From Mucilaginibacter yixingensis (GTDB taxonomy: Bacteria; Bacteroidota; Bacteroidia; Sphingobacteriales; Sphingobacteriaceae): a stretch of 64,000 bases of DNA. The position numbers were made by a program, and so were the translations under genes. Below the pieces are notes generated by a model. That model did no database searches, was not told the origin of the DNA, and saw only the letters and a list, made by a program, of their open reading frames with translations. Shown here piece after piece: positions 1 through 64,000 of this stretch (positions are counted from its first letter, which is position 1; every line of letters begins with the position of its first letter). The DNA lies in contig NZ_CP160205.1 of NCBI RefSeq assembly GCF_041080815.1, forward strand, positions 4,278,001 to 4,342,000, given 5' to 3'.

Positions 1-73
1 GCAGTTTGCGGAGGATGGCAGAACCTACCATCCCCCGATGTCCTGCAATATATACCTTAGCCCCTTTTTCCAT
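1..73 (-). CDS. fcl: GDP-L-fucose synthase, N-terminal fragment cut by window edge
   Basis: Only the first 24 codons are present, starting at the ATG at 73 on the minus strand and running off the left edge. The visible N-terminus contains VYIAGHRGMVGSAI, the Rossmann nucleotide-binding start typical of GDP-L-fucose synthase (WcaG/Fcl), which makes GDP-L-fucose from GDP-4-keto-6-deoxymannose in the cytoplasm. It lies 17 nt downstream of rfbA on the same strand, so it probably belongs to the same nucleotide-sugar operon. The catalytic part is outside the window; the call rests on the very characteristic GHRGMVGSA stretch. Confidence 0.85.
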   Translation of the reverse strand, partial: MEKGAKVYIAGHRGMVGSAILRKL

Positions 74-90
74 GGTTTAAACGAGTACTA

Positions 91-951
91 TTAGTCGATC
101 AACTTTAAAAGGTACTGACCGTAACCGCTTTTAATATATTTCTGGGCCAAAACAGCCAATTGCTCTTTATTGATAAAGCCCTTATGAAAAGCAACCTCTT
201 CAATACAACCAATTTTAGTATCCTGTCTTTTCTCAATCACACGCACAAACTCAGTTGCATCGCTTAATGAGTCAAAAGTACCGGTATCTAACCAGGCAGT
301 GCCCCTATCCATTACACCAACATGTAGGTTACCTTGCTCAAGATAATATCTGTTTACATCGGTAATTTCAAATTCTCCACGTGGAGACGGTTTGATATTC
401 TTTGCTATCTCTACTACAGAGTTATCATAAAAATACAAACCAGGAACAGCGTAGTTAGATTTTGGTGCTACTGGTTTTTCTTCGATAGAAAGTGCCTTGA
501 ATTTGTCATCAAACTCTACCACACCATATCTTTCAGGATCTGCAACTTTGTAAGCAAATATGGCAGCACCCTCCACATCGTTAAAACTAGCCACAAGCTT
601 GCTAAAACCAGAACCATAGAAAATGTTATCGCCTAATATCAGCGCAGCTTTATCATGACCAATAAATTCTTCGCCAATTACAAATGCCTGAGCTAGGCCA
701 TTAGGTACTTCCTGAACGGCGTACTCGAAACGGCAGCCCAATTCAGAACCATCACCCAGCAGACGTTTAAAGCCCGCGTTATCTTCAGGCGTGGTAATAA
801 TCAATATCTCATTAATACCGGCCAACATTAATACCGACAGAGGGTAATAAATCATCGGCTTATCATAAATAGGCATTAATTGCTTACTGATTGCCCTGGT
901 AATAGGATATAAACGGGTGCCGGAACCCCCAGCTAGAATAATTCCTTTCAT
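91..951 (-). CDS. rfbA: glucose-1-phosphate thymidylyltransferase
   Basis: This 286-residue protein has the RmlA layout and full length. It carries the nucleotidyltransferase signature [11 protein letters not shown] at residues 8-18, followed by [17 protein letters not shown], and the metal-binding GDNIFYG at 107-113. It catalyses the first step of dTDP-rhamnose synthesis, joining glucose-1-phosphate to dTTP with release of pyrophosphate. Its ATG overlaps the TGA of rfbD by 4 nt, which indicates translational coupling. rfbB and rfbC, the two middle enzymes of the pathway, are not in the window. The family is unambiguous. Confidence 0.96.
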
Positions 952-1808
952 GATGTTTGTAATATATTAATGCAAGTGGTAAGGCTTTCGCGCCAGTATG
1001 GTATAGCGATGTTAAACACCGATTTTATTTTTGATTTATCCATTACCGAAAATGCGGGACGGATTGCCTTAGTTACATATTCGGTACTTTTAATAGGCTT
1101 AACCTTTACAGTGGTATTAGAAATATCGAAAACACCTACTGCAAAATCATACCATGAAGTTACGCCTTCGTTGCTGTAATGATAGATACCGTAAGCATCT
1201 TTGCCAGAAACAATGATATCAACAATTGCACCGGCCAGGTCTATCGCATAAGTTGGCGATCCTATCTGATCTGCAATAATGCCTAGTTCATCACGCTCGG
1301 CGCCCAATTTCAGCATGGCTTTAACAAAGTTGTTGCCATACTCAGAATACAACCAACTGGTGCGTATAATATAATATTTATCAGTAGCGGCGGTAATTAC
1401 CTGCTCGCCCTCTAATTTAGTAAGACCATAAATATTGATGGGCTCAGCCACATCCTCTTCATTAAGCAAACGAGGCTCATCACCTTTAAACACAAAATCT
1501 GTCGATACGTGAACCAGCACTATGCCATATTTTTGACAAAGCCGAGCTATAATTTCCGGACCATCGCGATTTACCTTTCTGGCAACATCTACATCGTCTT
1601 CTGCTTTATCTACTGCAGTATAGGCCGCGCAGTTAACAGCATAAGCGGGTTGATGTGCTACAAATAATTTCTCCAATGCTTCGGCATCAAGAATATTGGC
1701 CTCCTCTTCCGGAGGGAAAATAAATTCGGTGATACCTCGCTTTTCGCAGATATTTTTTAGACATTGGCCTAATTGACCGGAAGCGCCTAGAACTATCGTT
1801 TTACTCAT
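948..1808 (-). CDS. rfbD: dTDP-4-dehydrorhamnose reductase
   Basis: A 286-residue short-chain dehydrogenase of the RmlD type, catalysing the last step to dTDP-L-rhamnose with NAD(P)H. The sequence shows the Rossmann motif GASGQLG at 8-14, the active-site stretch STDFVF at 102-107 and the catalytic pair Y127/K131 in YGLTK. Length matches the family. It is the first gene of the rfbD-rfbA-fcl run: a good promoter lies about 70 nt upstream and its stop overlaps the rfbA start (ATGA). Co-transcription of these three sugar-activation genes is inferred from spacing. Confidence 0.95.
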
Positions 1809-1880
1809 GGCAGACGTGACAGATGCTATAATTAATTAATTACTTTTAAGGAAAGATAATTACAGTACGAATTATAATAA

Positions 1881-1911
1881 CAAAGTTATAATATTATTGC
1901 AAATTTCTCAA
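1881..1911 (-). promoter_or_regulatory. Bacteroidota-type promoter of rfbD-rfbA-fcl
   Basis: On the minus strand a TTTG/TTG box (CAA at 1909-1911 on plus) is followed after exactly 20 nt by TAACTTTG (complement of 1881-1888). This matches the Bacteroidota primary-sigma consensus TTG-N17-23-TAnnTTTG perfectly at the -7 box. Transcription would start near 1875, leaving a leader of about 65 nt before the rfbD ATG at 1808. The same -7 octamer occurs in front of wza2. Confidence 0.7.
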
Positions 1912-1935
1912 AAACTCGCAAAAATATAACATTGC

Positions 1936-2247
1936 TTATGCCTGTCCCATGGCGCCGCCAAAATTCATAGGAAAACCAGGAGGCTCCTGCTGCACTTTGA
2001 TACGCCCATTTACAGCTTCAAATTTTTCGATGTTATCTTCTAAAGCCGCCAGCAGGCGCTTTGCATGCTCTGGCGTTAGTATGATGCGCGATTTTACTTT
2101 GGCTTTTGGAATACCCGGCATCACACGGATAAAATCGAGCACAAACTCTGCATTTGAGTGCGTGATGATAGCCAGGTTAGAGTAAACACCTTCGGCCATA
2201 TCTTCAGATAGCTCTATATTCAGTTGGTTTTCGTTTTGTTGATCCAT
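1936..2247 (-). CDS. DUF3467 domain-containing protein
   Basis: A 103-residue soluble acidic protein matching the DUF3467 family as I know it from Bacteroidota. Recognisable segments are YSNLAIITHSNAEFVLDF near the N-terminus and ILTPEHAKRLLAALEDNI in the middle, with a Gly/Met-rich end. No biochemical function is established. In many Bacteroidota this gene sits directly downstream of rpoC; here it is on the same strand as rpoC but about 52.7 kb away, 32 nt downstream of a UDP-sugar dehydrogenase. It is probably a housekeeping gene stranded at the edge of the polysaccharide locus. Confidence 0.85.
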   Translation of the reverse strand: MDQQNENQLNIELSEDMAEGVYSNLAIITHSNAEFVLDFIRVMPGIPKAKVKSRIILTPEHAKRLLAALEDNIEKFEAVNGRIKVQQEPPGFPMNFGGAMGQA

Positions 2248-2279
2248 ATAATTAAAGCTTGTGACTATATAAATTAAAA

Positions 2280-3599
2280 TTACAGGCGCCCATCAGATGC
2301 AGAGCGGGGCAAAAATGCTTTAGTGTCAAATATTACACCAGAACTGGTTTTCAGTTTCGTAATGTCGGCTTGCTGATATTCGGCATGAGCGACGGCCAAA
2401 ATAATAGCATCATAACGATGCGCTATATCTGTTAGTCTTGGCGACAGTTCAATACCATATTCATGCTTAACCTTGGCAGCATCAGCATGAGGGTCATGCA
2501 CATCTACATCAATACCAAATTGCGTCAGCTCGTTATAGATATCCATTACACGTGAGTTTCTGATATCCGGGCAATTCTCTTTAAACGTGATGCCCAATAT
2601 CAGTGCTTTTGCGCCATTTATAAAATTATTTCGGGCGATGAGGAGCTTAACTACTTTATTGGCTACAAAAATGCCCATATTATCATTCACCCTCCGTCCT
2701 GAAAGAATCACCTCAGGATGATAGCCTAATGATTCAGCTTTGTGCACCAGGTAGTATGGGTCTACCCCAATGCAATGGCCACCAACCAGTCCGGGTTTAT
2801 ATTTCAAAAAGTTCCATTTGGTACCAGCGGCTTCCAGCACATCGGTTGTGTCTAAGCCAATACGGTCAAAAATCAATGCCAGCTCGTTTACAAAGGATAT
2901 ATTGACATCTCGCTGTGCATTCTCAATAGCTTTTGAAGCTTCGGCTACTTTGATACTAGGCGCCAGATGAGTGCCTGCAGTAATGATACTTTTATAAAGC
3001 TGGTCTACAAATTGCGCTGTTTGCGGCGTAGAACCCGATGTTACCTTTATAATAGACGTAACAGTATGTAATTTATCGCCTGGATTAATGCGCTCGGGCG
3101 AGTAGCCACAAAAGAAATCGACATTAAACTTAAGTCCCGAAAACTTCTCCAGCACTGGCACACAATCATCTTCGGTGCAACCAGGGTAAACGGTTGATTC
3201 ATAAATCACCACGTCGTCCTTTTTCAGCACCTTACCCAACATTTCAGAAGCTCTGAGTAGGGGCCCCAGGTCTGGCGCCTTAAAACGATCAATTGGTGTA
3301 GGTACAGTTACAATATATACATTACACTCACGCAGCAATTCTACATTTGCAGATACCCGCAAGCCATGCCCGTTATAATTGTTCATAGCCCGACGCAGTT
3401 CCTCATTGTCTACCTCATTGGTATCATCTTCAGCGCGCTGTAATATCTCTATCCGTTTTTCGTCTATATCAAATCCTAATACACGGTACTTATTGCTAAA
3501 AGCTGTTGCCAACGGTAAGCCTACATACCCTAGACCAATGACGGCAATCCGGCAATCGGCCGCGTTAAAAGATGTTGAATCGTTCTTGGTTTTATCCAT
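2280..3599 (-). CDS. nucleotide sugar dehydrogenase, TviB/WbpO type
   Basis: A 439-residue UDP-sugar 6-dehydrogenase, oxidising C6 of a UDP-hexose(NAc) to the uronic acid with two NAD+. It shows the Rossmann motif GLGYVGLP at 22-29, [11 protein letters not shown] in the middle domain, and the catalytic cysteine C276 in [12 protein letters not shown]. The ending with [14 protein letters not shown] is typical of the Vi-antigen TviB and WbpO group, which act on UDP-GlcNAc or UDP-GalNAc, rather than of UDP-glucose dehydrogenase. Substrate is inferred from family resemblance only. It precedes DUF3467 by 32 nt and follows a Wzx gene. Confidence 0.9.
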
Positions 3600-3709
3600 T
3601 TTAAGAACAGAGCGTTGTCGTTTTTCAGGTTGATGCTGCCTCCAGGCAAAAGATAAAGCCGTTGCACGCGCAGAAGGCCGGGTAAAAGTAATAAAACTCG
3701 CGGTTAAAT

Positions 3710-5071
3710 TTATTTATTCCAGATGCCCTTTGCTTTTTCATTAATAATTAGCCGGCACTGGTAAGTAAAAAATATATTGGCTAAAAACAGCACTATAAAA
3801 TTGGCCAATGCAGTACCGCTAATACCTATTTTACCCACCAGCCAAATAGATAGTGGAATATTTGCCACCGCAGCCAAAACACATAAAATAAGCTGTAAAC
3901 GCAGCTTGCCGGTGCCATTTAATAAAAAGGTATGAATATCATTCCAAAGCAACATCAGCATATAGAGGGCTATATTAATGGAAAGCATTAGTGGAACGCG
4001 AATTTCGGCACCTACCCACAAACGAAAAAACAGGCTTGAACAAGCGAGCATGACGGCGGCAATGGCGACGAAGGCCAACCACAATAGACGCATACGTTTC
4101 ATGGTATTTCTTATCCAGGCAAAATCGCGCTTGGCAAAGGCATCGGTAAACGCACTCCAGAAAGGGGTAATGATGACAGAAAACGAAAAAAACAATATAG
4201 AGAAGTACTTATAGGCAATATTAAATACTGTTACACTGGCCGGACCTTTAACGTTTGAGATAATAAGCGCATCGGTTTCATAAAGTACCAGCGTACCCAC
4301 CTGAATCAGAAAGAAGGAACCTCCCACGCTGAAAAGGCTTTTGGCCATTTTTTTATCTACAAACCGCCATGAGGGAGCCAACGATTTTAAACTGGTGCTA
4401 AACAAGTAAATATGCGCCACCAAATAAACCAATACGGGCGAACCCATCGCCACGAATACCAAGGTGTACAGGTTACCAGTTGTAAACTGCTTAAGTACAG
4501 TGATAATAACAAACGTAAGCGCCTGCCCTAGCATCATTAGTAATGAGAACTTAAAAGTTTGATGCGTAGCTATTAGTATATTATTGAGCGGTTGCAATAT
4601 AAACTGCAAACAAAAGCCCCCCATGGTAATTAACAATACCGGCCAGATGTTATAACTAATAGCACCTTTAAGATTAAGCAAGCTATTCCAGTTAATAAAA
4701 GACCCTATTATAAAAAACACGCCAAAGGCCACCGTAGCTACCAACAACATCAATGCGTAGGTGGTGCTGACGCTGCTTACCATACTCTGCCGCTCATCAA
4801 GCGCCAATGATTGGGCTAGTTTATTTTTAAGACCATTACCTAACCCTATATCAAAATTATTCATCCAGGTAACTATAGAAATAATAGTTGCCCAGATGCC
4901 GTATTGCGTAGCATTAACATACTGAAGCGTAATGCGTACCAGCCAGAAACTGATGATGAAAGCAATCCCCTTTATCAATCCAGAATAGACGATATTGCGT
5001 TTGAGTTTGCGGCTACGCTCATCACCCTCGTTAAAAAATAGGTGTATCTTTTGCTTTATAGAAGCTATCAT
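3710..5071 (-). CDS. polysaccharide flippase (Wzx/MATE-like family)
   Basis: A 453-residue hydrophobic protein with around a dozen membrane segments spread over its length, after a short charged N-terminus ([23 protein letters not shown]). This is the layout of oligosaccharide flippases of the MATE-like fold, which move lipid-linked repeat units across the inner membrane. [25 protein letters not shown] is typical of the family start. It is the first of two flippases in the window; the other is at 12029-13462. It is separated by about 110 nt from each neighbouring minus-strand gene, so it could have its own expression. Confidence 0.85.
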
Positions 5072-5171
5072 GCCTGCAATAAAATTAATAACATATAGCG
5101 GCTATAACTATTATTGATATCCAGCAGGCAAAATATAGAGGAATGGAGGGCGCCATGCTGTAATTTATTTA

Positions 5172-5195
5172 AAAGAAGTATACTATTACTTCTTT
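5172..5195 (-). terminator. possible hairpin terminator after the GT26 gene
   Basis: An 8-bp perfect stem (AAAGAAGT with ACTTCTTT, loop of 8) overlaps the TAA stop of the 5186-5929 gene. On the minus strand the stem is followed by TTAAATAAATT, a weak T-rich tail. The AT-rich stem makes this a modest candidate. Confidence 0.35.
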
Positions 5196-5929
5196 GTAAG
5201 AGAGTTTGTAAATTTCTCTCTGAAAACCATGTAAACAAATATAGGACCGTATATTACGTAGCGCTTCCAAACATGGGCGGGCTCTGTAAGTAAACGCACA
5301 AACCACTCTAGCCCCAATTTAATCCATATTTTACCAGGGCGCTTAATAGTTCCGGAATAGAAATCAAATACAGCACCAATAGAGCATACTAATTTGGCGT
5401 CAATAGCCTCTTTATTGGCATCCACCCATTTCTCTTGCTTAGGGGCGGTCATCCCAACGAATAATACATCTGGTTTAAACTCGTTTACCGCCTCAATCAT
5501 CTTTTGATTATCCTCGGCATTAAAGTTCGCTTTAAATGGTGGCGAATAGGTTTCTACCCTTACATGCGGAAACTCTACCGCGATGGTTCTTTTTATAAGA
5601 CGAAGTGTTTCATCTGAAGAGCCAAGGTAAAAGCAGCTACCTTTTTGCTCTTCTAGCCGGTGCAACAGATACATGTGCAGGTCAGAACCTGCAATCTTTT
5701 TTATCCTGGCTTTTTTTAGTATCCGGGCGGCACCAACAATACCAACCCCGTCAGGCAGCAATATATCGGAATTGATCAGCGCTTTTTTAAAGGCAGGATC
5801 TTTTTCTGCCATATTAAATGAGAACTGATTTAGCGTATTGATAATATACTTGGATTGTATCTCTATTTTATCAATAGAAGAGTTGAACACCGTATAATCA
5901 AACAGCTCTATGTTTTCATGCTTATTCAT
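5186..5929 (-). CDS. WecB/TagA/CpsF (GT26) family glycosyltransferase
   Basis: A 247-residue cytoplasmic or membrane-associated transferase of the WecG/TagA/CpsF family, which adds N-acetylmannosamine(uronic acid) or another hexose to a lipid-linked acceptor. Diagnostic segments are DILLPDGVGIV at 55-65 and VGMTAPKQEKW at 158-168, followed by SIGAVFDFYSG. The C-terminus ends in a basic/hydrophobic stretch likely to contact the membrane, as in TagA. Its presence near a UDP-HexNAc dehydrogenase and a flippase suggests a role in building a lipid-linked repeat. The sugar donor cannot be read from sequence. Confidence 0.92.
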   Translation of the reverse strand: MNKHENIELFDYTVFNSSIDKIEIQSKYIINTLNQFSFNMAEKDPAFKKALINSDILLPDGVGIVGAARILKKARIKKIAGSDLHMYLLHRLEEQKGSCFYLGSSDETLRLIKRTIAVEFPHVRVETYSPPFKANFNAEDNQKMIEAVNEFKPDVLFVGMTAPKQEKWVDANKEAIDAKLVCSIGAVFDFYSGTIKRPGKIWIKLGLEWFVRLLTEPAHVWKRYVIYGPIFVYMVFREKFTNSLTKK

Positions 5930-6131
5930 TTCTCAACGCGCAAGTTCTTCAGTTATCATTCGGCCATAATTTAAAGGCGTTTTGTAAAAACACTAGCCTC
6001 GTCTATTCAAATAATGCTATGAGGCTAATAGACTGATTTACTAAAAATTGCTTCTCCCGTAAGCAAATTATCCAGCGGGCAAAAATATGAATCTTCAGAT
6101 TAACTAGATGATTATTTTATTTTAAATCATA

Positions 6132-6878
6132 TTATAGCCCTGACAACTTTAAGTTTTCCAGATAGTTAACCCAATCAGGCAAAGAATTTTGATCAAAGTG
6201 ATCTATCAATTTACCGTTTTCGTCAAAATCCGGATGGAGCATCACCTCTGTCAGGCTATTAACCACTCCCGCTTCATGCGACTTTAAAAAATGGTTTACA
6301 GATTCAAAATAGTTTGAGTATTGACTACCCTCGCTTTTAAACACATCATTAATACGCTTCCGGTACAAATACTTAATATAATTACCCTCATAATAAGTTT
6401 GCGCCAACCTTATCTTAAGCTTATAACGTTGCGCGGCCTGCAAAAACAACCTCCAAAAACAAGGCAACGTATGTAAATGATAATGAGAATCTATATGCAA
6501 CACCCCAATATTAGCGGCAACCGCTTTATCTATTTGCGCATAAATCTCTTTCATAAAGGTCGCTTTGGCATCGGCACTAAGAAAATATACTTTACGATTC
6601 GTCTTCTTCAAATCCCAGTTGCCCTCATTATCCAAAAAATCACGCTGTGTAAATTGCGTAATGGGCCTTCCCGATGCAAAATTAACATGCACACCAATAT
6701 TGCTGATGGTCTTATTACTGTGTATCAATTCAACAGTTTCATCAAAGTATTCTGTACTGGTCAAGAAAGATGTGCTATTAATATAACCGTGTTCAAAGCA
6801 ATACAATATAGCCTTGTTAACAGACGGATTTAAACCTAAATCATCGCCGGTAGCTATTATGTTATGCGGTATTTTCAT
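6132..6878 (-). CDS. ChbG/YdjC-type carbohydrate deacetylase
   Basis: A 248-residue protein of the YdjC/ChbG/HpnK family, metal-dependent enzymes that remove N-acetyl groups from sugars. The metal and catalytic motifs are present: GDDLG with D12/D13, GVHVN with H64, and HIDSHYHLH with H132, H134 and H136; EVMLHPDF ends the core. It lacks a signal peptide, so it would act in the cytoplasm, perhaps on a lipid-linked or nucleotide-linked intermediate. It is transcribed away from wza1 across a 457-nt divergent spacer. Substrate is unknown. Confidence 0.88.
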   Translation of the reverse strand: MKIPHNIIATGDDLGLNPSVNKAILYCFEHGYINSTSFLTSTEYFDETVELIHSNKTISNIGVHVNFASGRPITQFTQRDFLDNEGNWDLKKTNRKVYFLSADAKATFMKEIYAQIDKAVAANIGVLHIDSHYHLHTLPCFWRLFLQAAQRYKLKIRLAQTYYEGNYIKYLYRKRINDVFKSEGSQYSNYFESVNHFLKSHEAGVVNSLTEVMLHPDFDENGKLIDHFDQNSLPDWVNYLENLKLSGL

Positions 6879-7335
6879 GCGGGCTGAACAATAGTGATGA
6901 TTTTTTTATAGGACAAAAAAATACACGCAGAAATCTCACTGATAAACTCACTAAATACTAATGTGGGCATAATATATCTAAGTAAACAAAGCTATCACTT
7001 ATGGCTTTTCACTATATTCATAAAATTATCTCAAATATAATGATTTTTCGATTTTTTTAGTATTTTCGCATTAATTAATGTACTTTTTTAGAAAAACACA
7101 TACGATCGTTTAGTTTTCAAAGAATTGCAAAGGATACACATCTCACTTATTATGATTCTTTTTATAATTACAGCTACATATTCTTTAGCACCAAGTTGGT
7201 TTTTCTTTACAAGGTCTATATCTAAAAAACCCCTATCCTCTCCGCTCTGTACATCATCTGTTATAACTACCCTAGATAATTAATAACACAAGTTTTTACT
7301 ATAAAAGAATAGAAGCAATTAAAAATAATTACAAC
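6879..7335. promoter_or_regulatory. divergent control region between the deacetylase and wza1
   Basis: This AT-rich spacer separates the minus-strand deacetylase gene from the plus-strand Wza1 operon. For the minus strand there are two perfect -7 octamers, TAGCTTTG (6987-6994) and TATATTTG (7032-7039), but neither has a well-spaced TTG box. For the plus strand the nearest match is TATTTTCG at 7061-7068 (one mismatch). No clear operator palindrome was seen. A 64-codon minus-strand frame (7088-7279) without a start codon reads like decayed coding sequence and is described under findings. Confidence 0.4.
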
Positions 7336-8124
7336 ATGAAACTTAGTCTTAAAATTATTATTCTACTCTTTATTACTCTTTGGGGTACTTCTTGTACTTC
7401 CTATAAAGACGTAGCCTATTTTCAGGATATGAAGGTTGACAGCGTCTACAACGAAAAAATTAATAATTACACCCAAATCACAATACAACCGGGTGATTTG
7501 CTTGCCATTCAAGCAAACAGTTTAAATAAAGATCAGGATAATTTGATCAATTACAACCTTGAGCGCACAAATGGCACTTCTTCTGTATCTATAAACAGGC
7601 CGGGAGAAAATGTAATCTATGGTTACCTGGTAGATCAGAACGGCAATATTAAATTGCCATTTATCGGGGTTGTAAAAGTGGCAGGTTTAACGACTCAAGC
7701 GCTGGGTGACCAACTTGAAATAAGCCTGTCAAATTATCTTTCAAAGCCAATTATAACTGCTCGTATCCAAAACTTAAAGGTTTCTGTTTTAGGCGATGTA
7801 AAAACACCAGGGGTTTACAATTTTAACGATGAGCGTATGACAGTTGCCGAAGCATTAGGTATGGCTGGCGACTTGAATACTACTGGTATTCGTCAAAATC
7901 TATTATTGATCAGAGAAATTAACGGAGAAAGAAAATATATAAAGTTAGATCTTCGCTCAAAAAGTGTTATCAACTCACCATACTTCTATTTAAAAAACAA
8001 TGATGTGCTTTATGTACAACCCAACAAAGACAAAGTATTCGGTTCAGATTCTACTCTGCAAAAAGTTGCATTGTTAATTTCCGCGCTTTCTATCGCAGCA
8101 ATATTTATTACAAGGGTTAATTAA
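7336..8124 (+). CDS. polysaccharide export lipoprotein Wza1
   Basis: A 262-residue outer-membrane polysaccharide export protein. The N-terminus is a lipoprotein signal with lipobox LWGTSC (C20). The Poly_export domain follows (ITIQPGDLLAIQAN, GYLVDQNGNIKLPFIG) and then a SLBB-like section (VSVLGDVKTPGVYNF). One hydrophobic helix ends the protein (LLISALSIAAIFITRVN), as in many Bacteroidota Wza proteins. It forms the export channel with Wzc1, encoded 21 nt downstream. First gene of the plus-strand operon. Confidence 0.93.
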   Translation: MKLSLKIIILLFITLWGTSCTSYKDVAYFQDMKVDSVYNEKINNYTQITIQPGDLLAIQANSLNKDQDNLINYNLERTNGTSSVSINRPGENVIYGYLVDQNGNIKLPFIGVVKVAGLTTQALGDQLEISLSNYLSKPIITARIQNLKVSVLGDVKTPGVYNFNDERMTVAEALGMAGDLNTTGIRQNLLLIREINGERKYIKLDLRSKSVINSPYFYLKNNDVLYVQPNKDKVFGSDSTLQKVALLISALSIAAIFITRVN

Positions 8125-8145
8125 TTAAAGTATTTTATTAATACC

Positions 8146-10572
8146 ATGAGCAAACAAAAATCTCAAGTTACAACCTTCGCTTTACCTGTAGCGGGAACAG
8201 AGTCGTCTTCGGAAGGAGGCAACTTAATAAAGAAATACTTATATCACTGGCCATTGTTTGTATTATGCGCTGTAATAGTTTTGGTTGCAGCTTATTTTTA
8301 CGTCAAAATCACCAGCCCGATTTACCCTATTGTCTCGACTTTGGAGTTTAAGGCTCCAACGGCATCATCTGCATCTCTAACAGTAAATCAGAGTTCAACA
8401 GAACAAGAGCTCGACCCGATCAACAAACCCATCATTGTTGAAAACGAACTGGAAGTAATGCAATCAAAAAAGCTTATTTATCAAGTAGTTAACGAGCTGC
8501 AATTATGGGCATCTTACACTCAAAAGAAAGGATTAAAAACAATAGATCTTTATAAAAGAAGTCCGGTTGTTTTTTCATTCATCAAACAAACTGAAAACGT
8601 TGACCCTTCAGGTGTACAGCTAAAAGTCAATCTTATAGATGAAAACTCTTTTTCAGTTAAAGACACTAATAAAGTTGAGCAAAAATATACTTTCAATACA
8701 CCTATAAAAAGTACTTTCGGTACTTGGCAATTAAGAAAAACCACCGAGATTGGTAATTATACCGGCACCTCCATAGATATTACTGTTAAAGACCCTGATA
8801 TTGTTTCGGATATTTATCAAAAAGGCATAAAAGTAGAACTTGAGAACAAAGATGCTCCTTTTGTAAACCTATCTACCTCGGATACTAACCCCCAACGCGG
8901 AAAGGATATTCTTAACTCTTTAATGAACCTTTATCTGCAATATGCCATTGAAGACAAGAACAAGCTTTCTCAAAAAACATTAAAGTTCATCGATTTCAGA
9001 CTCGATTCTTTGAAAAATGATCTGGACTCTGTGGAGAGAAAGATACAGGAATATAAAAGCTCACACGGGGTGACGGACATCATTGCGCAAGCTCAAAGTT
9101 CCAGAGATATCAATCAGGCCAATGTTAAGGCACTAAATGACATCAACCTGCAACTGGGTGTTGTAAAAGTTCTTGAAGATTACCTCGCATCGGCACAAAA
9201 CGTTAATAAATTGCCGCCTGCGGTTACTGCGTTCAATGACAATAGCCTGAACGATATTTATGATAAGCTAACAGATTTAGTGCTGAAGCGTAAAGAACTT
9301 TTAGGTACAACACCTGAAACAAACCCGATATTTGAATCGCTCGATGATCAAATAACAACGCTTAGAGATGCTTTTTCTGACAAAGTAAAAGTTATTAAAA
9401 CATCTTTACTGGCCCAAAAAACTGAGCTAACTAGTTTCAAGGGAAATGTAGATCAATTTCTTAAACAGGTACCAGATATTGACCGTCAATATGGAGAGCT
9501 TTCCAGGTATCAGGAAAGTAAGGTAGCCATATACAAGTTCTTACTCGAAAAACATGAGCAGGTGGCTTTAAAATATGCTTCTTCTGTTTCTGATGCCGAG
9601 ATTGTGGACGACGCGCACGCTGGTCAGGTTAAGTGGCCAATTCCGGTACTTGTATTTGCATTTGCTTTAATCTTAGGATTGGGTATTGCGGCTGCGCTTC
9701 TATTCATCAGAGAAATTATGAATGATCTGATCACTAGTAGAAAACAGATTGAAGAATCAACCGAAACACCTATCCTTGGCGAGCTTTCTTATCAGGAAAC
9801 TGAGTCTCAAATTGTGGTATCAGAAGGCCGGAGCAAATTTATGATTGGTGAGCAATTTAGGGTACTGCGTACAAACCTATATCATTTACATGGCAATAGC
9901 GAGGGCTCAAGGGTAACACTATTCACTTCAAGCGTCAGCGGTGAGGGTAAAAGTTTTGTGAGCTCCAATCTGGCTGTAACGTTATCTTACGCATCCAAGA
10001 AAACCATCATTCTGGAGATGGACCTTCGCAAACCAAAGGTTTCTGTCAACTTTGGATTATCATCAGAGCACCCTGGTATAAGTAATTATTTAAATGACGA
10101 GACTTCAGATTTGAAAAAACTGATCCAGAAAACCAGGTTTGAAAATCTTGATGTACTTGGTTCGGGCAGCATATTACCTAACCCATCAGAACTTCTGGAA
10201 AAGGATCGTTTGGATAATCTGATCAATGCGCTGCGTGAATTATATGATGAAATCATCATTGACTCTCCGCCTATACACCTTGTTACAGACGCTCTGGTCA
10301 TCGCACGCGTGGCAGATGCCTCACTTTATGTAATACGTCAAAGCTATACCCATAAATACGAATTACAGTTTATTAATGAGATTAACGAAAGTAACCGTTT
10401 TCCGAAGTTTACAATTGTGCTTAACGGCATCAGACGTGACGCTTCCGGTTATGGAGGTTATGGCTATGGTTATGGCTATGGTTATGGCGGGAATAACTAC
10501 TATAATTCTTACTCTGATAAACAAAAAACAACCTTTGCCGATCTGATGAAGAGCATTCTTGACAGATTCTAA
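8146..10572 (+). CDS. BY-kinase/chain-length determinant Wzc1
   Basis: An 808-residue inner-membrane Wzz-kinase fusion. Order: first membrane helix near residues 40-58, long periplasmic coiled-coil region, second helix near 500-520 (PVLVFAFALILGLGIAAALLF), then a cytoplasmic tyrosine-kinase domain. The kinase has Walker A SVSGEGKS (596-603), Walker A' ILEMD (622-626) and Walker B IIID (703-706). The C-terminal tail from residue 768 is a Gly-Tyr repeat plus NNYYNSYS, the autophosphorylation cluster. It controls polymer length and export together with Wza1. Confidence 0.95.
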   Translation: MSKQKSQVTTFALPVAGTESSSEGGNLIKKYLYHWPLFVLCAVIVLVAAYFYVKITSPIYPIVSTLEFKAPTASSASLTVNQSSTEQELDPINKPIIVENELEVMQSKKLIYQVVNELQLWASYTQKKGLKTIDLYKRSPVVFSFIKQTENVDPSGVQLKVNLIDENSFSVKDTNKVEQKYTFNTPIKSTFGTWQLRKTTEIGNYTGTSIDITVKDPDIVSDIYQKGIKVELENKDAPFVNLSTSDTNPQRGKDILNSLMNLYLQYAIEDKNKLSQKTLKFIDFRLDSLKNDLDSVERKIQEYKSSHGVTDIIAQAQSSRDINQANVKALNDINLQLGVVKVLEDYLASAQNVNKLPPAVTAFNDNSLNDIYDKLTDLVLKRKELLGTTPETNPIFESLDDQITTLRDAFSDKVKVIKTSLLAQKTELTSFKGNVDQFLKQVPDIDRQYGELSRYQESKVAIYKFLLEKHEQVALKYASSVSDAEIVDDAHAGQVKWPIPVLVFAFALILGLGIAAALLFIREIMNDLITSRKQIEESTETPILGELSYQETESQIVVSEGRSKFMIGEQFRVLRTNLYHLHGNSEGSRVTLFTSSVSGEGKSFVSSNLAVTLSYASKKTIILEMDLRKPKVSVNFGLSSEHPGISNYLNDETSDLKKLIQKTRFENLDVLGSGSILPNPSELLEKDRLDNLINALRELYDEIIIDSPPIHLVTDALVIARVADASLYVIRQSYTHKYELQFINEINESNRFPKFTIVLNGIRRDASGYGGYGYGYGYGYGGNNYYNSYSDKQKTTFADLMKSILDRF
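10447..10485 (+). repeat. GGTTAT/GGCTAT hexamer repeat coding the Wzc1 tyrosine tail
   Basis: Six Gly-Tyr codon pairs, the last five in perfect tandem (10456-10485) with alternating GGT and GGC. They encode GYGGYGYGYGYGYG in the tail of Wzc1. A much longer version lies in Wzc2 (49581-49646). Confidence 0.85.
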
Positions 10573-10615
10573 AATGTCCATAAACCACAGTCGATTACTG
10601 CCATGGCCAGATTAG

Positions 10616-10744
10616 GATAAATCTAAATTCCACGATTTGGAAAAAAGGTCCAATCAGCCGATTAAACTTCTATTTGACCATGGCGATATTACCGGCAAAA
10701 AACTGGTTGACATAGGCTTCAACGTAAATTTAGTTGGGAAATAA
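10616..10744 (+). pseudogene. possible remnant of an unidentified coding sequence
   Basis: In the 215-nt gap between wzc1 and the epimerase gene, a 43-codon open frame from just after a TAG to a TAA at 742-744 reads like protein, with segments LEKRSNQPIKLLFDHGDITG and KKLVDIGFNVNLVGK. It has no start codon at its beginning. It looks like the C-terminal end of a gene lost by deletion. The family was not recognised, and a chance frame is possible. Confidence 0.3.
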
Positions 10745-10787
10745 GTGATATAAATACCCCCGCTCTTGGTGGCAAACATAATAACTG

Positions 10788-11840
10788 ATGAAAATACTTA
10801 TTACAGGGACAGCTGGCTTTGTGGGCTATCATTTGGTACAGCAATTAGTTGGGAACGGACATGAAATAGTAGGCATCGATAATATAAATGATTATTACGA
10901 TCCTGAATTAAAATTTGCCCGGCTTGGTAATTGTGGCATCGAAAAATCTAATGTTAACTGGCACAGGGAGGTTAAAAGTACCAGATTTTCTGACTACCGG
11001 TTTATCCGGATGAATGTGGAAAATAAGGGCGAACTGATGTCCTTATGCGATCGCGAACGCTTTGATTATATTATACATTTAGCAGCTCAGGCCGGTGTAC
11101 GATACTCCATACTCAATCCTGACGCATATGCGCAATCAAACCTGGTAAGTTTCTTAAATATACTGGAGGTCAGTCGCCACACGCAGATTAAGCACTTGGT
11201 TTATGCAAGTTCATCAAGCGTATATGGCTTGAATGCGAAAATGCCTTTCTCAGTTCATGATAATGTTGATCATCCTGTTTCATTATATGCAGCCAGCAAA
11301 AAGGCAAATGAACTGATGGCGCACACGTATAGTCACTTATATAAAATTCCAACGTCTGGCTTACGCTTTTTTACGGTATATGGGCCCTGGGGCAGGCCAG
11401 ATATGGCTTATTTCTCGTTCAGCGAGGCTATTTTAAATCAGAAACCAATCCAGGTATTTAATAACGGCAAAATGAAGCGGGATTTCACCTATATTGATGA
11501 TATCGTTAAAGGTATTGTGAATGTGATGCATGCCCCTGCTCAGCCCAACACAGATTGGAACTCTGCAATACCTGATCCCGCAAGTTCAACAGCCCCCTAC
11601 CGTGTATACAATATTGGTAACAACCAGCCGGTAGATTTGATGTCTTTCATCAACGAACTGGAAAAAAACCTAGGTAGCAAAGCTATCATTGATTATAAAG
11701 ACATGCAACCTGGAGATGTGGTAGCCACTTGGGCCGACGTATCAGAGCTAATGGATCAATTTGATTATAAACCAGACACGTCTATAGAGCTGGGAGTAGA
11801 GAAATTTGTAAAGTGGTATAAAGATTACTACGCCTATTAG
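10788..11840 (+). CDS. UDP-glucuronate 4-epimerase-like SDR
   Basis: A 350-residue NAD-dependent epimerase of the CapI/LpsL group, predicted to interconvert UDP-glucuronate and UDP-galacturonate. It has GTAGFVGYH at 7-15, the long insert after DNINDYYD that marks UDP-GlcA epimerases, SSSSVYG at 141-147 and the catalytic Y167/K171 in YAASK. Its stop codon TAG lies inside a perfect hairpin (11834-11866). It follows wzc1 after 215 nt containing a possible gene remnant. No UDP-glucose dehydrogenase is in the window apart from the TviB-like one. Confidence 0.85.
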   Translation: MKILITGTAGFVGYHLVQQLVGNGHEIVGIDNINDYYDPELKFARLGNCGIEKSNVNWHREVKSTRFSDYRFIRMNVENKGELMSLCDRERFDYIIHLAAQAGVRYSILNPDAYAQSNLVSFLNILEVSRHTQIKHLVYASSSSVYGLNAKMPFSVHDNVDHPVSLYAASKKANELMAHTYSHLYKIPTSGLRFFTVYGPWGRPDMAYFSFSEAILNQKPIQVFNNGKMKRDFTYIDDIVKGIVNVMHAPAQPNTDWNSAIPDPASSTAPYRVYNIGNNQPVDLMSFINELEKNLGSKAIIDYKDMQPGDVVATWADVSELMDQFDYKPDTSIELGVEKFVKWYKDYYAY

Positions 11841-11866
11841 CGCGGCACAATATAACGCGCTAATAG
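11834..11866 (+). terminator. perfect 11-bp hairpin spanning the epimerase stop codon
   Basis: CTATTAGCGCG pairs with CGCGCTAATAG across an 11-nt loop; the TAG stop (11838-11840) is in the left arm. There is no T tract after it (GATTATTTG), so it may be an attenuator or an RNA-stability hairpin rather than a full terminator. The next gene (wzx) starts 162 nt further on. Confidence 0.5.
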
Positions 11867-12028
11867 ATTATTTGATACAAGTGAATATTAAGACATCAAT
11901 ATGCAACTGGTATTAACGGATGGAATTGAAATCAGAATTGCAAAGTTCTGATATGCATGACTAATCCAGATAACTGATCCAAAACAATATCGCAAATAAA
12001 ATATCGCACCTTTATTCACACACACCAG

Positions 12029-13462
12029 ATGAGCGTAAAAAAAAACTTCTTGTTCAATAGTGTCTTGCTTGTTTCCCAATATATTTTCCCGATGCTAGTA
12101 TTTCCTTATATCACCAGAATATTTGGGGCTTCAACATTAGGACTTGTGAGTTTTGTAGATGGCATTTGTGATTATTTTGTACTGTTTAGCGCCCTTGGTC
12201 TTACAATAACTGGCATAAGGGCGATTGCAAGAGCTAATGGTAACAAAGAGGAATTAAGCAAAACTTTCTCTGAGCTTTTTAGCATTCATTTAATAACTAC
12301 TACTTTATTCCTCATCTTTTATACCATTTTGATTTTCACAGTGCCCAAAATGCGTATAAGCAACGAACTCTTTCTTATTTCTATCGCAAAACTATTCTTT
12401 AATGTCTTTTTAGTGGAGTGGTTTTACCGGGGGATTGAGAACTTTAAATTCATTACCGTACGTACTATACTTATAAAAGCGATTTACGTTGTGCTTGTTT
12501 TTGTGTTTGTCAAAACCAAAAATGATTTCACTATTTATTACATTTTGACATGCTCTGTTATTGTCCTAAACTCAATCGTTAATTTTTTAAATACAAAAGG
12601 AAAAGTAAGCATCCATTTTAGAAATCTGAATCTAAAGCAGCATTTGCCATCTTTTTTCAACATTGGTATATATATACTTGTTACAAGTATGTATACAACA
12701 TTGAATATTGGTTTTTTGGGTTTTGCATCGAATAATACATCTGTTGGATACTATTCTACATCGTCTAAGATTTTCATGATAGTTCTTGGCTTTTTCAGCG
12801 CGCTAAATACAGTTCTGATACCCAGGCTTTCTTCATTAATAGTTGGAGACGACCAACGTACATTCTTAGATCTTATCCATAAGTCACTTAACGTTGTAAT
12901 AACTTTTTCCTTTCCAATTGTATTTTGCGGGTTTATGCTTGCCAAGTCTATTATTTATATCATATCTGGGCCTGGCTATGATGGTGCAGTATTGTGTTTT
13001 AAACTTATCATTCCTTTGATATTTATATTAGGCTTAGCTCAAATATTCGCCAATCAAATTTTAATGACGATCAAAAAGGATAAAGAACTTTTAAAAGCAT
13101 CAATCGTAGGAGCAATTTGTGGAATTACATTGAACTTTATATTAGTACCTCATTATAAAGAAGTTGGTACATCAATAGTATTGCTAATTTCAGAAATAAC
13201 TGTTACAGCAATATTATATAGCTATGTTATTAAATTTACCGAGTTCCGCTTACCGGTAAAAAAGATCTTGGTAAACATCGTTTTATCGATTCCATACATT
13301 ATAATTTCATTTATCACTATGGCTATATTTTCCAAACCTATCGTGGTATTAGCCATTGCAGGAAGTGTTTCAGGATTGTACTTTATTCTTTCACAACTTT
13401 TCATCTTAAAAAACCAGTTACTCCTGCCATATTATAACAAGTTATTGGCAATCAAAAGTTAA
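12029..13462 (+). CDS. polysaccharide flippase Wzx
   Basis: A 477-residue multi-spanning membrane protein of the RfbX/Wzx family, beginning KKNFLFNSVLLVSQYIFPMLVFPYITRIFG, the typical first helix of O-antigen flippases (given here in part: SVLLVSQYIFPMLVFPY). About 12-14 hydrophobic segments follow, including SLYFILSQLFIL-like stretches at the end. It would flip the lipid-linked repeat unit built by the downstream transferases. The gene is markedly AT-rich compared with the minus-strand operon at 32-45 kb, as is the adjacent polymerase gene, suggesting they arrived together. Confidence 0.88.
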   Translation: MSVKKNFLFNSVLLVSQYIFPMLVFPYITRIFGASTLGLVSFVDGICDYFVLFSALGLTITGIRAIARANGNKEELSKTFSELFSIHLITTTLFLIFYTILIFTVPKMRISNELFLISIAKLFFNVFLVEWFYRGIENFKFITVRTILIKAIYVVLVFVFVKTKNDFTIYYILTCSVIVLNSIVNFLNTKGKVSIHFRNLNLKQHLPSFFNIGIYILVTSMYTTLNIGFLGFASNNTSVGYYSTSSKIFMIVLGFFSALNTVLIPRLSSLIVGDDQRTFLDLIHKSLNVVITFSFPIVFCGFMLAKSIIYIISGPGYDGAVLCFKLIIPLIFILGLAQIFANQILMTIKKDKELLKASIVGAICGITLNFILVPHYKEVGTSIVLLISEITVTAILYSYVIKFTEFRLPVKKILVNIVLSIPYIIISFITMAIFSKPIVVLAIAGSVSGLYFILSQLFILKNQLLLPYYNKLLAIKS

Positions 13463-13564
13463 ACAAATACCATTTGTCGGGGCGCCGATGTTGCAATTAC
13501 AATATGGCGTTTAGTAGAGAGCAAAACTAAAGCAAATACAGTTTCAAAATTATTTACATACATA

Positions 13565-14935
13565 ATGGGTAAAATATTTTTCATAGCTATCGCTTTAATT
13601 TTCACACTCCAGGTCATATTGAAACCGGGTATAAAAAAGCTACTCTGGTTCTTTGCTGGCGTATTGCTATTCCCCCCTGCGGTCACCATAATAAGTAGCC
13701 CCAGCGTGCCATTTCCCAGGCTGATGATATACGTTTTGCTTACTGTTACCTTTATTCAGCAAAAGAAAGTATTTAGTGAGCTTAAGCTTTTTGTATTGAA
13801 AGTACCTTTACTTATACTGTTCTTCTTATTGTTATGCATTGGCCTAAGTGATTCTCGCTTGAATCTTTTTTTACAGTTCTACAGGCCAATAACCTACTTT
13901 TTGGAAAACTTTTTCATAGTATTTCTAACCTACTATTATATAAAGTCGTCAAATGATGCATTACGTATTTATGATTTCCTCATAAAAATTTTCATCCTGT
14001 TCGGACTATATGGCCTTTCAAATTACGTTACAAAAAACAACGAGTATAATGCTTTTATAACCAATTTATATAATAGCCATGATTTCGCTAATGATAATAT
14101 GATAACGGGGCTTTACAGATTCAGAGTTTCATCTTTATCATGGCACGCCATATATTATGGCTTTTTATTAATGATAATGCTCCTGATGGAAACATTTATG
14201 TTTACCTCAGTAAAGATTAGGCAAAAAAACTATGTTATTTACATATTCGTCGCCATTCTTTTATTAGTAAATCTGTTTTTGGCAAACTCTAGAACTCCGA
14301 TACTTGGACTAATAGCCGGCGCTCTTATTTACGTGCTGTTTGCCATAAAACTAACCAAGAAAATAGCAATTTTTTATGCAGTTATTTTTGCTGGCATTGT
14401 TTCTTTTGCTGTGTTACCAAAATCAGCAGAGATCGTCTTAAAAACTGCGAATATATTTACAGGCAGGGATGCCGAAAAAAAGGGAGAAGGTAGCTCTATG
14501 AAAATGCGGCAAATGCAACTTGACGCATCTGTGCGGATTTTTAACCAAAGCCCGGTAACTGGCAACGGATTTGAATATATCAATGAAAACCTTGGCTACT
14601 CCAGCGATACTAAAAAAAGTAAAAGTAGCAAAGATCTAGAGGGCTTTGAGAGTTATTATTTTAAACTATTGATAGAACAAGGCATGTTAGGCATAGCAGG
14701 TAACTTGATACTATTTATCGTGCTGATCATCTGGTTAATTAAAAAATATTTCAAAGTCAGTCAGTTCGGGAAGAAGATAATTGTTTTTACCATCTCTATC
14801 ACTATCGCATTTATCATCTTTATTATAGGAACAGGTGACCTCGGTTCCTTCCTGTTCTTTATGTCCATATTAGGGATTAACATAAAGCTGATTGAGCTTA
14901 ATGATCAACGAAGAGTAATTTACATGTATCATTAA
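13565..14935 (+). CDS. O-antigen polymerase-like membrane protein (Wzy)
   Basis: A 456-residue hydrophobic protein with about 10-12 membrane segments and a large hydrophilic loop in the second half. That loop holds ANSRTPILGLIAGAL and then MRQMQLDASVRIFNQSPVTG, FEYINENLGY and EGFESYYFKLLIEQGMLGI. The loop with an Arg/Gly-rich stretch and E-S-Y-Y...L-I-E-Q-G-x-x-G is characteristic of Wzy polymerases and WaaL ligases. Position directly after wzx supports polymerase. It is the first of three such proteins here (others at 26408 and 34882). Confidence 0.8.
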   Translation: MGKIFFIAIALIFTLQVILKPGIKKLLWFFAGVLLFPPAVTIISSPSVPFPRLMIYVLLTVTFIQQKKVFSELKLFVLKVPLLILFFLLLCIGLSDSRLNLFLQFYRPITYFLENFFIVFLTYYYIKSSNDALRIYDFLIKIFILFGLYGLSNYVTKNNEYNAFITNLYNSHDFANDNMITGLYRFRVSSLSWHAIYYGFLLMIMLLMETFMFTSVKIRQKNYVIYIFVAILLLVNLFLANSRTPILGLIAGALIYVLFAIKLTKKIAIFYAVIFAGIVSFAVLPKSAEIVLKTANIFTGRDAEKKGEGSSMKMRQMQLDASVRIFNQSPVTGNGFEYINENLGYSSDTKKSKSSKDLEGFESYYFKLLIEQGMLGIAGNLILFIVLIIWLIKKYFKVSQFGKKIIVFTISITIAFIIFIIGTGDLGSFLFFMSILGINIKLIELNDQRRVIYMYH

Positions 14936-14987
14936 TGTAATGGTACAGCGCCCGGTTTCTGTATTGTAACACTACAAGTTTAAAGAT

Positions 14988-15929
14988 ATGTTTTCGATAG
15001 CTTTGCCAGCGTATAAGAGCAAATTTCTTAAAGAATGTATATCAAGTATATTGGCCCAAACCTATACCGATTTTGAGCTGATCATTGTGAACGATTGTTC
15101 ACCGGAGCCTATTGATGAAATCGTATCTCAATTCTCTGATCCCAGAATTAAGTATTTTATAAACGAAACGAACATTGGCGGCAAAAACTTGGTGGATAAT
15201 TGGAACAATTGCCTTGATAAGGCCAGTCGTGAGTTTTTTGTAATGATGGGCGATGACGACAGGATGGATACCATTTTTCTTGAAGAATTTGCCAGGCTAA
15301 TTGATCAACACCCGGATCTTGACGTTTATCACTGTCGCTGCAAAATATTAAATGAGCACAGTGAGTTTACCGGATTTTCACCCTCCTGCCCTGATTTTGA
15401 AAGTGTATATGATAACATATGGCATCGCCTAAACGGGCATCGTCTGCAATTTGTTTCTGACTTTCTGTACAGAACTGAGCCTTTAAAGCAACGCGGGGGC
15501 TACTATAAATTACCTCTGGCCTGGGGATCTGATGATATTACAGCTTATACTGCCATGGGGCAGAAAGGGGTTGCGCATATCAATAAAGCAATATTTCAAT
15601 ACCGAAGCCATAGTACAAGTATATCCAGTTCCGGCAGCCAGCTTTTAAAAATGGATGCCGTGATGGGGCAGGCAGCGTGGTACATTAATTTTTTGGAAAC
15701 AATTCCCGCCAACCCGGACGACATCATACAACGTCAAGTACTAATCAAATCGATAAAAAAACTTATCCAAAAGAAAAAACTGGTTGTACTGATTAACTCA
15801 ATGCAGGCAAACCTCACAGGGGCATTTTTCAAGTGGCTAAAAGTTCGCAATCAATACCAATTCTCGGTTGTAGAATTGGTATATGCCGCTTTAGAATCTA
15901 TTAAAAAGTCGAAATCAAAATCCAAGTAA
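14988..15929 (+). CDS. GT2 family glycosyltransferase
   Basis: A 313-residue GT-A fold transferase. The nucleotide-binding start FSIALPAYKSKFLKECISSI and ELIIVNDCSPEP are typical of GT2, and the metal-binding DxD is in MMGDDDRMD near residue 85. A basic, lysine-rich C-terminus (KKSKSKSK) may help membrane association. It lies between wzy and a GT4 gene and probably adds one sugar of the repeat unit of system 1. Donor and linkage cannot be predicted. Confidence 0.88.
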   Translation: MFSIALPAYKSKFLKECISSILAQTYTDFELIIVNDCSPEPIDEIVSQFSDPRIKYFINETNIGGKNLVDNWNNCLDKASREFFVMMGDDDRMDTIFLEEFARLIDQHPDLDVYHCRCKILNEHSEFTGFSPSCPDFESVYDNIWHRLNGHRLQFVSDFLYRTEPLKQRGGYYKLPLAWGSDDITAYTAMGQKGVAHINKAIFQYRSHSTSISSSGSQLLKMDAVMGQAAWYINFLETIPANPDDIIQRQVLIKSIKKLIQKKKLVVLINSMQANLTGAFFKWLKVRNQYQFSVVELVYAALESIKKSKSKSK

Positions 15930-15948
15930 CTCGCGCTATCTATTCAGT

Positions 15949-17094
15949 ATGAAAAAGAAACTTGTATATATATCTCCAGATTATTTTGCTGACGTAGATA
16001 TTCCGGTATTAGAATCTTTGACTAATGAATACCATATCTATTGGATAATTGTGTTTGATTCTGCTAAGAAAGGGCTTTCAAAATTTTCTATCGAATCACT
16101 GTATGAAATCGCGAAAAAGAACGGTATAAAATGTGGTATTTTTGTTAAAAAATATCGCAGGCGCCATCCTTTCAACATCTTTTTTAATATAAAAATTGTC
16201 TCAGAGGCATTAAAATACAAAGCCGATATCACTTATATTGAAACGCTTACTGATATTTATTTTTCGCTTCTTTGCTTCTTCTTTAAAAAACAAAAAACAA
16301 TTCTGGCCATTCATAATGTTGTTGAACATCAGACAAAAGAAATTAGTATTTCTGATAGGATCATCAACCTTTCAAATAAAATTGAACGAGGCTATTTTAA
16401 AAACGTACATCTTTTTAGCAACTCGCAAACCTCCGTTTATCAAAAGCTCTATCAGCGCCGACGCATATTTACCATTCCACTGTTTTTAAAAAAGTTTTAT
16501 CATATCAGCGGGCTACCCACCGCAACAACAAATACTTTTACTTTTCTTACATGGGGAACGCTGCGCTATAGTAAGGGGATTGATTTTCTGATAAAAGCGG
16601 CAGAGCAACTATATGATGATGGGTTTAGAGATTTTAAGGTCATTATCGCCGGAAAAACAAGTAGTGAATGGGAAGAATGGAAGCTTTTAATTAAACATCC
16701 GGAAATCTTTGATTTATACATTACCTCTAAATTACTACCTATAGAGGATATACCGCCAATGTTTGCGCAAAGCAAGTTCATGGTTTTGCCCTACCGGGAT
16801 GTTACACAAAGCGGACCGCTACAGTATGCACTAACTTATAACCTTCCGGTTATCGCATCGCAACTTCCTGGATTTACCGAATACATTGAAGATGGCAAAA
16901 CGGGCTTTTTGTTTGAAAGTGAAGATGTCGACTCACTATTTAACGCCATGAAAAATGCATTAATGATGAGCAACGATAAATTCGACGACATTAAGGCAAA
17001 CCAGAAGACATTTGTTGCGAACAATGTATCAGACGAGCACATCGCTAAAAAATATAAAGAAATGTTCAATACAGTGCTGAATAAGCCTGTCTGA
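15949..17094 (+). CDS. GT4 family glycosyltransferase
   Basis: A 381-residue GT-B protein. The C-terminal donor domain is clear: FLTWGTLRYSKGIDFLIKAAEQL, then LPYRDVTQSGPLQYALTYNLPVI and GFTEYIEDGKTGFLFESED, with the family Glu-rich donor site. The N-terminal domain is AT-rich in its DNA and poorly conserved, as usual for acceptor domains. It starts 19 nt after the GT2 gene and is in the same operon. Specific sugar unknown. Confidence 0.87.
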   Translation: MKKKLVYISPDYFADVDIPVLESLTNEYHIYWIIVFDSAKKGLSKFSIESLYEIAKKNGIKCGIFVKKYRRRHPFNIFFNIKIVSEALKYKADITYIETLTDIYFSLLCFFFKKQKTILAIHNVVEHQTKEISISDRIINLSNKIERGYFKNVHLFSNSQTSVYQKLYQRRRIFTIPLFLKKFYHISGLPTATTNTFTFLTWGTLRYSKGIDFLIKAAEQLYDDGFRDFKVIIAGKTSSEWEEWKLLIKHPEIFDLYITSKLLPIEDIPPMFAQSKFMVLPYRDVTQSGPLQYALTYNLPVIASQLPGFTEYIEDGKTGFLFESEDVDSLFNAMKNALMMSNDKFDDIKANQKTFVANNVSDEHIAKKYKEMFNTVLNKPV

Positions 17095-17188
17095 TCATTT
17101 CCTAACAACTTCTGGTAAGCTATCCTCGGTCAGAAAGTACAGAGTAAAACAATGCTGCATCAAACACACAGTTTAAGTATAGGTTAAA

Positions 17189-17716
17189 ATGATTAAAAAA
17201 TTATTCGTCCTCCTGCTTACCCGAATATCCGGAGAATCAAAAAGAGCTGGCATATACGGCAAATATTTAGGTATAAAATTTGGCAAAAATGTGCGCATAA
17301 CTGGCATTCCCATATTTGGTAGCGAACCGTATCTGATCAGCATAGGCGACAATGTAACTATTACACAAGGCGTAATGTTTCATAATCATGACGGAGGCGT
17401 AAATGTAATCAGACATAAACATCCTAATATAGATATCATAAAACCCATTGTAGTTGGCAACAACGTATTTATTGGCGCCAATGCGCATATTATGCCAGGG
17501 GTGACAATTGGCAATAACGTGATCATAGCAGCGGCCAGCGTGGTGAGCAAAGATGTACCTGATGGGGTAATAGTTGGTGGCATACCCGCCCGTATTATTA
17601 AAACCATTGATGACTATGAAAAAAAAGTAGTGCCCCAGGCGGTAGTGTTAAAAAACAGACACGATCAGCAAAAGCGTAAAGAAGAAATATTAGCCCTGTT
17701 TCAAAAATCAAACTAA
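17189..17716 (+). CDS. hexapeptide-repeat (LbH) acyltransferase
   Basis: A 175-residue left-handed beta-helix protein. Hexapeptide repeats run from about residue 40 to 150, including [51 protein letters not shown] and [11 protein letters not shown], the end typical of sugar O-acetyltransferases. The catalytic histidine is likely in the HNHDGG loop. It should acetylate a sugar of the repeat unit. It is directly followed by a second LbH enzyme of different subtype. Confidence 0.88.
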
Positions 17717-17750
17717 ACGTAGCCCCTCAGCTAAATGATATAATATTGGT

Positions 17751-18308
17751 ATGATAACCACAAAAGACGATTATAAAATATACCTGGCAGCCGATGCAAA
17801 AGCAATGGAGGTTGATAATAACACCTTTAAAGGCCGCTTAAAAGGACATATTACTAATCCCCGCTGGCGTTTTATAAAAAAACTGCGCAAAGTTGAGTAT
17901 TATAAAAACTCACCGGCATTGATCTCAAAACTGCTTTACGCATGGTATTTTATATGGTATAAACGTAGTGGCGTAAAACTGGGTTATTCAATTCCACCAA
18001 ACGTTTGCGGTAAAGGGCTTGGTTTACCTCATTATGGTACTATTGTAATTTCTAAATATGCCAAAATAGGCGATTATGTAAAAATTCATGTTTGTGTCAA
18101 CATCGGAGCACATAATGGCAACAACGCCCCAACTGTTGGCAATCACTGCTATTTTGGCCCCGGAGCAAAAATATTTGGTGGTATTAAGCTGGGAAATAAT
18201 GTACAAATAGGAGCCAACGCCGTAGTAAACAAAAGTTTTGAAGAAGACAATATAGTGCTGGCTGGTATACCCGCTAAAATTGTAAAACACATCGAAGAAC
18301 GTAAATAA
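17751..18308 (+). CDS. serine-acetyltransferase-like (CysE-type LbH) acyltransferase
   Basis: A 185-residue protein with an alpha-helical N-terminal part and a C-terminal beta-helix: GYSIPPNVCGKGLGLPHYGTI, then IGDYVKIHVCVNIGAHNG, VGNHCYFGPGAKIFGGIKLG and VLAGIPAKIVK. This matches the CysE-like acyltransferases found in capsule loci rather than true CysE, whose N-terminal domain is longer. It probably acetylates a sugar. It sits between another LbH enzyme and two GT4 genes in the system 1 operon. Confidence 0.85.
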   Translation: MITTKDDYKIYLAADAKAMEVDNNTFKGRLKGHITNPRWRFIKKLRKVEYYKNSPALISKLLYAWYFIWYKRSGVKLGYSIPPNVCGKGLGLPHYGTIVISKYAKIGDYVKIHVCVNIGAHNGNNAPTVGNHCYFGPGAKIFGGIKLGNNVQIGANAVVNKSFEEDNIVLAGIPAKIVKHIEERK

Positions 18309-18341
18309 ATAGCTGGATTTCTAATCCATTCAATAATTATT

Positions 18342-19424
18342 ATGAAGGTCATTATCCTCTGTGCAAATTACGAACCCGGCGGCGCCCAGCGCGCAGTTGT
18401 AAGGCTCCACAAACAATTGAGCAAAGACATTACCTGCGAGTGCTGGTTCATGCACAGAAAAAGTGCTGATTTTACCGACTCGCCCAAGCTAATACTCAAT
18501 AAAAAAATATCGTCAGCAGGTGATGTACTTAAGATCTGTAGCAGATTATATAAAGAGTTTAAAAAAGAAAAGCCTGACGCTGTTATATCTTTTCTTCCTT
18601 ATGCCAACATTTTAGGTCTGTTCATTGCTTACTTGTGTGGCATAAAAAAACGCATCAGTTCACACCGTAATCTGAGTGATAAAGAACTATCGGGGTCACT
18701 TAAAAAAATGGATAGCCTGTGGGCCAGCAGGGGGATTTACACTGGTATTACTGCGGTTTCCAGATCAACAAAGAAATCTTTCAGTTACTATCCTAAAGCC
18801 GTTTATGATAAAGTGAAAGTAATTAATAACGGCATATCGTTTACACCGTCTGCACTTAGTCAGACAGAATGCCGCATAAAACTTAACCTGCCGGAACTAC
18901 CGTTTATCATTGGCAATGTTGGCCGGCTTGTAGAGCAAAAAAACCACCAGTTACTCATCAGTATTTTGCCGGAACTGCCAGAAATCCTTCTGGTGATTAT
19001 AGGGAAGGGGGAGCTAAAAGCGTCGCTAGATAAACAGGCCGAAGATCTTGGTGTGCAAGATCGACTGCTAATTATAGATGAGCTTAACGCAGCCGATATC
19101 CCGCATTTTTTAAAGGCGATAAACATTTTTGTGATGCCATCTAATTTTGAAGGTATGAGTAACGCCCTGGCAGAAGCGCTGTATGCTGGCGTACCCATTG
19201 TATCCAGCGATGTGGAATCGCAAAGTGATGTATTGCTGCGCGAGAGCGACGGGCTGCAGGCGGGCCTGATGGCCTCCAACAACAATGAAAAACAGTGGAT
19301 CGACGCTATTATGAAGATCAAAAACAACGAGACTCTTAGAGAAGATATTTGCAAAAAAGCGTTGATCAGATCAAGTGATTTCACCATCGAACATATGGCG
19401 CAAGGCTTCAGAGAGATGCTTTAA
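18342..19424 (+). CDS. GT4 family glycosyltransferase
   Basis: A 360-residue GT-B transferase. The acceptor domain starts KVIILCANYEPGGAQRAVVRL, with the Gly-Gly-Ala-Gln loop common in GT4. The donor domain contains FIIGNVGRLVEQKNHQLLIS, MPSNFEGMSNALAEALYAGVPIVSS (the E-x7-E region) and the terminal ERMAQGF-like end. It probably adds a hexose or N-acetylhexosamine from a UDP donor; this is inference from the family. Operon position: 33 nt after the CysE-like gene. Confidence 0.9.
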   Translation: MKVIILCANYEPGGAQRAVVRLHKQLSKDITCECWFMHRKSADFTDSPKLILNKKISSAGDVLKICSRLYKEFKKEKPDAVISFLPYANILGLFIAYLCGIKKRISSHRNLSDKELSGSLKKMDSLWASRGIYTGITAVSRSTKKSFSYYPKAVYDKVKVINNGISFTPSALSQTECRIKLNLPELPFIIGNVGRLVEQKNHQLLISILPELPEILLVIIGKGELKASLDKQAEDLGVQDRLLIIDELNAADIPHFLKAINIFVMPSNFEGMSNALAEALYAGVPIVSSDVESQSDVLLRESDGLQAGLMASNNNEKQWIDAIMKIKNNETLREDICKKALIRSSDFTIEHMAQGFREML

Positions 19425-19464
19425 TTATTAACATACCCAATCAGAATCATTTTACTATTCCATC

Positions 19465-20490
19465 ATGAAGGTTTTACACGTAGGCGCTAAAAATTATCCA
19501 CCAGCTCATGGCGGCACCGAAAGAGTTGTATACAATATCGTTAACTCGATTGACGATGTTGATTTTTACATCCTGGTAGAATGGCAGCAGCAAGAAACCG
19601 ATCGCATTTTTGTAATGCCCGAGGGCCTCGGCTATCTGGCAAAAATGAAATATATACACCAATTTGCCAAACAGCATGGTATAGATATTATTCATTTCCA
19701 TAACGAAAAGTATATACCAATGGCTATGCTGCTGGCCATACGTTTTAAAAATATAGTGCTTACAGTACACGGCGTCCACTTCAGAAGCCCGAAATGGAAT
19801 ATGATCAACCGCAGCATATTCTGGTGTGTAGATGTTTTAGGAACCGTATTTTTACCACGCTTGGTATTCTGCTCTGAATATGATGAAAAGGCTTTCGCCA
19901 AATACATCTTCTTCAGAAAAACATATTTTATTAACAACGGCACTAATATTAGTCCGCTCAAGCAAACCGAGCAAAGCATCGAGTTTTCTGATACCTATAT
20001 CTACCTGGGCCGTATTACGCCAGCTAAAAATGTACTCCGGTTGGTAGACGCTGCAACATCAAGGAAAATTAAGCTTCATATTTATGGCGTGCTTGACAAA
20101 GAGTGCCAGGAATATTGTGACGAGGTAATGGGTAAAATAAACGCCAGCGACTATGTAGAGTATAAAGGCGTAGTGCCTTATGATCAGGTATTTCAAACCA
20201 TGATCAAGTATAAAGCATTCCTCTACATCACTATCATGGAAGGCCTGCCCCTTGCCGTGCTCGAAGCGGCCTCATGTGGCATGTTCCTTATTCTTTCAGA
20301 TATTCCCCATCATACTTTCCTTAAAGTACCAAATGTTAAGTATGTTGATGTCAAAGATCCACAAATTCCTTATCCGGAAGAAATTCCCTCAGGCGCTGAT
20401 AACAGGGCACATATACTGGCTCATTTCTCAAATAAGCAAATGGGCGATGAGTACAAAAAAATCTATAACTCATTAAAAACAATGCGTTAA
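19465..20490 (+). CDS. GT4 family glycosyltransferase
   Basis: A 341-residue GT-B transferase starting KVLHVGAKNYPPAHGGTERVV, the PPxxGGxE pattern of many GT4 capsule enzymes. The donor domain shows YIYLGRITPAKNVLRLVDAA and ITIMEGLPLAVLEAASCGMFLILSD, with the E-x7-E pair. It is the last sugar-transfer gene of the first plus-strand run; the 316-nt gap after it includes palindromes and a possible new promoter, so transcription may stop or be re-initiated there. Confidence 0.9.
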   Translation: MKVLHVGAKNYPPAHGGTERVVYNIVNSIDDVDFYILVEWQQQETDRIFVMPEGLGYLAKMKYIHQFAKQHGIDIIHFHNEKYIPMAMLLAIRFKNIVLTVHGVHFRSPKWNMINRSIFWCVDVLGTVFLPRLVFCSEYDEKAFAKYIFFRKTYFINNGTNISPLKQTEQSIEFSDTYIYLGRITPAKNVLRLVDAATSRKIKLHIYGVLDKECQEYCDEVMGKINASDYVEYKGVVPYDQVFQTMIKYKAFLYITIMEGLPLAVLEAASCGMFLILSDIPHHTFLKVPNVKYVDVKDPQIPYPEEIPSGADNRAHILAHFSNKQMGDEYKKIYNSLKTMR

Positions 20491-20806
20491 AATTAGGGGC
20501 CTTAATAAAGCACGTGCTATTACAGCATAGAAATAGCATTAAAAAAGCATGTGTGTTCATTTTCCCCAAGCACATGTTTTATTAACAAAAAATTAAAAAA
20601 CTCTATTTGTAGATTTATACTTACAATCTGACATAAAATTCTATTTTTGCATTAAATCAGATCTTTATTTAACGTTTTCTTATAAAAGCCACCAATGCAT
20701 TAAAAAAGCTCACACTTAACAATGCATTGTAGTTTAAAAGAACATATTTAAATACGATTTAACTTTTTTAACTTACTATAAAGTAAAATACCTCTCAATA
20801 CATATT
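20491..20806 (+). promoter_or_regulatory. intergenic control region before the oxidoreductase gene
   Basis: No gene is seen here. It begins with a perfect palindrome AGCACGTGCT (20509-20518) and an imperfect CATGTG/CACATG hairpin (20548-20576), which could end the upstream transcript. A 13-nt direct repeat GCATTAAAAAAGC occurs at 20536-20548 and 20697-20709. TATTTTTG at 20642-20649 fits the -7 consensus TAnnTTTG but has no TTG box at the right distance. A separate promoter for the 20807-22692 pair is therefore possible but weakly supported. Confidence 0.4.
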
Positions 20807-21817
20807 ATGGTTAAAGTAGCACTAATCGGCGCCGGCAAAATGGGGATATCGCATTTGTCGATACTTGGCGCTCACAATGACGTGGAAGTTGTGGGAGTTT
20901 GCGATACGTCAAAAATGATCAACGATTTTCTTTCCCGTTATGGGAAATTTAATTGCTTTACAGATCTGAAAAAAATGTTGAAAGAAACTAAACCCGATGC
21001 TGTCGTTGTTGCTGTTCCAACAAAATTTCACTATAGCATTATTAAAGATCTGCTTGAAAGCAATGTACATGTTTTTGCCGAAAAGCCATTCTGTCTTACA
21101 ACCAAGCAGGGCGAAGAGCTGGTACAAATGGCGGAAAGACAGAAGCTTATTACCCAAGTTGGTTATCACAATAAGTTTATAGGCACATTTGGTGAAGTTA
21201 AGCGCCTAGTACAAAAAGGTGCTTTAGGTAAAATATATCATTTCGTGGCTGAATCATACGGCCCTGTAGTGATCCGACCGAAACAAGATACATGGCGCTC
21301 AGATCCATCTGAAGGCGGCGGCTGCTTACTTGATTATGCATCACACGTTATTGATCTGGTAAGTGATATTTTGGCACCTGTTGCCAAAGCCAAAGCCAGT
21401 TTACTTAAATCTGTATTCTCAAACACGGTTGAAGACGCAGTTTATTCTACCTTGGAGTTAGAGAACCAGATAAGCGGCACGCTTTCTGTTAACTGGAGCG
21501 ATGAAACTCATAGAAAAATGTCTACTTCTATCACGCTGGTAGGTACAAACGGAAAGATCGTATCAGACGCAAACGAACTGAAGGTTTATCTGAAAGAGAA
21601 CGACGGCAATGAGGGTTATGATAAAGGATGGACCGTAAAATACATTACTGACCTTACCGACCAGGTTGACTTTTACCTGCGTGGCGAAGAATACTCTGCA
21701 CAGTTAGATTATTTTGTAAAAGCCGTATCCGGGAAAGTACCAAATACCATCAATACCTTCCGTTCGGCATGGTATACTGATAAAGCAATTGAAATGATTA
21801 GACAAAGCGCCAACTAA
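20807..21817 (+). CDS. Gfo/Idh/MocA family NAD(P)-dependent oxidoreductase
   Basis: A 336-residue sugar oxidoreductase. The N-terminal Rossmann motif is ALIGAGKMG (5-13), the family lysine motif is AEKPF with EKP at 92-94, and the C-terminal domain has LLDYASHVIDL with D176 and H180 as likely catalytic/metal residues. Such enzymes oxidise or reduce ring positions of (nucleotide) sugars. The next gene, 5 nt downstream, encodes an uncharacterised protein, and the two probably act on the same compound. Substrate unknown; could be a nucleotide-sugar-modifying dehydrogenase of the WlbA or KijD10 kind. Confidence 0.9.
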   Translation: MVKVALIGAGKMGISHLSILGAHNDVEVVGVCDTSKMINDFLSRYGKFNCFTDLKKMLKETKPDAVVVAVPTKFHYSIIKDLLESNVHVFAEKPFCLTTKQGEELVQMAERQKLITQVGYHNKFIGTFGEVKRLVQKGALGKIYHFVAESYGPVVIRPKQDTWRSDPSEGGGCLLDYASHVIDLVSDILAPVAKAKASLLKSVFSNTVEDAVYSTLELENQISGTLSVNWSDETHRKMSTSITLVGTNGKIVSDANELKVYLKENDGNEGYDKGWTVKYITDLTDQVDFYLRGEEYSAQLDYFVKAVSGKVPNTINTFRSAWYTDKAIEMIRQSAN

Positions 21818-21822
21818 ATACC

Positions 21823-22692
21823 ATGGAAAGAATATTATTTGGAGACAACCAGTTTTTTGCTGTAAACCATATTTCTGACGAAAAGTCACGTGCACAATCT
21901 ATAAAATTCAGAGAAGATAGCGCAATCATTAAAACCCTTGATGACGCAAGGGCAGAAGGTATAGATACCTTTATGTGTACCACGCACGACAGAATTGCCA
22001 ACATTTGTAATATTGTACGCAGCGAACCAGAGAAGTATAAAAACTTCAAGATCTTCCCTTGTATGCCTTACGCGCACAAGTATGCCAATGCAGTAACCGA
22101 ACTTGGCATTGCCGGCACGCTTAAACAATATGTACCAGGCAATTTTATGGGCTCACTGTTTAAAGGCGGAATGGCTTTCCTCTCTAAGGATTACCTATCT
22201 ATTATGGAGTTGCTGGTAGATGCCGAAATGAAAATGTTTAAAGGCATTGAAACCCCGGTAATTTTCCTGCAAAACGTTATTACAGACCTTTTTCTTGGTT
22301 TGCGCGCTTACGAGATCCTCGCAGCCTTTCATCACTATGTGAAGAAAAAATATAATGCAGAAGCTGGTTTTATAACCATGAACCTGCCGCTGTTATTAGA
22401 CGCGCTTGAATCACAAGGCATTGAAAACCCAATCATCTGTGCTTCTATCAATAAAGTTGGTTTCCGCATGTCTGGTGGTAAAGAGATTTATGAAGAAACC
22501 CTGAAAAACCGCAAAGTACGCGCAATTGCAATGCAGGTACTGGGAGGAGGCGCCATATCACCAAAAGAAGCAATTGAGTATGTATGCAACTTACCTAATA
22601 TTGAATCAATATTATTTGGTGCATCATCAAAAGCTAATATACAGAACACGGTAGAGAACATTCATCATTTTGATCAACAGGATAATCGATAA
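21823..22692 (+). CDS. uncharacterised protein, possibly aldo/keto-reductase-like barrel
   Basis: A 289-residue soluble protein whose function I cannot assign. The start MERILFGDNQFFAVNHISDE, the stretch DEGIDTFMCTTHDRI-like (ARAEGIDTFMCTTHDRIANI) and the end IESILFGASSKANIQNTVENI recall the aldo/keto reductase barrel, where the final segment binds cofactor phosphate. The usual AKR Asp-Tyr-Lys-His tetrad is not evident. It starts 5 nt after the Gfo/Idh/MocA gene, so the two are coupled and likely work on one sugar intermediate. I recall similar pairs in surface polysaccharide loci, but with no known chemistry. Confidence 0.6.
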   Translation: MERILFGDNQFFAVNHISDEKSRAQSIKFREDSAIIKTLDDARAEGIDTFMCTTHDRIANICNIVRSEPEKYKNFKIFPCMPYAHKYANAVTELGIAGTLKQYVPGNFMGSLFKGGMAFLSKDYLSIMELLVDAEMKMFKGIETPVIFLQNVITDLFLGLRAYEILAAFHHYVKKKYNAEAGFITMNLPLLLDALESQGIENPIICASINKVGFRMSGGKEIYEETLKNRKVRAIAMQVLGGGAISPKEAIEYVCNLPNIESILFGASSKANIQNTVENIHHFDQQDNR

Positions 22693-22780
22693 TTACTCTG
22701 TCTGGAAACCATCAACCTGTTAATTTGTAATATCTACATCAATCGTATTACATTTAGTGTAAACTCTAAATGCTTCTGTT

Positions 22781-24304
22781 ATGAAAAAGGTTATCGTTTT
22801 CCTGGCTATAATTTCGGCTTGCGGTTTGGCAGTAAAAGCTTTTTTTTACGCTAATTATGATGATGAAACGGCAGAAAACTTTCAGAAAGTCCGTAAGTTT
22901 TCGCCTGCGGAGGTTGCGCATTTGTCTGTACTGAATAATAAAGTAATTATAGACAATTTCTTGGGGGTAAATGCCGTCTATCACGGTTTTGCTTTTTTTA
23001 ATGAGTCTGGCACCCCCCCGATGTCACTAAATGACCGGGGGGTTGAATTTCGCAGAGTAGCTGCAATGCAGCTCAAGATAGCAAGAACCTGGTATCGCCC
23101 AAACTGGTCTTGCCCCAATGGCATCTACCAGAACTACGATTGGGAAAACAATAAGATGCAGGCCCTGTATGCCTGGCTAGACAAAATGAAACAGCTTAAA
23201 GTGGATGTTGCATTACAGGCTGGCTGGTTTTTTCCGGCAGATGTATCATATGGTCACTCTTCTGCAGATACAACGAGAGATGTTATTCGTTATGCCGATT
23301 GGGTAAATGAATCACTTCATCAATTTATTAAAGTTAAAGGGTTTACCAACATTAAATACCTGATGCTCTTTACAGAGCCTTTTAATGTAAAAAAATATAG
23401 CGCAAACCCATACACAAATACTCCTGCATATTATGCCAAAGTATGCAACGCCATAAACGATAAGCTGATTGCTACCGGCATGAGATCTGAGATTAAAATT
23501 GTTGGCCCTAATTCAGGAAGCACAGATACTGCTGCATTTATTGGCTGGAGCACCCAAACCCTGAATAAGGTAATTGATATATACAGCTGGCATACATATA
23601 ACGGCAAACAATACAATACCAACCCGCCATTAGAATATGATGGATGGAAGGCAATTGCTGATGTGGGCAAAAATAAAATTGCAGGCACCGGTAAACCTTT
23701 CTGGATAGATGAGTATGGGGCGAGCAGACCGAATGAAAAATTTAGATTCAGTGCAGATTATGGAAACTATCTGGCACAATGCGTAGCTGCATTTATCAAT
23801 TCAGGAGCTCAGTCTTCTTTACTATGGATTTTATTCAATCAGAAATACGAAGGCAATTATTCTGATAATAAGGATAGCTTTTATAAGGGCGTGCAGCGGT
23901 GGGGATTGGTTAGATTTCCTAAAGACAATGGAGATACCGACCATACACCATATCCAAGCTGGTATGCCTTTAGCATGATGAGCAAGTATATGGGAGGCTA
24001 TGGCTATTCTAAAACATTCAAAGTTATTAACCAAGACAGCATGTATGTGGCTTATGTTCAGAACAAAAAGAATGTGTCATTAATGGTTATCAATGCATCT
24101 CATGTGCCCAGAAAGTTTGATGTTAAATTTGCCGTCCCAATTAATGCTACTCTTAATAGAATCGTTTATGATCCTGGCACAATAAAAGTTTCAGAGAATG
24201 TAGACATGCTAAATGTTGATAAGCATTTACCCAATGTTACAAATACGTTTTCAGATCAAATCCCTTCCAGAGGAGTAAGTATTTATACAACAGCAACCAA
24301 TTAA
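22781..24304 (+). CDS. secreted clan GH-A-like glycoside hydrolase
   Basis: A 507-residue protein with an N-terminal signal peptide (KKVIVFLAIISACGLAVKA) and a (beta/alpha)8 hydrolase body. Candidate catalytic acids are E199 in LMLFTEPFN (acid/base) and E311 in FWIDEYGASRP (nucleophile), the paired pattern of retaining clan GH-A enzymes. A C-terminal beta domain ends with RGVSIYTTA, as in GH39/GH51/GH5-like proteins. The exact GH family is not assignable by eye. In a polysaccharide operon it may trim or release the polymer in the periplasm or outside the cell. It converges with the 24339-25532 gene. Confidence 0.75.
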   Translation: MKKVIVFLAIISACGLAVKAFFYANYDDETAENFQKVRKFSPAEVAHLSVLNNKVIIDNFLGVNAVYHGFAFFNESGTPPMSLNDRGVEFRRVAAMQLKIARTWYRPNWSCPNGIYQNYDWENNKMQALYAWLDKMKQLKVDVALQAGWFFPADVSYGHSSADTTRDVIRYADWVNESLHQFIKVKGFTNIKYLMLFTEPFNVKKYSANPYTNTPAYYAKVCNAINDKLIATGMRSEIKIVGPNSGSTDTAAFIGWSTQTLNKVIDIYSWHTYNGKQYNTNPPLEYDGWKAIADVGKNKIAGTGKPFWIDEYGASRPNEKFRFSADYGNYLAQCVAAFINSGAQSSLLWILFNQKYEGNYSDNKDSFYKGVQRWGLVRFPKDNGDTDHTPYPSWYAFSMMSKYMGGYGYSKTFKVINQDSMYVAYVQNKKNVSLMVINASHVPRKFDVKFAVPINATLNRIVYDPGTIKVSENVDMLNVDKHLPNVTNTFSDQIPSRGVSIYTTATN

Positions 24305-24338
24305 GCTATCTTGGTAAAATCAATTTGTTCTGTAAAAA

Positions 24339-25532
24339 TCAGCCTTGCAAAACGTTCCAACCGGCAGTATTGTTTCTTCCGTTCCACCTTTTAATTATAG
24401 CGGCAGCAAGCCACCCCGCTTTTTTAAATTTATTTGAGTTAATGCCATTCAGGGCCGTCAGCAATTGATCGCCCATAGCCTGATAACTCATGGCGTTTAC
24501 AAGCTTTAAAGATGCTGCAGACATGGCTAACCGCTCAACTCTGTCAAGACGATCAAAATTCAAAACAGCATTGTAAATGCTATTTATATCTGTTGGTTCA
24601 AAACCAAATCCGTTTACTCCTTCTTGTAGCAGACTTTGCGCAGCGTTAACATTGAGGCTCAATAGCACCGGTAATCCGGCAGCCATTGCCTCATTAACCA
24701 CCAGGCCCCAGGTTTCTGATAAACTTGGCAAAATAAAGGCGGCTGCATTAGAAAAATAAGCTGGCAAATCTACATTACTTACCGCCCCTGTAAATGTTAC
24801 CCGCTTTAGATCTAACCTTATAGCCAGTTGCTTAAGTAACACCATTTCTGAACCATCACCAATTATTGTGATAGAAAGCTTACTATTACCTTGCTCAACT
24901 AACTGCCAAGCCTTCAATAAACCATCGATATTTTTTATTGGCACCAATCTGGCAACACAAATAATGCTATCAGCACTTGCCTGATAGCTGCTTTTTGATG
25001 TAAAATAAGCGTTGTCAATACTGGAAAAACCGTAAAAAAGCTGAACGCCTTTATTTAGGAAACGTGTATAATCAGCATCATAAAAAGCAGACGGCAACCA
25101 CAATGCATCAGCCTGTGCTATAATAGTATCTTTTATCCACTGCACAACAACGTTGCGCTTAACCTGTGCGGACTTTGCATCATCAAACATGATAAATTTG
25201 CAGCCATTATTCTTAGCCCATTGCATACCTAATGCACCTGCAAAAAAGACGATTGACGGCGCAATAATAACATCGGGCTTAATATGGTCTAAAGCCCTCA
25301 ATACAGCAGTCTTTATATCGCCCTCAATTAACTCATTAGCGCTTTGGCCAGGAAATAAGCAGGTCCACCACTGCTGCATATTATCATATTTGTCAAAAGT
25401 ATAAGGCGAGCCTTTGCCAAATAATTCGAGCGCAAAAAAGGCAACATCGTTGGATGCAAGGTAATCATGCAGGAAGATGAGCCGACCTTTCCAGTAAGCC
25501 CTGAAATCGTTATTTAAAACAACTACTTTCAA
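24339..25532 (-). CDS. GT4 family glycosyltransferase with TTG start
   Basis: A 397-residue GT-B transferase. The only plausible start is the TTG at 25532, immediately after the TAA of the upstream gene, giving KVVVLNNDFRAYWKGRLIFL. No ATG lies nearby. The donor domain has IICVARLVPIKNIDGLLKAW, SLSETWGLVVNEAMAAGLPVLLS with the E-x7-E pair, and QEGVNGFGFEP. Last gene of the minus-strand run from 28463. It converges on the glycoside hydrolase gene with only 34 nt between the stops and no visible terminator hairpin. Confidence 0.88.
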   Translation of the reverse strand: MKVVVLNNDFRAYWKGRLIFLHDYLASNDVAFFALELFGKGSPYTFDKYDNMQQWWTCLFPGQSANELIEGDIKTAVLRALDHIKPDVIIAPSIVFFAGALGMQWAKNNGCKFIMFDDAKSAQVKRNVVVQWIKDTIIAQADALWLPSAFYDADYTRFLNKGVQLFYGFSSIDNAYFTSKSSYQASADSIICVARLVPIKNIDGLLKAWQLVEQGNSKLSITIIGDGSEMVLLKQLAIRLDLKRVTFTGAVSNVDLPAYFSNAAAFILPSLSETWGLVVNEAMAAGLPVLLSLNVNAAQSLLQEGVNGFGFEPTDINSIYNAVLNFDRLDRVERLAMSAASLKLVNAMSYQAMGDQLLTALNGINSNKFKKAGWLAAAIIKRWNGRNNTAGWNVLQG

Positions 25533-26411
25533 TTATTTTGTGGGGTGTTTTTTGAATTTATCCCAGATGATAGGAAAAAAGGTCTTGAGCCAGAGCTTTG
25601 CAAAAGCTTTGAAATAATCTAAAGGGAAGAACTTCTTAATATAAATGAGATATTCCTTATAGGCTAATCCTTTCGGACTGTAAAGATAATTGATCCGTTG
25701 TTTGATGGTGTATTTACCCGATAGCCAGTTTACCCCGTGATCATCTTCACAATAGCCATAAAACTGGGGGGCAACCAAGACATCAATTCCAGCTTTATAA
25801 GCAGTTAGCGTATAATCATAGTCGGCCACAGCGTGTATATACACGTCATTAAAGATACCTATTTTAGCTACAGTAACTGCGTCGACCAGCATTATATTGG
25901 CATTACCTAAATGACATGGCAACGGTTTTTCATCATCAGGTTGCACAGTGTAATAGCTTGAATGGCGCATGTTATAAAGGGTATGGCCGCCGTAGGAAAG
26001 CCTGTTTGTTTTTAGGCCCAATGTTGATCCTACCAGAATAACTCCCTCTTTATTTACGTGCTGATAGCACTTGAGTAATTTTTCCACAGCGTAATCAAAC
26101 AGCACCACGTCATCATTAAAAAGCCAGAACAGATCATATGCTTTTTTCTGCATTGCATATTTCCACACGGTTCGCATCCCTCCTGCCCAAAATAAATTTC
26201 CGGTGCCTGCAATTATTTTTACATCAGGAAACATAACGGCTATTTCTTCTGAAAGCCCATCGGTAGAGCCATCATCAAGCAAATAAATATCGGCGCTGAG
26301 ATTCTTAAACAATTCCTGATTGATAAGGCTGTTTAAAAAAGCTAACGTCTTTTGTTTGCGATTATAGCATGTAACTAAGATCGCTATATTATATAACTCT
26401 ATTTCTTTCAT
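25533..26411 (-). CDS. GT2 family glycosyltransferase (rhamnosyltransferase-like)
   Basis: A 292-residue GT-A transferase. NIAILVTCYNRKQKTLAFLNS and YLLDDGSTDG form the nucleotide-binding part; GNLFWAGGMRTVWKYA and WLFNDDV (the DxD equivalent) are typical of WbbL/RfbF-type enzymes that use dTDP-rhamnose. rfbA and rfbD at the left end of the window make that donor plausible, but this is inference. Its ATG overlaps the stop of the upstream polymerase-like gene by 4 nt and its own stop abuts the next gene. Confidence 0.88.
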   Translation of the reverse strand: MKEIELYNIAILVTCYNRKQKTLAFLNSLINQELFKNLSADIYLLDDGSTDGLSEEIAVMFPDVKIIAGTGNLFWAGGMRTVWKYAMQKKAYDLFWLFNDDVVLFDYAVEKLLKCYQHVNKEGVILVGSTLGLKTNRLSYGGHTLYNMRHSSYYTVQPDDEKPLPCHLGNANIMLVDAVTVAKIGIFNDVYIHAVADYDYTLTAYKAGIDVLVAPQFYGYCEDDHGVNWLSGKYTIKQRINYLYSPKGLAYKEYLIYIKKFFPLDYFKAFAKLWLKTFFPIIWDKFKKHPTK

Positions 26412-27718
26412 TGAGCATGAGCGGGAACGCTTTGCAAATACTTTCTGTACTCTTCTCTTGATCGCTTATTATCGGTGGCGGTCTTTACAATACTTGTTTG
26501 TGTTACTGATAAAAATAAAAAATTAAGTATAATAGGAAGTATCATTACCGGTTCGCCAAAGCCTATTAAAAACAACATGGCAATACAGTAAAATACATAT
26601 TCCCAATTCTTGACATATGCTTTACAAAACTTGGCATATTTATAAAATAAATATAATAATCCAACAAAACCAAATTTGGCCAAAAAGTCAAATATCCCAT
26701 TAGATACGTTAACATTAAATTTTCGATAAAATATCAGGCTATACTTATTACTAACCCCTAAAATAAGTTGCCAGCCAAACACACTATAGATATAAACCAT
26801 ACTAGCAAAACGATTTAATGGTATTTGCATTCTATAATGATGATAAAAGTGTTCTAATACTTTCAAGTGATTAAGGTCGGCCATATCCTCGTTATACATA
26901 TCTACCATCTTTCTACCCAATATAGGCACGGTGCAGACAAGTAGCACAATTAACCCGATGGCAAGGAATGCCCAAAGATTAATTTTAGGAACCCGATACC
27001 TATAGGCCAAGAAAAGCAATACAATAAGGCCGGTATAGGCAGTGGTCGAAAAAGTAGTAAGATTGCCAATTATAAGTATGACGGACGTTCTGTCAAAGGT
27101 AAACCTGTTTAAGAAAAAGTTAAGCATTAGCGCCAAACATAAAAAGCACCCAAACGATCCCGGTTCCCATACGAAACCGGAGTTGGTATAATCATGAAAG
27201 TCCTTAGTAAAGGTGAATAATAATACATTGGAATAACTGCCGGCGAGGTTATTGGTGAGTACATTATCGTTAGGTAACTCTAACTTTCTGAATACGTCAT
27301 AGACCAGATCGGGCACAATAAGCTGAAGAGCATAGAAGAAAAAAGAAATTATAGTTAAATGAGTGATAACTTTAACAAGGTACGCCGCTGCCTTATCTTT
27401 CAGTATTATGCAAAACAAAAAGCTCAGGTAGCAATATTTAAAAAGAAAGATCACATCGCCTAATAAAAAGGTGTTATCGAGTGAATTAATGAATGGATCA
27501 CGAATAGCTACAAAAGCAATATAAATAACAGAAAAGATACCTATATACTTATAGTCTTTCGGGGCCAGCAATTTTTTCTGAAGGGCTACTCCTACCATAA
27601 TCAGCATGATTAGAAACCAGCAGACCTCACTTGATGACAAAAAGTTCGCGTTACTTGATAGAAACAAGAAAAGCAACGTAACTATATAATATGCGTTTAT
27701 TTGCTTTAAAAATTGCAT
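26408..27718 (-). CDS. Wzy-like polysaccharide polymerase (membrane protein)
   Basis: A 436-residue protein with about 10-12 membrane segments. The segment SGFVWEPGSFGCFLCLAL (near residues 180-200) carries the W-E-P-G-x-F-G motif seen in one group of Wzy polymerases, and ALFLIGFGEPVMILPIILNFLF-like helices close it. No Wzx is adjacent; the closest transferases are the two rhamnosyl/GT4-type genes coupled to it. It is the second polymerase-like protein of the window. Role as polymerase rather than ligase is inferred. Confidence 0.7.
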   Translation of the reverse strand: MQFLKQINAYYIVTLLFLFLSSNANFLSSSEVCWFLIMLIMVGVALQKKLLAPKDYKYIGIFSVIYIAFVAIRDPFINSLDNTFLLGDVIFLFKYCYLSFLFCIILKDKAAAYLVKVITHLTIISFFFYALQLIVPDLVYDVFRKLELPNDNVLTNNLAGSYSNVLLFTFTKDFHDYTNSGFVWEPGSFGCFLCLALMLNFFLNRFTFDRTSVILIIGNLTTFSTTAYTGLIVLLFLAYRYRVPKINLWAFLAIGLIVLLVCTVPILGRKMVDMYNEDMADLNHLKVLEHFYHHYRMQIPLNRFASMVYIYSVFGWQLILGVSNKYSLIFYRKFNVNVSNGIFDFLAKFGFVGLLYLFYKYAKFCKAYVKNWEYVFYCIAMLFLIGFGEPVMILPIILNFLFLSVTQTSIVKTATDNKRSREEYRKYLQSVPAHAQ

Positions 27719-27782
27719 TTTTTTTAATTGACTGTCGGATCTAATAATAGATCAAATTTCCTTGTGTTAAATAAGTAACGGC

Positions 27783-28463
27783 CTAGGTATCCATTTCCTG
27801 ATTATAAACTTGCTGAAAGGTATTAATGTCATTAAATAAATGACTATAGGACTGTATTTTTTTTAAGCTCCAGTCCCACCAGCAAATATCCTGTAAAAAG
27901 GCCACCTCCGTTTCTATAAAACGGGACCTGATAAAGGCCGCTGGTGATCCTCCAACGATGGCGTAGGCAGGCACATTTTTAGTTACCACAGATCCTGCAG
28001 CCACTATCGCACCGTTGCCTATAGTTACTCCATCCATAATCAATACATTATTGCCAATCCATACGTCATTACCAATGGATACAACATATTTACGGGCCGC
28101 ATCAATATAAATATGTTCTTCAAAAATGCCTTTCTTGGTGAAAAACAAATTGGCTGGATTTTGCAACGAAAAGAACGCCGGACTTGTTGAAACAAATTGC
28201 TTTGATGGATGCAAACCTAAGCAAGTCTGCACTCCTGTTCCTACTGAACTAAAGCGGCCAATTAATGTCTGTTTTACAATGGCATTCCTTGAAATATAGG
28301 AACCAAGTCCAACATAACAACCGGCAACCAGACTATTTATAGCTAAATCGTTATAACCCTCAAGTTGGTTCTTCATATCCAAAGTTACCTGGGGCCCGAT
28401 AGTTACATGTTTTCTACAATATTTTAAACGATAATAATTCCTTTTAAGCCAGGATCTGATCAT
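27783..28463 (-). CDS. CatB-related O-acetyltransferase (LbH)
   Basis: A 226-residue left-handed beta-helix acetyltransferase. Hexapeptide repeats include GCYVGLGSYISRNAI, IGRFSSVGTGVQTCLGLHPS (catalytic His in the LHPS loop), IGNDVWIGNNVLIMDGVTIG and AIVGGSPAAFIRSRF, then an alpha-helical C-terminus (FLQDICWWDW). This matches the xenobiotic/sugar acetyltransferase group common in Bacteroidota polysaccharide loci. First gene of a four-gene minus run, preceded by a 477-nt spacer with a weak promoter candidate. Confidence 0.9.
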   Translation of the reverse strand: MIRSWLKRNYYRLKYCRKHVTIGPQVTLDMKNQLEGYNDLAINSLVAGCYVGLGSYISRNAIVKQTLIGRFSSVGTGVQTCLGLHPSKQFVSTSPAFFSLQNPANLFFTKKGIFEEHIYIDAARKYVVSIGNDVWIGNNVLIMDGVTIGNGAIVAAGSVVTKNVPAYAIVGGSPAAFIRSRFIETEVAFLQDICWWDWSLKKIQSYSHLFNDINTFQQVYNQEMDT

Positions 28464-28940
28464 TTCAAAATCATTATACTTACACCATCCGTTTAAATGA
28501 CTATGTAATCAAGTATTGTAAATATAAACAACTTTAATAAACTATTCATCAAAATTTGATTATCGTTGCAAAAAATCAAAAAAAAGACCCACATCAATAA
28601 AACTATTAAATACATTTGGTTCCTTCTCTGAAATTGGTTAAAGAGCATAAACTTAAATATGTGCTTCCATAATTAAAACGTAATGCAAGATCAACTATAA
28701 AAGCATCTATTCTTTTAGAAAGAGTGAGTAAGGCCTTTATGAACCGAAGCTTTCAGGCAAATTGTGTTAAAAGAAGTATCGACTGTTCATACCCATTGGC
28801 AATAGGAAAGAAATTGCTTCCTATACAAGGCGGAGATTAGATCCAAGCTGTTTCAACAAATTCCCAGTTGCTTTTAGGCCCCATCAACTCATAAACCGGA
28901 TATTGCTGATATAGTAATATCAAAATAGTCCAGGGACTAC
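28464..28940 (-). other. 477-nt spacer with weak promoter and possible gene remnant
   Basis: No intact gene is seen. A promoter candidate for the CatB-like gene lies on the minus strand: TTG (CAA at 28550-28552) 23 nt from TATATTTA (28519-28526), one mismatch to the consensus. A short hairpin ATAGGAA/TTCCTAT occurs at 28802-28824. The last 100 nt next to the WcaI-like gene read as coding-like sequence without a start (see the separate entry). Confidence 0.35.
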
Positions 28941-28959
28941 CTAGCTCAAAAACTGTTTT
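28837..28959 (-). pseudogene. possible remnant of an unidentified coding sequence
   Basis: A 41-codon minus-strand open frame without start codon overlaps the last codons of the WcaI-like gene and continues into the spacer, ending at TAA (28837-28839). It contains LLYQQYPVYELMGPKSNWEF and then VETAWI, with unusually protein-like amino acid use (three Trp, charged C-terminus). It may be the tail of a deleted gene. Family not recognised; chance frame not excluded. Confidence 0.28.
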
Positions 28960-30188
28960 TCAAACCTTTCCATCACGGTGTCAATGTTTAGGTACTGCAT
29001 TGCATAATTGCGTGCATTGGCGCGTTTTTGGGCAGCAGTAGGGTCTATTTTTATATCCAGAACTTTTTGGGCAAGTATTTTACCGTCACCTGGCTCAATC
29101 ACATAGCCAAAATCATTTTGAGTAGTGATGTTATAAAGCGTGGTATCTCTTACAGCTGTAATAACACTTAGGCCACCCACTGCAAGTATGGTTGAAAGTT
29201 TAGAAGGCATCACCAAATCTGCGGCACTGGCTTTTTGTACCACCAAATGCACATCGGCCAGGTTCAAAAACTCATTAAACTTTTCTTTAGGCTGCAACTG
29301 CATAAAAACAACGTTTCGCAGACCGCGTGCTTCTGCATCCCTCTGCAACTCATCTTTATATGGGCCCGAGGTACATATGATAAACTTAATGCCTGGATAA
29401 GCTTGCAGCTCCCCGGCTGCATCAATTACATGATCGAGGCCCTGTTTGATACCGGCAGCGCCAGAATAAAGGCAAATCAAATCATCTTTATCATACCCCC
29501 AACGTTGCTTAATGTCTCCTCTGTCGGGCAGCGGATAAAACGCTTCGGTATCTACCCAGTTCGGAAAAAAAACAATATCGCGGTTTACCTTAGTTTTAAC
29601 CCGGCTAATCATTCCATCTGATATAGTGCTGGCATAATTGGCACTGCTTAAGATATTACGCTCTATTTTAAAAAGAACCTTCAGTACGGTAGCATTCTTA
29701 AATAAATTCAGATCGCGCGCTGCTTCAATCTGCAGATCCTGAATATGATATAGCAACCTGCCGCCCCTTATATTTCTCAACATCAGCCCAAGATAGGCCA
29801 GGTGAAATGGCGGAGCAATAGTAATAATCAGATCAAACTTTTCTTTGCTGAACAGAAAACGTGTTACCACAAAGAATTTTGACATCAGGTATGAAAAATC
29901 CTGCATGGTTCTGCGCCCGCCGGTAGGATTCTGCGGAATATAAGACGGACAACGATATATCTTTAACTCTGCTCCGCTTTCGGGATAATTGATTACCTCC
30001 CTTTTATACCAGCGATTGGTATAAGGAGCCTGCACCTTCCAGTACGGATAATAGGGAAATGTAGTAATAACCGTACAATCATACCCTGCTTTTGCAAGCC
30101 AGTTAATCATCTCTCCATTATACTTCCCTACACCAATAGGTTCAGGCGAGAAGTTATGAGATATGAGGAGTATACGTTTATTTTTCAT
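28941..30188 (-). CDS. WcaI-like GT4 glycosyltransferase
   Basis: A 415-residue GT-B transferase resembling colanic acid WcaI. The start KRILLISHNFSPEPIGVGKY, then GYDCTVITTFPYYPYWKV and the WYKRE stretch are the WcaI pattern; the donor domain has LICLYSGAAGIKQGLDHVID and VMPSKLSTILAVGGLSVITA. WcaI is annotated as a fucosyltransferase, and GDP-fucose synthase begins at the left edge of this window, but the donor here is inferred only. Isolated on both sides by spacers of 160 and 477 nt. Confidence 0.85.
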   Translation of the reverse strand: MKNKRILLISHNFSPEPIGVGKYNGEMINWLAKAGYDCTVITTFPYYPYWKVQAPYTNRWYKREVINYPESGAELKIYRCPSYIPQNPTGGRRTMQDFSYLMSKFFVVTRFLFSKEKFDLIITIAPPFHLAYLGLMLRNIRGGRLLYHIQDLQIEAARDLNLFKNATVLKVLFKIERNILSSANYASTISDGMISRVKTKVNRDIVFFPNWVDTEAFYPLPDRGDIKQRWGYDKDDLICLYSGAAGIKQGLDHVIDAAGELQAYPGIKFIICTSGPYKDELQRDAEARGLRNVVFMQLQPKEKFNEFLNLADVHLVVQKASAADLVMPSKLSTILAVGGLSVITAVRDTTLYNITTQNDFGYVIEPGDGKILAQKVLDIKIDPTAAQKRANARNYAMQYLNIDTVMERFEKQFLS

Positions 30189-30348
30189 TAGTTAGGCAGA
30201 ATCAAAAAGTCAGATACACATGGCGATTAATTATAGTTTTTTATCAATCATCTAATTTGAGTTTTACTATTGGTATCTGGTAACGCTTAATAACAACTAT
30301 AAGGGGTATTTGTTGATGTGTATTAGATTGATTTCACTCTTTTTTTAG

Positions 30349-31164
30349 TTACTTTTTACTATCCAGCAACTCACGTGTTCGCAATACTATAAAATATTCA
30401 TAAACAGATTGTAACGTAGCATAGGTAACACCGGCCCGGCCATCTAAAAACGCTCTCCTCATTACCACCATGTATAACCACTTAATAAGCGGCCGCAAAG
30501 GCATTTTATAAAAAATACCTTTTTGATGATACCTGCGTACCGAAAAATCTCTTGCAAACAACGCTTTTCCTATTGAGAATTTTTTGCTGCCCTGCATATC
30601 CTCCAATCGCATCCGGGCTTCCATATCGGCATAACCAATATGCCGGCTCAACCAAAAGCGGATACCTTTGCTAAAAGGATAATGGTCTAGATAACCATCT
30701 ATTTTTTCAACGGCGCCATCCGGTATTGATACCGGGTTTACCAATCGCTCATACCGCATTTTTCCGGGTCTGAATAGCCGCAGATAATAAGGGGATATCT
30801 GCGCATGTTTCAACCAGCGCCCGTTCCAGGCAAAATCCCGTCGCTGTACTTCGTAAGCTGCAATATCTTTAAACTCAAGCGATGTCAGCGTTTGATACAA
30901 CCCGGGCGATACACGCTCATCTGCATCTATGTAAATCACCCATTCATGCTTAAATGAAATGTTCCTTAAACCCCAGTTTTGATGGGCAGACCAGTTATCA
31001 AACCTGCGCTGGGTTATGCTGGCGCCCGCTGCAGTGGCTATCTCAACAGTGCGATCATCGCTAAACGAATCAAAAACATGGATATCATCGCACCAGTTTA
31101 CCGATGATAGACATCCAGGCAAATCCTGTTCTTCGTTTTTTGTTAATATCAGTACCGAAACCAT
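30349..31164 (-). CDS. GT2 family glycosyltransferase (WaaE/LpsA-like)
   Basis: A 271-residue GT-A transferase of the group that includes lipopolysaccharide core beta-glucosyltransferases (WaaE/KdtX). SVLILTKNEEQDLPGCLSSV, VFDSFSDDRT and WVIYIDADERVSPGL show the donor site and DxD. The C-terminal third (WLSRHIGYADMEARMRLEDM, PLIKWLYMVVMRRAFLDGRAG) is the amphipathic, basic, membrane-contacting region of this group. It abuts the WcaF-like gene upstream with no gap. Confidence 0.88.
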   Translation of the reverse strand: MVSVLILTKNEEQDLPGCLSSVNWCDDIHVFDSFSDDRTVEIATAAGASITQRRFDNWSAHQNWGLRNISFKHEWVIYIDADERVSPGLYQTLTSLEFKDIAAYEVQRRDFAWNGRWLKHAQISPYYLRLFRPGKMRYERLVNPVSIPDGAVEKIDGYLDHYPFSKGIRFWLSRHIGYADMEARMRLEDMQGSKKFSIGKALFARDFSVRRYHQKGIFYKMPLRPLIKWLYMVVMRRAFLDGRAGVTYATLQSVYEYFIVLRTRELLDSKK

Positions 31165-31713
31165 TTACGCATTAAATTTCCGTCTCGGCTTTAAAGGCCC
31201 GCACGGATTACCAGCACAAACCTGCCACTCAGGCATATCTTTTATCACTACAGAGCGCGCACCAATTACGCAACCATCCGCAATGCTTATCCCAGGATGC
31301 ACAAAGGCTTCTGCAGCCACCCATACATGATTACCAATATTAATAGGACTAGCTACCAGTGGAAAACCTGGATTATTATAATCATGCGTGCCGGTACAAA
31401 GGTTTACTCCTTGAGATATAACGGCCCTGTAACCAATTGTTATTTTAGCCTGCGAATAGAGAACCGCTCCACTAGCTACACCACACTCATCTCCCAGCTC
31501 AAGATTCCACGGAGCCCAGATAGTTACACCCGGGTATACATGAACCCCTCTGCCCACTTTGGCACCGAAACTACGTAACACAAATGATCGCCAGCCGTGG
31601 AAAGGCCGGGGAGAGAATCTGAAAAAGAGTAGCGCTGCGATATTCCACCATGACCGCCTCAGTCGGTTTTTTAACGAGAAAGACGGCCCTGTAAAAGTAT
31701 CATGATTTATCAT
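31165..31713 (-). CDS. WcaF-like colanic-acid-type acetyltransferase
   Basis: A 182-residue LbH acetyltransferase. The N-terminus SFSLKNRLRRSWWNIAALLFFRFSP-type helix (partly RLRRSWWNIAALLFFRFSP) followed by GWRSFVLRSFGAKVG is the WcaF signature. The beta-helix continues with YPGVTIWAPWNLELGD, SQGVNLCTGTHDYNNPGFPL (catalytic His) and NHVWVAAEAFVHPGI. WcaF acetylates a sugar of colanic acid. It is translationally adjacent to the GT2 gene at 30349 and lies 131 nt from the end of the large operon. Confidence 0.9.
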   Translation of the reverse strand: MINHDTFTGPSFSLKNRLRRSWWNIAALLFFRFSPRPFHGWRSFVLRSFGAKVGRGVHVYPGVTIWAPWNLELGDECGVASGAVLYSQAKITIGYRAVISQGVNLCTGTHDYNNPGFPLVASPINIGNHVWVAAEAFVHPGISIADGCVIGARSVVIKDMPEWQVCAGNPCGPLKPRRKFNA

Positions 31714-31844
31714 TTAGCAACAGCAGCTAGTTACCCTTATATTCATTTAAGCCAACCAACAAATATATGTTTATTTGGCTGATATTCTATTAACAATCTA
31801 TGCTCAAATGCCACCTGTAACGGTTTTAACATTCAAAAGGCATA

Positions 31845-33041
31845 TTATTTTATAGCATTGGTAAATGCTATAGAAGAGCTGGTAATATGAAAGTTATCGT
31901 TAAAAATACGCAAGGCCTTGTTACCTGCCTCCCTACGCTGATCGGCAGATAATTCCAGCCAGCGCTTTAGCATTTGTATAGTACCACCAATGGTATCATC
32001 AGCAATAATACCGCCTCCGCCAGCTTCAATTTCCATATAGATATTGATCTGGTTTGATATAAGCACTGGCTTTGCGCAGGCCAGCGCCTCTACTACTGCT
32101 ATCCCAAAATTTTCTTGATGACTGGGTAATATAAAGGCATCGCTGCAATATAATGCCCCCCATTTTGCATTACCATACAGCATGCCCGGAAAATACACCT
32201 TATCCTGCAACTGCGGATTGCTGTAGGCCATCTGGTGCACTTTTTTTCCAAAGCTGCTCACCAAACCCGGGCCGGCTATTACCAGTTTTGGCAACTGATA
32301 GCCAGTGGCAATCAACCTGGCATAAGCGTCTATCAGCAAATCCACACCTTTCTTTTCGTGGATACGGCTTAAGAAAAGCAGATATGGTTCATTCTCCACC
32401 TCCGGGCATTTCTCTAAAAAATCTGTCCGCATGGCATCGTTATATTCGGGCGGCGGTTTTATGCCATAACCAACATTAATTTCTTTTTTGGGGCGATATC
32501 CTTTAAAGGTTTCGCGGGCCAAAACCATTTCCATCTCGCAGGTAAACAACAAGCCATCTGCATCATTAACTACATATTTCTCAATCAACTCCCAATAAAT
32601 CAGGTTACGGACGGCTTTTAATCGCCTGTCTGCAGCGCGTTGAAAGTAGGGATCGAGCATGCCATGCGGCATTACATATATTTTGGGCAACTTACGGCCA
32701 TCATTCTTTTTGGCTATCTGCCTTTTTACAATGCGCATCGCCTTCCAGGCCGCGTAGCTTGAATAAAGCCACAAGCCATTAATAATCACCACATCAAAGT
32801 TGCAAAGATGCTCTATAAGCCACGGTAATAATTTGGGCGAGTACTGCCAGGCTGTTTTAACCGGTCCAAGGGCATATATCGGGAAGTCATCCATCCCCAG
32901 AAAAGCATTATCCGGACTATCCAGGCTTACTATCTCACGCTGCACGCCATACAGGTGCATCTCTGCATCGCTGCTGCGAATACCCTGGCAAGGGCCGCCA
33001 CTTGTGGGATTCATGCTGGCAATAACGTGTAGTAACTTCAT
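31845..33041 (-). CDS. GT4 family glycosyltransferase
   Basis: A 398-residue GT-B transferase. KLLHVIASMNPTSGGPCQGI is the N-terminal acceptor motif; MPHGMLDPYFQRAADRRLKA is a stretch typical of a GT4 subgroup that follows WcaI-like genes. The donor domain has LLFLSRIHEKKGVDLLIDAY, LPSHQENFGIAVVEALACAKPVL with the E-x7-E pair. Last gene of the large minus-strand operon, 15 nt after the preceding LbH gene. Confidence 0.9.
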   Translation of the reverse strand: MKLLHVIASMNPTSGGPCQGIRSSDAEMHLYGVQREIVSLDSPDNAFLGMDDFPIYALGPVKTAWQYSPKLLPWLIEHLCNFDVVIINGLWLYSSYAAWKAMRIVKRQIAKKNDGRKLPKIYVMPHGMLDPYFQRAADRRLKAVRNLIYWELIEKYVVNDADGLLFTCEMEMVLARETFKGYRPKKEINVGYGIKPPPEYNDAMRTDFLEKCPEVENEPYLLFLSRIHEKKGVDLLIDAYARLIATGYQLPKLVIAGPGLVSSFGKKVHQMAYSNPQLQDKVYFPGMLYGNAKWGALYCSDAFILPSHQENFGIAVVEALACAKPVLISNQINIYMEIEAGGGGIIADDTIGGTIQMLKRWLELSADQRREAGNKALRIFNDNFHITSSSIAFTNAIK

Positions 33042-33056
33042 ATCCAGACTAACCTC

Positions 33057-33719
33057 TTAGTAAACAAAACCATCTGTGCGGGTAAAATATTTGGCATCGG
33101 CAGGTATAGGCTGCAACGGCTTGGCCGGCACACCTCCATACAGCATCCACTCATCAGTATAGGCTTTATTGAGCATAGACTTAGCACCCAACACGCTACG
33201 GGCCGGTAATTGTGCACCACCCAACATCACCACATTGGTACCCACAAAAGTATATTCGCCAATAATAATAGGAGCACTATCCTGCCGGTTATCTACCACG
33301 TTAATAGAGTGTGTAAGAAACTGCGACCGGTAACCGGCAACAGTACTAAACCGGCCAATGGTTATTGTACTGGTACAATCAATATGATGATATTTGGTGA
33401 CAGCCGCACACTCGCCAATAATCAATGCCGACCTGCGATCTGTCTGATGCGCAAAATGTTTAGAAGATGTATGAGTAGGGAAACCGGTAATCCAGTTACC
33501 GCGCGCCATTGATGCCTTAGCACCCATATCAACCAGATCAAGGTTTACCGCCACATTAAGATGACCTATACGGGCTCCCTCGGCCATCACCAACTTAGCG
33601 GGAAATATCCAGGCCAAACCGATGCGTGCCGTGGGATGTATTTCATATCCAAACCAGCGCTGCAGCGCTCTACGCCGCAACGGCCAGGGTAATAATACGG
33701 TGAAGAGCTTAAGTATCAT
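33057..33719 (-). CDS. hexapeptide-repeat acyltransferase
   Basis: A 220-residue LbH protein. I start it at the ATG at 33719, whose A overlaps the TGA of the upstream gene (TGATG), rather than the TTG one codon earlier. Repeats include IGHLNVAVNLDLVDMGAKAS, CAAVTKYHHIDCTSTITIGR, EYTFVGTNVVMLGGAQLPAR and MLYGGVPAKPLQ. The YHHIDC segment may hold the active histidine. It resembles acyltransferases of polysaccharide loci; the acyl group and sugar are unknown. Confidence 0.85.
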   Translation of the reverse strand: MILKLFTVLLPWPLRRRALQRWFGYEIHPTARIGLAWIFPAKLVMAEGARIGHLNVAVNLDLVDMGAKASMARGNWITGFPTHTSSKHFAHQTDRRSALIIGECAAVTKYHHIDCTSTITIGRFSTVAGYRSQFLTHSINVVDNRQDSAPIIIGEYTFVGTNVVMLGGAQLPARSVLGAKSMLNKAYTDEWMLYGGVPAKPLQPIPADAKYFTRTDGFVY

Positions 33720-34846
33720 CAAATTTCAGTTTTAGCCGAAAAACCCAAGTTATCTATTTTCTGCTCAACTATTACCTCGGCTATGGCCTTGCGCACTTCA
33801 TCAACGGTAATAGAAAGTATACATTTTTTTTGCTGCGCAATACATTCTTCCAGCAGGCAACCGGCGCATTCCACCCGGTGATAAATGAGCTTATTAAAAT
33901 CTCCGCGCGGAAACCACTGCCCAGGCAAATTACGGGCCGAGTAAATGGCCACACACGGCGTGCCGCCAGCAGCCGAAAGATGCATAGGGCCGCTATCATG
34001 ACCGATAAATAGCTTCGCATGCTTCAATGCAGCACCCGACACCCGCGGCGATGTTTTACCGCACAGGTTTACGCCATCGCCATTCCAGCAATCTAATAAC
34101 TTTTGCGCCCGCTCCCGCTCGTCTTCCGCACCCAACATAATAAGTTGCCAACCGGGCAAATCATCTTTCAAAGCTTTAAACAGCGCCAACCAATTATATT
34201 CCTCCCAATCATTAGGCTGCCTTTTGGTACCAGCACATGCAGCAAAAACAGGGCGATTTGGATCCAGCGTTTTAAGGACGTCAGCCGCTATGACTCGCTC
34301 TTGTTGGGTATAATGCAGATCCCAATATTTGTCGAGCGTCAGATCAATAGGGCCTAGTGATTCCAGCCTGCGTGCTATTCTGAGTGCTTCCCACTCCTGC
34401 TTACCGGTCTCATTGTCATAAGTCAATACCAGATCTTCAGTTGTCTCTGGAAACCCGTAAAACTGTTTGATACCTGCCGCTCTGAAAAATAGCTTATCAC
34501 GCAGCACACCCAATTTGGTTGATCTTATCGTTTTGCGGATGCGGGTGGTGGTCAGGTTAACCATGGCATCAATTTTAAGTACCCTCAGTTGCCTGATGAG
34601 CCTGAGTAATACCAACGGGTTACGTGTAAACGATGGGTAATTAATAACCTGGTGAAAAAAGTAGCCCTCACCCAATACCGTTTGTGCCGCCGCAGCTTTA
34701 CTGCTCGGCGGGCGATTAGCCAGTAAAATTAACTCGGCATCTGGAAATGCCTCTACAGCCTTATGAAAACCCGGCAAAGCGATAATCGTATCGCCCATAC
34801 TGCCAATACGGTACACTAATACTCTTTTGCGTTTCACAGAATCCAT
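33719..34846 (-). CDS. GT9 (heptosyltransferase-like) glycosyltransferase
   Basis: A 375-residue ADP-heptose:LPS heptosyltransferase-like protein, starting at ATG 34846 (MDSVKRKRVLVYRIGSMGD; a GTG three codons earlier is possible). RIGSMGDTIIALPGFHK is the GT9 start, and KLFIGHDSGPMHLSAAGGTPCVAI is the donor-binding motif with the D-S-G-P-x-H signature. ECAGCLLEECIAQQKKCIL is a Cys-rich stretch near the C-terminus often seen in GT9. In a surface glycan locus it probably transfers another sugar than core heptose. Confidence 0.9.
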   Translation of the reverse strand: MDSVKRKRVLVYRIGSMGDTIIALPGFHKAVEAFPDAELILLANRPPSSKAAAAQTVLGEGYFFHQVINYPSFTRNPLVLLRLIRQLRVLKIDAMVNLTTTRIRKTIRSTKLGVLRDKLFFRAAGIKQFYGFPETTEDLVLTYDNETGKQEWEALRIARRLESLGPIDLTLDKYWDLHYTQQERVIAADVLKTLDPNRPVFAACAGTKRQPNDWEEYNWLALFKALKDDLPGWQLIMLGAEDERERAQKLLDCWNGDGVNLCGKTSPRVSGAALKHAKLFIGHDSGPMHLSAAGGTPCVAIYSARNLPGQWFPRGDFNKLIYHRVECAGCLLEECIAQQKKCILSITVDEVRKAIAEVIVEQKIDNLGFSAKTEI

Positions 34847-34881
34847 TTTAAGCACCTGATTAAGTATAATTTACCTGTACG

Positions 34882-36240
34882 TCAGGTGATATCCAGCACC
34901 GATATCTTATTGCGCCTCAAAGAGGAAAGCATTAATCCGCCGATAATCGTAGAAAAACCAAGTGAAGTGGGCTGCCCCCACTGGCCTTGCAACAAGGTCA
35001 GAAACCCAAGACTAAGCAACATCCAAGGCAACAGATCACCAAATTGAATGCGCCTGTAGGCGGCAGCGAGCAACCTGATGCACATATGCGTGCGCACAAA
35101 AATAACGGTAAGCCCCAGTATGGTACCCAACTCACCTATCAACCTGCCCCATTCTTGCTCTGCAAACAAAAAGGTAACCTCGCCTGTAATTAGCCGGGCA
35201 CCAACGTTGGTACCGGCACCAATGCCATAGCCAAAAAATGGCTGGTCAGACGATGTAACCGCTTGCAACATGCCCCCTAAAAAGCGATCGCCAATGGTAC
35301 CCTCTAAACCGCCTTCTGTGGCGCCCGCGTCGTCTACCCTCGTAGTAAGCGCCTCTGTTGCCTGTTTAAAAAAGCTTACATTATTTAATAGCGATAGTAT
35401 AATAATCAGACCGAATAAGGCAGCAAGCATTCTAATTAAATACGCTGGTCTTCTGGCTATTGGTATGGAAATAAATGCAATAGTTAATGCAGCCTGAAAC
35501 ACCAGCGTGCGGCTAATAGACAGCGGGATTGCAGCAATGGTACATGCGGTAGCGGCAATAAGCAACCATCTGGGTATACCTTTGGGACTAAACCAGAAAT
35601 AAACCACAAAAACCTGCACAAAGCTCCAGAATTGAGTATTACCCGTTGTGAAAGAAAACACACCCGGCGGCCTGAAATAACCCAATGCGCCAGCAAAACC
35701 GGCACCAGCCATATCTCCCCCCACACCTCTATTTATAAATGACGATTGCGGGCTATAGAATTGAATAGTAATGAGCACCAGCATTGGCAATGACAGCCAA
35801 AGGAAAACCTTACCCATGTACAACACGTCTTCCCTGTTAAAAAAACGCCCCATCAAAAACATAAGCGGAAAGTGCAGAAACAATATCCTGGCGCCATACA
35901 AAGCAACCTCAATATTGCCATGCCCTACAGATAGGGCTGTAAACATACCTACAAAGCCCACAAACCATATCGTTTTGATATACCAGTTCATAGGCATTTC
36001 CTCGTTTTTCCAAGCCATTACCACCAGCCAAACAGCCAGCGGATCCCGCACTACCAACAATGGCGTTGCCAGGCCCGGAACAACCCATTTGCGCAAAGCA
36101 CCTTCTGTAAGCAGCAGTATAAAATATAACCAAATGCCCTTGCGTATTAATGCAATATTGGTTTTACGCTTAGCCAGCGCGTTTTGTGATACGCCGCTTA
36201 AAGTGAAAGAATTTAACGGCTGTTCTGTAGCTGTACTCAT
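34882..36240 (-). CDS. O-antigen ligase/polymerase-like membrane protein
   Basis: A 452-residue protein with about 11-12 membrane segments. A hydrophilic part around residues 290-360 (VDDAGATEGGLEGTIGDRFL, FFGYGIGAGTNVGARL, FAEQEWGRLIGELGTILGL) corresponds to the large periplasmic loop of the Wzy/WaaL superfamily. It is within the ABC-transporter-led operon, where a ligase would be expected but a polymerase would not. I cannot separate the two roles by sequence. Third member of this superfamily in the window. Confidence 0.75.
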   Translation of the reverse strand: MSTATEQPLNSFTLSGVSQNALAKRKTNIALIRKGIWLYFILLLTEGALRKWVVPGLATPLLVVRDPLAVWLVVMAWKNEEMPMNWYIKTIWFVGFVGMFTALSVGHGNIEVALYGARILFLHFPLMFLMGRFFNREDVLYMGKVFLWLSLPMLVLITIQFYSPQSSFINRGVGGDMAGAGFAGALGYFRPPGVFSFTTGNTQFWSFVQVFVVYFWFSPKGIPRWLLIAATACTIAAIPLSISRTLVFQAALTIAFISIPIARRPAYLIRMLAALFGLIIILSLLNNVSFFKQATEALTTRVDDAGATEGGLEGTIGDRFLGGMLQAVTSSDQPFFGYGIGAGTNVGARLITGEVTFLFAEQEWGRLIGELGTILGLTVIFVRTHMCIRLLAAAYRRIQFGDLLPWMLLSLGFLTLLQGQWGQPTSLGFSTIIGGLMLSSLRRNKISVLDIT

Positions 36241-36257
36241 ATTTGCTATTCAAGCCT

Positions 36258-37487
36258 TTATTTAATATTCATAATTATTTCTGCCAGCTCTTTACTGTAA
36301 ACCTGCCAGGTGCGCTTGCGGGCAGTTTCTATAGCCGCTTTACCTGCTTTAGCTATTAGCTCTGGCTTAACTAACAGGTTTTCAATAGATGTCTGTAACT
36401 CGTTAACAGATTCTGCAGGGGTAAACCAACCGTCGTGCCCATGGGTCATCACATCCGGCCCGGCGGTACGATCTGTAGTAATTACCGGCGTGCCTTGTGC
36501 CATAGCTTCAGTAATTACCAGACCAAAACCCTCAAACAACGACGGAAACACCAGCACATCATGCTCTCGCATGGTTTTTAATACCTGCGCGTGCGGCATG
36601 GTCTCAATCCAACGATGCCGGGCTAACGCTGCATCCAGCGCCGGGCAAACATCACATGTTTTACGACCTACCACGGTCAGTTCAACGCGATTGCCTATGC
36701 GGTCTACCGCCTCAAACAAATCGGCAATGCCCTTACGCTGCGATAGTCCGCCTACAAACAACAATTTGAGCGGACCGCGCCCCGAGGTATTGTAATCTCT
36801 TGCCGCGCCTACATCCGGAAAAGCGTAGGGCACCACATGCACAGGTGCAAGCTGGCCGCCCTGATATTCCTTTAACGTATTGGCTGTGAAAGAACTTGCC
36901 ACGAAAATACGATCTGCCAGCCTTAATTCTTCATCTTTGTTTGACAATTTTGCCACCGAGTCTTTAAAAGCCGTTAGTGTTGGTGCCCATTCCGGCCTGG
37001 TATCCAGTGCGTTTTGCATTAATCGCCGCGCCGCGCGCCAGTAACCAATAGGCAAATCATACAGACATTTTATATCCAATTGCTTTGCCCGCGCGAATGA
37101 TAACAGCGCCCCATCTTCGTAAGCATAAACTGCGTCAATACCTCGTTTTAGCGAAGCCGCTGTTTTTTTATCATTATACCGATAAACTGCGTCAACACTA
37201 AACATTCCTGTCTCATGCGTAATTATGTTACGCATCCCCAGCTTGTCTGCCACCAGGCGGCCTGTTTCTTTAAGCGGCCACATGTGGGTTAATGGTTGCA
37301 GGCTTTTATCAAAACTTCGCCTGCGTAATTCAGACAACGGACCGATGCCCGCCAGTTTATCCAGCGCCGATCCCTCAAAACAGGCAATAGCCGTGTGAAA
37401 AGCTTGGAGCGCATGCGCATCGTTCAGCCCCTTTAGTGCGGCCCGCACAAATTCATTTCCCGTTGGATGTGAAAATACAACCTTCAT
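36258..37487 (-). CDS. GT4 family glycosyltransferase
   Basis: A 409-residue GT-B transferase. The open frame extends 26 codons further upstream, but the sequence KVVFSHPTGNEFVRAAL after the ATG at 37487 is the natural start and overlaps the previous stop by 4 nt (ATGA). The donor domain shows LLFVGGLSQRKGIADLFEAV and FPSLFEGFGLVITEAMAQGTPVI with the E-x7-E pair, ending VMTHGHDGWF. GT4 subgroup with long acceptor domain containing YRYNDKKTAASLKRGIDAVY. G+C-richer than the plus-strand genes at 12-17 kb. Confidence 0.9.
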   Translation of the reverse strand: MKVVFSHPTGNEFVRAALKGLNDAHALQAFHTAIACFEGSALDKLAGIGPLSELRRRSFDKSLQPLTHMWPLKETGRLVADKLGMRNIITHETGMFSVDAVYRYNDKKTAASLKRGIDAVYAYEDGALLSFARAKQLDIKCLYDLPIGYWRAARRLMQNALDTRPEWAPTLTAFKDSVAKLSNKDEELRLADRIFVASSFTANTLKEYQGGQLAPVHVVPYAFPDVGAARDYNTSGRGPLKLLFVGGLSQRKGIADLFEAVDRIGNRVELTVVGRKTCDVCPALDAALARHRWIETMPHAQVLKTMREHDVLVFPSLFEGFGLVITEAMAQGTPVITTDRTAGPDVMTHGHDGWFTPAESVNELQTSIENLLVKPELIAKAGKAAIETARKRTWQVYSKELAEIIMNIK

Positions 37488-38638
37488 TCTCCTTGGGGAT
37501 TTAAAAATTGCGACATCACCTGCAGGTTCTTCTCTCCAAAATAAACCACCCTGGCCCGTTGCCATTTGTCCGTATCAAAACTAATCCGGCTAACAGCTTC
37601 CAAAGCGGCAAAACCAGCGCGCTGATCGCCCGAATTCCACATGGCGCCTATACCTGTATCTTTTAAGAATGAAGATAGCGTACTATCTGCCGGACCATGA
37701 CCTAATACCGGTCGCCCCGCTTGCAGGTAGCTGGTTAGCTTGGTAGGCAAACTGGTTGCTCCAAATATTTTTAACGCCGGTGCAAACGGATACATGGCAT
37801 AAACAAAAGCGCACTGCGAAAGTTCTGGCAGCGCTTTATCCTCAGGCAAGGTTGGATAAAAAGTGATATTGCCCTGCAATGCACCCGGGATATCACCCAT
37901 ACTTAAATGGCAACCCCACATTTTTAACATAGCCGTTTGCCCTTTTGATTGAGCAAACTGCACCAACATAGACAAAAACGATACAAAATCTTTTTTATCA
38001 TAGATAGACCCTATGTGCCCGACAACCAATTGCGTAGCATCAGCAGATGCTTTATAAGGATGCCGCGCAATGGCATCAGCAGGCAAGTAACGATGACAAA
38101 CTATTGTCTCAACACCGCACATCTTTTGGTAGTACGCCTGCATCCCGGTGCTAATCACATCTACCGACGCAGCGTGTTGCAATACCCAGACAGTCAACTT
38201 ATCGGCTGCCCGTTTCATGTATTTATAACGTACAGAACGTGCGCAAAGGGCACCGGCCCAGTCATCATGCACGGTAACATGTACCGGGCGACTGGTTTGA
38301 CGTTTAATCAGTTCTGCCGCCACACGCAAACCTTCGTTATGGGTAACAATCCAATAAGCATCGCAATTGGCTTGAAGCAGAGCGTTAACAATCGCATCAA
38401 CCTCGGGTACTTGCTGTTGTTTCAGCATTTTGCGGGTAGCGATTATATCTTTTAAGATAGCCCCCCCCATAATACCCCTACCCAGATATCCTTTTTCATA
38501 ACCAGCAGCCACGCTGCCTGCAACGTAATACCAGTCAAAGCTCAACTCGCTCAAGTGAGCAGTGAGGCTTCGCAGTATTACGCCGCCACCGCCGGTTTGC
38601 GGCGAGTGTGCGGTAAAAAGGCATATTTTTCTTTTCAT
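37484..38638 (-). CDS. glycosyltransferase, GT-B/GT4-like
   Basis: A 384-residue protein starting RKICLFTAHSPQTGGGGVIL, the glycine-rich N-terminal loop of GT4-type enzymes. HDDWAGALCARSVRYKYMKR and VDVISTGMQAYYQ in the middle are typical of a divergent transferase group. The donor domain is weakly conserved: LVVGHIGSIYDKKDFVSFLS and SLPTKLTSYLQAGRPVLGHG, without a clear E-x7-E pair. It is coupled by a 4-nt overlap to the next gene. Sugar unknown. Confidence 0.75.
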   Translation of the reverse strand: MKRKICLFTAHSPQTGGGGVILRSLTAHLSELSFDWYYVAGSVAAGYEKGYLGRGIMGGAILKDIIATRKMLKQQQVPEVDAIVNALLQANCDAYWIVTHNEGLRVAAELIKRQTSRPVHVTVHDDWAGALCARSVRYKYMKRAADKLTVWVLQHAASVDVISTGMQAYYQKMCGVETIVCHRYLPADAIARHPYKASADATQLVVGHIGSIYDKKDFVSFLSMLVQFAQSKGQTAMLKMWGCHLSMGDIPGALQGNITFYPTLPEDKALPELSQCAFVYAMYPFAPALKIFGATSLPTKLTSYLQAGRPVLGHGPADSTLSSFLKDTGIGAMWNSGDQRAGFAALEAVSRISFDTDKWQRARVVYFGEKNLQVMSQFLNPQGE

Positions 38639-38646
38639 TCAGTAAC

Positions 38647-39753
38647 TCATTTTTGGGCCGGCAAACCAGCTATTAGTTGCGCAGCCACCTGCTGTACCTG
38701 GTTAGCATTTGGCATGTAACGAATGCTCTGCTCCAGGCAGGCGTTAAAATTACTGCCGTTGTATTTTACTATTCCCTGCGGCATGGGCTGTTCCGACACG
38801 CCAAAAGGCGTCCATGGTTTTGAGAGCGATATCACCGGCAAGCCATGATTACGCATGGCTGCGAACGCTCCGCTCTTCTCTACAACCGCTAAGCCAGTGG
38901 TTGATATACCCGCCGTGGCAGATGACAACAAAGCCGATATCTTTTCGGTACTTTGCTCGCCCAATACTTCGGCTTGTAAGCCGGCGGCTTGCCATTTTTG
39001 GGCCCATTGATATTGCTCTTCTCCACAACGGCCAACAAACAGCAGTTGCAGGGTCATACCTGTTTCTGAAGCATATCGCGCTGCTTCGGCCGCAAAAGCG
39101 TCTATTAATCCGCCTGAGTGTATGGCGCCGAAGAGTACAAAAGTAATATCGGTCCTCAGTTCCAGCTTTTCTCCCGTCACCGGGATATTGCCAAACAGCG
39201 GCAGGTAACCAGCCTTAACCCCCAACTTCTTTAACTGGGCCTGGTATAACATGGTCTGAGTATGAACCGCTTTCGGATCTAGTTTCTTCAGCAAACCTCT
39301 AATAAGATATTGCTGCGCTTTGCCCCACCAGATCAACTTAGCCGATTCTTCTTCGGCCATGCCTACCCATAACTCATGAAACATCACATGCCAGCGGATG
39401 TTACCTGATATTGATTTCAGCTCATTCCCCAAGCCTCGCTTTAATCCTTTAGGATGAAAACCAAAAGGCACATATTGCAAGCTCAGCCAATCAGGGGCGG
39501 CTTCGCCTATATATTTTTTTGCAAACCATAATCGCTCATTTGTTGATAGCGATGCCGGGATGCGTAATGTTTTTATATCGATGCCATCTGCACTTTGGTT
39601 GGCATTGGTCACTTCATCCACAGCGTGATCGTTTATTGCCAATATCCCCGCCTCATGCCCCAAACAAATTAGCGCTGCTGCTAACCGGCGACTGTAATCG
39701 CCTACTCCATCCCGGCCTGGTTCGGCAGAAGCACATATAAAAATGATCTTCAT
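38647..39753 (-). CDS. glycosyltransferase-like protein, GT-B fold
   Basis: A 368-residue protein. [20 protein letters not shown] is a GT4-like N-terminus (G-V-G-D-Y-S loop), and [20 protein letters not shown] is a motif of the same divergent group. The C-terminal half ([59 protein letters not shown]) fits a donor domain but lacks the canonical E-x7-E. Its ATG overlaps the stop of the LbH gene upstream by 4 nt. Glycosyl transfer is inferred from fold pattern and context. Confidence 0.65.
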
Positions 39754-40283
39754 TGCAGTAACCGGCGATAAGAGAGTTGATAAGTAAGGTGATGATTACG
39801 CTGTTTAATTACTTTGGCCGGCACTCCTGCAACCACATCAAACGGGGCTACATCGCGCGTTACAACGGCTCCGGCAGCCACTACGGCGCCTTTGCCAATA
39901 GTTATACCGGGCATAATCATGGCGCGGGTACCTATCCAAACATAATCCTCAATAGTAACCGGTCGCTCTCGGCCGGCAAAATCAGGGGAGTTTATATCAT
40001 GATCGGCAGAAAGAATAATGGACTCATGCGATATAGACACATTGCTGCCAATGCTGATGCCTCCTTTATTATCCAGCCGGCATTTACCGTTAATAACGCT
40101 ATTGGCACCAATGGCAATGCTGCGGGTACAATCAAACGTACAATCCATCAATATGGCCGTTCCTTTACCAATGCGGTATTGCATCACCTTGCGGTAATAA
40201 AACAAACGAACGGTATGACTGGGGATGCGGCTCACCACCCGGTTGCAAATAAATATTCTCAGCTCTGCTAAAAAATGCCTCAT
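39750..40283 (-). CDS. hexapeptide-repeat acyltransferase
   Basis: A 177-residue LbH protein with a basic N-terminus ([20 protein letters not shown]) and repeats such as [55 protein letters not shown] (likely catalytic His) and [18 protein letters not shown], ending [13 protein letters not shown]. This is the maltose/galactoside acetyltransferase-like pattern of polysaccharide loci. It overlaps both neighbours by 4 nt (ATGA), so three genes are translationally coupled. Confidence 0.9.
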
Positions 40284-41407
40284 CTGTCAACACCTGTTAA
40301 GTCTCCGGCCCAAAACCGTTGTTGGATAGTTTTTAAGTCAAACCGGTTACGCGCCAGTTCTTTTGCCCGGATTGAAACCTGCTCGCCACTACTTAGCAAT
40401 GCACGTAAGCTGGCAACCAGATCATCCGTATCCAATGCTCCGCAGCAAATGGCAGCCTGGTTATTCTTCAGCAAATGACAAGCGGCGCTATCTGCCGGAC
40501 CATGATATAGTATAGCGCCCGGCGCCCCCAGATAGCCTACCATTTTGGTGGACAAGCTATACAGGTAAAAATCGGGCGTGGTAAATTTTATAGGAAGATA
40601 CAAAATATCGGCGGCATCCAACTCGGCCTTCAAATCGGCATTATTGAGCGTAACCGGACGATAATCGACCTCAAATTGTCTGTCGTTCAACTCGTTTAAC
40701 TGTTGGGTACCACGCAGAACCAGTTTAAACTGCAGGCCGTCATTACTCAACCTATCGAGCGCGTCGGCCAGGGTTTTAAACAGTGGGATATAGTGCAGGT
40801 GCAGCAATCCCGCAAAGTAAATATTTATAGGAACACCAATTTGTGCCGAAGGTTGCCTGATTTCCTGCGCCTCTACCCCATCGGTTATGATCTCATATTG
40901 GGCTTCACCAAAAAGCCGGCTGTACGCTGCAGCAATCTCCTCCGAGATCACTAAACGGCGGGTAGCATGCTGCCATAACCTGCGCGTGTTTTCGGCGTTA
41001 CTTTTGGTGGTGTTAAAATGATCATGAAACGATACCCAAAGCTGCTTGCCCTCCAAAAACTCATCAACACATAGCGCTGCACAATACGGACCGTGATCTA
41101 CCACGTGAATTACCTCATAATCCATCTGCCTTGCCGCCTTGCGGATACGCCTGGTGGTTAGCCCATGGAAGAACACATCGCGCAGCCACATGCCCAGGTT
41201 ACGCAATCGCCAGCGCATCCACGGGCGGTGTACCGGCATGGCAGGCACCAGGGTTTCTTTGATATTGCCATTGGGCAATACGCTCGAAAATCCGTCTATC
41301 ACCAGCGATACAACCTTTGCCTCCTTGCCCTGATACAGGCGGCGCAATATGCGGTTACCGCCGCCATTGGCAAAAAGTGAGAAAGGCTGATATGAGAGGA
41401 TCTTCAT
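40280..41407 (-). CDS. glycosyltransferase, GT4-like
   Basis: A 375-residue GT-B-type protein. It starts [20 protein letters not shown] (Gly-rich loop), with [20 protein letters not shown] and [20 protein letters not shown] in the acceptor domain. [20 protein letters not shown] and [20 protein letters not shown] form the likely donor domain. The E-x7-E pair is not obvious. It shares the closing pattern [11 protein letters not shown] with the products of 37484 and 42519 (GPADS and GPADD), suggesting that these divergent transferases are related to one another. Confidence 0.7.
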
Positions 41408-41420
41408 TCAATAATATTAT

Positions 41421-42497
41421 TTACACAATAGGCGGCGTGCGCGTGGCCTGTGCTTCTACAATTTGCCTGATGGTTTCTTCAAGCGATACGGTAATATCCC
41501 ACTGCGGGTAATGCGCACGCATTTTATCAAGGTTTGAGATGTAGCAAATATGATCACCAATGCGGTTCTCATCTACATAAGTATAAACCTGCGCCTTGCC
41601 CGAGAACTTTTCGGCCAGTTTAAAAGCCTCCCAAATAGAGCATGAATTATCACGACCGCCGCCAATGTTATACACCTCGGCCACACGCGGTGCAGCAATA
41701 AAGGCTTCAATAAAGCGGGCCACATCAAGCGAGTGAATGTTATCGCGCACCTGTTTGCCTTTATAGCCAAACACCTTGTACTCGCGGCCTTCCAGGTTAC
41801 ATTTTACCAGGTAGCTCAAAAAGCCATGCAACTCTACACCCGAATGGTTTGGACCAGTTAAACAACCGCCACGCAGACAGCAGGTTGGAATATTAAAATA
41901 ACGACCATACTCCTGCACCATTACATCGGCAGCAACCTTAGAGGCACCAAAAAGCGAGTGTTTGCTTTGATCTATAGAAAAATCTTCGGTAATACCGTTG
42001 GCATAAGCCGGATCTGCGTAATCCCAGCGGGTTTCCAGTTCGGTTAATGCGATGGTATTAGGGCGGTCTCCATACACTTTATTGGTAGACATGTGCACAA
42101 AAGGCGACTCAGGGCAAGCCTGGCGCACGGCCTCCAGCATATTGAGGGTACCTACGGCATTAGTATCAAAATCATCAAACGGGATGGCTGCCGCACGATC
42201 ATGTGATGGCTGGGCCGCCGCATGTACAATAGCATCAGGGTGCAGCTCCTTCAACAGTTGCAGCACGCCGCTACGATCTCGGATATCCAATTCATGGTGA
42301 TGAAACGAACGGCCCAGACGGTCGGCAAGGCGGTTTTGGTTCCAGCGGGTATCGCCCTGCGGACCAAAAAAAACGGCCCGCTGGTTATTGTCTACGCCGT
42401 GCACTTCCCACCCCAGGGATGCAAAATAGACGCAAACCTCAGATCCTATCAAACCCGACGATCCGGTTACCAGTAGTTTTTTATTAGATATTGACAT
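41421..42497 (-). CDS. CDP-paratose-2-epimerase-like SDR epimerase
   Basis: A 358-residue extended [13 protein letters not shown] at 11-20 is the cofactor motif, and [12 protein letters not shown] at 136-147 is a feature of CDP-paratose/tyvelose 2-epimerases. The usual catalytic YxxxK is replaced by F183-G-A-S-K187 in [13 protein letters not shown] recall close homologues with the same Phe, so it may be normal for this subgroup. [20 protein letters not shown] and [13 protein letters not shown] are also typical. No CDP-sugar synthesis genes are in the window, so its substrate is open. Mid-operon, 13 nt before the next gene. Confidence 0.8.
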
Positions 42498-42518
42498 TAT
42501 TCAAGTATCAGGGTGTTT

Positions 42519-43712
42519 TTATAGTGATTGTATAAGATGCTGATAAGCTGCACGCCATTTGCCATGCATGGCGGCAGTACCGGTTTCACTAGCTACCAGT
42601 TTTGCCGCGTTGTTTAATATTTTATTGATCTGCTGCCCATCGGCAAAAACCTCAAATGCGGCGCGGATGCTTTTGGCATCAGCCCGCTCTACTACCAACG
42701 CAGCGTCATGCGTTTTCAGATAGTCCGTCATAGCCGCATACGGCGGACCGATAGCCAGCACCGGCACACCGCAAGCCAGGCTCTCGCTCATCTTAGTGGC
42801 TATGTTAAACTGCGACATATTACGCAAGCCATCAGCAAAGCCAATGGGCAACAATATGGCGTGGTACTGCTGCATTGTCGGCAGAACTTTATCTGCCGCT
42901 ATACGACCTTTAAAGTTTACGCCTGGCAGCAAAATATCACCAGGCACCGCCTCTGCGGCGGAATAGATATCCAACGAGCAGTTGGCTCCCTGAACGCTCT
43001 GCGCTACTGCTGCCAATACATCCTTTTGCCATCTGGCTACTGCACCAAAGTAACCTATCTTCAAGCCTTCAGCAGCAACGGATGTTTTAAACTCAACAGC
43101 CGAAGCCGCGTCATCTGCCGGACCAAAAACCACGGTCGACTCTACGCCGAACCGCTCTTTGTAAAAAGCCTGCATAGCAGGGCTAATTACCAATACCTGG
43201 TCTGCCTGCTGCAAATGTCTGGCAAATATCGGTTCAATCCAACCGTCATATTTCCAACTGCCATCAACATACTTCACCAGGTGATCATCCATCACCCAGG
43301 TAATGTATTTTATGTTGCGGCGCTGCCGCAACTCGGCCAGTGTGCAGATAGCATCAGCTCCCTGTGGACAAATTAATGCCTTTAACTCTTTTTTAGCGCC
43401 CAGTTGTTTATCGGCCAACTTTGCCAATTCAGCTGCCTGTTTTTTGATAACAGATGGCTTTCTGCGCATTTTAGCAGCAAACGTGCGCCCGGTAATACGG
43501 CGCACCCCATCATTTTCCCAAACCGAGTGCTTACTGATGCATTTGCCGGCCAGATCTGCCGCCGGTGCCATATCATCAGCAAAACGGTTGGCATGTATAA
43601 AATACCGGATCTTCTTCAAATCATCTCCCAATACCCGGTGCAGGGTAAGCCCGCCGCCATGTTTCTCTGACGCCGACATTTCTGAGAGATAAAAATCAAG
43701 ACCTGTATCCAT
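42519..43712 (-). CDS. glycosyltransferase-like protein, divergent GT-B
   Basis: A 397-residue protein starting DTGLDFYLSEMSASEKHGGG. The acceptor half has ITWVMDDHLVKYVDGSWKYD and VLVISPAMQAFYKERFGVES; the latter matches the divergent group encoded at 37484 (VISTGMQAYYQKMCGVE). The donor half has LKIGYFGAVARWQKDVLAAV and IATKMSESLACGVPVLAIGP. Assignment as a glycosyltransferase is from this overall GT-B pattern; no donor can be named. It lies between DUF5672 and the epimerase in the operon. Confidence 0.68.
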   Translation of the reverse strand: MDTGLDFYLSEMSASEKHGGGLTLHRVLGDDLKKIRYFIHANRFADDMAPAADLAGKCISKHSVWENDGVRRITGRTFAAKMRRKPSVIKKQAAELAKLADKQLGAKKELKALICPQGADAICTLAELRQRRNIKYITWVMDDHLVKYVDGSWKYDGWIEPIFARHLQQADQVLVISPAMQAFYKERFGVESTVVFGPADDAASAVEFKTSVAAEGLKIGYFGAVARWQKDVLAAVAQSVQGANCSLDIYSAAEAVPGDILLPGVNFKGRIAADKVLPTMQQYHAILLPIGFADGLRNMSQFNIATKMSESLACGVPVLAIGPPYAAMTDYLKTHDAALVVERADAKSIRAAFEVFADGQQINKILNNAAKLVASETGTAAMHGKWRAAYQHLIQSL

Positions 43713-43727
43713 TTATTTTATTGCCCA

Positions 43728-44549
43728 TTATGTGTTAACGGGGATATATTTTTTCCAAAAATCCGGGTGTTTCTCCCATGCGTGGCATCCCAACGGCAAT
43801 TGCTCCCCGTTGAGTTGCAGCAAGCGCTCAGGATTATACTCAAAGCTGAATTTTATAGCCGTAAGCGGGTCTGCCACCTTGAACCAGGGAAACATCTGCG
43901 GTACCACACGCGACCATATCAGATCTTCATTCACATGTTTTTCAGAAAATGCAAATCCAAAATAGCCGTTCACGTAATTCTCGTACCGGTAATCGGTCAA
44001 ACCATTTACCCAATGCTTTAAGCGCTGCGATGCCAGCAATACCTGGTACATTTTCCACTTCCGCTTAAACAAGTGCATGCTACCAAGCACCTTGAGGCAC
44101 GATGCGATGTTGCGTACCGAGAAACCCGAGTTACCACCGTTAATCAATGGTGCATCTGGCGCGGCATCCCAGTAGCCTTTAAAAAACGGCGCGCCTATAT
44201 AATCAAAATCAAAAGCGCCGGTTGCCTCAATATCATCACTAAAAATGTAGGCATCCAGCTCATACGTCAACATAAACTCATAGCCCGCAAAAAGCTGATA
44301 AAAGGTGGGGCTCAACTTCATGCGGTTATAACGTTCTACCGAGGTAAGCCAGGCAGCATCCACCGGCTGCAAACGCAACTGCGGAAAAATAGCTGTATAA
44401 GCCCTGGTATCCATCCCTTGCGGAAAAACCAAATAACAATGATGGGCTGATAAATGTGCCGCGCATGCCTGTAACGACAAAGCCTGACCTTCGGTAAGAT
44501 CTGGCTGATGCACAGGTATAACCACACACATTTTTTCTACCACCTTCAT
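43728..44549 (-). CDS. DUF5672 family protein, putative glycosyltransferase
   Basis: A 273-residue cytoplasmic protein. The central block, MLTYELDAYIFSDDIEATGA then FDYIGAPFFKGYWDA and INGGNSGFSVRNIASCL, is the DUF5672 signature: an acidic Y-E-L-D-A-Y-x-F that resembles a GT-A DxD site, and N-G-G-x-S-G-F-S-x-R. The family is found in polysaccharide loci and is thought to transfer sugars, but I know of no proven activity. Its ATG overlaps the TAA of the GT8-like gene by one base (TAATG). Confidence 0.82.
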   Translation of the reverse strand: MKVVEKMCVVIPVHQPDLTEGQALSLQACAAHLSAHHCYLVFPQGMDTRAYTAIFPQLRLQPVDAAWLTSVERYNRMKLSPTFYQLFAGYEFMLTYELDAYIFSDDIEATGAFDFDYIGAPFFKGYWDAAPDAPLINGGNSGFSVRNIASCLKVLGSMHLFKRKWKMYQVLLASQRLKHWVNGLTDYRYENYVNGYFGFAFSEKHVNEDLIWSRVVPQMFPWFKVADPLTAIKFSFEYNPERLLQLNGEQLPLGCHAWEKHPDFWKKYIPVNT

Positions 44550-45547
44550 TAAGTCGTTTTTATAGACCGATCAATTATTTTAATCAGCTTTCTTTTTATT
44601 CTGGTAATCAATGTCCGCTCCGTAGCCTTTACCCTCCACTGATGATCTTTGTGCAGTTGATGATAATACGCTTCTGATGCCATAGCAGTTACTGCACCTG
44701 CGGCTGTAAGGTTGCCCTGATAGTCATCAAAAATTGGCGACAGGTCTGGCCTGTTTTGGCGCGAGTAACGGGTATTGTATTTACACAATGTTTCGGGGTG
44801 GCTATAGCGGTAACTGCTGAAATGAAAAAACGTGAGCGGATAGGTATCATTAACCCACCATTGTCCGTCTTTCTCCGTCAACTGACGTTCATGCCAGTTC
44901 CAGTTGGCCACATTATAGCCGTAATGTTTCAGGATATGCCAGTTATTAAACATCACGGGGATATACATGGCCCAGATCTGGTCATAAAACATGCCTTTAT
45001 CCCAATCATTATAACCGTAAACCAGCAAACGTTCACCCCACCATTTTAAAAATGGATCAAGCTCGGGCCCTTTGGACAACCCCAGGAAGCCCAAATTGAA
45101 GATGCCGGTGCGCAACGTAAAAAAGTCGCTGGGTATTTTACCGTCATCAACAGGGTTCATCAGATGCGGGGTGAGCACAAAAGTATATTGATTTAATGCC
45201 TCCCAGCAATCGGTCATAGGTGCATACACCTTAATATCCGGGTCGATGTACACTACCTGATCGTACGTTTGGAACAAGTGCTGAAAAACAAAAGGTTTTA
45301 CCGTGGTACACAATTCAGAAATACCGAAACGTTGCGCCAAAGCCGCTATATCGAGCTGTACCAGATCATCAATCCAAAGCAGGCTTGGCTGTTCAAATTG
45401 CGTATAATCTAATCCAGCGTCGGGCCTGTCTACTAAAACAATAAAAAAATCAATATCAGGATGCTGGCCGCAAAAGGAGTTCTTAAGCACCTTTGCCGCT
45501 GCCAGATAATTATTTGCACATATAGTAAAAGCTGCCCGTTTCATCAT
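44549..45547 (-). CDS. GT8-like glycosyltransferase
   Basis: A 332-residue GT-A-type protein. FTICANNYLAAAKVLKNSF is the GT8-type start; VVYIDPDIKVYAPM gives the DxD at 102-104; GIFNLGFLGLSKGPELDPFL and WDKGMFYDQIWAMYIPVMF fit the acceptor part, and FFHFSSYRYSHPETLC the C-terminal lobe. A second ATG one codon later (45544) is an equally good start. It overlaps the LbH gene upstream by 4 nt and DUF5672 downstream by 1 nt, so these three are a translational unit. Confidence 0.8.
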   Translation of the reverse strand: MMKRAAFTICANNYLAAAKVLKNSFCGQHPDIDFFIVLVDRPDAGLDYTQFEQPSLLWIDDLVQLDIAALAQRFGISELCTTVKPFVFQHLFQTYDQVVYIDPDIKVYAPMTDCWEALNQYTFVLTPHLMNPVDDGKIPSDFFTLRTGIFNLGFLGLSKGPELDPFLKWWGERLLVYGYNDWDKGMFYDQIWAMYIPVMFNNWHILKHYGYNVANWNWHERQLTEKDGQWWVNDTYPLTFFHFSSYRYSHPETLCKYNTRYSRQNRPDLSPIFDDYQGNLTAAGAVTAMASEAYYHQLHKDHQWRVKATERTLITRIKRKLIKIIDRSIKTT

Positions 45548-46155
45548 ACCAAAGTTTTAATAATGCAGGCAGGCACACCGGCCACAACTGTGTTGGCTGG
45601 TACATCTTTTGTTACAACTGCATTGGCGCCGATAATGGCATTTGTGCCAACGTGTACATTGGGCATAATGCAAACACCATCTCCAATCCAAACATTATCT
45701 TCTATAATAACCGGACCTTTAGAAACCAACCGGCGCTGTACAGGCGGCAACTTCAAGGCTTCGGTAGTTGTATCGCCATGGCTATGATCTGTAATATAAA
45801 TGCGGCTCCCCATCAGTACCCCACTACCAATAGTGATTTGATTAATACACCCTATATGCACATCTGTACCCAAGCTTACGTTATTACCTATTTTCAGTTG
45901 CGGGGTAAACACTTGTCCTGCATAATTATCCCAGGCCTCTAAACGCAACCGATCATCAGCCTTAAAATTATCTCCTATAAAAGTATATTGCGGACCAATA
46001 AGCGTGAGTTGGGCCGGCAAAATGCTATTTCCCCCCAGGTGACTAAACTGTGCTTTATGCTGACGGTCAAGCGCATCCGCAACCGCCAAACGGTAGTAAC
46101 CAGATTGGGTGATGTTATGCAACATCTTTGCGATATATCTCTTGAGCACAGACAT
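45544..46155 (-). CDS. hexapeptide-repeat acyltransferase
   Basis: A 203-residue LbH O-acetyltransferase. Repeats include LTLIGPQYTFIGDNFKADDR, IGNNVSLGTDVHIGCINQIT and VLMGSRIYITDHSHGDTTTE, where ITDHSHG carries the catalytic histidine, then DNVWIGDGVCIMPNVHVG and VVAGVPACIIK. The ITDHxHG motif is shared with colanic-type and capsule acetyltransferases. Sixteen nt after the GT2 gene and overlapping the GT8-like gene. Confidence 0.9.
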   Translation of the reverse strand: MSVLKRYIAKMLHNITQSGYYRLAVADALDRQHKAQFSHLGGNSILPAQLTLIGPQYTFIGDNFKADDRLRLEAWDNYAGQVFTPQLKIGNNVSLGTDVHIGCINQITIGSGVLMGSRIYITDHSHGDTTTEALKLPPVQRRLVSKGPVIIEDNVWIGDGVCIMPNVHVGTNAIIGANAVVTKDVPANTVVAGVPACIIKTLV

Positions 46156-46171
46156 CTCTTAATTGGTATTT

Positions 46172-47194
46172 TTATAATGACGGCGAAGCCTTTAATCTGC
46201 CAAGCTTAATTCTAAGCACAATGAAGAACAGCTTCTTAACTGTTCTTCTGAAGTTTTTGTATTTGATATACTTAAACAAATACCTGATAAAATTAATATG
46301 ATACCATGGAGGCAAATCCCTACCGGTAAACCATTTCAGAAAGGGATGTAGGCTATCGGCGAAGACACGCTCCCGGTAAGTAGTCAGAAAAGTACTCCCC
46401 GCTCCAAAATGCTCAAATCTGTCAGTCAGTTCAACTACCCGGCTTGCCATAAGTAGTGTCCAATTTGATAACCATCCTTGGGTGCCTACAAAAAATGCAA
46501 GATATGGGTAGGCTACATAATAAACAGGTTTTTGCATGAGATTCTGACTCAGGACGACCGTATGCGGAAACGTATTGGCTACACTGGTAAAAGGAGCATA
46601 TGGTTGATAACCGATAAAATGTTCCTTCCAAACCTCAGTCTTAAATATAAAGCTTGATAAGGCAGTAAACAACGCATTATGGGTAGTAACCTCTAACACC
46701 GGCTGACCGCTGGGAAACAGCTGGTCCTCATTCCGGCTGCACATCATCTTCTGCGAATTTATAGCTGCTTTGTCGATTACTAGTTGTCTGTCGGTATCAA
46801 GCTCATTGGTATGATTAAGGTAAAATAGCTCTACGTCGCTATTACCTTCCAATACTTTGAGATAGTATGCAATACCACCATCCCTAATCAAATCATCATC
46901 ACCAATTATCCAGCAATAGGGAGTTTGAGCTAGTTCATAACCTATTTTTAGGATATTATTATTGGCTCCAATATTTTCTGTATTACGACTATAAATAAGA
47001 TTAAGCCCTTTTTTAACATATAGATCTACTACCTCCTCAGTATCGTCTGTTGAGTTGTTGTTTGATACTACCACTTGCACCTTATGGGCAAAAACGGTTC
47101 CGTCCAATTGCTTAAAAATACAATCGAGCAAATTATCTAATAATTTGCTGCGATTATATGTGGGTATCCCTATGGTTAAAACTGGCAATTGCAT
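46172..47194 (-). CDS. GT2 family glycosyltransferase
   Basis: A 340-residue GT-A transferase. QLPVLTIGIPTYNRSKLLDN, VVSNNNSTDDTEEVVD and CWIIGDDDLIRDGGIAYYLK show the GT2 donor site with the DDD metal motif near residue 97. The basic C-terminus (FKYIKYKNFRRTVKKLFFIV) likely touches the membrane. Third gene after wzm-wzt (18 nt gap); in such ABC operons the first transferase often starts chain synthesis, but this is only positional inference. Confidence 0.9.
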   Translation of the reverse strand: MQLPVLTIGIPTYNRSKLLDNLLDCIFKQLDGTVFAHKVQVVVSNNNSTDDTEEVVDLYVKKGLNLIYSRNTENIGANNNILKIGYELAQTPYCWIIGDDDLIRDGGIAYYLKVLEGNSDVELFYLNHTNELDTDRQLVIDKAAINSQKMMCSRNEDQLFPSGQPVLEVTTHNALFTALSSFIFKTEVWKEHFIGYQPYAPFTSVANTFPHTVVLSQNLMQKPVYYVAYPYLAFFVGTQGWLSNWTLLMASRVVELTDRFEHFGAGSTFLTTYRERVFADSLHPFLKWFTGRDLPPWYHINFIRYLFKYIKYKNFRRTVKKLFFIVLRIKLGRLKASPSL

Positions 47195-47212
47195 TAATTT
47201 CTGTTAAAAACA

Positions 47213-48535
47213 TTAAACCATTATATTCGGAAGCATCTCTGTATCCCAATAAAGTTTAGGCCTCACCAAGCCCCACCATTCGCCGGTATATTCTCTCCTC
47301 ATCTCGCCGGTTTCAGTAATAGTAAACGATAATACCCCCTCGGCTACGGCCATGTTATCCATATTGCTGTCCGGTACCAGGAAAGCATTTATACGATAGT
47401 TTTTATCATTAAGAAAATTAGCCGGCAGTATACAGGTAGATTTGTAACGTCCCTTTTTTAATGGCATATCTGAGTATTTATCAAAGTTAGTTGAAGCAGA
47501 ATTACCATTAAAAGTGGTTAGTATACAAGTTTCTAAAGCATCAAGCAGGTGTATGCTGGGTCGCAGTGTATGTCCATCGTGATAAACATCATACTCAATC
47601 TCCACCATAACATCTTCGTTTATGGCAAAATCTGTAGTAATACCCCGTGTTTTGGATCTTAGTTTTAACGAATGAAATCCTGCTGCAGTTGATTCCCTTT
47701 TTAGTTCTATAGTATCTGCATAAACTTCTCCATTACTATTACCTGCAGAATGCATGTACCTGTCTATAACCATGCCAGTAGATGACATTACTTGTAATTG
47801 TCCCCGTTTTAACAGAATGCTTTTACTGCACAATGCACTCACCGCCGCCATGTTATGACTCACAAATAATACGGTGCGCCCTTCACTGTTGCTCACCTCG
47901 CTCATTTTGCCCAGACATTTCTTCTGAAATTCAGCATCTCCAACAGCCAAAACCTCATCAACCACTAATATTTCAGACTCTAAATGCGCAGCTACTGCAA
48001 ACGCCAAACGTACATACATCCCGGATGAATAACGTTTAACCGGAGTATCCACATAACGTTCAACGCCGGCAAAATCAACTATCGCATCAAAATGTTTTGT
48101 GATCTCGGCTTTGCGCATGCCCAGAATGGCACCATTCAGATATATATTCTCTCGACCGGTAAGCTCCGGATGGAAGCCTGTACCAACTTCCAACAAACTG
48201 GCAATCCGTCCTTTAACCTTAATATTACCCAATGTGGGTGAGGTAACACGACTTAAAATTTTCAGTAACGTGCTTTTGCCGGCTCCGTTTCTGCCAATAA
48301 TGCCCACTGCATCGCCTTGCTGAATGTCAAAGTTGATATCTTTCAAGCTCCAAACAATATCAGAGTCGCCTTTTGCCTCCCGGTTATTGGTCTCACCTAT
48401 CTTAAGAAACGGATCTTCCTTACCCCGCACCAATGACCACCAGCGGTGTATATCTCTGCTCAGGGTACCTGTGCTAAAATCGCCCAGTTGATACGCCTTA
48501 GATAAATTTTCTACTCTGATAGCAATGTTTGACAT
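47213..48535 (-). CDS. wzt: ABC transporter ATP-binding protein Wzt with C-terminal domain
   Basis: A 440-residue polysaccharide ABC exporter ATPase. I start it at ATG 48535 (SNIAIRVENLSKAYQLG); a GTG three codons earlier is possible. Walker A GRNGAGKS (81-88), signature YSSGMYV (169-175) and Walker B EILVVDEV (188-195) are intact. After about residue 260 follows a beta-rich extension (GFHSLKLRSKTRGITTDFAI, VEIEYDVYHDGHTLRPSIHL), the kind of Wzt C-terminal domain that binds the glycan's non-reducing end in O8/O9-type systems. Partner of wzm, 12 nt upstream. Confidence 0.93.
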   Translation of the reverse strand: MSNIAIRVENLSKAYQLGDFSTGTLSRDIHRWWSLVRGKEDPFLKIGETNNREAKGDSDIVWSLKDINFDIQQGDAVGIIGRNGAGKSTLLKILSRVTSPTLGNIKVKGRIASLLEVGTGFHPELTGRENIYLNGAILGMRKAEITKHFDAIVDFAGVERYVDTPVKRYSSGMYVRLAFAVAAHLESEILVVDEVLAVGDAEFQKKCLGKMSEVSNSEGRTVLFVSHNMAAVSALCSKSILLKRGQLQVMSSTGMVIDRYMHSAGNSNGEVYADTIELKRESTAAGFHSLKLRSKTRGITTDFAINEDVMVEIEYDVYHDGHTLRPSIHLLDALETCILTTFNGNSASTNFDKYSDMPLKKGRYKSTCILPANFLNDKNYRINAFLVPDSNMDNMAVAEGVLSFTITETGEMRREYTGEWWGLVRPKLYWDTEMLPNIMV

Positions 48536-48547
48536 AGCGGGCACTGA

Positions 48548-49402
48548 TTAAACCGTATCAACAAAATTCTTTTCAACCTTATTGAACACCACCAGGCCTA
48601 AAACCATCACAACCAGACTTGCGGCTACGCTATAAAAAAAGGCGCCTGAATAAAATTGCCCGGCTCCAATAAAACCGTACCTAAACGTTTCAACCAAACC
48701 ACACATGGGGTTAAGTGCTATAATCCAACGGTATTTTTGGGGAGCGGCGGCCAACGGATAAATAATGGGGGTGGCATACATTAATAATTGCATACCAAAA
48801 GTAACCACAAACGTAAGGTCGCGATACTTTGTAGTCATTGCAGTAACAATTAGCCCAACGCCTAAACCCAGTAATGCCATCAGCAACATGATGATGGGGA
48901 ACAAACATATATAAGCATTAGGATGCGCCAGGCCCTTAAACATAAAAAACACCAGCAATGCTGTAAATAAAATGAACTGCACGCCAAACTTTACCAGATT
49001 TGATACCACAATGCTAAGCGGCATAATAAGCCGCGGAAAGTACACCTTTCCAAAAATGGCAGAGTTATCTCTAAAAACAGTTGAAGTTTTGGTAAGGCAG
49101 TCAGAAAAATAATTCCATGATACGGTGCCTGCCATGTAAAACAGCATAGGCGGAGCACTGCCAACTTTAATATTGGCCAACTGATTAAAAATAACGGTAA
49201 ATACCAGTGTAGTAAAAATGGGCTGAATAAAGAACCATAACGGTCCTAAAATAGTTTGCTTGTAAAACGAAACGAAATCCCTTCTAACTAACAACCAGAG
49301 CAAATCGCGGTAATTCCAGACATCTTTTAAATGTAGATTAAAAAGATTGTCATTAGCGCGTATCTCTAAATCCCAATTCTCATTTTCAGAGTTAACTTCC
49401 AT
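48548..49402 (-). CDS. wzm: ABC transporter permease Wzm
   Basis: A 284-residue inner-membrane permease of the ABC-2 type. A hydrophilic start is followed by the amphipathic stretch VWNYRDLLWLLVRRDFVSFY and QTILGPLWFFIQPIFTTLVF, the standard TagG/Wzm entry, and six membrane segments. With Wzt it exports a finished undecaprenyl-linked glycan through the inner membrane. It heads the large minus-strand operon; 112 nt separate it from the wzc2 stop and its terminator. No clear promoter consensus was found in that gap. Confidence 0.93.
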   Translation of the reverse strand: MEVNSENENWDLEIRANDNLFNLHLKDVWNYRDLLWLLVRRDFVSFYKQTILGPLWFFIQPIFTTLVFTVIFNQLANIKVGSAPPMLFYMAGTVSWNYFSDCLTKTSTVFRDNSAIFGKVYFPRLIMPLSIVVSNLVKFGVQFILFTALLVFFMFKGLAHPNAYICLFPIIMLLMALLGLGVGLIVTAMTTKYRDLTFVVTFGMQLLMYATPIIYPLAAAPQKYRWIIALNPMCGLVETFRYGFIGAGQFYSGAFFYSVAASLVVMVLGLVVFNKVEKNFVDTV

Positions 49403-49501
49403 GCTGCTTCTTTATTGCCAAGATATATCCATAATGCACTTTCACAGCACTACATATCAAGCTAAACAAAGACGGTCATCTCAAGGCTTAAAACAATTGA
49501 T

Positions 49502-49535
49502 AAAAAAGCCTGCGTTATGATGAACGCTCTTTTTT
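49502..49535 (-). terminator. hairpin terminator at the end of wzc2
   Basis: AAAAAAG pairs with CTTTTTT and, inside an internal loop, GCGTT pairs with AACGC around a 6-nt loop; the TAA stop of wzc2 is in the loop region. On the minus strand the hairpin ends in GGCTTTTTTATC, a good T tract. It would separate wza2-wzc2 from the wzm-wzt operon. Confidence 0.55.
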
Positions 49536-51938
49536 ATTGAAGATTTTTTTAATGCCTTTTGGCTCTTCATCTTCTTGTGTATAGCCATAGCCGTATCCAT
49601 AACCGTAACCATATCCGTACCCGTAGCCGTAGCCATAACCATAGCCTCTGCCATAGCCTAACACACCACGCGATCTAAGACCATTAAATACGATATTGAT
49701 ATTATTCAGCTCTTTATTTACATACAAATGCTGTATCATATGTAAATATATTTTAGGGGTATATTTATGTCTGATCATGTACAGCGTTGCGCTGGCATAC
49801 ACGTTAAGTAATTTGGCATCGGTAACCAAACCAATTGGCGGCGAATCGATCAGAATGTAATCATATTTTTTGTTCAGCTCTGCCATCAGCACATCTAACC
49901 TACCGTTCAGCATCAACTCCGTTGGATTTGGAGGAATAGCACCGGCTGGCAAAATTGTCAAATTCTGAATATTTTTGGCAGACATATCTACCGAGATCTC
50001 CTCAAGCGTTGCCAAGCCCGCCAAATAGTTACTGATGCCGGGCTCGCGAGAAATTTCAAGCATACGGCTCACTTTTGGCTTACGAAGGTCAAACTCTAAT
50101 AAAGCTACCTTTTTACCAGTAAGTGATAAGCTTACGGCAAGGTTAATGGCAATAAAGCTTTTACCCTCGCCAGATATAGATGAGGTGAGCAGAATAGTTT
50201 TATTATCGCCTTGTACTCCTATATAATTTAATGAGGTACGCAGCGTGCGCAGCTGTTCTGCAATAACCGTTCGCTTACCATCTTTAATTACCAGTGTTTC
50301 GCCGCTTTCATCAAGTAATATCTCGGCCAGCACCGCAGCGTCAGTACCTCTTTCAATATCTGAGCGGAACAATACCCCCTGGTTAAACTGCTCACGGATC
50401 AACACGAAGATGATGCCAGCAACAACACCACATGAAAGTGCTACCAGGTAAATATTAAGCGGAATAGGCTTAACCGGTCCTTTTGCCTCTGCGTAGTTAA
50501 TAATACGGCTATCTGCCATGGCTGAGGCCTGACCCAGCTGCGTTTCTTCACGCTTTTGCAGCAGGTAAGTATAAATATTGTTCTTAATATCGCGCTGACG
50601 GCCAATTTCTAACAATGCACGCTGCTTTTGCGGCACGTCTTTCATCTGCCCCATATTTTTATTGCTTACCTCGCGCAATTTTCGCTGCGTTGCCAATAAA
50701 CCGGCACGCAGGTTCTTTACGTTTTCCAGCATGCTTGGCTTCAGGCTTTCAATTTCGTCTTTAAGCGCCTTAATGCCTGGCGAATTCTCGCCGCTGGTTT
50801 GGCGCAGGCGTACTAATTGAGATTCAGCTTCTGCCAAACGCTGCAGCAAGCCTTTCATAACCTCGTCATTCAGGTTAAGCATGGCCGGCACAGTTCCAGA
50901 ATCACCGTTCTTACTAAAGATGTAACGCTCTATCTGATCTAAAACCGCTAGCTGTATTTGTATCTCGGCTTCCTGCTTATCAACATCCTGAACGGCCGAC
51001 ATAAAATTATGTCCCTGCTCAGAAAGGTCAATAATACCTTCACGTTTACGCAAATCGGTGTAATCGCCCTCAACGTTAGAAAGTTCGGTGGTAACGATGT
51101 TCAACCTGTTCTCAATAAACTTCAGTGTGTTGGCCGATGTACTATTTTTATAGGCAATCCCTTCCAGGTTGTAAACCGCCATCACCATATTCAAAACATC
51201 CTCGGCTCTTTGTGGAACCGGGTCTGTTGTTTTAAGGTTAATTATAGCCGATTGCTTGGTTGGCGAACTTACGCCAAGGTGACCTATCAAATCGTAACCA
51301 GCGGACTGGATAGATTGTAGTTTCAGATAATACTTTCCTTTAAACCTGCGAAGATCTTCGGGCCTGTCCGCAGCAGCAGGTACAATTTTATATTTACCAA
51401 AAGGCAAATCAATTGGCACATTGAGTGGGTAACGTTTACCCGCGTAAACCACACATTGTTCATCAGGCAAAAACTCAAAAAACAGCTGCTTGCCCTGCAC
51501 TCTATCCAGATCTGATTTGTGTAATGATACAAAGGTTACAGGGCTAGGGTAAATCAACATATCGCGCAAAGCTCCCTTGGCATATACTTGCGAATATAAA
51601 GCCATCGTATCAACCACCTTATTAGTGATGGTGCGCGACTTGATAACCAACATTTCATTATCTGTGCTCTTACCAGAGTTTGTAAGACCCAACGCATCCA
51701 ACACATTGGTATTCTTGTTGCCAGAACTCTCATCATTTAAAATGATAGTAGAGTTGGCCTCGTATATGGGCGTTTGATAATGCAGATAAAAGTAGGCCGA
51801 CACCAATGATACGATTATGCAAAACGCAAATATGGGCCAAAACGGTAAATAACGATAAGCAAGTACAGTAAAAGCGTTTTTGGTGGCTATTTGCTCAACA
51901 GCGCTTGATATATCTTCCCTTTTTTGCAAGTTTTCCAT
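49515..51938 (-). CDS. BY-kinase/chain-length determinant Wzc2
   Basis: An 807-residue Wzz-kinase. First helix about residues 33-52 (FWPIFAFCIIVSLVSAYFYL), periplasmic coiled-coil, second helix near 490-510 (IYLVALSCGVVAGIIFVLI), then the kinase: Walker A SISGEGKS (587-594), FDLRKPKVS, and Walker B with D698 in ILIDSPP. The C-terminal tail is eleven uninterrupted Gly-Tyr pairs preceded by GYGRGY and followed by an acidic/basic end (TQEDEEPKGIKKIFNKKERSS). Paired with wza2 (18 nt upstream) and next to an ABC exporter, unlike Wzc1, which is beside an epimerase and wzx. Confidence 0.95.
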   Translation of the reverse strand: MENLQKREDISSAVEQIATKNAFTVLAYRYLPFWPIFAFCIIVSLVSAYFYLHYQTPIYEANSTIILNDESSGNKNTNVLDALGLTNSGKSTDNEMLVIKSRTITNKVVDTMALYSQVYAKGALRDMLIYPSPVTFVSLHKSDLDRVQGKQLFFEFLPDEQCVVYAGKRYPLNVPIDLPFGKYKIVPAAADRPEDLRRFKGKYYLKLQSIQSAGYDLIGHLGVSSPTKQSAIINLKTTDPVPQRAEDVLNMVMAVYNLEGIAYKNSTSANTLKFIENRLNIVTTELSNVEGDYTDLRKREGIIDLSEQGHNFMSAVQDVDKQEAEIQIQLAVLDQIERYIFSKNGDSGTVPAMLNLNDEVMKGLLQRLAEAESQLVRLRQTSGENSPGIKALKDEIESLKPSMLENVKNLRAGLLATQRKLREVSNKNMGQMKDVPQKQRALLEIGRQRDIKNNIYTYLLQKREETQLGQASAMADSRIINYAEAKGPVKPIPLNIYLVALSCGVVAGIIFVLIREQFNQGVLFRSDIERGTDAAVLAEILLDESGETLVIKDGKRTVIAEQLRTLRTSLNYIGVQGDNKTILLTSSISGEGKSFIAINLAVSLSLTGKKVALLEFDLRKPKVSRMLEISREPGISNYLAGLATLEEISVDMSAKNIQNLTILPAGAIPPNPTELMLNGRLDVLMAELNKKYDYILIDSPPIGLVTDAKLLNVYASATLYMIRHKYTPKIYLHMIQHLYVNKELNNINIVFNGLRSRGVLGYGRGYGYGYGYGYGYGYGYGYGYGYTQEDEEPKGIKKIFNKKERSS
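49581..49646 (-). repeat. 11-copy hexanucleotide repeat coding the Wzc2 Gly-Tyr tail
   Basis: Eleven in-frame hexamers (plus strand ATAGCC, GTATCC, ATAACC, GTAACC and similar) encode (Gly-Tyr)11. Third-codon positions vary (GGT/GGC, TAT/TAC), so the array is not perfect at DNA level. Loss or gain of a unit keeps the frame and changes the number of phosphorylatable tyrosines. Confidence 0.95.
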
Positions 51939-51956
51939 CTGTTATAATGCTGCCGG

Positions 51957-52736
51957 TTATTTTACCAATTGAATATAAAGCACCAATAATAATGACACTG
52001 CACTCATGCCAATAGATGCATACTGTAGTGAGCGGTCTGTAGATTCTGCCCTCAGCTTTGAAGGCTTTACATAAATAATATCCTGATTCTGAAGGTTATA
52101 AATATCACTATCAAAAGCCTGATCTTTATTAAGGCTAAATATCTTGACAATACGTTTGCCGTTAGCTTCTCTTATCAACCTAATACTGTCACGACTGGCA
52201 TAAGGTGTCAGATCACCAGCCTCACCCAATGCCTCAGGCAACGTAATGCGCTCATTCGGTACAGCTACTACACCCGGATGCTGAACCTCGCCCAGTACGG
52301 TTATTTTGTAATTCAATATCCTTACGGTAACTATTGGATCTTTAGCCAATTGTTTGCTTAACAACGCATCGGTAATTACCTGGGCCAACTGATTCTTTGT
52401 TAGTCCTTCTGCTTTAATAGCACCTAACTGCGGCAACTTAATAACGCCGGTTTCGTCTACCAGGTAACCGTTAATTGCGCCGGCTACGTTTGAGTTTGCA
52501 GACGCACCCAAATTCAGATCGCGGTTGGTAGTTTCATCAAGGGTACTGATGTTTACCTGCAGAATATCGTTTTTGGCTATAATGGTCTGAAGAGCGTGGG
52601 CTTGCACCAAAATCACACTGTCTTTGCGCAGATTAGTGAAATAAACCAGGTTTTTCTCATTACTACATGAGGAAAAAAGCAAACACAGTACAGCAAAAAT
52701 GGATAAAATATGGAGTCTGTTGAGGGTTATTTTCAT
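51957..52736 (-). CDS. polysaccharide export lipoprotein Wza2
   Basis: A 259-residue export protein. The lipoprotein signal ends in LLFSSC (C24). The Poly_export domain (IIAKNDILQVNISTLDETTN, GYLVDETGVIKLPQLGAIKA) and SLBB-like part (ITVLGEVQHPGVVAVPNERI) follow, with a terminal helix LLLVLYIQLVK. Its order matches Wza1 but the two are clearly diverged. It starts 58 nt or so after a strong promoter and is followed by wzc2. Confidence 0.93.
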   Translation of the reverse strand: MKITLNRLHILSIFAVLCLLFSSCSNEKNLVYFTNLRKDSVILVQAHALQTIIAKNDILQVNISTLDETTNRDLNLGASANSNVAGAINGYLVDETGVIKLPQLGAIKAEGLTKNQLAQVITDALLSKQLAKDPIVTVRILNYKITVLGEVQHPGVVAVPNERITLPEALGEAGDLTPYASRDSIRLIREANGKRIVKIFSLNKDQAFDSDIYNLQNQDIIYVKPSKLRAESTDRSLQYASIGMSAVSLLLVLYIQLVK

Positions 52737-52800
52737 TTTAAAGAAATATGCGACAACCGGTCGGTACTCATTTATTTAATAGGTAGAAACAGATTTAAGG

Positions 52801-52830
52801 CAAAGTTATCATTTTAAATCTATTATGCAA
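52801..52830 (-). promoter_or_regulatory. Bacteroidota-type promoter of wza2-wzc2
   Basis: Minus strand TTG (CAA at 52828-52830) is 19 nt from TAACTTTG (complement of 52801-52808), a perfect TTG-N19-TAnnTTTG. Transcription would start near 52795, about 60 nt before the wza2 ATG at 52736. The -7 octamer is the same as before rfbD. Confidence 0.72.
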
Positions 52831-52969
52831 TATTATAATAGTTTACGCTTTTTTTTAAAAAGTCTTAACAAATCAGCCATTAACAATGAAAAAAAAGCAA
52901 TTTGAACTTGCAATCAAATAAAGCTTTAATATAAGCAATTAACCCCTGCGTGTGTTATTTTTAAATAAG

Positions 52970-54226
52970 TTAAGCTCTATTTAACAATTGCTTAATGCGC
53001 GGTTGAAACCATTTTTCAAGCAACCAGGCAAATCCAGTAGAAATTGACAGTAACAAAATCACTTTTATAACATAATTAGTTACCACCTGATCTGAAAACG
53101 TAAAACGCCCGATAACAAACAATATTGGCGCATGTACAATGTATAATGCATAGGAAATACCGCCAATCCAGCTTCCAAATCGTATTACAGGCTTGCTTAC
53201 CAAGGCCAACCAACCGCCTTCAACAAGCCAGAACAACAGAAACAGCAGGTAATAACCAATGGCTATAAAGTAAGCCCCCATGTTTGCCTTATGTCCATCC
53301 AGCATGGCATTAACAGACACGGTTATGGCCGAAGCGATGATAGCATTGATCAGCCCGAAACATTGCCGTTCATATCGCCAGTTTATACCGGCGAATATCA
53401 TCACCGCAAAAACATAAAATGGTAAAAAGAATAAATCACGGGTAGAACCCAGTAATGGCGATTGCAGGTGATACCAATCAAAAAGATGATTTACAGGCAG
53501 CTGATACTGCAGATGTTTCACCAGGTTAGGCATTCCCGCGCGCGACAACACTTGATCAAGGCAAAGCAATAAAAACAACAGCGACAAGAGCTTATTATAC
53601 GCAACGCCATCGCTCTTATTTTTAAAATACCGGGCTATGCATAAGCCAGAGATCCAGTAACTCAAACCTAAAAAGTAGGCCGAAAAGATACCCGCGCTCC
53701 CCAAAGCCAACACCAGTGAAATTCCTAAAATAAGCAGCGGACTAACCCTGAACCGAGATATGGGTATAAAAATGCCATAATAAACCATCTCATAATGCAG
53801 TGACCAGGTAGGTCCGTTTTCAAAAATAGGATAAGCCAGCAGCGTCTGTAGCATCAGGAAATTGCAGGCAATATCCCAGCCTGTAAACGAGTAATGGGTA
53901 ATCAACAAAGCAAACAGAGTTGCGATGATGTAGATGGGATAGATTCTGAGCAAGCGTTTTTTGATGTATGAACCGATGACCGGCCCACGCATAGGCTCCT
54001 GGTGACTGATACCGATAACGTAGCCAGACAGCACAAAAAACACCAATACAAACAAATGCCCGTTAGGCGCCAGCACAATAGTAAGCGTTGGCAAAAAATT
54101 GGCGTCAAAAGCTTTATGCAGCGCCTCAATGTGATTAAACACTACCACCAGAGCCGCAAAACCGCGCAACGCTTCTAGATTACGGTCTATACCTTTTTTT
54201 ACAACAGGTGCCTTGGCTATGATCAA
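52970..54226 (-). CDS. acyltransferase 3 family membrane protein (OafA-like)
   Basis: A 418-residue protein with about 10 membrane segments. RNLEALRGFAALVVVFNHIE with the catalytic His of the family (H35 region in FNHIE), KRLLRIYPIYIIATLFALLI (R-x10-R pattern) and WSLHYEMVYYGIFIPI are diagnostic. Such enzymes O-acetylate surface glycans at the inner membrane. The start is a TTG at 54226 because no ATG lies upstream of the conserved start in this frame. It precedes the wza2 promoter by 139 nt. Confidence 0.9.
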   Translation of the reverse strand: MIIAKAPVVKKGIDRNLEALRGFAALVVVFNHIEALHKAFDANFLPTLTIVLAPNGHLFVLVFFVLSGYVIGISHQEPMRGPVIGSYIKKRLLRIYPIYIIATLFALLITHYSFTGWDIACNFLMLQTLLAYPIFENGPTWSLHYEMVYYGIFIPISRFRVSPLLILGISLVLALGSAGIFSAYFLGLSYWISGLCIARYFKNKSDGVAYNKLLSLLFLLLCLDQVLSRAGMPNLVKHLQYQLPVNHLFDWYHLQSPLLGSTRDLFFLPFYVFAVMIFAGINWRYERQCFGLINAIIASAITVSVNAMLDGHKANMGAYFIAIGYYLLFLLFWLVEGGWLALVSKPVIRFGSWIGGISYALYIVHAPILFVIGRFTFSDQVVTNYVIKVILLLSISTGFAWLLEKWFQPRIKQLLNRA

Positions 54227-54294
54227 TGTTAAAAACTAAATATGCGCCCTAAATTAATAAAGCCTGTTTGATTATAATGGAATTAATTTTTAAC

Positions 54295-54317
54295 TGCCAG
54301 CATAAAACTTCCTGGCA
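54295..54317 (-). terminator. weak hairpin after the small hypothetical gene
   Basis: TGCCAG and CTGGCA pair around an 11-nt loop just downstream of the 54326-54775 stop; on the minus strand GTTAAAAATTAATT follows. Six base pairs only, so a tentative terminator. Confidence 0.3.
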
Positions 54318-54325
54318 ATCAATCG

Positions 54326-54775
54326 TTATTTGAACGCTGTGTACTGCTCCATATACTCAATATTGGATGGATCACGAACCATAAAAAGGTCGCTTTGATA
54401 GCTTTCCTTACTTTTGGCAAGGTGGTACGTTAGCAATTGTTTGTCTGAGTTAACGGCCACGGTATCGCCGGCCTCAATATCTGCAACGATAGCATAAAGC
54501 TCTGCTTCGCCTTTTCTAATTTGATAAGGATACTTCAGTCCCAATGAGGCTTTCTTATTAAAAACACTAACAGAACTGCTTACAACTTTTAGATGAAGTA
54601 CCCCAAAGGCGTGATTGTTAGATACGTCTGCTTTCAAAACAACTCCTTTAAAGACCACCCCATTCTTTAACAATGGCTCATAGACATCTTCCGGTCCGCT
54701 AGTAATCTGCCGTATAAACCAGGTTATACCTAATAAAAAAGCCAGTGCAAAAAATATAAACCTCCAGTATTTCAT
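54326..54775 (-). CDS. small membrane-anchored protein of unknown function
   Basis: A 149-residue protein starting at ATG 54775 (KYWRFIFFALAFLLGITWFI; a TTG five codons upstream is also possible). The N-terminal hydrophobic helix probably anchors it, followed by a soluble beta-rich domain: GVVFKGVVLKADVSNNHAFG, LHLKVVSSSVSVFNKKASLG, AELYAIVADIEAGDTVAVNS. The order resembles short Bacteroidota periplasmic proteins without known role. It stands between the rpoC terminator and the acyltransferase-3 gene, marking the right edge of the accessory locus. I cannot assign a function. Confidence 0.65.
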   Translation of the reverse strand: MKYWRFIFFALAFLLGITWFIRQITSGPEDVYEPLLKNGVVFKGVVLKADVSNNHAFGVLHLKVVSSSVSVFNKKASLGLKYPYQIRKGEAELYAIVADIEAGDTVAVNSDKQLLTYHLAKSKESYQSDLFMVRDPSNIEYMEQYTAFK

Positions 54776-54854
54776 TGTGGGATACCTCAATTGATATGAT
54801 ATAAAAATACTATTCCAGTACTAATATAATACAAGTACTATAGCAGGAGATAGC

Positions 54855-54886
54855 AACAAAAAAAGCCTCCCGTTGCCGGGAGGCTT
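54855..54886 (-). terminator. rho-independent terminator of the rpoB-rpoC operon
   Basis: A perfect 10-bp stem AAGCCTCCCG/CGGGAGGCTT with a 4-nt loop is followed on the minus strand by TTTTTTTGTTGC, starting 35 nt after the rpoC stop. This is a textbook intrinsic terminator and ends the ribosomal protein/RNA polymerase transcript. Confidence 0.9.
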
Positions 54887-54920
54887 AAATTTAGAATATC
54901 ACGTATTAATTGTTTGCTTA

Positions 54921-59213
<4,293 letters not shown>

Positions 59214-59225
59214 AGCTCTTTTTTG

Positions 59226-59357
59226 TAGGTTAAAGGTGAAAGGTTAAGGGCAAAAGGTTTTAATTTTCACCGACTCCTTTTCCTGTTATCTAAAATGATT
59301 TTCAAAGGGTGAAAGGCAAGGCTTAAACCTTTTACCTCTCACCTTTATCCTTTTACC
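59226..59357 (-). repeat. long degenerate inverted repeat in the rpoB-rpoC spacer
   Basis: The left arm on the plus strand reads AAAGGTGAAAGGTTAAGGGC and AAAAGGTTTT (59232-59262), the right arm AAACCTTTTACCTCTCACCT and TTATCCTTTTACCTTA (59325-59360), with a partial extra copy GGTGAAAGGCAAGG between. The arms pair over most of their length with bulges, so the RNA between the two genes could form a long purine/pyrimidine hairpin. Confidence 0.7.
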
Positions 59358-62300
59358 TTATTCTAAAGTGATATCCAGACCTAAGCCGCGTAACTCATGA
59401 ACCAATACGTTGAATGATTCTGGTACTGACGGTGTTGGCAGATTCTCGCCTTTAACAATAGCTTCGTATGTTTTGGCACGGCCGATAACATCATCCGACT
59501 TAACGGTAAGGATCTCCTGCAGGATGTTGGCTGCACCAAATGCTTCCAGTGCCCAAACCTCCATCTCACCAAAACGCTGACCACCAAACTGTGCTTTACC
59601 ACCCAGCGGCTGCTGTGTAATAAGCGAGTATGGACCGATAGAACGCGCGTGCATCTTATCGTCAACCATGTGGCCCAGTTTCAGCATGTAGATGATACCT
59701 ACGGTTGTTGGCTGATCAAAACGCTCGCCGGTCAAACCATTGTACAGATAGGTACGACCTGATTCCGGAACGTTAGCTTTCTTGATCCATCCCTCTACCT
59801 CTTCGTGTGTTGCACCGTCAAAGATAGGAGTGGCAAACTTAACGCCCAGCTCTTTACCAGCCCAGCCTAATACTGTTTCGTAGATCTGGCCCAAGTTCAT
59901 ACGAGAAGGTACGCCCAGTGGGTTCAGTACGATATCTACCGGAGTACCGTCTTCAAGGAATGGCATGTCCTCATCGCGAACGATGCGGGCAACGATACCT
60001 TTGTTACCGTGACGACCGGCCATTTTATCACCAACTTTCAGCTTACGTTTTTTAGCGATGTAAACTTTAGCCATCTGTACAATGCCTGATGGCAGCTCAT
60101 CACCTACGCTGATCGCAAATTTATCGCGACGGTAAGCACCCAGTTCTTCGTTCAGCTTAATATTGTAATTATGCAACGTAGCTTTGATCTGGTCGTTCTT
60201 ATCGTCGTCTGTAGTCCACTTAGTTGGGTTGATGTTCTCATAGTTCATCTCAGCAAGGATCTTCTGAGTGAATTTAACACCTTTAGCAGTCAGCAGCTCT
60301 TTGTAAACGTTGTAAACACCTTGAGAGGTTTTACCGTTAACAATTTCGAACAATTTATCAACCAAAGTGGCTTTCAGTTCTTTAACTGCTCTGTCGTGCT
60401 TAACATCCAGTTTATCCAGTTGTGCTTTCTCTTCAGCTTTTGAGGTCTTTTTAGCACGGCTAAACAGTTTGGTATCAATTACCACACCGCTAATTGATGG
60501 CGGAGTTTTTAACGAAGCATCTTTCACGTCGCCTGCTTTATCACCAAAGATGGCGCGCAACAGTTTTTCTTCCGGTGAAGGATCAGATTCGCCTTTAGGA
60601 GTAATTTTACCAATCAGGATATCGCCTTCTTTAACCTCAGCACCAATACGGATGATACCGTCTTCGTCCAGGTCTTTAGTCGCTTCTTCAGAAACGTTAG
60701 GGATATCTGGTGTCAGCTCTTCCTCGCCACGTTTAGTATCACGTACCTCCAGCTCAAACTCCTCAATGTGAAGTGAAGTGAAAATGTCCTGAGATACCAC
60801 ACGCTCAGAAATTACAATCGCATCCTCAAAGTTGTAACCCTGCCAAGGCATGAAGGCTACTTTCAGGTTGCGGCCCAAAGCCAGCTCGCCGTCTTGAGTT
60901 GCATATCCTTCACAAAGCACCTCTCCGGTTGAAACGCGTTGGCCTTTCTTAACGATTGGCTTCAGGTTCATGGTAGTGCTCTGGTTGGTTTTCTTAAATT
61001 TAGTTAAGCGGTAGCTCTTAACGTCCTCGTCAAACGATACCAGGCGATCCATTTCGTTGCGGTCATAACGGATGCGGATTTCGTTCGCATCAACGTATTC
61101 TACCACACCGTTGCCTTCGGCATTGATCAGCGTACGAGAGTCTTTCGCTACGCGGCCTTCCAGACCGGTACCTACAATTGGGCTCTCCGGACGCAGCAAT
61201 GGCACTGCCTGGCGTTGCATGTTCGAACCCATCAGGGCACGGTTAGCATCATCATGCTCTAAGAACGGAATCAATGATGCCGCGATAGAGGTGATCTGGT
61301 TTGGCGCGATGTCCATATAATCCAGACGCTCTGGCTCAATAACCGGGAAGTCACCTTCGTAACGTGCTTTTACACGTGGCTCGGCAAATACACCGTTATC
61401 GTTATAGTATGCGTTAGCCTGACCGATGGTTTTGCCATCTTCGTCTTCTGCCGACAGGTAAATAACTGGTTCTTCAACCGCTACTTTACCGTTATCTACA
61501 CGTTTGTATGGAGTTTCGATGAAGCCCAGGTGGTTGATCTTCGCGTGAACACACAGTGAAGAGATCAGACCGATGTTTGGACCCTCTGGAGTTTCGATAG
61601 TACACAGACGACCGTAGTGGGTGTAGTGAACGTCACGAACCTCGAAACCTGCACGCTCGCGAGACAGACCACCGGGACCAAGGGCTGACAGACGACGCTT
61701 GTGCGTGATCTCTGCCAGTGGGTTGGTTTGGTCCATGAACTGAGACAGCTGGTTGGTACCAAAGAACGAGTTGATAACTGATGACAGGGTACGTGCGTTG
61801 ATCAGATCGGTTGGTGTGAACACCTCGTTGTCACGGATGTTCATACGCTCACGGATGGTACGGGCCATACGGGCCAGACCAACACCGAACTGTGCATATA
61901 ACTGCTCACCTACGGTACGTACACGACGGTTTGACAAGTGGTCAATATCATCCACCTCTGCTTTAGAGTTGATGAGTTTGATCAGGTATTTAACAATCGC
62001 AATAATATCCTGCTTGGTTAATACCTTGATCTCGCTCGAGGTATCCATCTTCAGTTTGCGGTTGATACGGTAACGGCCTACATCACCCAGGTCATAACGT
62101 TTGTCGCTAAAGAACAAACGGTCGATGATACCGCGAGCGGTTTCTTCATCTGGTGGTTCAGCGTTACGCAGCTGACGATAGATATGCTCTACCGCTTCTT
62201 TCTCCGAGTTAGACGTATCTTTCTGGAGAGTATTATATATAATGGTATAATCACCGCTGGTGCCTGCGTCTTCCTTGTTCAGGATAACGGTTTTAACACC

Positions 62301-63161
62301 TGCATCAATGATCATATCGATATGATCGTCTTCAAGTACGGTTTCGCGCTCCAGGATGATCTCATTACGGTCGATAGAAACCACCTCACCGGTGTCCTCG
62401 TCCACAAAGTCTTCCACCCATTTTTTAAGCACCCTTGCAGCAAGCTTACGGCCGATATATTTTTTCAGACCAGATTTGCTCACTTTTACCTCGTCGGCCA
62501 GTTCAAATAATTCCAGGATGTCTTTATCTGAATCATAACCGATAGCACGCAACAGGGTTGTAACCGGGAATTTTTTCTTACGGTCAATGTAAGCATACAT
62601 TACGTTGTTAACGTCTGTAGCAAACTCAATCCATGAACCTTTGAAAGGAATTACACGGGCAGAGTACAATTTAGTACCGTTAGTGTGACGGCTCTGACCG
62701 AAGAATACGCCTGGTGAACGGTGTAACTGCGATACAATTACACGCTCGGCGCCGTTGATAACGAAAGTGCCTTTCGGGGTCATGTATGGGATGGTACCCA
62801 GGTACACGTCCTGCACAATGGTTTCAAAATCTTCGTGCTCCTCGTCGTTACAGCTCAGCTTCAGTTTAGCCTTCAGCGGTACGCTGTAAGTTAAGCCGCG
62901 CTCGATACACTCTTGAATATCGTAACGTGGCGGATCAATGAAATAATCAAGAAACTCCAGAACGAAGATGTTTCTTGAATCCGAAATCGGAAAGTTTTCA
63001 GCAAACACTTTAAATAACCCTTCCTTGTGACGGTTATCTGAAGTTGTTTCCAGTTGGAAAAATTCCTTAAAAGATTGCAACTGCACATCCAGGAAGTCAG
63101 GGTAATCAATTACGTGCCTGCTGGTTGCAAAGTTTACTCTTTGATTATTGTTGTTTGCCAA
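59358..63161 (-). CDS. rpoB: DNA-directed RNA polymerase subunit beta (TTG start)
   Basis: Full-length 1267-residue RpoB. The first possible start after an in-frame stop is TTG at 63161 ([20 protein letters not shown]); no ATG precedes the conserved part. The rifampicin region [20 protein letters not shown] has the sensitive-type residues D477, H487 and S492 (E. coli 516, 526, 531). [37 protein letters not shown] and the C-terminal [12 protein letters not shown] are typical. It follows rplL by 224 nt with an attenuator-like hairpin and precedes rpoC. Confidence 0.99.
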
Positions 63162-63205
63162 GGGAATATAATTTTAAGTTCTATTATTTAGTAGATGTGT
63201 ATTTT

Positions 63206-63312
63206 GAGCTGTGAGATATGAGATTTGAGACTTGAGAAAAGCTTTAATCAGAACTATTTGATTCTGAAACCCATACCTCAAATCTAATGTCTCAGATCTA
63301 AATCACAAATCC
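63206..63312 (-). repeat. degenerate inverted repeat in the rplL-rpoB spacer
   Basis: GTGAGATATGAGATTTGAGA then CTTGAG (63211-63236) faces CTCAAATCTAATGTCTCAGA then TCTAAATCAC (63278-63306). The core pair AGATTTGAGAC with GTCTCAGATCT matches at 10 of 11 positions, and CTTGAG/CTCAAATCT continue it. The DNA motif differs from that in the rpoB-rpoC spacer but the architecture is the same. Confidence 0.65.
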
Positions 63313-63331
63313 AAACTATATAAACGGCAAT

Positions 63332-63360
63332 AGACCCCGACCAATTTCCGGTCGGGGTCT
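63332..63360 (-). terminator. perfect hairpin between rplL and rpoB (attenuator)
   Basis: AGACCCCGACC pairs perfectly with GGTCGGGGTCT around a 7-nt loop, 25 nt downstream of the rplL stop. On the minus strand only TATTGCCGTTTATA follows, so termination would be partial. An attenuator between rplL and rpoB is known in E. coli, where it lowers rpoBC expression relative to the ribosomal proteins; the same role is inferred here. Confidence 0.75.
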
Positions 63361-63385
63361 TATGCTCTGTGCGCTATGGATTAAA

Positions 63386-63763
63386 TTACTTAATCTCAAC
63401 AACAGCACCTGCTTCTTCCAGTTGTTTTTTCAGGCTTTCAGCTTCGTCTTTAGCAACACCGGCTTTCAGCTCTTTAGGAGCGCCGTCTACTAAGTCTTTA
63501 GCTTCTTTCAGGCCCAGACCAGTCAGGTCTTTAACCAGTTTAACAACAGCTAATTTCTGACCGCCAGCTTCTTTCAGGATAACGTCAAATGAAGTTTTCT
63601 CTTCAACTGCAGCTGGTGCGTCGCCAGCAGGAGCAGCAGCAACAGCTACTGCAGCAGCAGCAGGCTCAATACCGTACTCGTCTTTCAAAATCTGAGCTAA
63701 CTCGTTAACTTCTTTTACTGTTAAGTTTACTAACTGATCAGCAAACGCTTTTAAATCTGCCAT
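63386..63763 (-). CDS. rplL: 50S ribosomal protein L7/L12
   Basis: A 125-residue L7/L12. The N-terminal dimerisation part ([20 protein letters not shown]), the Ala/Pro-rich hinge ([20 protein letters not shown]) and the C-terminal factor-binding domain ([40 protein letters not shown]) are complete. Four copies per ribosome or more bind L10 on the stalk. Start ATG at 63763, 63 nt after rplJ. Confidence 0.99.
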
Positions 63764-63826
63764 TTTATTAAATTTTTTACTTTAATGCTTTTGTTAATTA
63801 TTAAGGTGCTTTTTATAGAGGAGACC

Positions 63827-64000
63827 TTATTCGCCTCTTTCTTGTAATGTTTTAACAATACCTGCAAGTTTGTTACCGCCTGATTGAAGGGCAGAAATAA
63901 CGTTTTTAGCAGGTGACTGCAGTAATCCGATGATCTCTCCGACAAGCTCTTCTTTAGATTTCAGGTTAACCAGGGTATCCAGCTGATTGTCGCCGATGAA
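63827..64000 (-). CDS. rplJ: 50S ribosomal protein L10, C-terminal fragment
   Basis: The last 57 codons of a gene running off the right edge, ending at TAA (63827-63829). The visible protein has LDTLVNLKSKEELVGEIIG, LLQSPAKNVISALQSGGNKL and AGIVKTLQERGE, matching the C-terminal helix of L10 that binds L7/L12. Position before rplL fits the rplJ-rplL order. Only the last third is present. Confidence 0.95.
   Translation of the reverse strand, partial: FIGDNQLDTLVNLKSKEELVGEIIGLLQSPAKNVISALQSGGNKLAGIVKTLQERGE

Follow-up and report, generated by a model that had tools for sequence, protein, structure and literature searches.

A recurrent gene pair encoding a sugar dehydrogenase and a protein with a predicted aldo/keto reductase fold suggests an undescribed step in surface-polysaccharide sugar biosynthesis

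What do a sugar dehydrogenase and an unannotated barrel-like protein do together in a surface-polysaccharide region? Two adjacent genes in a 64,000-nucleotide stretch of the Mucilaginibacter yixingensis genome (hereafter, the window) raise this question. An earlier note on this DNA read the first gene as encoding a sugar dehydrogenase and the second as encoding a protein with faint aldo/keto reductase (AKR) resemblance. We refer to the two proteins as GFO and AKRL, labels of this analysis.

We find that AKRL represents a well-conserved family – without a Pfam or NCBIfam match – that is linked to one dehydrogenase subfamily and encoded among glycosyltransferase genes. The pair points to an undescribed step in the making of a surface-polysaccharide sugar, and we recognized no description of it in the literature searched. 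It provides a concrete, testable lead to a rare-sugar pathway in the surface polysaccharides of Bacteroidota and Alphaproteobacteria. If AKRL is catalytic, it would be an AKR barrel doing chemistry without the usual tetrad.

The gene pair and its locus

The two open reading frames lie as they had been described, 5 nt apart on a host genome that is a single 5.36-Mb contig (Table 1). Both look like real genes, because orthologues are conserved and dN is low relative to dS: AKRL orthologues of nearly full length and 73–90% identity occur in 80 loci, and comparisons with three close loci (of AKRL with its counterparts in L012, L013 and L018, and of GFO with those in L012 and L018) give dN of 0.07–0.15 with dS of 3.6 or undefined. 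The pair sits within a long surface-polysaccharide region with glycosyltransferase genes and (judged by eye) Wzx/Wzy-like genes; export- and Wzc-like genes, RmlA/RmlD, a TviB-like dehydrogenase and a WecG-family transferase are also near it in the window. The glycosyltransferase encoded by the preceding gene may use the product of the pair. A second TviB-like dehydrogenase is encoded in the host genome (G000:C1:2256660-2257937, 581.5 bits).

Table 1. Coordinates of the gene pair and of neighbouring features in the window
Feature	Position	Strand	Description
GFO	20807-21817	+	336 aa, Gfo/Idh/MocA-family dehydrogenase
AKRL	21823-22692	+	289 aa, AKR-fold protein without canonical tetrad
Intergenic region 5' of the pair	20491-20806	+	316 nt
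Preceding gene, glycosyltransferase	19465-20490	+	341 aa, Glycos_transf_1 / Glyco_transf_4 match
WecG/TagA/CpsF-family glycosyltransferase, same polysaccharide region	5186-5929	-	Family match
TviB-like UDP-GlcNAc C-6 dehydrogenase	2280-3599	-	529.7 bits, cut-off 592

The earlier note had also assigned the pair its own 316-nt control region. The gap is real, but its reading as a control region fared less well. Although it holds a promoter-like match (20593-20621, 9/12), a scan of positions 20400-22900 yielded 4 such sites versus 8.4 in shuffled sequence, and no Bacteroidota-type promoter pattern was found in the gap. A separate control region would be a trait of this locus: of the 63 relatives whose upstream neighbour lies on the same strand, 51 have that neighbour ending within 40 nt of GFO or overlapping it.

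Three further proteins of the window drew our attention. Directly 3' of the pair, a 507-aa protein (22781-24304, + strand) has Pfam matches only at E 0.05 and worse, and a search of PDB sequences returned no match up to E 1. In a second polysaccharide cluster, proteins of 397 aa (42519-43712, - strand) and 332 aa (44549-45547, - strand) flank a DUF5672 protein (43728-44549) and have no Pfam match at E 1e-4.

GFO is a Gfo/Idh/MocA-family dehydrogenase

The assignment of the first gene as a sugar dehydrogenase agrees with its Pfam matches, which place both a Rossmann domain and a C-terminal domain of the Gfo/Idh/MocA family above their cut-offs: PF01408 (GFO_IDH_MocA) at 95.6 bits (cut-off 24), and the C-terminal PF22725 at 83.7 bits (cut-off 27) and PF02894 at 52.5 bits (cut-off 22.9). 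The residues that we take to be catalytic in this family, the lysine of the EKP motif and a downstream histidine (here E92 K93 P94 and H180), are invariant in 10/10 rows of one alignment (A5) and 74/74 rows of another (A8).

For the predicted GFO model (pLDDT 90.1), the nearest structure is that of levoglucosan dehydrogenase (Z 37.7, rmsd 2.6, 328 aligned); inositol dehydrogenases (Z 36.5) and WlbA (Z 35.8, rmsd 2.5, 321 aligned) come next. The 50 structural matches listed include these first and third enzymes, GnnA (Z 33.5), DgpA, glucuronide-3-dehydrogenase and KanD2, several of which we take to oxidize a C3 hydroxyl. WlbA is also among the sequence neighbours of GFO, and DgpA and the BT_2158 family are among its matches. 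No NCBIfam equivalog cut-off was reached among the matches found. GFO scored 127.7 bits against the archaeal model for UDP-GlcNAc 3-dehydrogenase (NF040723, cut-off 450), and no bacterial WlbA or GnnA model was among its NCBIfam matches.

AKRL has a predicted AKR fold

A Pfam search at E up to 10 returns no family for AKRL. PF00248, the AKR family, is found in 0/10 AKRL members at the same threshold, and the nine relatives give only three stray Pfam matches. The single NCBIfam match (14.1 bits) is far under its cut-off of 298, and the AKRL sequence alone retrieves nothing better than E 0.14 from PDB sequences. The three annotated plasmid records that carry AKRL label it 'hypothetical protein'. 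The earlier note had held that a match of the second protein to a characterized enzyme would speak against its reading; we looked for one and found none in what was searched. A phage or viral origin was set aside, there being no phage match, no relative in viral contigs and no PHROGs family.

Structure prediction and comparison with TIM barrels, which had been suggested for this 289-residue protein, returned the AKR fold as the best match and give substance to the faint AKR likeness noted before. The AF2 model, built from 70 rows (pLDDT 79.4), has eight strands and forms a (beta/alpha)8 barrel. The best-scoring structures in VIA-align are AKRs (Z 17.5, rmsd 3.5, 231 aligned), and the 50 matches listed (Z 15.7–17.5) are AKR or AKR-type proteins, with Kv-beta among the top ones. 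In a Foldseek search AKRs were again the best matches (E 1.9e-5, TM 0.54); the 23 matches with an E of at most 0.001 also include a few other barrels.

The sequence likeness is confined to a C-terminal stretch, where a profile of the AKRL family gave five matches among all PDB sequences. The best is L-glyceraldehyde 3-phosphate reductase (E 0.0093), an AKR by its entry title; of the others, three are named as AKRs and one is the 'putative oxidoreductase' 3erp, presumably an AKR as well. Aligned by hhalign with nine AKRs – eight from the host genome and one from genome G317 – the family matches weakly over the same stretch (probability 12%, E 0.0024, 38 columns). The stretch includes a GASS motif that aligns with the AKR C-terminus, a region that in AKRs helps bind cofactor phosphates. 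We take the AKRL fold to be derived from that of AKRs, although the sequences on their own lend this little support.

The AKR catalytic tetrad is absent from AKRL

The catalytic tetrad of AKRs (Asp, Tyr, Lys and His) is located close to where strands 2, 3 and 4 end. Assigned by strand order rather than by coordinates, the corresponding positions of AKRL are M51, D56, M81/P82 and Q150. Across the 10 rows of alignment A4, the tetrad Asp, Tyr and Lys are found in 0/10 and the His in 1/10, whereas all four are present in 8/9 ordinary AKRs examined as a control. The earlier impression that the second protein has no evident AKR tetrad is thus borne out.

AKRL is nonetheless strongly constrained. Over the 10 rows, which extend down to 32% identity, 37 residues are invariant. 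Sixteen of them fall within the 56 positions of the barrel mouth (7.2 expected, p 2.9e-4), whereas the other end of the barrel holds only 2, where 6.8 would be expected; the mouth residues include N9, Y83, K86, D155, N187, N210, K211 and S268. Because of these invariant residues and their concentration at the mouth, we conclude that AKRL is not decaying; with this clustering, AKRL has the appearance of a working enzyme whose active site has been altered. AKRL is also better conserved than GFO, with a mean pairwise distance of 0.24 vs 0.33.

Individual residues bear on what chemistry might be retained. Y83, K86, H16 and D155 are invariant in 10/10 rows, as is N187, which by strand order we take to occupy the place of the nicotinamide-binding Asn of AKRs. 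The invariant M237 presumably occupies that of the nicotinamide-stacking Tyr, again by strand order. The model has pLDDT below 50 at residues 11-28 and 104-122, where conservation is good, and a well-conserved GDNQFF..NH.S..K segment falls in a low-confidence stretch; therefore no active site can be drawn. This segment might be a loop that becomes ordered on binding.

GFO and AKRL recur as a pair

The earlier note had proposed a genome-neighbourhood search for the pair, whose failure to recur would have weakened its case. From a scan of genome contigs for AKRL relatives we kept the best 80 of 176 loci. They form a biased sample, being the closest relatives, with titles that mostly name Bacteroidota; some of their contigs also figure in our survey of 100 relatives. 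The pair did recur: GFO is directly upstream of AKRL in 80/80 kept loci, with a gap of -1 to 58 nt (median 4; at most 10 nt in 75/80), which rules out chance or artefact as the source of the pairing.

We also asked whether GFO occurs without AKRL. AKRL is present in 7/100 relatives and, at full length, in 5/296 genomes of the phylum; we left out a sixth match to its profile (E 2.6e-4, in G317), which covers only residues 225-283 and appears to be a genuine AKR. Among the 100 relatives, GFO reaches 501 bits or more in the 7 AKRL-bearing genomes and in no others, the next-best score being 141 bits. Among the 296 phylum genomes, for each of which at most seven first-look candidates were scored, the set with a GFO of 439 bits or more coincides with the 5 that have full-length AKRL, and the next GFO scores 157 bits. 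The GFO scores of at least two AKRL-bearing genomes are inflated, because the GFO profile includes their rows. No high-scoring GFO without AKRL was found in the two surveys, which overlap and together hold 11 distinct genomes with the pair. We read through 12 loci with next-best GFO relatives and saw no AKRL; they contained mostly unrelated genes and, in one case (L118), an ordinary AKR. The pairing is thus obligate in what was searched.

GFO and AKRL distances correlate over 77 loci (r 0.60, reached by 0/999 permutations), as is expected for any two co-inherited genes. The pair also extends to plasmids and, in one genome, to a divergent version. Of 72,556 plasmids, 4 match AKRL: GFO adjoins AKRL on those of Palleronia, Rhodovulum and Bacteroides thetaiotaomicron, and two short open reading frames separate them on that of Novosphingobium. 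In genome G132, an AKRL and a GFO that are 32% and 28% identical to those of the window follow a WecG-like gene, in the order WecG-like, GFO, AKRL. Bacteroidota-like AKRL copies in a contig titled as Beijerinckiaceae (L044, 79% identical) and in one titled as a Streptomyces griseus metagenome-assembled genome (L068, 75%) are probably binning errors. Three loci (L027, L029 and L032) encode, three genes upstream of GFO, a 718-aa protein that matches the GFO profile and adjoins a weak GH88 match.

The pair is constant and the adjoining transferase varies

To describe the genomic context, we tallied the immediate neighbours at 81 loci with an adjacent GFO, leaving out the window, as well as L008 because its GFO is not adjacent. 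Upstream of GFO is a same-strand gene in 63 loci, an opposite-strand gene in 14 and a contig end in 4. Pfam matches of the 63 same-strand neighbours, which may overlap, include DUF354 (21), Glycos_transf_1 (16), WecG (12) and Glyco_tran_28_C (GT28; 5), with a DegT aminotransferase in 2. Downstream neighbours, scanned for 63 of 64 loci, include Epimerase_2 (20), Bac_transf (9) and Poly_export (9); the 25 families listed, out of 30 found downstream, do not include DegT. A WcaJ-type initiating transferase homologue – a count that includes other Bac_transf proteins – is found in 55/83 loci. WecG was considered as an obligate partner and rejected, being found in only 6/11 genomes with the pair. The constant element is the GFO-AKRL pair, and the adjoining transferase varies. 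Since these transferases come from unrelated families, no single product is implied.

A block of DUF354, GFO, AKRL, UDP-GlcNAc 2-epimerase and WcaJ-type transferase genes recurs in L025, L029, L046, L057, L075 and others. DUF354 has been predicted to be a glycosyltransferase, though one in which few catalytic residues are preserved (PMC4520260). The recurrent block hints at a glycosyltransferase role for DUF354 in polysaccharide loci.

We used the same genomes to narrow the candidate substrates. The downstream UDP-GlcNAc 2-epimerase gene (WecB, 20/63 loci) suggested UDP-ManNAc, but of eight near-complete genomes that carry the pair, three (G020, G055 and G194) have no WecB match and a fourth (G050) has only a partial one, under the cut-off; WecB-made UDP-ManNAc therefore does not look like a general substrate. 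A WecB match is present in 27/60 relatives. The TviB-like gene, which might have singled out UDP-GlcNAcA, does not discriminate: a match of at least 476 bits occurs in 8/11 genomes with the pair, and almost all relatives (55/60) have one of at least 460 bits. The UDP-glucose/GDP-mannose dehydrogenase C-terminal domain, present in 11/11 genomes with the pair, is equally uninformative. The candidates that remain are UDP-GlcNAc, UDP-GlcNAcA, UDP-Glc, UDP-GlcA or a lipid-linked sugar.

A proposed sugar-tailoring role and its alternatives

The earlier note took the pair to suggest a two-step oxidation/reduction or epimerization of a sugar; our results bear out the coupling, the recurrence and the polysaccharide setting, and leave the consecutive chemistry as a proposal. 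We propose that the pair is a two-enzyme sugar-tailoring unit of surface-polysaccharide biosynthesis in which GFO makes a ketone, AKRL acts on it and a glycosyltransferase takes the product, a reading to which we give even chances. GFO would oxidize a sugar hydroxyl, presumably with NAD+; the likeliest site is C3 of a hexose or N-acetylhexosamine that is UDP-activated (perhaps lipid-linked). AKRL could then promote a proton shift beside the ketone (C2 or C4 epimerization), after which GFO would re-reduce the ketone, or AKRL could itself reduce it. The resulting sugar would pass to the glycosyltransferase, which is often encoded alongside. Because the AKR tetrad is gone, we give enolization and direct reduction by relocated residues roughly equal odds. 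In its most specific form, the enolization route would make AKRL a non-reductase, cofactor-free branch of the AKR fold that enolizes the 3-keto sugar, nucleotide- or lipid-linked, that GFO produces – a redox-neutral two-component epimerase whose rare sugar is recruited by several unrelated glycosyltransferase families. We hold this version only tentatively, with the chances against it.

AKRL might instead be a working NAD(P)H reductase that uses relocated residues such as Y83, K86, H16 and D155, making the pair an oxidize-then-reduce epimerase with two cofactors, in line with the guess of the earlier note. The invariance of these four residues, the predicted fold, the GASS stretch and N187 all fit such an enzyme, and ordinary AKR genes also adjoin Gfo/Idh/MocA genes (see below). 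The residues now at the tetrad positions, which control AKRs nearly always preserve, and a methionine where the nicotinamide-stacking Tyr is expected count against it, and we judge it possible but rather improbable. A further alternative makes AKRL a non-catalytic scaffold or stabilizer of GFO, or of a GFO-glycosyltransferase complex. Some AKR-fold proteins serve mainly as subunits, among them Kv-beta, one of the top structural matches; with the tetrad missing and the pairing obligate, the precedent has some appeal. A scaffold would not be expected to gather its invariant residues at the barrel mouth and spare the opposite end, nor to be better conserved than its client, and we find this explanation unlikely.

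The pair could also belong to a variant of the WbpB/WlbA route, in which GFO makes a UDP-3-keto-HexNAc(A), the aminotransferase is encoded elsewhere and AKRL is an accessory. WlbA is a sequence and structural neighbour of GFO, and the window encodes a TviB-like dehydrogenase, as do most genomes with the pair. However, TviB-like genes also occur in almost all relatives, and no aminotransferase regularly accompanies the pair in the tallies of immediate neighbours, which leaves this the most doubtful of the readings considered.

Comparison with known systems

The proposed tailoring unit shares features with several known systems. Among AKRs (PF00248), the nearest is AKR14A1/YghZ (L-glyceraldehyde 3-phosphate reductase, 6hg6); AKRL resembles AKRs in its predicted barrel and GASS motif. 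Unlike them, it has neither a Pfam match nor the tetrad, and in the data searched it turns up exclusively next to a single GFO subfamily. In the oxidative glycoside systems of DgpA with DgpB/C and of the BT_2158 family, C3 is oxidized first and a second protein then acts on the ketone. They serve catabolism, with an AP-endonuclease-type barrel as the second protein. GFO-AKRL would share the oxidize-first logic, but it lies in biosynthetic loci and has an AKR-fold partner.

WbpB/WlbA and GnnA, the UDP-GlcNAc(A) 3-dehydrogenases, have the same fold as GFO, and WbpB/WlbA also shares its surface-polysaccharide context. WbpB feeds the aminotransferase WbpE (PMC10622841). The partner thus differs: an aminotransferase for WbpB, AKRL as the constant partner for GFO.

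The host genome itself contains an ordinary counterpart on the - strand, where a tetrad-bearing AKR gene (C1:1073349-1074248) precedes a Gfo/Idh/MocA gene (C1:1072563-1073330), and genome G016 (L118) has the same arrangement. Since such independent neighbourhoods exist, adjacency of an AKR and a Gfo/Idh/MocA gene alone is not new. The ordinary AKR keeps the tetrad, scores 249.9 bits against PF00248 and is encoded first, and AKRL differs in each respect. GFO-AKRL stands out because AKRL lacks the tetrad, forms a sequence family of its own and is linked exclusively to one GFO subfamily; against the GFO profile, the ordinary Gfo/Idh/MocA protein scores 116 bits and GFO of the window 579.6.
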